IMG/VR virus record: IMGVR_UViG_3300022752_000306
Coordinates: 1 to 27,907 of that record
Length of the DNA: 27,907 bases
Reading direction: 5' to 3' (one strand)
DNA from: a virus
In this document: piece after piece, positions 1 to 27,907 of the stretch
Layout of the letters: every line of letters starts with the position of its first letter
Position numbering within the stretch: position 1 is the stretch's first letter
Made by a program: the position numbers and the translations under genes
The notes under the pieces: model-generated
Seen by the model: only the letters and a program-made list of their open reading frames with translations
Told to the model about the DNA's origin: nothing
Database searches by the model: none

Positions 1-41
1 ATCTCAATAAACTCTTCCTCTGTGCAAGCTGCCTGTGCCAT
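1..41 (-). CDS. 5' end of a leftward gene, partial (product unknown)
   Basis: Reading leftward, an ATG at 41-39 opens a frame MAQAACTEEEFIE that runs off the window edge after 13 codons. A GGAG Shine-Dalgarno lies 7 bases upstream of the ATG, which supports it as a real start. The gene is divergent from the zinc-ribbon gene at 113. The peptide, with Cys and acidic residues followed by EEF, resembles the start of some phage HTH proteins, but 13 residues are too few to name a function. The open frame and the ribosome site are seen; the gene identity is unknown. Confidence 0.6.
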   Translation of the reverse strand, partial: MAQAACTEEEFIE

Positions 42-70
42 GATCGCTCCAAATTTTGGAAGACGGATGG

Positions 71-99
71 GTTATACCACACTAATAAAAAAATTTCAT
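71..99 (-). promoter_or_regulatory. Weak leftward promoter candidate in the divergent gap
   Basis: On the - strand TATAAC (71-76) lies 17 bases from ATGAAA (94-99), matching the sigma70 -10 and -35 boxes at 5/6 and 4/6. It would drive the leftward gene starting at 41. The surrounding gap (42-112) is AT-rich. No convincing rightward promoter is visible there. Confidence 0.25.
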
Positions 100-112
100 T
101 AAGGTGCAACTT

Positions 113-310
113 ATGATTTGTCCATACTGCGCTGACCCTAAAACAACGGATGGCTACCCGACAAGAGTAATAGACACACGCCGGTTTTTTGATGATGCAA
201 GACGGCGGTTCTACATGGAGCGCAAGCGCGTATGTACGCATTGCGATCAACGGTTTACAACACGGGAGTTCTCCCCTGTCATAAAGGAAAAAACTAATCA
301 TGCAACCTGA
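113..310 (+). CDS. NrdR-like zinc-ribbon protein lacking the ATP-cone
   Basis: A 65-residue protein with two CxxC pairs (C3/C6 and C41/C44) in the arrangement of the NrdR N-terminal zinc ribbon. MICPYC is followed by VIDTRR (19-24), then a basic stretch and RVCTHCDQRFTTREF. In NrdR this ribbon binds the NrdR boxes of ribonucleotide reductase promoters. The ATP-cone that follows in the ~150-residue bacterial repressor is absent. A GTG at 104 is in frame, but ATG 113 is preferred because AAGG (101-104) sits 8 bases upstream of it. The gene ends in ATGCAACCTGA, the same bases that end the next gene. A stand-alone ribbon could compete with the host repressor, but that role is inference. Confidence 0.7.
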   Translation: MICPYCADPKTTDGYPTRVIDTRRFFDDARRRFYMERKRVCTHCDQRFTTREFSPVIKEKTNHAT

Positions 311-311
311 C
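300..311 (+). repeat. Left copy of 12-bp direct repeat flanking the fucosyltransferase gene
   Basis: ATGCAACCTGAC, identical to 1146-1157. Both copies overlap the last codons of the upstream gene (both proteins end in AT) and start a frame reading MQPD. The two copies bracket the fucosyltransferase gene. Confidence 0.8.
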
Positions 312-329
312 TTGAGGGTAAGAACATGA
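300..329 (+). pseudogene. Probable 5' remnant of a duplicated copy of the gene at 1146
   Basis: An ATG at 300, overlapping the end of the zinc-ribbon gene, opens MQPDLRVRT and then stops. The intact gene at 1146 begins MQPDTQVRI, so 6 of the first 9 residues match (M, Q, P, D, V, R). The first 12 bases are identical. An AAGGA-like ribosome site lies upstream at about 283-290. This looks like the original start of the 1146 gene, left behind when the fucosyltransferase gene entered between them. It could instead be a translated leader peptide or coincidence. Confidence 0.45.
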
Positions 330-1156
330 GTCATCCTTTGAATAAATACATAGTACAAATGGGGTGGGGTGGGTTCGGAGATAGAACTCAAGCCTTGTGT
401 TACTGCATGACGTTGGCAAAGACTAGGAACAGGGCGTTGGTTGTTAACTGGGAGGACGTGCAGTTTTCACAATCATTCCATGACTTCTTTCACATCATAG
501 ATCTACCCTACGCATACACCGTACCTGATGCACCAACTTATCCAAGAATATTTCGTCACCTGCGAAACCAAGGCGGCGATTGGTGGATATATGAATTAAA
601 AGATTATAGAATTGATACCGCAAACGAGCAGGTGATTGTGCACTCAGGGCGTGGGTTTAGAAGTTATAATTGGAAAACATTAATAACGCATCTAAGATTT
701 ACCCCACAAACAGCCAAAGAAGTTTTGGACATACTCACGAAGACTGAGAACTTGTTGGGCGACCTACCACTTGTACACCTGCGAGGAACAGATCGGGCTT
801 GGAAAGCGGAAGACGTACATGCGCTAGCCGAAAATAACGGCATAGCGGGAATTTTATCGGACGACAAACGTGCGGTGGATGCCTATATGTCAGTGCACCC
901 TCAGTCAGTTGTTATTAATACAGGAAGGGATGACGGCAAACCTCTGCACAAAACTGATCCGTCGAGAGATAGAAATATAAAGATGTTGGCAGACTTCTGT
1001 CTGTTAAGTAAGCACGGTACGGATGCACTGAACAAAGAGAGTTTATTTTGGAGAGCGGCAAAGAAGTTAGGCACGAGTGTTGATAAATGGTTTATTCCCG
1101 CCGGGAAGTTAGAGAAATGGGAAGACATTTGTTTTAGGAGTAAATATGCAACCTGA
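326..1156 (+). CDS. NodZ/GT23-like fucosyltransferase (GT-B glycosyltransferase)
   Basis: A 276-residue protein with the three-motif layout of NodZ/alpha-1,6 and O-fucosyltransferases. GWGGFGDR (13-20) with a following helix and A-KT-R-L--NW resembles the NodZ GGFGD...TGR.L..DW start. VHLRGTDR (150-157) matches the HxRxxD nucleotide-sugar motif. LADFCLLSKHG (221-231) followed by KESLFWRAA (237-245) matches the donor-binding D...L...S..S.FS..A motif. Such enzymes transfer fucose from GDP-fucose; the acceptor here is unknown and could be a virion protein, host surface glycan or other phage product. GAGGG (314-318) lies 7 bases before the ATG. It overlaps the next gene by 11 bases. The flanking repeat suggests late acquisition as a cargo gene between replication genes. 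The glycosyltransferase call is fairly firm; the fucose specificity is inferred. Confidence 0.65.
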   Translation: MSHPLNKYIVQMGWGGFGDRTQALCYCMTLAKTRNRALVVNWEDVQFSQSFHDFFHIIDLPYAYTVPDAPTYPRIFRHLRNQGGDWWIYELKDYRIDTANEQVIVHSGRGFRSYNWKTLITHLRFTPQTAKEVLDILTKTENLLGDLPLVHLRGTDRAWKAEDVHALAENNGIAGILSDDKRAVDAYMSVHPQSVVINTGRDDGKPLHKTDPSRDRNIKMLADFCLLSKHGTDALNKESLFWRAAKKLGTSVDKWFIPAGKLEKWEDICFRSKYAT

Positions 1157-1157
1157 C
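1146..1157 (+). repeat. Right copy of 12-bp direct repeat flanking the fucosyltransferase gene
   Basis: ATGCAACCTGAC, identical to 300-311. It forms the start of the intact 69-residue gene and the end of the fucosyltransferase gene. Confidence 0.8.
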
Positions 1158-1355
1158 ACACAAGTACGCATCAAGAACACAGGAGAAATAGGCTACGTTG
1201 TTAAAGAAGAACCCAATGACATGTTGTACATACGCATACCATCAGACAACAACTGGCCGTTCCCAAGCTATGCGTATCTCAAACGTAATGCTGTTGTTTT
1301 AGTAAAAGTTGTTAAGAATCAAACACCGACCGATATAGAAGAAGCACCTTTTTAA
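1146..1355 (+). CDS. Small conserved-looking protein, possible SH3-like barrel
   Basis: A 69-residue protein of unknown function. The pattern DTQVRIKNTGEIGYV...LYIRIP...VVLV, with short alternating beta strands and a Gly turn near the start, resembles small SH3/KOW-like barrels; this is inference from pattern only. AGGAG (1136-1140) is 5 bases upstream of the ATG and lies inside the end of the fucosyltransferase gene. The next gene (DNA polymerase) starts 8 bases after the stop, so the two are probably co-translated. A broken 5' copy of this gene is seen at 300-329. Confidence 0.7.
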   Translation: MQPDTQVRIKNTGEIGYVVKEEPNDMLYIRIPSDNNWPFPSYAYLKRNAVVLVKVVKNQTPTDIEEAPF

Positions 1356-1363
1356 GGACACAC

Positions 1364-3190
1364 ATGGATATCATAACAGTCGATTTTGAAACGTATTACG
1401 ACAAAAATTACTCACTATCGAAGATAACAACCGAAGAGTACGTGCGCTCTGACCTGTTTGAAGTTATTGGTGTTGCCGTGAAAGTCAACAACGAGGAGAC
1501 AGCTTGGGCTAGCGGTACGCACAAACAAATCAAGGATTGGTTGCATGGGTCATTCAAATGGTCGGACGCGATGGTTCTCGCCCATAACACAATGTTTGAC
1601 GGTTCCATACTTGGTTGGCGCTTTGACGTTTGTCCTCGCGTATGGCTTGACACTCTGTGCATGGGTAGGGCTTTGCATGGTATTGAGGTGGGTGGGTCGC
1701 TCAAAGCCATGGCAGAGCGTTACAAGTTGGGCGAGAAGGGTACAGAAGTTATAGCTGCTATCGGTAAACGACGCGCCGATTTCGATGAGTACAGCCTGTC
1801 TAGGTACGGGGACTATTGCATCAATGATGTGAATTTAACCTATGAGTTGTTTAAGCAAATGGTTAGGGGATTCCCTAAAAAAGAGTTACAACTTATTGAT
1901 ATCACACTGCGGATGTTTATTGAACCAAGACTTGAACTCGATAAGAACATGCTGCGGCAGCACTTGAAGGAAGTGCGGGAACGCAAAGAGAAGTTACTGG
2001 CTGACTGTGGGGTCGATAAAGAAGAACTGATGAGTAATCACAAGTTTGCAGAACTGCTGCTACAGTTCGGCGTTGCACCTCCGATGAAAGAAAGCCCTGC
2101 GACAGGACAGCAGACGTTTGCGTTTGCTAAGAACGATGAAGGGTTCAAAGAACTAGCGGACCATCCCGATGAACGGGTGCAGACATTGGTTGCGGCACGG
2201 CTAGGTACAAAGTCAACCCTTGAAGAAACGAGAACACAACGGTTTATTGATATTGCAGAGCGTGGCAAGCTGCCGGTTCCTCTTAGGTACTACGCAGCGC
2301 ATACGGGTCGATTCGGGGGTGACGATAAAGTTAATATGCAGAATCTGCCAAGCCGTGGAGAGAACGCTAACAAGTTAAAGAAAGCGATCATTGCACCGGA
2401 CGGGTATCAGATCATTGACGCAGATTCTTCACAGATTGAAGCTAGGGTGTTGGCGTGGTTGGCCGAGCAGAACGACTTGGTGGAAGCTTTTGCTGAGGGT
2501 AAAGACGTTTATAAGAAGATGGCATCAGCGATCTACGGCAAACCTGAACACGAGATATCAAAAGAAGAACGGTTCGTAGGTAAGACCACAATCCTCGGTG
2601 CAGGGTACGGCATGGGTGCGCTCAAGTTTCAAATGCAGCTTAAGACGTTTGGAGTAGACGTTGACATCGATGAGGCCCGCAGGATCATTGACATTTATAG
2701 ACGCACAAACGACTGCATCACACGGTTGTGGCGTCAGGCGCAACAAGCTCTCGTTAATTTATCAAGGAGGGATGAGTCGCCTCTGGGTAGGGAGGGTGTT
2801 CTACAATTAGTACCCGCCGAATCGGCTATCCGACTGCCGTCGGGGTTGCTCATGCGTTACGACGATTTGAAGTTTACCGAAACCGACAAGGGGGTAGAGT
2901 TTCATTACAAGACACGCAAGGGTCGCACCAGAATTTACGGTGGGAAAGTTATAGAGAACGTGTGCCAAGCGATTGCTCGCTGTATTATCGGGGAGCAGAT
3001 GCTGAAAATTTCTAAGCGGTACAAGGTGGTGCTGACCGTGCATGATGCGGTTGCAATTGTGTGCAGGGATGTCGAGTTAGAAGAAGCCAAGTTGTACGTA
3101 GAACAAAGCATGCGGTGGGTGCCTGAATGGGCAGTGGGTCTTCCAGTTAATTGTGAATCAGGATCGGGTAAGAGTTATGGAGATTGCTAA
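1364..3190 (+). CDS. Family A DNA polymerase with 3'-5' exonuclease
   Basis: A 608-residue replicative polymerase with a proofreading exonuclease domain at the N-terminus and a Pol I-type polymerase domain. Exo I is VDFET (D7, E9), Exo II AHNTMFD (H74-D79), Exo III YCIND (Y151-D155). Polymerase motif A is DSSQIEAR, with D354 as the catalytic acid; motif B runs R403-x3-K407-x7-Y415-G; motif C is VHDAV (H560, D561). All catalytic residues expected for the family are present and it has no 5'-3' nuclease domain, as usual for phage enzymes. The residue equivalent to E. coli Phe762 is Leu411. AAGGA lies 5 bases before the ATG. The end overlaps the next start by 14 bases. It would copy the phage genome together with the primase-helicase at 7801. 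Confidence 0.97.
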   Translation: MDIITVDFETYYDKNYSLSKITTEEYVRSDLFEVIGVAVKVNNEETAWASGTHKQIKDWLHGSFKWSDAMVLAHNTMFDGSILGWRFDVCPRVWLDTLCMGRALHGIEVGGSLKAMAERYKLGEKGTEVIAAIGKRRADFDEYSLSRYGDYCINDVNLTYELFKQMVRGFPKKELQLIDITLRMFIEPRLELDKNMLRQHLKEVRERKEKLLADCGVDKEELMSNHKFAELLLQFGVAPPMKESPATGQQTFAFAKNDEGFKELADHPDERVQTLVAARLGTKSTLEETRTQRFIDIAERGKLPVPLRYYAAHTGRFGGDDKVNMQNLPSRGENANKLKKAIIAPDGYQIIDADSSQIEARVLAWLAEQNDLVEAFAEGKDVYKKMASAIYGKPEHEISKEERFVGKTTILGAGYGMGALKFQMQLKTFGVDVDIDEARRIIDIYRRTNDCITRLWRQAQQALVNLSRRDESPLGREGVLQLVPAESAIRLPSGLLMRYDDLKFTETDKGVEFHYKTRKGRTRIYGGKVIENVCQAIARCIIGEQMLKISKRYKVVLTVHDAVAIVCRDVELEEAKLYVEQSMRWVPEWAVGLPVNCESGSGKSYGDC

Positions 3191-3362
3191 GGTGATTGAT
3201 TACGCGCAGTGGTTGCTTGAAGTGGATAAAGGGCAGCGCAAGATGTATGACACGATGCAGGCGAAAGATTACGAACAGGCGATTGCGACAGGGTTTGAAA
3301 TGATCGCCGCCCTGAAACTTGCCATCAATGCAGTCAAACACGAACAGGAAACCCAACGGTGA
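3177..3362 (+). CDS. Small helical protein between polymerase and nuclease
   Basis: A 61-residue protein of unknown function, predicted mostly alpha-helical by eye (MEIAKVIDYAQWLLEV... AIATGFEMIAALKLAINAV) and rich in Ala, Lys and Glu. ATG 3177 is chosen over an in-frame GTG at 3153 because no ribosome site precedes the GTG. The chosen start has only a weak AAGAG and overlaps the polymerase end by 14 bases, so translation may be coupled. Its own stop overlaps the GTG start of the nuclease gene. No motif gives a function. Confidence 0.6.
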   Translation: MEIAKVIDYAQWLLEVDKGQRKMYDTMQAKDYEQAIATGFEMIAALKLAINAVKHEQETQR

Positions 3363-4033
3363 ACGCTAATCCCTCATGGTCTTTCTCTTCCATTAAGACG
3401 TTTGAACAATGTCCGAAGAAGTACTTTCATCTTAAGGTGGTGAAAGACTATGCAGAGGATCAGAACGTTGAGCACTTGTTGTACGGCACAGAGTTTCATA
3501 AAGCTGCCGAGGATTACATCAACGGTAACTCTTCGTTTCCTGAGAAGTTTAAGTTTGCTAAAAGTTCTTTGGATAATCTTAAGAACCGCCCCGGTCAGAA
3601 GCTATGCGAATATGAGATGGGGCTGACCGCTAACTTAGAACCCTGCGGGTTCAAAGATCCTAACGTGTGGTGGCGAGGGATTGCCGACCTGATTATCCTA
3701 GAAGATAATGGCGTGGCTAGGGTGTTGGATTACAAGACCGGATCGTCTGCCAAGTACGCAGACAAGGGTCAGTTAGAACTTATGGCGTTGGCGATGTTCA
3801 AGCACTTCCCACAGGTGCAGTCAATCAAAGCGGGTTTGCTATTTGTCGTCGCAAAGACTTTTGTCAAAGCATCTTATAGCAAGCATGATGAGGCAGAGTT
3901 GTGGGAGAAGTGGCTTAAGAATTATGGGCGCATGAAGACTGCCCATGAGAAGAACGTCTGGAACCCGCACCCGTCTGGTCTATGTAAGAAGCATTGTGTT
4001 GTATTGAGTTGCTCTCATAACGGAAGGAACTGA
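3359..4033 (+). CDS. PD-(D/E)XK nuclease (RecB/Cas4-like) with cysteine cluster
   Basis: A 224-residue protein of the RecB/Cas4-type nuclease family (PDDEXK_1). It opens with WSFSSIKTFEQCPKKYF, the usual start of the family. GTEFHKAAEDY (43-53) carries the conserved His (H47), GIADLI (107-112) the first metal Asp (D110), VLDYKTG (122-128) the D124-x-K126 catalytic pair, and Q138 the QxxxY-like helix position. C18 plus C209, C213 and C218 at the C-terminus match the one-plus-three cysteine layout that holds a 4Fe-4S cluster in Cas4 and AddB. The spacing (C-x3-C-x4-C) differs slightly from the usual. The start is GTG, overlapping the previous stop as GTGA. A role in recombination or end processing during replication is likely; exact activity is not shown. 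Confidence 0.88.
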   Translation: MNANPSWSFSSIKTFEQCPKKYFHLKVVKDYAEDQNVEHLLYGTEFHKAAEDYINGNSSFPEKFKFAKSSLDNLKNRPGQKLCEYEMGLTANLEPCGFKDPNVWWRGIADLIILEDNGVARVLDYKTGSSAKYADKGQLELMALAMFKHFPQVQSIKAGLLFVVAKTFVKASYSKHDEAELWEKWLKNYGRMKTAHEKNVWNPHPSGLCKKHCVVLSCSHNGRN

Positions 4034-4034
4034 C

Positions 4035-4331
4035 ATGCCCTATACCAAATCACCCCGCCCGTATGCACATGAATACGAAATGCAGAAGAAGCGTGGGGAA
4101 CACGCTGACCGTATGGAGCGACAGCGAGCACGGCGAGGTATGGATAAGACAGGTGCAGATAAGAACGGTAACGGCAAAGCCGACCGCCGCGAGGGTAAAG
4201 ACATCGACCACGTAAAGATGTTATCTAAAGGTGGGTCAAATAAGACCGGCCTCCGCATCCAATCGCCCTCAAAGAACCGATCACGTAACGGTCATAGCGT
4301 ACGTGAACCGGGGGGCAAAAAACCTGCTTGA
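4035..4331 (+). CDS. Small HNH-like protein (putative endonuclease or DNA-binding protein)
   Basis: A 98-residue, very basic protein. The C-terminal half contains GKDIDHVKMLSKGGSN, then a hydrophobic turn, then SPSKNRSRNG, which matches the D-H...P-LSKGG...N-L...N-R pattern of small phage HNH proteins. Asp-His is at about 58-59 and the late Asn near 80. The CxxC zinc pairs of larger HNH nucleases are absent. GGAAGGAA lies 5-12 bases before the ATG, which starts one base after the nuclease stop. The stop sits next to a promoter candidate for the downstream transcript. An HNH fold is likely; nuclease activity is unproven. Confidence 0.65.
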   Translation: MPYTKSPRPYAHEYEMQKKRGEHADRMERQRARRGMDKTGADKNGNGKADRREGKDIDHVKMLSKGGSNKTGLRIQSPSKNRSRNGHSVREPGGKKPA

Positions 4332-4356
4332 CTTTAAGTATGTAGCGCAGTAAAGT
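4328..4356 (+). promoter_or_regulatory. Sigma70-like promoter candidate upstream of the 4363-4514 leader
   Basis: TTGACT (4328-4333) and TAAAGT (4351-4356) are separated by exactly 17 bases, matching the consensus at 5/6 and 4/6. It overlaps the end of the HNH-like gene. The predicted start is near 4363, which would make a ~170-base leader for the helicase gene or a short RNA ending at the hairpin at 4476-4514. Confidence 0.5.
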
Positions 4357-4368
4357 TTTATTTCAATA

Positions 4369-4398
4369 GGCTAGCTGTTAGGCGTGAGTGAGCTAGCC
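4369..4398 (+). other. Inverted repeat, 8-bp stem hairpin
   Basis: GGCTAGCT (4369-4376) and AGCTAGCC (4391-4398) are perfect reverse complements with a 14-base loop. Each arm contains the 6-base palindrome GCTAGC. It begins about 6 bases after the predicted transcription start, so it could cap and stabilise the RNA 5' end, or serve as an operator. Confidence 0.6.
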
Positions 4399-4475
4399 GG
4401 GGAGTCGATAACCCTGTAACCGCGCTCGCATTGTTAAACCTCCTGTTGTTCTCCATTGGTGTTGTGTGGGATGAA

Positions 4476-4514
4476 GGCGAGATAAGGATTCCTTATCTCG
4501 CCGGATTCTTTTCC
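4476..4514 (+). terminator. Hairpin with T-rich tail, terminator or attenuator before the helicase gene
   Basis: GGCGAGATAAGGA (4476-4488) pairs perfectly with TCCTTATCTCGCC (4490-4502), giving up to 13 complementary positions around a single central base, effectively a stem of 11-12 bp with a tight loop. It is followed by GGATTCTTTTCC (4503-4514). The U-run is short and displaced 5 bases from the stem, so termination may be partial. It sits 20 bases ahead of the SNF2 helicase ATG. Confidence 0.6.
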
Positions 4515-4534
4515 TGTACAGCTAGAAAGAGTTT

Positions 4535-6076
4535 ATGCAAATCATTGAAAACAAAGCACTTTTACTTACGCTGAAGAACCCGCAGCGGGTTACGACAGTC
4601 ATACCTAAGAGTAAAGAACTACAGAATAATCAGGTGCTTGTGAAGTGGGGGTTGGACGAGGCACAGGTGCTGAAGAACCTCAAGATCCGTAACGTGCCAT
4701 CTCCCATACTCGGCCAATACAACTGGCCCGGACGACACAAGCCCTTCGATCATCAAAAGACAACTGCTTCTTTTCTGACCTTGAACCGCAGGGCGTTCTG
4801 CCTAAACGAGCAAGGCACAGGGAAGACAGGCTCAGTAATCTGGGCAGCGGATTATCTTCTTACCCAAAAGAGGATTCGGCGCGTTCTGGTTATATGCCCC
4901 CTGTCAATCATGGACTCTGCGTGGAGGGCTGACCTCTTCAAGTTTGCGATGCACCGATCTGTGGGTATTGCCTACGGTGCACGGAACAAGCGCCAAGCGG
5001 TTATCAAGGGTGGCTCAGAATTTGTCATCATTAACTACGATGGTGTGGAGATCGTAGCAGACGAGATCGCCAACGGTGGCTTTGATCTGATTGTTGTCGA
5101 TGAAGCCAACGCCTATAAGAACGCACAGACTAAACGGTGGAAGACTCTAAACTCACTTATTAAGCACGATACGTGGCTGTGGATGCTGACCGGAACCCCC
5201 GCTGCACAGTCTCCGCTAGATGCGTATGGGATCGCTAAGTTAGTGAACCCCATGGGAGTGCCTAAGTTCTATTCCACATTCCGCGACATGGTGATGTTTA
5301 AGCTATCCAACTTTAGATGGATACCCAAGGAGTCGGCAACTCAAGTAGTATTCAACGCCCTGCAACCTGCGATTCGATTTACCAAAGATGAGTGCCTTGA
5401 CTTGCCGGAAATGACTTACGTCGAGCGGCAGGTTGAGCTGACCAAACAGCAGCAAAGATACTATGAGATGTTGAAAAATCGGATGGTCATTGAAGCTGCG
5501 GGGGAAGCAATTACGTCAGTCAATGCAGCGGTCAACATGAACAAGCTCCTCCAAATAAGTTGTGGTGCAGTGTATTCAGACGCTGGCGAGACCTTGGAGT
5601 TTGACATCAGCAAGCGGTACTCAGTCCTAAAAGAAGTTATAGAAGAGTCAAGCCAAAAGGTGCTGGTGTTCGTACCCTTCAAGCATGTGATCAATATCCT
5701 GTCTGAAAAGCTGAACGCCGACGGCATTACTACCGAAGTTATTTACGGCGATGTGAGTGCAACCAAACGCACCGACATCTTTAATCGATTCCAAACAGAT
5801 TCCGCAGGGACTAAGGTGTTGGTCATTCAGCCGCAAGCCGCTGCCCATGGGGTTACGCTCACTGCGGCGAATACGGTGGTGTGGTGGGGGCCGACGAGTA
5901 GCTTGGAAACTTACGCCCAAGCCAACGCTAGGGTGCATAGAAGTGGTCAGAGACACCCGTCAACAGTCGTCCAGTTAGTAGGTTCTAACATAGAAAGACA
6001 TGTATACAAATTACTAGATAGTAAAATAGATGTTCACTCAAAAATAGTAGAGCTTTACAGCGAACTGCTTGCATAA
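4535..6076 (+). CDS. SNF2-family (SF2) DNA helicase/translocase
   Basis: A 513-residue two-domain superfamily 2 ATPase. FDHQKTTASFL (71-81) is the motif around the Q position, NEQGTGKTGS (91-100) the Walker A, VVDEAN (187-192) the Walker B, and LTGTP (218-222) motif III. AAAHGVTLTAANTVVWWGP is motif V and ARVHRSGQ (465-472) the canonical SNF2 motif VI. DEAN replaces the more common DEAH/DEAQ. Compact SNF2 helicases of this type are frequent in phages, where they are thought to remodel forks or recombination intermediates. Only AGAAAGAG precedes the ATG. The 5' region carries its own promoter candidate and a strong hairpin, so expression may be set by attenuation. The end of the gene contains the -35 box of the next promoter. 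Confidence 0.93.
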   Translation: MQIIENKALLLTLKNPQRVTTVIPKSKELQNNQVLVKWGLDEAQVLKNLKIRNVPSPILGQYNWPGRHKPFDHQKTTASFLTLNRRAFCLNEQGTGKTGSVIWAADYLLTQKRIRRVLVICPLSIMDSAWRADLFKFAMHRSVGIAYGARNKRQAVIKGGSEFVIINYDGVEIVADEIANGGFDLIVVDEANAYKNAQTKRWKTLNSLIKHDTWLWMLTGTPAAQSPLDAYGIAKLVNPMGVPKFYSTFRDMVMFKLSNFRWIPKESATQVVFNALQPAIRFTKDECLDLPEMTYVERQVELTKQQQRYYEMLKNRMVIEAAGEAITSVNAAVNMNKLLQISCGAVYSDAGETLEFDISKRYSVLKEVIEESSQKVLVFVPFKHVINILSEKLNADGITTEVIYGDVSATKRTDIFNRFQTDSAGTKVLVIQPQAAAHGVTLTAANTVVWWGPTSSLETYAQANARVHRSGQRHPSTVVQLVGSNIERHVYKLLDSKIDVHSKIVELYSELLA

Positions 6077-6097
6077 ATAAAAATCTGTCAGTACAAT
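6069..6097 (+). promoter_or_regulatory. Sigma70-like promoter for the ssDNA-binding protein unit
   Basis: TTGCAT (6069-6074) and TACAAT (6092-6097) are spaced by exactly 17 bases and match the -35 and -10 consensus at 4/6 and 5/6. The -35 box overlaps the helicase stop codon. The predicted start, near 6104, lies about 25 bases before the 6129 ATG and its GGAGA ribosome site. Confidence 0.6.
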
Positions 6098-6128
6098 AAC
6101 GATTCCTACACCACTGGAGAAAAGCACC

Positions 6129-6536
6129 ATGAGCGAGGAAGATACCCAAGAAGTCCCTGTTGAGAAGCTAGTGAAGGTATATCTCAAGATGAACGCGGCC
6201 TTGACCGAGAAGCGTAAAGCTTATGAGGAAGAGGAGACCAAGCTGAAAGACCAGATGGCTAAGATCAAATCAAGGCTGCTGTCTTACTGTAAAGAACAAA
6301 ACGTCGAGAGCGTACGCACGGGTGAAGGATTGTTTTACCGCACCGTCAAAGTTAATTACTGGACTAGTGACTGGGATTCCATGCGTAAGTTTATTGTTGA
6401 AAACAACGTACCGGAACTGCTGCATGACCGGATACATCAGACCAACATGAAAGCATTTATTGAAGAAAACCCCGACTTGCTTCCACCGGGGCTTAATGTG
6501 GATAGTGAATACAGCATCACAGTCAGGAGGAAGTAA
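6129..6536 (+). CDS. Coiled-coil phage protein, Gp157-like layout
   Basis: A 135-residue protein of unknown function. Residues ~15-57 form a strongly predicted coiled coil (heptad-like EKRKAYEEEETKLKDQMAKI). The C-terminal half has a short beta unit (GEGLFYRTVKVNYW) followed by a helix with a conserved-looking SDWDSMRKFIVEN and an end with NPDLLPPGLNVDSEYSITVRRK. This coiled coil plus small C-terminal domain resembles the layout of phage Gp157-type proteins, but no direct match can be claimed. GGAGA lies 10 bases before the ATG. Its stop overlaps the next ATG as TAATG, so translation is probably coupled. It is the first gene of the unit bounded by the 6069 promoter and 7741 terminator. Confidence 0.75.
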   Translation: MSEEDTQEVPVEKLVKVYLKMNAALTEKRKAYEEEETKLKDQMAKIKSRLLSYCKEQNVESVRTGEGLFYRTVKVNYWTSDWDSMRKFIVENNVPELLHDRIHQTNMKAFIEENPDLLPPGLNVDSEYSITVRRK

Positions 6537-6823
6537 TGTCGTTTGAAGAAGAGGTAGTACCCATTGAGCGGGTAGCCAAACATTTTACAGTGTCCGTATC
6601 AGCCGTACGTGCTTGGATGCGTACAGGCATTATTCCTAGACATTGTTACCTAAAGATCGGCGGCACGTATCGGTTCAGTATCCCTAAGATAATGGATCAT
6701 CTTGCCAAGGAAAACGAGGCAAACCCTGAGAAGGAGCAAGTAGCACCCAAGACCGACACATCTATCAAACCCCCCGTGCAGTTGGAATTTGATTTTTACA
6801 ACAACCCCGACAGAGACATTTAA
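6536..6823 (+). CDS. Excisionase/MerR-like winged HTH DNA-binding protein
   Basis: A 95-residue protein with an HTH_17/excisionase-type domain in residues 7-58. PIERVAKHFTVSVSAVRAWMRTG (9-31) is the helix-turn-helix, with V19-S20 at the turn and SAVRAW as recognition helix; IGGTYRFS (41-48) is the wing; IPKIMDHL follows. Residues 60-95 are charged and disordered, ending in QLEFDFYNNPDRDI, an acidic aromatic tail. There is no integrase nearby, so a role as regulator or replication accessory is more likely than excision. The AGGAGGAA ribosome site lies in the end of the upstream gene. Function is inferred from fold only. Confidence 0.75.
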   Translation: MSFEEEVVPIERVAKHFTVSVSAVRAWMRTGIIPRHCYLKIGGTYRFSIPKIMDHLAKENEANPEKEQVAPKTDTSIKPPVQLEFDFYNNPDRDI

Positions 6824-6834
6824 AGGAGCTATCC

Positions 6835-7728
6835 ATGTCTAATGAATTAACCCTTTTTGGTAAGAAGAGCAGTGCAGCCCTTGCACTTTTAGGTTCTATC
6901 GAAGATCCGCTTGCGAAAGCACTGGGTAATAACGGTAGCGGTAACAAGCGCATCAGCATCGAAGGTGGCGTCTTCCGTGAGTTCATCAACGGTAAAGAAG
7001 TTCGTGTATCCGAAGAGCGAGCGATGAACGCTGTGATTATTAATGCTGCACCCATATCCCGTATGTACTTTGCCGGTACGTATGTTAAGGGTAAGGTGAG
7101 CCGTCCTACTTGCTGGTCCAAGGATTGCGAAACCCCCGACGAAGCAGTTCCTGAAGAAAACCGTCAAGCTGCTAACTGCCGTGACTGCCCACAGAATATC
7201 CGTGGTTCGTCGGCTGGAGGTGCGGGTCGTGCATGTCGTTTCCAACAGCGTATTGCGGTTGTGCCGGAAGGTGATATTGCCCGTAAAAATATTTATCAGT
7301 TGACCTTACCAAGCACCTCAGTCTTTGGGGATGCAGAAGGTAAGAAGATGCCGCTGCAAGCGTACAGTCGCTACCTTAAAGCAAACAACACACATGTCAT
7401 CAGTATCGTTACAGAAATGCGTTTTGATATTGATTCGCCTACACCTAAGCTTATCTTCAAAGCTGTCAGGGAGCTTGACGATAACGAGCTTGAGACAGTA
7501 GTGGAGTTACGTGAGCACCCCGATGCGATTAAAGCGATTACGTTGACGGTGTCTCAGATGGATGGTGTGCAAGCTGAACAGAAAGCCATAGAAGCACCTG
7601 CACCCAAACCCGCGCCGAAAGCTGTAGCGGAAGAGAAAGTTGAAGAGCCTGTAAAGGTTACTAAAAAATCTGCACCCCCTGTGGTGAAAGATGATATTGC
7701 TGATATCGTTGGTAATTGGGACGACTAA
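6835..7728 (+). CDS. Cysteine-rich putative ssDNA-binding protein with acidic tail
   Basis: A 297-residue protein. The core (about 40-235) carries a cysteine group, C93, C98, C115, C118 and C134, in CWSKDC...NCRDCPQN...RACRF, which looks like a zinc-binding insertion. A beta-rich part follows (RIAVVPEGD, IYQLTLPSTSVFG, PLQAYSRYL, TEMRFD). A flexible Ala/Pro/Lys/Glu linker (~240-285) leads to an acidic tip, DIADIVGNWDD. Folded core, flexible linker and acidic C-terminal tip are the layout of phage and bacterial ssDNA-binding proteins, where the tip recruits replication partners. I recognise this CW...CPQN...RACRF type as recurrent in proteobacterial phages, usually unannotated. AAAGGAG precedes the ATG. 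It ends 12 bases before a terminator. ssDNA binding is inference. Confidence 0.55.
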   Translation: MSNELTLFGKKSSAALALLGSIEDPLAKALGNNGSGNKRISIEGGVFREFINGKEVRVSEERAMNAVIINAAPISRMYFAGTYVKGKVSRPTCWSKDCETPDEAVPEENRQAANCRDCPQNIRGSSAGGAGRACRFQQRIAVVPEGDIARKNIYQLTLPSTSVFGDAEGKKMPLQAYSRYLKANNTHVISIVTEMRFDIDSPTPKLIFKAVRELDDNELETVVELREHPDAIKAITLTVSQMDGVQAEQKAIEAPAPKPAPKAVAEEKVEEPVKVTKKSAPPVVKDDIADIVGNWDD

Positions 7729-7740
7729 TAAGTTGTCCGA

Positions 7741-7770
7741 GGGTAGGGTCGCTCCCTACCCTTTCTTTTT
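7741..7770 (+). terminator. Rho-independent terminator after the ssDNA-binding protein gene
   Basis: GGGTAGGG (7741-7748) pairs with CCCTACCC (7754-7761) across a 5-base loop, followed directly by TTTCTTTTT (7762-7770). This is a textbook intrinsic terminator. The next gene begins 30 bases later without a clear promoter of its own, so some read-through is probably needed. Confidence 0.9.
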
Positions 7771-7800
7771 CGCACACCACCACGATAAGATCAGGCAGTT

Positions 7801-10659
7801 ATGGAAACAAAAACATTCTTGGAGGCAGTGTTAGGGGGGTCTGGTTATTACTGCGTTTTTGCTAGTCGCAAATCCGATAACCGTAGGGTGCAGGAGTTCC
7901 ACGAGACCATCGACGCTGTTATCCGTGCTGCCCACTCTCTGGATGAAGACGGGTTTGATACGTACTTTGCGTTGGCTACCTTTGAAGAATTTGGGTCAAG
8001 GAAGCTTACTAACGTAAAAGAACTTCAGTCGTTCTTTTTAGATCTGGATTGCGGGCCGTCCAAACCATACGCAACAAAAGGAGATGCACTAAGCAAGGTA
8101 CGGGCGGTATGTAAGGAGTTAGGATTTCCTCGCCCTACCATTGTTGATTCTGGCCGTGGGTTGCATGTGTACTGGCCGTTAACGGAAGCTGTTCCACGTG
8201 AAGCATGGTTTGTTGTAGCAGAGCGGTTAAAAGCTTTATGTAAGCAGCATGACCTGCAAGCAGACCCCGTGGTGACAGCAGATGCGTCGCGTATCTTACG
8301 TATACCCGGAACCCATAACCATAAGGATGAAGAACCCAAACAAGTTTATATCGCCGGGGAGTTGAGCAAGCCAGTAGAGTTCTCTAAATTCAAAGCACTT
8401 GTCGAAAGTAATACCCCGCTAGATACCGCAAAGCCTGTTAGTAAGTATGTACCTAGGGAAGCTGATGCTGTCATGAATGCACTGACAGGTAGCTTTAAGA
8501 ATAAGTTCAAGACCATACTTATTAAAACTGCGGAAGGTAAGGGTTGTCAGCAGTTAAAAGAAATTATCACGAAGCAAGAAACGATATCGGAACCGTTGTG
8601 GAGGGCAGGGCTGTCGATTGCTAAGTTCTGTGTGGACGGGAATCAGGCAATTTATAAGATGTCTAACAAACATCCTGAGTTTTCCGAAGACGAAACGGAT
8701 TACAAAGTTTCAAGAATCAAAGGCCCATACCTGTGCGAGCGGTTCAATGAGTACAACCCCGGTATATGTGAAGAATGTTCGCACTGGGAAAAGATCAAGT
8801 CGCCTATTGTCTTAGGACGTGAAATTCAGGAAGCTGATGAAGAAGATAACGTTATTGTGCAAACCCCCAAAGATGTAGCAGGGGCTACTCCCATACAGTA
8901 CGTTATACCTAAGTACCCATACCCATTCTTCAGGGGTAAAGGGGGCGGCGTATTCAAGCACTCCAAAAACAAAGAAGGTGAAGACAAAGACGTTCCTGTT
9001 TATATAAACGATTTGTACGTAGTGCGTAGGCTTGCTGATAAAGATATGGGTGAGTTGCTGGTCATGCGGTTGCACCTTCCAAAGGATGGCATGCGGGAAT
9101 TCACAATCCCTTTAACGGCAGTAGGTAGTAAGGACGAGTTTAGAAAACATCTTGCCATGCAGGGGGTGGCAGTTCTTAACGTAGCAGAACTAATGGAGTA
9201 CACCATGAAATGGGTTGCTGACTTGCAGTTTAAGAGCGAAGCTGAGGAAGCTCGCAGACAATTTGGTTGGACAGATGAAGCAGGGACATCGTTTACGTTT
9301 GGTAATGCGGAAGTATTTGCGGACAGGGTAGAGATCAATTCGCCATCGTCTGCCACCATGAAGATGTTTCCGATGTTCCATACACGAGGCACTATGGAAG
9401 AGTGGCTCAATGTTTTAGAGTTTTATAACAGACCAAATATGGAAGTGCACCAGTTCATGATTGGGCTTTCATTTGGTGCGGCACTAATGCACTTTCAACC
9501 CATCAATGCAGCGGCGTTCCATGTCTTTAGTAAAAGTAGCGGTTTGGGTAAGACAACTTCCATGCTTGCAGGTGCGTCAGTATGGGGTGATCCTGATTTA
9601 ATAATGATGCAGGAGCGCGATACGTTTAACTCCAAGATGAATCGGGCAGAAGTCTATAAGAACATTGTTTGTTATATGGATGAGATGACCAACACTGCAC
9701 CGAAAGAACTTTCGGATTGGTCGTATCAAATGCCTAGTGGTATGCAGCGCAATCGTATGGGCGCGTCAGGTAACACCGAACGCAGTCGGGGGCTACCTTG
9801 GAAAACATTGTTTGGTACCACGGGTAACACCAGCATCATTGAAAGAATTTCTTTATACAAAACACTGCCTCAAGCAGAAGCGCAACGTATCCTAGAGTAT
9901 CAAGCGACACCTTATGAATTTAGTAACAAAGCAGAAACCGACGAGCTTGTAACCAAGCTTAAAGAAAACTACGGTCACGGTGCAGTACCGTTTCTGCAAT
10001 ACGTTATTAAAAACTTAACCACAGTCAAGGAGATTACTGACCGTGCACAGCGTAGGATAGATGAAGCTGCGGGGCTAAAAGCCGAAAACCGTTTCTGGTC
10101 AGCACTTGCCTCACGCACACTGGGTGCACTGATTGTTGCTAAGAAAGCTGGACTGATTAACTGGGATTTGGGTGCGTTGTTTAAGTGGACTGTTGAGGTA
10201 CTGAAGCAAGCCAGAATAAATTTTGCAGATCTTGCGGTAAACCCAGAAGCGATACTGACAGACTACTTGGCCGAAAACTATAACAATATACTTCGCATCA
10301 AGTCTACCGATGACAGCCGTAAACAAAACACAGGGCTGGATCATTTGATTCACCCGGAAGCTATACCCCGTGCGATGTTTGTGGCTAGGTATGAATACGA
10401 TGTTAAGAAGCTTTACTTGTTACCGAAACCTTTTAAGGAGTGGTGCGGTAAGCAGCAGCACAATTATTCGGGGCTTGTGGAAGCACTGAAGACAGGACGT
10501 ACAAAAGCTAAGAGGGAGAAGATACGTTTAGGAAAAGGTACTCATATTAACTGGCCCGCCGTGGATACACTTGTGATTAACTGTTCTGAGTTTATAATCG
10601 ATGAAGCTGAGCAAAGTATGGTTACAACCGCCTCGCTCTTTCAAAAACAGGATACTTAA
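7801..10659 (+). CDS. Primase-polymerase fused to DUF927-type helicase
   Basis: A 952-residue replication protein. The N-terminal archaeo-eukaryotic primase (PrimPol) domain has FFLDLDCG (D81, D83), SGRGLHVYW (117-125, with the conserved His122) and DASRILRIPGTHNHK (161-175), the three catalytic motifs of the superfamily. A CxH-type zinc site follows (C312, C323, C326, H328). The C-terminal half (~370-750) is a DUF927-like ATPase with Walker A SSGLGKTT (579-586) and Walker B YMDEM (625-629), followed by an Arg-rich segment. Such fusions prime and unwind DNA in many phages and mobile elements that lack DnaB/DnaG. It would work with the family A polymerase at 1364. Only a weak AGG lies before the ATG. 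The gene follows a terminator and overlaps the next frame. Confidence 0.92.
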   Translation: METKTFLEAVLGGSGYYCVFASRKSDNRRVQEFHETIDAVIRAAHSLDEDGFDTYFALATFEEFGSRKLTNVKELQSFFLDLDCGPSKPYATKGDALSKVRAVCKELGFPRPTIVDSGRGLHVYWPLTEAVPREAWFVVAERLKALCKQHDLQADPVVTADASRILRIPGTHNHKDEEPKQVYIAGELSKPVEFSKFKALVESNTPLDTAKPVSKYVPREADAVMNALTGSFKNKFKTILIKTAEGKGCQQLKEIITKQETISEPLWRAGLSIAKFCVDGNQAIYKMSNKHPEFSEDETDYKVSRIKGPYLCERFNEYNPGICEECSHWEKIKSPIVLGREIQEADEEDNVIVQTPKDVAGATPIQYVIPKYPYPFFRGKGGGVFKHSKNKEGEDKDVPVYINDLYVVRRLADKDMGELLVMRLHLPKDGMREFTIPLTAVGSKDEFRKHLAMQGVAVLNVAELMEYTMKWVADLQFKSEAEEARRQFGWTDEAGTSFTFGNAEVFADRVEINSPSSATMKMFPMFHTRGTMEEWLNVLEFYNRPNMEVHQFMIGLSFGAALMHFQPINAAAFHVFSKSSGLGKTTSMLAGASVWGDPDLIMMQERDTFNSKMNRAEVYKNIVCYMDEMTNTAPKELSDWSYQMPSGMQRNRMGASGNTERSRGLPWKTLFGTTGNTSIIERISLYKTLPQAEAQRILEYQATPYEFSNKAETDELVTKLKENYGHGAVPFLQYVIKNLTTVKEITDRAQRRIDEAAGLKAENRFWSALASRTLGALIVAKKAGLINWDLGALFKWTVEVLKQARINFADLAVNPEAILTDYLAENYNNILRIKSTDDSRKQNTGLDHLIHPEAIPRAMFVARYEYDVKKLYLLPKPFKEWCGKQQHNYSGLVEALKTGRTKAKREKIRLGKGTHINWPAVDTLVINCSEFIIDEAEQSMVTTASLFQKQDT

Positions 10660-10864
10660 GTATGACCTAGCACCCGACGGGATTCGGGTGCATGTTAACT
10701 GGCGAGAGTTCAAAGTGGGGACATCGATATTTGTCCCCTGCGTCAACAGTGTAGAGTGTGTGCGTCAGATGCGGTACATCACTGAAGACTGGAACTGGGT
10801 GTTAGAGTTCCAACCCCGTATCGAAAACAAGATGTGGGGGGTACGCATTTGGAGGAAGCTGTGA
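10601..10864 (+). CDS. Small conserved-looking protein at the end of the replication block
   Basis: An 87-residue frame. The supported part begins near YDLAPDGIRVHVNW and runs through FVPCVNSVECVRQMR to WGVRIWRKL, with alternating strands and helices and several Trp residues, which looks like a small alpha/beta protein. The annotated ATG overlaps the primase-helicase by 59 bases and lacks a ribosome site, so the true start is uncertain. A rare start near AGGATA (10649) or the GTG at 10688 are alternatives. Many small phage proteins carry a similar GIRV-VNW...FVPC start. It is the last rightward gene; a terminator follows 32 bases later. Function unknown. Confidence 0.6.
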   Translation: MKLSKVWLQPPRSFKNRILKYDLAPDGIRVHVNWREFKVGTSIFVPCVNSVECVRQMRYITEDWNWVLEFQPRIENKMWGVRIWRKL

Positions 10865-10896
10865 TACGATGCGCTGTTTCCATTTCTCCTTTTTCG

Positions 10897-10924
10897 CCCC
10901 GGTGCAACACCGGGGAATTTTTTT
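10897..10924 (+). terminator. Strong rho-independent terminator between convergent gene blocks
   Basis: CCCCGGTG (10897-10904) pairs with CACCGGGG (10908-10915) across a 3-base loop and is followed by AA and seven T residues (10918-10924). It ends rightward transcripts. On the opposite strand the hairpin is followed by CGAAAAAGG, with no U-run, so it does not look bidirectional. The leftward virion operon's stop codon (10925-10923) lies inside this T-run. Confidence 0.92.
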
Positions 10925-13900
10925 AATCTTCATCCCCATCAAACTCTGCGGCACTAGCTAACAACTCCGCACGTAAACCTTTATCTAACGTAATCCCTGC
11001 ATACATCTCAGCGGAAGTTTTCATGTGTTGGGCCATGGACGTACGTATAGTATCGGCAGTAATCGCTCTACCGGGATGTTTTTCTGATAGCTTAGACATC
11101 TTCTCAAGGATATCCGCAACTTCTTCACTGTCACCGTTACGCGTAGCGATATAGTATCTACGTAGAAGCTTAGTCCTATTTTCAATGACGCTACGTTCGA
11201 TGTTTTTCAGGGACGCATTGATTTCTAGCTGGCGGGTGTATTCGGCAGGCGCGAACCCAAAGAACTGTGCAAAGGCACTCCCCAAGCCAATCTCCCCGAC
11301 GATGGGATCACCGCGCAGCGTATTCGCACCTTCAGTAGCAAACCGTATAGCCTTCATAGCGTTACCGATTGCTGCGGGGCTTACTTGCTCTAACCCACGT
11401 TGAACTTCACCTTCACTAATAAGTTTGGCTCCACGCGCCATCCGTTCACCGACACCATACACAGGACCACCGACAAGCTGCAAGAAAGACAGCACGATAT
11501 TTTCTTGATCTTTATACCCTGTGCTTTGCATCAGCAGATCGGTTAACCCAATACGGTTGGAGATTGCAGTGCCTGTGATGTAGTTCAGTGCACCGTTAAA
11601 CATACCTTCGCCTAAGTACTTACGGGCAGCGGTTTCAAAATCGTCCTCGTCGTCATCCTTAAACATGTTGTACAGCACCGCAGCTATACCAAACATCGGG
11701 ACACCCTGCGCTCCTGCTAATAATGCGGAAGATGCGTAGATACCTGCGATCTGTCGTTTGGCAGCGGCTCGTACTTGTGGATCTTCGGCAGCTAGCATGT
11801 CACGTGTTGTCTTGAACAACATGTAGTACATCGACACGCCATAACGTTTGTACATAAACATGACTTTGCCAAGAGAGTTCTTAGCAAGTAGAGGTGCACT
11901 ACCTGCACTAGCGCCACCGTTCAAGAGTTCAGTTTCCTCGATGGCTTGACGCGCCGCATCCTGTCGCTGCTCAGGTGTGGTTGTTCCGTCTTTACCTCGC
12001 ATCTTATCCAGTGCCAACTTATAGGAAGCCAGCATGGTTACCTGTCGGTTCATGCGTTCGCCGTGGTGAAACAGGAAGCTTGCATACTTATTAATTTTAT
12101 CTAGGATCGTTTCATCTTTCCCAGACTCAAGCAGGTCTTGCATCATCGAGCGGTTGAGCAGGCCGTACTCATTGGCTAGGCTTGCTAGCTCACGCAGTTC
12201 TTTTATGCTCTCAGGAGTATTTTTAGCGTCGAAGTCGTAGTTATCAAACGAAAAGCCAGCTCGCATCTGAATCTTGCTGCCGTCTTTCCCAACCTCTGTG
12301 CCTGACATCTGAGCAGAACGCTTTAACCCACTACCGAAGAAGATTCGGGTTGCTTCACCCACTGCCTTAGTAGCTTCTGGGTATCCATACTTGCCACCGA
12401 GATACGGCATAACCACCAGCGGCACGTGTGAGGAGTTCACGATAACCGATGACACGTTACCACCCAGCGTCCAGAAGAACGCACCAGAGGTCAAGGTTTT
12501 TGACAGCGGTGAAATGCTGGGTGATACCAGTGTCCTAATATGATTGTTAAGCTCTGTCAGCAGGGAGTTTGCCGTATCCGTATTATTTTTTGTTTTGACA
12601 AACGTTTCCATCTCGTCACGCAGCTTGTACATCTTGGCTGAGTATTCAAGGTTCGCAAGCTGGTGCGCCATGCTGATGGACTTGCCATAGAACGCTTGTG
12701 CGGCGTTGGGGTTAAAACCTAGCGTGCCTTTACGTGTTCTAAATGATTGAGCAAAAGAAGTTTCCGGCAAGGTTGCCAAGAACGCACGCATGATCTCATC
12801 AGTAGTTTCGGGGGCTACCTTGTTTGCTTCTAAGATACGCAGCACATTATTAACAAACGATGTGGGCGGTGCGTTCTTGTAAGTCTTCTGCGAGAGTTGT
12901 GCAAACTTTTCAATAGACCCCTTCTGCACATCTGAGTTCTGTTCAAGTTGTTTGACCGCAAGCTCACGCTCTACGGATGTCGGGAAAGCTTCTACAAACT
13001 TCTCAACATTACCGTCCGGTCCTTTGCCGATATACGAAAGCCAATATCCACCTGAGCGAGTAAGCGGGAAGTAGGGTTCAATCTTTCCCTTGACTGCAAG
13101 CCGTTTGTAGATCTCAGTCTTTAGGCTCTTGCTTTCTTCTTTGGAGATACCAGCAGCGTCGATTCGATTAAACAGCAACCCCATTAAATCTTCTTGATAG
13201 TTGGCGTATGTATCCCGCATCTGTTTGTAGATAGCTTGCCCTTCTTCGCCTAACGACCTCCACTGCGGTTGCAACCGATCCCAAATGTCTACCTTTTTGG
13301 CCCCGCTCTTGGAGGTTTGACCATCGTAGTCACTACGATCTTTGCTGGGGTCAACTTCCTCAAGTGTTGAAGTTGTTACTACGTTATTAAGGACGGTCTC
13401 TTTATTCTTATCGGGCTTTAACCACCGCTGAATACGGACCATTGTCGCATCAGCTTCACGCCTGCGGCGGTCAATTGCACCACTCCACTGCTTTTCTAAG
13501 GTATCGAGTTCTCCTGCCATCGGAATGTCTTGAACCGCAACAGACGTTAGAGCGTTAAGCGGTAAGCTACGCAACAGTACCTTGTTCGACAAGCCCGGAA
13601 TCTTGTTACGTATAAGCTCGTAAACGCTAGACGCCCACTGGTTGTTGATCGCAGGTGTAGACAGTATCTTGTCGTCAATGAGTTTGAATACGTCTTTTGC
13701 AGAACCAAGCATCGATGCCTGATACAAAACGCCGGTACCACGTGACTGTGCATCAGGGGCAAGTAGATCTAACAAAGATCGGTCAACCGTATCCAATGCA
13801 GAATTAAGACCTTTTGTATCCAACCCTATCAAGGTCCGCAAGTAGTTAGTTACGGAATTAGAGAACCGTTTCCACGCACTGATCTTTTCCCCACGGGTAT

Positions 13901-16871
13901 TGATTGCGGCGAGTCTGGCTTGGAAGGCTGGGTTGCTAAATGCTTCTGATACAAAATCTTCAATAGACCGCGCACCGTACGCCGTATCGATATGATCCTT
14001 GACGGTGTTATACAAATCAGATATCTGCTTGTATGCAGGGTGTGACTTGTTACCTAGTACCTTGGCAAATGCGGCGTGCGTTGCTTCGTGTAGCAACGAA
14101 TGAGGACTCATGTATTTGTCCGCATTTAGCCGGATAGTGTTGGTGGTGTAGTCGTACGAACCTGCGAGGGGTCGGCCTGCGGCGTTCTTCAGATCCTCAA
14201 CGAGTTCTACCTTGACACCTTTCATCAAAGGCATCAGCACCTTAGCGATTTGAGATGTTCTGCCCAGATGAGATTTACCCAAAAGATCTAATGCACCTTG
14301 CAGGTTCCCATTCTGAAGCGCCAGAACAACTGACGGGTGCATGGGTTGGTAGAAGAGCGCGAACTCGCGCTGCAATTCTTCGGGTGCAGGTTTAACAGGC
14401 CCACTGGGCAATCCGGCAAAGTCCATCGCACCGGGGCGTAGCCCCAACATCTTGGGCGACTTATAGATACCGTGTTCGGCAAGCGGTCTTAATTTTGGAG
14501 CAGTTGCTTTCGGTCCAGCGGGGCCAGTGCGTTTGGCATCGGTCTTTGGCTCTTCCTTCTTTGGCTCTTCCTTCTTTGGCTCTTCCTTCTTCGGGGCTTC
14601 CTTCTTCGGGGCTTCCTTCTTTAGTGTGTCCCCAGCAGCCTCTTTTCGCATTCCAGCTTCACCAGCAGGTTGTGCACCAGCACCCACTCCATCTCGTTTA
14701 GGTGCTCCAGACTTTTCGGTATCTCCACTGGGCTTGGTTGACTCACCACTTGGAGTGCCAGCTCTACCTGCTTGTTTGTCAGTTTGTTTAGGTTCATCTT
14801 TCTTACCCTCTGGCTTGGGTTTTGGTTTGGGGGCGGGTGTAATGACCCCACCTTTTGGACCGAACAGTTCCCCTTGTTTCGCAAGCGCATTAAAGGCTTG
14901 CATAGCCACACGTTCAATAGCTTGTTTGGTACTCGTCGCTAAGTTAGGGTTTGAACGCACATCCACCAGTACATCACGCACCTGCGTTTGCTGGTCAGGC
15001 ACCGACATATCTTTATTGATAAGACGTTTGTAATACCCTGATTGTTTGGAGAGTCCTGTCTTATCTAACAAGTCACCAGTCAATACAGGCGACGGTGCAG
15101 CTTCTACTTCTTCGACAGCTTCGGGTGCAGGTGTAGCGGCTACGCCTTTTGGTTTGCCCATCCCCGGAAAGCCCATCTGCTCAGGCACACGGGTTTCTTT
15201 CTTTTCTGGGATACCTTCTTCTAGTGTTTTTAATTCCGACGGAGCAGACGGTTCTACTTCGGGTGTAGCAGGGGTCGCTAAACGAATATCATAGACGCGT
15301 TTGATTAAAGCTCGTTCGGCATCCGTTAGATTTGTATTAGTGATACCGTTAGCCGCAAGCTGCCGATTAAATTCGCGGGGAATATTTTTTGTATCGGACT
15401 CAATGATAGGCAATAAGATTGCCATCCGAGTTTGTTCAGTGGTCTTGTTCTGGGTATCTTGTAGGCGTGCGTTGACACTTTCCAGATCAGATTCAAACCT
15501 AAGTCTAACTTTTTCTGCTTCCGCACGGGCTGCTTCTTCAGATTTCTTACGTGCTTCTTGTACACGTTCTATTTCTTTTTTGTTTTGAGAACCCGCGTAT
15601 AGCTCAATAATCTGCTGGTTAAGTGTGCGCCCGCCCGTCAGGGGTAGTTCTTTGGTTTCGGTATCGCGGTCAGGTCGGACTTCGGGTGCAGATACATTCA
15701 AATCTGCTAGTAGACTACGCACCCTATCAAAGTCTTTTTGTTCAACCCGCAAGTCCCCCGTTTCGGGATCAGTTGTGGCGTTAAATTGTTGTTGAATAAA
15801 TCCGCGTACTACTTCTTGTTCGCTATCTGGAACTCCACGAAGTGATATTGGTCTGGTCTCGTCAGCCGGTATCGGTGCTGGTGGACCCTCGCGTTTGGCA
15901 ACTTCATCCCGCGCTTGTGTCAATTCAGCCGGAAACAACTCACCCTGTGGGGCTTCAGCAGTTGGGGGTTGTATGGTAGACGGTAGTGCTGGGGTCGGTG
16001 GTGGTTGTTTAGCAGGGGGTTGTTCAGCAGGGGGCTTTTCACCGAATCGCGCTTGTCTGGCTTTACGCCCGACGGTCATATCAAGAATCAAACTTGCAAG
16101 CGCACCGACTCCTGCACCATAGGCACCTTCTTCTCCGGCACCCTCAACAATTGGTTGGTTAGGATCGTAAACACCTTTAGCAATAAGATTCTGAGAGATC
16201 TTCTGGGCAGCTTCTGTCGCACCCTCAATGCCACCACGTGCAAGTGCCGTAGTGATAATGCTCTTAAATCCGGGTAAGTTAGGTGCAAGTAAGTCAAGCA
16301 AACCAGTCGGAGCACCGAGCATGGTGGCAGTACGTCTTTCTTCTGCGGTAGCACCTTTGGCTTCTGCGGCTTCTCGTGCTTCACCTGCACCTGCTGCTAC
16401 ACCCAAACCAGCCGCAGCCCCCCGACCCAGTAGGCCGAATGGTCCCATAAGAAAGAACGGTAATGTGGAACCAAGCCCCTCACTAAGTCTGCGCCCAACA
16501 CTTTCTTCGTAACCTTCTCTAGCTTCAAAAGGTTTTTTGGCAATCCCTGCAATTTCTTTGATCTTCTCCCGTGCAGCCTTTTCGGTTTCTTCGGGAAGCG
16601 CGGCAGCGATACCAGTTCCTGCGGTCTCAGCAAGACCAATCGCACCGGGGATAACACCTTTGAAAAATTCTTTTACGTTACCGCCAAACGTTGTTTCTGG
16701 CGGTTCGGGCGGTTGGGCGCGTAGCTCTGCTCTGCGTCGGGTTAACTCTTCAATCTTTTGATTTTGCTCGTATCGCTTAGCCGCAAAGATAAGATCTTGG
16801 TCCGTTGCACCTTCTGGTCCTTGTATTCTGTAGGTTACACCTTCGGGTGTCGTGACACGATACGTCGGCAT
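10923..16871 (-). CDS. Giant internal virion (ejection) protein with HEATH metallopeptidase motif
   Basis: A 1982-residue protein, the last of the leftward virion operon. The N-terminus (1-35, MPTYRVTTPEGVTYRI then EGATDQDLI) is a short module common at the start of large phage proteins. Hydrophobic Gly/Ala-rich segments lie at about 72-92 and 131-163. Residues ~285-880 are low-complexity Pro/Lys/Glu/Ala linkers with charged coiled-coil stretches and five KKEAP/KKEEP repeats. H928-E929-A-T-H932 followed by E971/E976 (SIEDFVSEAF) is a gluzincin-type zinc-peptidase signature. The C-terminal 900 residues contain helical and hydrophobic segments (~1460-1500, ~1705-1735) and end in an acidic tail. 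By size, layout and position it is probably ejected with the genome, like T7 gp16, and may cleave a host or virion protein. AAGGAA lies upstream of the ATG. Confidence 0.8.
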   Translation of the reverse strand: MPTYRVTTPEGVTYRIQGPEGATDQDLIFAAKRYEQNQKIEELTRRRAELRAQPPEPPETTFGGNVKEFFKGVIPGAIGLAETAGTGIAAALPEETEKAAREKIKEIAGIAKKPFEAREGYEESVGRRLSEGLGSTLPFFLMGPFGLLGRGAAAGLGVAAGAGEAREAAEAKGATAEERRTATMLGAPTGLLDLLAPNLPGFKSIITTALARGGIEGATEAAQKISQNLIAKGVYDPNQPIVEGAGEEGAYGAGVGALASLILDMTVGRKARQARFGEKPPAEQPPAKQPPPTPALPSTIQPPTAEAPQGELFPAELTQARDEVAKREGPPAPIPADETRPISLRGVPDSEQEVVRGFIQQQFNATTDPETGDLRVEQKDFDRVRSLLADLNVSAPEVRPDRDTETKELPLTGGRTLNQQIIELYAGSQNKKEIERVQEARKKSEEAARAEAEKVRLRFESDLESVNARLQDTQNKTTEQTRMAILLPIIESDTKNIPREFNRQLAANGITNTNLTDAERALIKRVYDIRLATPATPEVEPSAPSELKTLEEGIPEKKETRVPEQMGFPGMGKPKGVAATPAPEAVEEVEAAPSPVLTGDLLDKTGLSKQSGYYKRLINKDMSVPDQQTQVRDVLVDVRSNPNLATSTKQAIERVAMQAFNALAKQGELFGPKGGVITPAPKPKPKPEGKKDEPKQTDKQAGRAGTPSGESTKPSGDTEKSGAPKRDGVGAGAQPAGEAGMRKEAAGDTLKKEAPKKEAPKKEEPKKEEPKKEEPKTDAKRTGPAGPKATAPKLRPLAEHGIYKSPKMLGLRPGAMDFAGLPSGPVKPAPEELQREFALFYQPMHPSVVLALQNGNLQGALDLLGKSHLGRTSQIAKVLMPLMKGVKVELVEDLKNAAGRPLAGSYDYTTNTIRLNADKYMSPHSLLHEATHAAFAKVLGNKSHPAYKQISDLYNTVKDHIDTAYGARSIEDFVSEAFSNPAFQARLAAINTRGEKISAWKRFSNSVTNYLRTLIGLDTKGLNSALDTVDRSLLDLLAPDAQSRGTGVLYQASMLGSAKDVFKLIDDKILSTPAINNQWASSVYELIRNKIPGLSNKVLLRSLPLNALTSVAVQDIPMAGELDTLEKQWSGAIDRRRREADATMVRIQRWLKPDKNKETVLNNVVTTSTLEEVDPSKDRSDYDGQTSKSGAKKVDIWDRLQPQWRSLGEEGQAIYKQMRDTYANYQEDLMGLLFNRIDAAGISKEESKSLKTEIYKRLAVKGKIEPYFPLTRSGGYWLSYIGKGPDGNVEKFVEAFPTSVERELAVKQLEQNSDVQKGSIEKFAQLSQKTYKNAPPTSFVNNVLRILEANKVAPETTDEIMRAFLATLPETSFAQSFRTRKGTLGFNPNAAQAFYGKSISMAHQLANLEYSAKMYKLRDEMETFVKTKNNTDTANSLLTELNNHIRTLVSPSISPLSKTLTSGAFFWTLGGNVSSVIVNSSHVPLVVMPYLGGKYGYPEATKAVGEATRIFFGSGLKRSAQMSGTEVGKDGSKIQMRAGFSFDNYDFDAKNTPESIKELRELASLANEYGLLNRSMMQDLLESGKDETILDKINKYASFLFHHGERMNRQVTMLASYKLALDKMRGKDGTTTPEQRQDAARQAIEETELLNGGASAGSAPLLAKNSLGKVMFMYKRYGVSMYYMLFKTTRDMLAAEDPQVRAAAKRQIAGIYASSALLAGAQGVPMFGIAAVLYNMFKDDDEDDFETAARKYLGEGMFNGALNYITGTAISNRIGLTDLLMQSTGYKDQENIVLSFLQLVGGPVYGVGERMARGAKLISEGEVQRGLEQVSPAAIGNAMKAIRFATEGANTLRGDPIVGEIGLGSAFAQFFGFAPAEYTRQLEINASLKNIERSVIENRTKLLRRYYIATRNGDSEEVADILEKMSKLSEKHPGRAITADTIRTSMAQHMKTSAEMYAGITLDKGLRAELLASAAEFDGDED
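14547..14621 (-). repeat. 15-bp tandem repeat, five units coding KKEAP/KKEEP
   Basis: Five contiguous 15-base units inside the giant virion protein gene code two KKEAP followed by three KKEEP pentapeptides. The bases of successive units differ at one or two positions. It forms part of the low-complexity linker. The same 15-base period occurs in the much longer tract at 21075-22049. Confidence 0.85.
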
Positions 16872-16883
16872 AAGAGTTCCTTA

Positions 16884-18626
16884 CTATTCGCGCTCTACTT
16901 TATAACCACTTGCCCCACCGCCACCAATAGCAGCTCTACGCTCGTTTGCCTGTCTCCTAGCTGTTGTTATGGCAAGTTCAATATCGGTTTCTAACTTCTC
17001 TAGCTCTGCCCTCTTAGCCTTATCTTTATTAAAGGCTTCGGGGTTCATTGCTTTGAGTGACAGCATAGACTGTAATGCTTTTGCCTGTGCACTTCTGTTA
17101 ATGCTGTCTATGGTCTGATTTTCCACACGATCAACCTCGTTTAACAACCTTTGCCGTTGCATTTCAGAAGTCTGTTCTCTTGTGGCAGCGGCAATTGCTC
17201 TTTGAACTTCAGCGTTCATCGCTGCAACGCGTTCTCTTGACTGGTTGTCTAACACGCTATTGATTGCAGACATTTGAGACGAATAAGCACTAGTGCGAGA
17301 AGACAGGTCACTAGCCCCAGCTTGCATACCTACTTGACGTTGCTTGCTTGCGGCTTCCTGCCCCTTGAGCCCACCTTCGATACCAACTTTTGTCGCTTCA
17401 CGTTCTGCACCAATAATGCCCTCTCGTAACTTATATATGTCTTCACTGGCTTTTCTACGGGCCGCACGTTGAGCTTCTTCATAACCCATAGCGGATGTTG
17501 CACCTGCACCAAGTTCACCGTAAGCACGCCCACCACCACCAATCAAAAACTTCTTAAGGGCTTCTCTACGTTGTCTTTCAGGGTCGTACTGCTCTGCCAT
17601 ATCTTTTTCAAGTTCGGCAATTCTTTTATCTATAACCGCACGTTGCTCAGGTGTGTACTTAAGCATACCGGATATTCTTTTCTCTTCTGCTAACTGCCGT
17701 GCTACGGGGTCTACCGCTACATCGGCTTCTATAGCTTTTTGCACAGCAGGGTTCATCGCTGGCGCGGGCGGCATACCTGCCATTATTCCTTGCATAGCGG
17801 AAAGTTGGTTAGCCGCAGCGGGTGCAGGTGTAGCAGGTGCAGTCGGTGGTCCGGGGGGTCGTGCTGGTGGTCCGGGGGGTGGGGGTGGTGGTACTCGCCC
17901 TGCTTCTACACTGCCTGTCATACGGTCAGCCTTTTCGGCTGCATCGCTATCGGGAACAACAGGAGCTGGGGGTGGTTTAGGCGCGGGAGGTGCGGCAGGA
18001 GGCATCATTCCTCTAGCGGAAGCCATAGTCTGACCCCCACGCTCTGCGATTACTCGTTGCCTAACTGCATCAATTTGTTTCTCACGTTCGGCTGCTTGTT
18101 GCTCGCTAAGCTTTCTAGCATGTTCCATTAAACGCTTACGATACGCCTCATTACTTTCTCCGGGAAGCCTTTCGGGTCTTTTTTCTGGATCAGGCACTTG
18201 TGACCCTACACGTGGGTCATCTCCGGCAAAAGCAACAATCCCACCCGCAGCCATCGCTTGAGGTTGAGCAGCCGTTTGTGCACCGGGGGCGTTAGCAATT
18301 CCACCCATCAGGCGGTTAAGGTTCTGTTGACGTTCGTTTTGTTGTTGCTTTAACAAGTCTGCTCGCTGACTCACAAGCTCTTGCTTGGTCAAGTCCATCA
18401 CTTCTTTTTCGCGCTGCTCTGCGACAGTAGCAGGAGCTTCACCGTTTGCGGCTTGTTGCTGCGCCATCTTCAACTGCATATCCCTAGCAGCAGCTTCTTT
18501 TTCTGACTTGATTTTCTGTAATGCTAACAAGTCAATAAGCTCTTGCGATATAGCATATCGCTGCTGTAATGCTTGGGGGTTACCGCGATAGGCAGCTACG
18601 CGAGAAGCAACTTGTTGGTCAATCAT
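16884..18626 (-). CDS. Probable internal virion protein, coiled coil with Pro-rich hinge
   Basis: A 580-residue protein of unrecognised family. Residues 1-110 are helical and Gln/Ala-rich (MIDQQVASRVAAYRGNPQAL at the start). AAGGIVAFAG (126-135) is a hydrophobic Gly motif seen in several environmental phage virion proteins. A second charged helical part spans ~150-195, a Pro/Gly/Ala hinge ~207-290 with a PPPPPP run, then long helical coiled-coil segments (300-360, 385-560) up to a GGGGASGYK end. GGAGG lies 9 bases before the ATG and the start overlaps the previous stop as ATGA. Its neighbours and composition suggest an ejected or capsid-internal protein; there is no enzyme motif. Function is inference from context. 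Confidence 0.75.
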   Translation of the reverse strand: MIDQQVASRVAAYRGNPQALQQRYAISQELIDLLALQKIKSEKEAAARDMQLKMAQQQAANGEAPATVAEQREKEVMDLTKQELVSQRADLLKQQQNERQQNLNRLMGGIANAPGAQTAAQPQAMAAGGIVAFAGDDPRVGSQVPDPEKRPERLPGESNEAYRKRLMEHARKLSEQQAAEREKQIDAVRQRVIAERGGQTMASARGMMPPAAPPAPKPPPAPVVPDSDAAEKADRMTGSVEAGRVPPPPPPGPPARPPGPPTAPATPAPAAANQLSAMQGIMAGMPPAPAMNPAVQKAIEADVAVDPVARQLAEEKRISGMLKYTPEQRAVIDKRIAELEKDMAEQYDPERQRREALKKFLIGGGGRAYGELGAGATSAMGYEEAQRAARRKASEDIYKLREGIIGAEREATKVGIEGGLKGQEAASKQRQVGMQAGASDLSSRTSAYSSQMSAINSVLDNQSRERVAAMNAEVQRAIAAATREQTSEMQRQRLLNEVDRVENQTIDSINRSAQAKALQSMLSLKAMNPEAFNKDKAKRAELEKLETDIELAITTARRQANERRAAIGGGGASGYKVERE

Positions 18627-19411
18627 GGTTTAGCCCCTCCAAACAACCGATCATACAAGTCTAAAATACCACCCGATTTTTCCATAGCCTGAGACAACGC
18701 ACTAGGTTGTGAATAGGTATACGACTGAGTGGCTAGTGGAAGGTTTTGCAGTAGTGACTGTTGGAACTGTACCTTCTTAAACGGGTCATCCCGCTCAGCT
18801 TCAAACTGTCTGATGTCTGCTTCAACGCCTTGCTGTTCAATATCTCTCTGAACTGCACCCAAATCGGCTTGTTTTTGCAACCCACTAAGCCCATACGCAC
18901 GGTCTGCTCCAATAGCTTCTAGTGCTTTGTCATACGCGGTGGCGTAACCTTTACCCGTAATTCCCGCTAAGTTTTGCAATAAGTTACGCTGGTTTTCAGA
19001 CTCCATGATTGCTTGTCTTGACCCGCCGAAAGCACCGGTGCTTGTGAGTTTTGCTCTGTTTTGCAGGTTCTCAATCTGTGATTGCCTACGTGCCTCATCA
19101 ATCTGTGGCTGAAGTGCCTGCATGATGTAGGGATTCATGTATTGAGAAACCGCATTAGGATCGGTCATCGACACATTAGTAGGTATGGTCAATCCGGCTA
19201 GCCCCGAAAACGCTTGCTGCTGTAACTGAGATGGACCCGCCGTAAGTGGTCCGGTATAGGCTTGGTATCCTGTGTTAGCAAGTGCCTGACCCTTGCCCAA
19301 CAAGTCAGTGACATACGGACCTGCCCAATTTGAGAGTGAAGACTCTCTTCCAGTTTCTAACCCAGCACCTGTTTGTGCAGCAGTTCCAGTTACGCCAGTA
19401 GAAGTAGTCAT
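18623..19411 (-). CDS. Probable internal virion or ejection protein
   Basis: A 262-residue helical protein, Gln/Ala/Leu-rich. After a Thr/Gly-rich N-terminus comes GYQAYTGPLTAGPS, then QLQQQAFSGLAGL, then MNPYIMQALQPQIDEARRQS, GAFGGSRQAI and long helices to a C-terminus with SGGILDLYDRLFGG. This sequence type (YTGPL...AGPS...AF.GL, then a GAFGGSR turn) recurs in environmental podoviruses as a virion protein. It is packed between two other presumed internal virion genes, starting 7 bases after the upstream stop with only a weak GTGAG ribosome site. No enzymatic motif or signal peptide. Biochemical role unknown. Confidence 0.75.
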   Translation of the reverse strand: MTTSTGVTGTAAQTGAGLETGRESSLSNWAGPYVTDLLGKGQALANTGYQAYTGPLTAGPSQLQQQAFSGLAGLTIPTNVSMTDPNAVSQYMNPYIMQALQPQIDEARRQSQIENLQNRAKLTSTGAFGGSRQAIMESENQRNLLQNLAGITGKGYATAYDKALEAIGADRAYGLSGLQKQADLGAVQRDIEQQGVEADIRQFEAERDDPFKKVQFQQSLLQNLPLATQSYTYSQPSALSQAMEKSGGILDLYDRLFGGAKP

Positions 19412-19418
19412 ATTAGTC

Positions 19419-20486
19419 TCACGCGGGAAGATGTTTATCAGGATTAATTTGCTTGCCCTGTTTAGCTGTGCCAGTGCGAGCCCTACGGATGCGATCCATC
19501 ATGGAGTAAAGACGTTGTGCACCTGCCTCGGAGTTACCGTTACCTAAATGACTTACTACATCCGCAGGTATGACAAACTCGCCATGAGATAGTGCAGCAG
19601 GTTGGGTCCCATCAATACTTGTGGCTATTTTGTCAGCCATTCCGTCTGTACCACCTTTAAGATACCGCCCCTGCTTAAGCCCTGCAATACCTCCACTAGC
19701 TAGTGGGGTTTGGTTCATAAGGTTGTTGTAAAAAGTTTGTCTATCTACAGGTTGCGTTTCTGTCTCAGGGGTGGTGGGGGCAGGGATAGGGGTGGTTGGA
19801 ACTTGTGCTTGAGATAGTGTGTCAGCCTGAGTTGCCGCAGCAGTATTTGCAGCGGTTATTGCTTCGGTATCTGTTTTAGGTAGGTATTTAACGTCAGTAA
19901 AATATCTTCTACCGTATTCGCCGGGACGGCGCGGCTGCATACCCGCAGGGGTTTCGGCTACTGGAACTTGTTGACGCACTGCGGTGTACTCAGGAATCTT
20001 ACCTTGGTAGCCAACTTTCTGTGCGTTTTGACCTTGTATACCTTTATACAAACCGTAAAGACCGCCTGCCGCACCGGCTACCGCTCGCATATCGACATTG
20101 CCGTCTTTATCGGTAAACGCTTTCTTTAATGCTGAGGCAACACCTTGGCCTAACCTATCAAGAACACCCCCACCTGAAGGACTCCAAGCAAGCTCCCCTT
20201 TATAATAGTACTTACCGTCTGGCCCTATCGCGGTACCGTCTGAAAAATATTTCCAGCCATAAGCGGGGTCACCGGGGAGAGAAGCGTTAGGAATTTCGGT
20301 AACTTTTTCTGGTTCCGTCCAATCCCAACTAGCATAATCCCCCCAACTACCTACGTAATCACTACCTACACCATAGTCATAAAGATAGCTAGTGTCACGA
20401 CTATCTGAACTACCCCCAAGGTACTCATCAGAACCACTATAAGTTCCACCCCCAACGTCGTAGTCATCTACATATTCGTCACCCAT
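19419..20486 (-). CDS. Virion-associated protein with Tyr/Asp-rich N-terminus and conserved C-terminus
   Basis: A 355-residue protein. Residues 1-60 are unusually rich in Tyr, Asp, Ser and Gly (MGDEYVDDYDVGGG, TSYLYDYGVGSDYVG). A Gly-rich hydrophobic helix lies near 133-150 (RAVAGAAGGLYGLYKG), a Thr/Pro/Gln linker at ~205-250. The C-terminal part carries PLASGGIAGLKQGRYLKGG (261-279), then a GDGM-like turn, HGEFVIPADVVSHLGNG (301-317) and LYSMMDRIRRARTG. This C-terminal block (GEFV-PADVVSHLGNG...MMDR-R-ARTG) recurs in environmental podovirus virion proteins. Its start follows the upstream stop by 3 bases and uses GGTGAG. Function unknown; structural or ejected protein is the best guess. Confidence 0.78.
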   Translation of the reverse strand: MGDEYVDDYDVGGGTYSGSDEYLGGSSDSRDTSYLYDYGVGSDYVGSWGDYASWDWTEPEKVTEIPNASLPGDPAYGWKYFSDGTAIGPDGKYYYKGELAWSPSGGGVLDRLGQGVASALKKAFTDKDGNVDMRAVAGAAGGLYGLYKGIQGQNAQKVGYQGKIPEYTAVRQQVPVAETPAGMQPRRPGEYGRRYFTDVKYLPKTDTEAITAANTAAATQADTLSQAQVPTTPIPAPTTPETETQPVDRQTFYNNLMNQTPLASGGIAGLKQGRYLKGGTDGMADKIATSIDGTQPAALSHGEFVIPADVVSHLGNGNSEAGAQRLYSMMDRIRRARTGTAKQGKQINPDKHLPA

Positions 20487-20489
20487 ATC

Positions 20490-23400
20490 TCACCCCCGCA
20501 AAAACTTAAGTAGTTCCATCGTTACTGCATCGTAATCGGTCACCGCACCACCTCTGGAATAAGCGAAAATGGGTGCACGTTTGGGTGCATTTTTGTCTTC
20601 AGTTGCTGGTTTCGGTACTAAAGATCTTAGGCCCGACGGCTCAAGGATACTACCAAAATCATACAAATATTCCAATGCTTTACCTTCTTCCGTCTTGACT
20701 TGCGTCTGTTGCGGAGGCTCTGCCGCAGCCATTTGTTGTAGGGACCGTAAGTTCCCCATGCGCTCTGCACGTAGGGCTAAAGCTGCACGTTGTTCAGCGG
20801 CTGCTTTGGCAGCGGCTTGTTCTCTGGCAATTCGAGCCTGTTCTTGACGACGAAGTTCTTCAAGGATCGACGAATCTTCAGAGGTTTCAGAAGTCTCTTC
20901 CTCGGTGGTCTCTTCCTCGGTGGTTTCTTCCTCGGTAGTCTCGTCAGATGTTTCTTCCTCGGTAGTCTCGTCAGATGTTTCTTCCTCGGTGGTCTCGTCA
21001 GATGTTTCTTCCTCGGTGGTCTCTTCCTCAGTGGAGGATTGGTCTGTTTCTAAATCGGTGTCAGAGTCATAAGTATCTTCTTCGGAGGTTTCTTCCTCAG
21101 AGGTTTCTTCTTCGGAGGTTTCTTCTTCAGACGTTTCTTCTTCGGAGGTTTCTTCTTCGGAGGTTTCTTCTTCAGACGTTTCTTCTTCGGAGGTCTCTTC
21201 CTCGGAGGTCTCTTCTTCGGAGGTCTCTTCTTCGGAGGTCTCCTCTTCAGACGTTTCTTCTTCGGAGGTTTCTTCCTCGGAGGTCTCCTCTTCAGACGTT
21301 TCTTCTTCGGAGGTTTCTTCTTCGGAGGTTTCTTTTTCTGAGGTCTCTTCCTCGGAGGTCTCTTCTTCGGAGGTTTCTTCCTCGGAGGTCTCCTCTTCAG
21401 ACGTTTCTTCTTCGGAGGTTTCTTCTTCGGAGGTTTCTTCTTCGGAGGTTTCTTCTTCGGAGGTCTCCTCTTCTGAGGTCTCTTCTTCGGAGGTTTCTTC
21501 TTCGGAGGTCTCCTCTTCTGAGGTCTCTTCTTCTGAGGTCTCCTCTTCAGACGTTTCTTCTTCTGAGGTCTCCTCTTCAGACGTTTCTTCTTCAGACGTT
21601 TCTTCTTCGGAGGTCTCCTCTTCAGACGTTTCTTCTTCAGACGTTTCTTCTTCAGACGTTTCTTCTTCAGACGTTTCTTCTTCAGACGTTTCTTCTTCAG
21701 ACGTTTCTTCTTCAGACGTTTCTTCTTCAGACGTTTCTTCTTCGGAGGTTTCTTCTTCGGAGGTTTCTTCTTCGGAGGTTTCTTCTTCTGAGGTCTCTTC
21801 TTCTGAGGTTTCTTCTTCGGAGGTCTCTTCTTCGGAGGTCTCTTCTTCGGAGGTTTCTTCTTCTGAGGTCTCTTCTTCTGAGGTTTCTTCTTCGGAGGTT
21901 TCTTCTTCGGAGGTTTCTTCTTCGGAGGTTTCTTCTTCGGAGGTCTCCTCTTCTGAGGTCTCTTCTTCGGAGGTTTCTTCTTCGGAGGTTTCTTCTTCGG
22001 AGGTTTCTTCTTCGGAGGTCTCCTCTTCTGAGGTCTCTTCTTCGGAGGTTTCTTCCGTGGGTTTTTCTTCAGCGGGTTTTTTCTTTTTCTTGGTTACATA
22101 CTCGTCGATCCGTCTTTGTGCATCGACTTCCGCACTCACCCCTGCGAACTGAGCAACTTCATCATCGGTAGGATTGTCATACCCTAAGTCTTTCATCATC
22201 TGCTTAGCTTCAGCAAAGTCAGTGACTCGTGGGTCAATGTAACTATCGATTGCTTTTGTAAGATCGTCGCCCGTTAAGTTAGACGCTTGTCCTGCAATCT
22301 CTTCTACTGCACCAAGGGTGGGGTCAATACCTGCATCACGCAAGGCTTCTACAGTACGGAAAAATTCTTCTGTCGTAATAAACTTATCGTCCTCTACAAC
22401 TTGTGAGTAGTTTTTAAAATCACCTGCGGTTAAATCGCCCGCTATCTTGGCATTGTTGTTAAACGTCGAAGGGTCTATCTGTTTCGTACCGTCAAGGTAT
22501 TCTTTTAACGTAACGGGATTACCTGCACCATCTTTAGCAACTAATGCAGAATAGTTAATGGCTCCGGGGGCTATCATCGCGGAAGATATAGCCAACCCCA
22601 TCGCACCCCCCATAGCACCTGCGGATTGTGCGTCGTTCCAATTTACCTTTCCAAAAGAATTATATTGTTCAGAAACATTTTGAGAAAATTCTTCACCCCA
22701 GTTAGTGATGTATTGTTTAGTCGCTTCCTTGGCTAACATGCTTGCAGATATTTTGGTCACATCGCCCATGAGCATCTTAACTATGGAGCTGTCTGCAATA
22801 CCAGAACTAATCAAGGAAATACCAAGAGCCTGCACGCCCGTTTTTAAGGCTTGGGTTTTAGCGTACTCTTCTAACGCAGGGTTGTTACCCCCGGCTTTCA
22901 TAATGTTGTCGTAAGTACCGCCAAACCCCGCGCCAAAAGCTTCGCCTCCCTGAAGCACTGCATTAGTACCCAATGCTGCGGAGGTTGCAAGGAATTTAGA
23001 CCCTAAACCTAAAAATACTCTACCCACCCCACCACTTGCCAACCAAGCAGGAGCTTCTTGCACAAATTCTTTGAAGAATAATGTTGCCCCACCTAAGGGG
23101 TACTTCATAGCTAATTCAAAAGCTTTTATAGACTTTGCTACAACTCCTTCTGTAGCTTTCATCTCATTATTAATTAATTGTTCTTGTGCTTTTGTGATAT
23201 CAGACTGCTTATCTGCACCCCATTCCTTAAGCATCTTGGCGGTGTTGGATACTACATTTTCACGCCTAACTAACCCCGTACCCCATGCGGCGTCGTTAAG
23301 TAAGCCTGCTAATTCCGCAAGACCGTAAGTACCTGTGGCTAGGACATCTTTTAGAACGGCTTTAGTAGTATCGCTCCCGCCATACTTAGCAACTAATTTG

Positions 23401-25415
23401 TTAGCGTAATTAAGCGCGTTTATAGCGCCCATCGCTGAGGAGTCATCGGGTTCGTTTATAGGGTTGTCTTTTGTCGCACCTTCTGGATTGGTAGTAATAA
23501 AAGCCCTGCCACCATTTTCTGTATACCCTACATATACATCTTCAGGTAAAGACGCACCGTAGCTTTTAAACCAATCTGCTATCTCATCCTTAGAAGCGTA
23601 CCGCATCCCATACGGCAAAATAAAAGAACCGTTTGGTGGGCGGTTTTCATTGTAATAGTTAGAGGGTTGCCCACTTACGTCAATTTTTACTGCACCATCG
23701 GAGGTTACAACTTGAGATGTCGGCCCCGCTAATATGTCACCTAATGATGCACCTGCAATATCTTTTACGGTACGGTTATTAGCCCAAGCATCAAATGCAG
23801 TATCAAAATTATTACGTAATTCACTGAGTTGTGAATCAGATATTGACGAAAGAGGTGTATCGGGGGATACGTTTGCTTTTGCATAATCAATAAGCTTTTT
23901 TATATATTCAGGACTAGTTTTTATCGCCTGTATTGCAGCAATTTTAGCATTACCAACACTACTTACCAGCGTATCTCTATATGCACCCAGCAACGGAGCG
24001 ATTTGTTCGTCAGTAGGATCTTCTCCAAACTCTGATTTCCATATTTGCTTAACATCTTCGTCGGTAGCTTGTAAGTTACCGTTGTTAAACTCACCTAAGT
24101 CAATCTGATCTATTTCAGATTGAGATTTCCCTGCATGTAAGATTTCGTCAGGGTCGTCAGTTATAGAACGTATAGCCTCCATCGCCACTGGATCGGCTTT
24201 TATACTTCTGATTGCATCGACCGACATGTTGGCTATGCGGTCTTTAGCTTCTGCACTTGCCATAGATTGGGATATAACTTGCCCAATACCCATACCGACA
24301 AACTTCATTGCCAGTGCATTAGGATCAAACTTACCCGTGCGGAAATAATTAATGGCTTCAGCCGCGCCGATCTGAAGCATGATTTTGGAAGTAGGGTCTA
24401 GCTTTTGAGATATTGCGTAGTTACTAATAGCCGAGCTAACCGCAGAATTAACTGCGCCGTTAACCAAAGCTTTCATGGGATCTTCCCCACGGAGCACGGC
24501 GTTTAATGCACTAACCATCGGACTGGCAATTGCCGTAGCGGTCTGCATCGAATTAACAATGCCCGAATCCACCATGGCACCGCCTATGGCTTGCGTAACT
24601 CCTTGTAAGATCTCACCTGTAGCGGCGCTGACAAAAGCTTTACCTAAATCACCACCATTAAAAACGGTGTTAACTGCCGTGCGTACTAAAAATTGAGATA
24701 CCGCAGGTGCTGCCGCTGTGCCGACAACGCTACTGATATAGGGTGCAATAGCCTGACTAATACCGGGGATCGCAAACGATGCGGCAAACGATAGTGCTTG
24801 TACCAGTAGCGGATTTTTCTGTAGAAAATCCGACGCATTCCATTCTGGAACAATAACCGGCGATCCAAAGGCGTCGAGCTGTACTCGATAATCTGAATAA
24901 CCCTTTCCTGCGTTGGTTGAACCAATGACATTGCTTCCCTTGCCGCCCACCATTTTGGTATCAAGTGGTTGGTTTGTTCGCTTGTCAAATAATTCATAGG
25001 TTGTGTAATCGTTATATCCAATTACTTCAGGTGTGTCACTGGAGGCAGAATATATGGGATCTTTACCGACGCCAGTTTTAACGCCAATTTGATTTAAATC
25101 TGAAATGCCTAGGGCGGTGAGTCTTTTTGCGAGATCATCTACATGCCAAGCATCCGAGTTGCCGGGGGTTGTGAAATTAAGTTTGTATAGCGACTTGCCA
25201 CTATTAATCTGGCCTTTGAGAAACTGTATTGTCTCGTCACTAAGCCATTTACCTTCCCACTTTACATCGTTGGGGTGGAGTATGAATTGCTCATACTCCT
25301 CGCGGCTTAGGTTTTGTCCTGTTTGTGGGTTTTGGAATGGCTTTTCTAAAAATTCTGGTTCGTATACCCACCCCTCTTTTAACTCCAACCCAAGCGGTTT
25401 AAATTGATTACTCAT
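20490..25415 (-). CDS. Giant virion protein with 65 tandem TSEEE pentapeptides
   Basis: A 1641-residue protein of unrecognised family. Residues 1-200 look globular. Segments at ~205-310 are Ala/Gly-rich and hydrophobic (LVQALSFAASFAIPGISQAI...), which could insert in membrane or form an internal core. A mixed helical region follows, with a second hydrophobic part at ~770-900. A Lys run (KKKKK) precedes residues 1123-1447, which are 65 pentapeptides (63 TSEEE, one TSEKE and a last TSEED). Residues ~1457-1512 are Thr/Glu/Ser/Asp repeats, then a helical LEELRRQEQARIAREQ stretch and a conserved-looking end, YSRGGAVTDYDAVTMELLKF. Its ATG overlaps the previous stop (ATGA) with no ribosome site, so translation is probably coupled. 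Position in the operon suggests an ejected or internal virion protein. Confidence 0.85.
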   Translation of the reverse strand: MSNQFKPLGLELKEGWVYEPEFLEKPFQNPQTGQNLSREEYEQFILHPNDVKWEGKWLSDETIQFLKGQINSGKSLYKLNFTTPGNSDAWHVDDLAKRLTALGISDLNQIGVKTGVGKDPIYSASSDTPEVIGYNDYTTYELFDKRTNQPLDTKMVGGKGSNVIGSTNAGKGYSDYRVQLDAFGSPVIVPEWNASDFLQKNPLLVQALSFAASFAIPGISQAIAPYISSVVGTAAAPAVSQFLVRTAVNTVFNGGDLGKAFVSAATGEILQGVTQAIGGAMVDSGIVNSMQTATAIASPMVSALNAVLRGEDPMKALVNGAVNSAVSSAISNYAISQKLDPTSKIMLQIGAAEAINYFRTGKFDPNALAMKFVGMGIGQVISQSMASAEAKDRIANMSVDAIRSIKADPVAMEAIRSITDDPDEILHAGKSQSEIDQIDLGEFNNGNLQATDEDVKQIWKSEFGEDPTDEQIAPLLGAYRDTLVSSVGNAKIAAIQAIKTSPEYIKKLIDYAKANVSPDTPLSSISDSQLSELRNNFDTAFDAWANNRTVKDIAGASLGDILAGPTSQVVTSDGAVKIDVSGQPSNYYNENRPPNGSFILPYGMRYASKDEIADWFKSYGASLPEDVYVGYTENGGRAFITTNPEGATKDNPINEPDDSSAMGAINALNYANKLVAKYGGSDTTKAVLKDVLATGTYGLAELAGLLNDAAWGTGLVRRENVVSNTAKMLKEWGADKQSDITKAQEQLINNEMKATEGVVAKSIKAFELAMKYPLGGATLFFKEFVQEAPAWLASGGVGRVFLGLGSKFLATSAALGTNAVLQGGEAFGAGFGGTYDNIMKAGGNNPALEEYAKTQALKTGVQALGISLISSGIADSSIVKMLMGDVTKISASMLAKEATKQYITNWGEEFSQNVSEQYNSFGKVNWNDAQSAGAMGGAMGLAISSAMIAPGAINYSALVAKDGAGNPVTLKEYLDGTKQIDPSTFNNNAKIAGDLTAGDFKNYSQVVEDDKFITTEEFFRTVEALRDAGIDPTLGAVEEIAGQASNLTGDDLTKAIDSYIDPRVTDFAEAKQMMKDLGYDNPTDDEVAQFAGVSAEVDAQRRIDEYVTKKKKKPAEEKPTEETSEEETSEEETSEEETSEEETSEEETSEEETSEEETSEEETSEEETSEEETSEEETSEEETSEEETSEEETSEEETSEEETSEEETSEEETSEEETSEEETSEEETSEEETSEEETSEEETSEEETSEEETSEEETSEEETSEEETSEEETSEEETSEEETSEEETSEEETSEEETSEEETSEEETSEEETSEEETSEEETSEEETSEEETSEEETSEEETSEEETSEEETSEEETSEKETSEEETSEEETSEEETSEEETSEEETSEEETSEEETSEEETSEEETSEEETSEEETSEEETSEEETSEEETSEEETSEEETSEEDTYDSDTDLETDQSSTEEETTEEETSDETTEEETSDETTEEETSDETTEEETTEEETTEEETSETSEDSSILEELRRQEQARIAREQAAAKAAAEQRAALALRAERMGNLRSLQQMAAAEPPQQTQVKTEEGKALEYLYDFGSILEPSGLRSLVPKPATEDKNAPKRAPIFAYSRGGAVTDYDAVTMELLKFLRG
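20881..21045 (-). repeat. Degenerate Thr/Glu/Asp repeat tract coding TTEEETSDE-type units
   Basis: Directly downstream (in the coding direction) of the TSEEE array lies a second acidic array. It contains three 27-base units coding TTEEETSDE-like peptides, flanked by simpler TTEEE units. It uses ACC/ACT ACC Thr-Thr pairs rather than Thr-Ser, so it is a related but distinct expansion. Confidence 0.8.
21075..22049 (-). repeat. 65-unit 15-bp minisatellite coding (TSEEE)65
   Basis: A perfect 15-base period for 975 bases with no indel. Reading the coding strand, the Thr-Ser codons are ACC TCC in 37 units, ACG TCT in 16, ACC TCA in 11 and ACC TCT in one. ACG occurs only with TCT. Eight ACG TCT units in a row occupy 21616-21735. 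A five-unit (75-base) super-period (one ACC TCA unit then four ACC TCC units) is seen at 21946-22049 and just before it. One unit has Glu to Lys (codon at 21335-21333) and the last ends in Asp. Confidence 0.97.
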
Positions 25416-26056
25416 GGTGGCGTAGGTCTTGGGTTAGGCAGCGAAGCGACAAAGTTTACCGCCATGACGCTTGACGGTATACCGGGGTGGGGGGACGTGG
25501 CAGCTACTGCATCAAGGCGCACATTCGTATCGGTTGCGGCAACCTCAAGCTCCAGATACTCACCAACATCTAAATCAATATTAAAGTTCCAACTAATCTC
25601 AGTATATTCATTATTGGATGAAAGCGTATAAGCGTGTGTTGAGTAACCAATAACAATGTTGTTACGCTTGATCCAGAGATAAACATTCTTTGAGCTTGAG
25701 TTGGTGCTTAATAACTGACCTGAATACTGGAAGTTATAGACACCACCAATACTTACCTCAATTCTTGAGGTGCTGCCCGACTGCAATGCAACCGCATTAT
25801 TCAAGTATGTGGCGTTATATACCACGGGGTACGCTGTATTAGTTGCAGCAAAGGTCTGATCGGCGGTATTAAAGAAAAGTCCATTAGGGCAGTCAATATA
25901 CTGCCCACCGTTGGGGCCAAGGACGTTTTGAAGCGTACCGCTCAATCGATTGAAGTACAAACGCAAGACGTTATTCAGCCCTTCCTGATACCGAGAGTCA
26001 AACTCATACGGTGAAAGGGGTAAGTTAGGTGCAGCAGGAAACGTTAGCTGGGTCAT
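25412..26056 (-). CDS. Small tail protein with C1q/TNF-like beta domain, possible receptor-binding
   Basis: A 214-residue protein. The N-terminal segment, LSPYEFDSRYQEGLNNVLRL then YFNRLSG...NVLGPNGGQYIDCPNGLFF, looks like a conserved virion anchoring part. Residues ~65-185 have the strand pattern of a C1q/TNF-type jelly roll: TFAATNTAYPVVYN, SRIEVSIGGVYNFQYSGQL, KNVYLWIKRNNIVIGYSTH and VGEYLELEVAATDTNVRLDA. Jelly rolls of this type are common at the tips of phage tail proteins. The start overlaps the previous stop as ATGA, with AAAGG nearby, and the end overlaps the giant repeat gene as ATGA. Placement after the nozzle-like gene fits a tail component. Receptor binding is inference. Confidence 0.7.
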   Translation of the reverse strand: MTQLTFPAAPNLPLSPYEFDSRYQEGLNNVLRLYFNRLSGTLQNVLGPNGGQYIDCPNGLFFNTADQTFAATNTAYPVVYNATYLNNAVALQSGSTSRIEVSIGGVYNFQYSGQLLSTNSSSKNVYLWIKRNNIVIGYSTHAYTLSSNNEYTEISWNFNIDLDVGEYLELEVAATDTNVRLDAVAATSPHPGIPSSVMAVNFVASLPNPRPTPP

Positions 26057-27654
26057 ACGCCTTTACCTGTCGCACGTCCATCAGGCCGAATGTCCATACG
26101 TGGTGAACCAAGCTGCCATGTCGTACCAACTTTTGTAGACCTCACTTTTATATAAGCTTGTCTACCACGGAACCGTGTATAGATCTGACCTGTGTATTCA
26201 TCGACTGGATAATCGGTAGCCGCCACCGTCCCTGTAGCGGGCGTTTCGGCAGGCGATCCAGAACTGCGCTTAGGGTAAATACTGAAAACAACTTCTGGTG
26301 CGGAGTCATCAGTAGAACCTGTAAATGTTAAATCAGGGATGGTGCGGTACACAAACATAAAGCGATCACCATCTTCAATATCGAACTCAGCCGACTCAAT
26401 GTAAGCATCGATACCCGCAACAGAGTCGCCCGCCCCATCATCAACGCCAAACTCTTGATTTAAGATGCGCCCGTTGTAGTCAGCAGCTTGTGGATAGTCT
26501 CTTAGTCCAGAATCAGACCATGCTGTTCGTGCCATCGTGCCGTAGTACCAAATCTTTTCCACATAGTTATACACCACGTAGCGATCAACCGTTGTGCTGT
26601 CAGCAGAACAATAAAACCACCAGACTTCGTTAAACCCTTCGTTAGTACCGGCAAACACCTGCAATGACTGCACGAGGTTTATGTCGCTGAACACATAACG
26701 CCGTAAATCGCAAGGCAGTGTCTGCACTCGTCCGTCATAAACATAGAACTTATCAACGCCCATCCAAAATACGTTACCGGAAGCAAAAATTGCCGCATTT
26801 GGGCTAATAATGGAAATATTATCGCCAAGTAATTGTGCACCCCATACGGTGGGCGGTCCTGAGTATTGAAGTGAATACGCAGCCGAATCAGTGAGTGTAA
26901 AGATCTCCTGACGGGTTTGCACCGAAGTAATAATTTCTGAGCCGTGGGATAAGCGTAAACTACCTGACTGATTTGTGCTGGCGGGTAACCAATCTGTTAG
27001 ACTTTCTTGATCAGCCCAACGTATAAGCATGGGGTCTAAATAACCGATACCTCCGGCAATATCATCGCATCCAAACACAAACAAGAACCGAGATATGTCG
27101 GATATAAAAATATAATTAGCTAACGTCGGCGCGTTAGAAGATCCAGCAAGGGATGTTATGTTTACTGCGGGAGACGAAAGTCCAGATGTAGCGTCCCAAT
27201 AATAAATAGCTTCGCCACGAGGATTAATAATAAGATCTTCTCCCCAGTTAGCAGAACTCCAAAGCCTGAGATTAATAATAGAAGACCCACTGCTAAACCC
27301 CCATGTTCCAGTGCTCCACGTACTTGTACCCCAGCCGGTAGCAGCATAAGAAATAGCTGAACCAGCAGCAAGACCTGCCGGAGTTATGTCGTTATAAACA
27401 CCAATGTTTTCAATGTAGAACTTAGTGTTAGTACCAACCCCCAACAGATTAAGTCCTGTGTTGGTCACCCAATTCCACAAGCTTCTACAAACACCATTGA
27501 ATTGATTGGCAGAGTATCTAATCCAACCGCCAATCTTCTCTGGGGTTCCCTGACGGAAGCGTACTTTGTCGGATACATACCAACCTTCTTCATTGGTGTA
27601 TCGCGTATTTTCCCTATTGACTCCAGCTCTAAATTTGAGTTTTCTTACTGGCAT
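26053..27654 (-). CDS. Beta-rich tail nozzle/hub-like protein (P22 gp10/T7 gp12-type role)
   Basis: A 533-residue, strand-rich protein with few Lys and many Gly, Ser, Trp and Tyr. The N-terminus KLKFRAGVNRENTRYTNEEGWYVSDKVRFRQGTPEKIGGW is a typical start of podovirus tail proteins of this kind. Repeated beta units (NLLGVGTNTKFYIEN, FLFVFGCDD, LIRWADQESLTDW, EIFTLTDSAAYSLQY, NVFWMGVDKFYVYDGR, EVWWFYCSADSTTVDRYVVYN) suggest a beta-propeller-like ring subunit. The C-terminus has a strand-rich domain ending SPRMDIRPDGRATG. P22 gp10 and the T7 gp12 nozzle play this part below the portal. AGG lies 5-7 bases upstream of the ATG. The family assignment is by pattern, so the exact homologue is uncertain. 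Confidence 0.75.
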   Translation of the reverse strand: MPVRKLKFRAGVNRENTRYTNEEGWYVSDKVRFRQGTPEKIGGWIRYSANQFNGVCRSLWNWVTNTGLNLLGVGTNTKFYIENIGVYNDITPAGLAAGSAISYAATGWGTSTWSTGTWGFSSGSSIINLRLWSSANWGEDLIINPRGEAIYYWDATSGLSSPAVNITSLAGSSNAPTLANYIFISDISRFLFVFGCDDIAGGIGYLDPMLIRWADQESLTDWLPASTNQSGSLRLSHGSEIITSVQTRQEIFTLTDSAAYSLQYSGPPTVWGAQLLGDNISIISPNAAIFASGNVFWMGVDKFYVYDGRVQTLPCDLRRYVFSDINLVQSLQVFAGTNEGFNEVWWFYCSADSTTVDRYVVYNYVEKIWYYGTMARTAWSDSGLRDYPQAADYNGRILNQEFGVDDGAGDSVAGIDAYIESAEFDIEDGDRFMFVYRTIPDLTFTGSTDDSAPEVVFSIYPKRSSGSPAETPATGTVAATDYPVDEYTGQIYTRFRGRQAYIKVRSTKVGTTWQLGSPRMDIRPDGRATGKGV

Positions 27655-27656
27655 GT

Positions 27657-27907
27657 TTACCTCATCAATGCAGCTTCAGCCGCACGGCGGCGAGTAAGTC
27701 CGGGGAGAACTCTTCCAGCAGCCTTGTTCCACTTGAGGCACTCCTCTGCTGCGCCATCCCAATCCCCCGCGTCAATACGCTTTTTGAAGGTAGAAACTCG
27801 GTAGTTTCCTAGTCCGCAATTATAAGCCCAGCTAGTCACTGCGGCAATGCGTCGGGGGGATGCGTTTGGAAATGTCGGACTAAGTTTGCAAAGTCCTGCA
27901 TAAAAGT
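27657..27907 (-). CDS. GH24 (T4-type) lysozyme, C-terminal part, cut by window edge
   Basis: The last 82 codons of a phage lysozyme; the frame is open to the window end. The readable part begins FYAGLCKLSPTFPNASPRRI and continues with AAVTSWAYNCGLGNYRVST, KKRIDAGDWDGAAEECLKW and AGRVLPGLTRRRAAEAALM. These are the C-terminal GH24 signatures: SW/SFAYNxGxG...ST, the W-x-K/N helix and GLxxRRxxE. The catalytic Glu-Asp-Thr triad lies upstream, beyond the window. The enzyme cleaves peptidoglycan glycan strands for host lysis or, if virion-bound, for genome entry. It starts the visible part of the leftward operon; its stop is 2 bases before the nozzle-like gene's start. Confidence 0.93.
   Translation of the reverse strand, partial: FYAGLCKLSPTFPNASPRRIAAVTSWAYNCGLGNYRVSTFKKRIDAGDWDGAAEECLKWNKAAGRVLPGLTRRRAAEAALMR

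Follow-up and report, generated by a model that had tools for sequence, protein, structure and literature searches.

The sequence motif ATGCAACCTGAC stands at both ends of a single 276-aa gene in the virus record IMGVR_UViG_3300022752_000306, raising the question of how this gene came to lie between two copies of its neighbour's start. Here, we analyse the 27,907 nucleotides of that record (hereafter the window). As the initial annotation had stated, the motif occurs at two positions (Table 1), and no further copy was found in the window with up to two mismatches allowed. The zinc-ribbon gene and the 276-aa gene were likewise described as ending on the same bases, and both reading frames do stop on the TGA within ATGCAACCTGAC, 11 bases into the frame opened by its ATG. 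From the right copy this frame continues as an intact 69-residue gene (MQPDTQVRI...), which we named S69, while the left copy opens a dead frame that reads MQPDLRVRT and then stops. The described match between the two frames holds for MQPD; beyond it, LRVRT and TQVRI share 5-6 of 15 bases, which is chance level, as about 14% of random stretches reach 6. A reading of the left frame beyond MQPD as a continuation of S69 was rejected, the similarity not being above chance.

Table 1. Features around the duplicated motif in the window.
Feature	Position	Strand	Remarks
Zinc-ribbon gene (NrdR-like N-terminal zinc ribbon)	104..310	+	First rightward gene of the window; ends in GCA ACC TGA, within the left motif copy
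Left ATGCAACCTGAC copy, dead S69 start (scar)	300..311	+	Provides the zinc-ribbon stop codon; homology to the empty sites ends at 310
Leader of the inserted gene	311..329	+	GAGGG followed by an ATGA stop/start overlap; more like the gene tails of the phage group than an S69 continuation
Inserted 276-aa gene, possible O-fucosyltransferase-like glycosyltransferase	326..1156	+	Last codons inside the right motif copy; none in the relatives searched
AGGAG, ribosome-binding-like site for S69	1137..1141	+	Within the inserted gene at its 3' end, roughly 5 bases ahead of the ATG; read from the sequence
Right ATGCAACCTGAC copy	1146..1157	+	Live S69 start and stop of the 276-aa gene
S69, 69-aa accessory gene	1146..1355	+	Neighbours vary upstream and downstream
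Family A DNA polymerase	1364..3190	+	Next gene downstream; Pfam DNA_pol_A E=5.9e-39

The proposal that the zinc-ribbon gene once overlapped the 69-residue gene directly could be followed up in relatives, since scans for S69 and for the zinc-ribbon gene recovered seven IMG/VR contigs without the 276-aa gene (L089, L090, L091, L092, L096, L097 and L098, plus duplicate loci). At these empty sites the zinc-ribbon gene joins S69 directly via ATGCAACCTGA, in the context ...AATC-ATGCAACCTGAY, exactly the direct junction that had been looked for, and the concern that no empty-site form might exist is thereby excluded; in L098, S69 is diverged and cut by the contig end. Window positions 1-310 are about 91-94% identical to the empty-site contigs, and this similarity ends at 310/311, where 310 is the last base of the zinc-ribbon stop. 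Across all seven sites, positions 240-299 match at 53-57 of 60 bases and the overlap at 11 of 11, while the 30 bases to the right of the left copy match at 8-10, which is chance level. Around the right copy, 19-21 of the preceding 60 bases and 40-49 of the following 60 are identical. The twelfth base of the motif is C in both window copies and T in six of the seven empty sites. Among the loci compared, only the window carries the 276-aa gene between the zinc-ribbon gene and S69, and no DNA relatives of the window's left part were found in the phage collection. The zinc-ribbon protein itself is conserved at 90-96% aa identity in eight contigs; it matches Pfam Zn_ribbon_NrdR (PF22811) with E=1.7e-5 and 25.1 bits, just under the curated cutoff of 27.2, and with only 68 aa it has no room for the remainder of NrdR. 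A third form of the site is seen in L100 near 1634, where the zinc-ribbon gene ends in REKS with a 4-bp ATGA overlap with another gene.

The S69 of the window belongs to a lineage other than those found at the empty sites. It is 97% identical in aa and 91% in nucleotides to that of L082/L083, where the upstream gene encodes a winged helix, and about 55-72% in aa to the other aligned relatives; against the best-matching S69s behind zinc-ribbon genes, its nucleotide identity is 72-74%. In the S69 tree the window groups with L110/L082 (the same contig) and not with the zinc-ribbon S69s (support 1.000), and zinc-ribbon genes adjoin several S69 sublineages. S69 was present in 2 of 37 records searched, which were mostly polymerase relatives and many of them fragments, and none was found in bacterial genomes. 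Depending on the contig (L110, L113, L114, L117, L120, L125 and others), the gene to its right is a polymerase, an RTPEGRVKDK gene, an MPYVNKPRPYK gene or an exonuclease-like gene. Because these downstream genes differ among contigs, the right side of S69 has been exchanged as well, and with neighbours varying on both sides and so few records carrying it, we regard S69 as an accessory gene with changing surroundings.

The same 11 bases end many upstream genes. The S69 codons ATG-CAA-CCT-GAY hold a TGA in the frame of the upstream neighbour, and among the 22 S69 loci compared at least five unrelated upstream genes stop there: the zinc ribbon, the winged helix (Pfam HTH_Crp_2 E=5.4e-5), the 276-aa gene, an NREDIV/MTREDI gene and a KTREP-ending gene. 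As they end on these bases, the last residues of the upstream proteins (HAT, HAA, YAT, REP) are largely encoded by the S69 start. Where no S69 stands behind them, the ends differ, being ...REKS for the zinc-ribbon gene (L100) and ...GARP for the winged-helix gene (L137, L139, L144). Of 18 S69 sequences, collected without regard to codon 3, 17 encode proline 3 as CCT. On the S69 tree a single change is inferred at this codon, compared with an average of 4.2 at 13 further four-fold sites and with 3-6 at the remaining prolines. In the sole exception, L119, the codon is CCG; the TGA is lost, and the upstream gene extends until it overlaps S69 by 29 bp. In L112 and L115, CCT is kept although the upstream gene ends at a 4-bp overlap, where it is not needed. 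The conservation of CCT fits selection on the stop of the upstream gene, in a set of sequences that are few and related, so that the codon counts are not independent. We consider the S69 start to be, rather probably, a portable 3' cap whose hidden TGA ends any upstream gene joined in the right frame. As a more tentative extension, which we think possible but would not put first, it may be a selected, portable stop-plus-start adaptor, with its first bases giving short homology and the site upstream of it being a hot spot of gene capture that leaves countable scars.

A comparable remnant occurs elsewhere in the group. After the KTREP gene, five contigs (L101/L082, L137, L139, L140, L144) carry a dead S69 start, GTGAACCCTGATACAAAAGTTATTG..., which reads VNPDTKVIVYTFYI up to a stop, and at the same place L142 reads VNPDTKVIVKATGEQR before its stop, with 14 S69 codons retained, giving six contigs with these sister scars (VNPDTKV...). 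The winged-helix gene comes next wherever the contig reaches it, that is, in four of the five contigs with VNPDTKVIVYTFYI. Here the left and right S69 starts, GTGAACCCTGATACAAAAG and ATGCAACCTGACACACGAG, are different sequences; in L082, the intact S69 further right starts with ATGCAACCTGACACACG, unlike the scar, so that neither is a copy of the other. The complete records to which L139 and L142 belong yielded no S69. The joint in L101 can be followed base by base, combining the S69 remnant as in L142, ACAAAA-GTTATTGTT-AAAG, with a donor-type gene end as in L085, GGGAG-GTTATTGTT-TACACG, into AAAA-GTTATTGTT-TACACG. The tail of the donor's preceding gene was carried along ahead of the new gene. 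These sequences show that the same kind of process acted at least once more in this phage group, when a winged-helix gene entered an S69 overlapping the KTREP gene.

Our preferred history, which we hold to be the best explanation and reasonably likely, is the transfer of a block between two parents. Originally, the zinc-ribbon gene shared 11 bases with an S69 of its own, the arrangement seen in the seven relatives. Recombination with another phage would then have replaced this S69 past its 11th or 12th base by a block consisting of the 276-aa gene and its own downstream S69, of a different lineage. The left 11 bases would have stayed because they hold the zinc-ribbon stop codon, and the right copy would have existed beforehand as the overlap of the 276-aa gene with its S69. 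The remnant extends to the final base of this stop codon, or one base past it, which is the least that can terminate the zinc-ribbon gene. Since the window S69 is of another lineage and at least five unrelated genes share the overlap, the two copies most likely come from two parents, and the sister scars support this reading. Counting against it, our searches turned up no donor carrying the 276-aa gene, so that the window's right-hand parent was not seen; in addition, the C at base 12 agrees with the window's own S69 but with just one of the seven empty sites. The 15 bases between the scar and the 276-aa gene resemble those gene tails of the group that close with an ATGA overlap, the best match being L041 (CTTGGGGGTAAGAAATGA); its score of 12 was reached by none of 300 shuffles, in a test that is generous, as shuffling destroys the ribosome-binding site. 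Among the window proteins scanned, no integrase was seen, as would mark an integron or site-specific cassette, and in appearance the joints are those of simple overlap or microhomology. No protein in the same set was recognised as an annealing protein. A PD-(D/E)XK exonuclease (3359-4033; phrog_69 E=6.2e-19) is a possible recombination enzyme, and a 1982-aa protein on the minus strand (10923-16871) contains LPD39, a large polyvalent protein associated domain (Pfam E=1.4e-15).

The history proposed in the initial annotation was simpler, with recombination at the 12-bp motif bringing the 276-aa gene in between the zinc ribbon and S69 and copying one start in the process. The identical 12-mers that bracket the gene, the existence of an empty site with a single copy, and the twelfth base, shared by the window copies and differing from most empty sites, are all as expected from such an insertion, and it would suffice if the ancestor had carried the zinc ribbon beside the window's own S69 type, an ancestor that is possible because zinc-ribbon genes adjoin several sublineages. 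Against this stand the closer nucleotide similarity of the window S69 to another lineage than to any zinc-ribbon S69, the unrelated upstream genes that already bear the same overlap, and the sister scar, in which the two starts differ. Entry with a duplication of the junction is therefore not supported, and we regard it as unlikely, though it is the most serious competitor of the two-parent history. Much less probable is that the 276-aa gene is ancestral and was deleted in the relatives between the 12-bp repeats, a deletion that should recreate the exact empty site, as the empty sites bear several S69 types, none of them window-like, the gene occurs in 0 of 50 related records, and seven contigs without it stand against one with it.

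Whether the repeat has any historical meaning was also considered. By count alone, the 12-mer pair is not significant and proves nothing, its meaning coming from its position and from the relatives: outside a tandem array, the window holds 134 repeated 12-mer pairs, 76 of these within 1 kb. Most repeated 12-mers in the window derive from that array, a long run of dozens of TSEEE repeats (20900-22300) in a 1641-aa protein (minus-strand open reading frame, 20490-25415). The initial annotation's caution that such a match might be common by chance is thus correct as far as frequency goes, but seven empty sites that break exactly at the motif, with the overlap kept, refute a mere chance repeat, to which we assign a negligible probability.

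The name fucosyltransferase given earlier to the product of the inserted gene is unproven. It corresponds to a hit to Pfam O-FucT (PF10250) with E=0.27 and 11.2 bits, below the gathering threshold of 31.5, and to motifs seen by eye: an N-terminal GGFGDRTQAL, an HLRGTDR motif and a C-terminal LLSKHG, which we take, as a lead only, to recall the O-fucosyltransferase/NodZ group. The protein had no NCBIfam match and no PDB sequence match, and a single-sequence AlphaFold2 model reached a mean pLDDT of 40, too poor for a fold search. No relatives of the gene were found in phages, plasmids, PDB sequences or 50 whole records of relatives, nor, by a short-peptide scan, in IMG/VR and GTDB contigs. Its G+C of 0.44 against 0.475 for the window gives no foreign mark. 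The product might be a glycosyltransferase modifying a surface or virion sugar, and the stop/start overlaps with its neighbours suggest expression within an operon.

The debate on whether phage mosaicism arises by blind joining or at short shared boundaries usually draws on joints with unknown parents. Where a stop is nested in the next start, no replacement can avoid leaving a readable remnant, from which the order and partners of swaps can be told; here, one gene family displays the empty site, the scar, the microhomology and the new overlap. This suggests that overlapping genes may ease rather than block exchange, as a gene newly joined upstream is supplied with a stop by the start that follows it.

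Compared with known systems, the window is a clear, recurrent example of phage mosaicism and not a new kind of element. The closest likeness is with the mycobacteriophage Island3 (Cluster I), in which gene 68 is an extra gene next to a 60-bp gene end that is repeated there but occurs once in Brujita, and for which recombination at short shared boundary sequences was proposed (PMC3029335). In both, an extra gene lies beside a repeated short boundary that is single in a relative without the gene; Island3 represents one case with a 60-bp shared 3' end, whereas here the boundary is a start/stop overlap of 11-12 bp, the upstream genes that end in it are of several unrelated kinds, and dead starts have been retained. 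In lambdoid phages, short conserved flanking sequences have been described, and homeologous as well as illegitimate or microhomology recombination discussed (PMC2327257). These joints resemble ours in being mosaic junctions at short shared sequence near gene ends, a feature found here both in the 11-bp S69 start common to several loci and in the 9-bp microhomology GTTATTGTT at the L101 joint, but differ in that the shared sequence of the window is coding, serving one gene as its start and another as its stop. The inserted gene is also like a phage moron, being a single additional gene whose two neighbours adjoin directly in the seven empty-site contigs. A moron has its own promoter and terminator and is expressed independently, whereas the stop/start overlaps of the inserted gene suggest that it belongs to an operon, and it was probably acquired together with the gene downstream of it. 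In the part of the literature that we searched, no description of a stop-codon scar of this kind was found. What distinguishes the present case from these known ones is the nested stop, which means that the downstream start must remain and that the exchange itself writes the scar.
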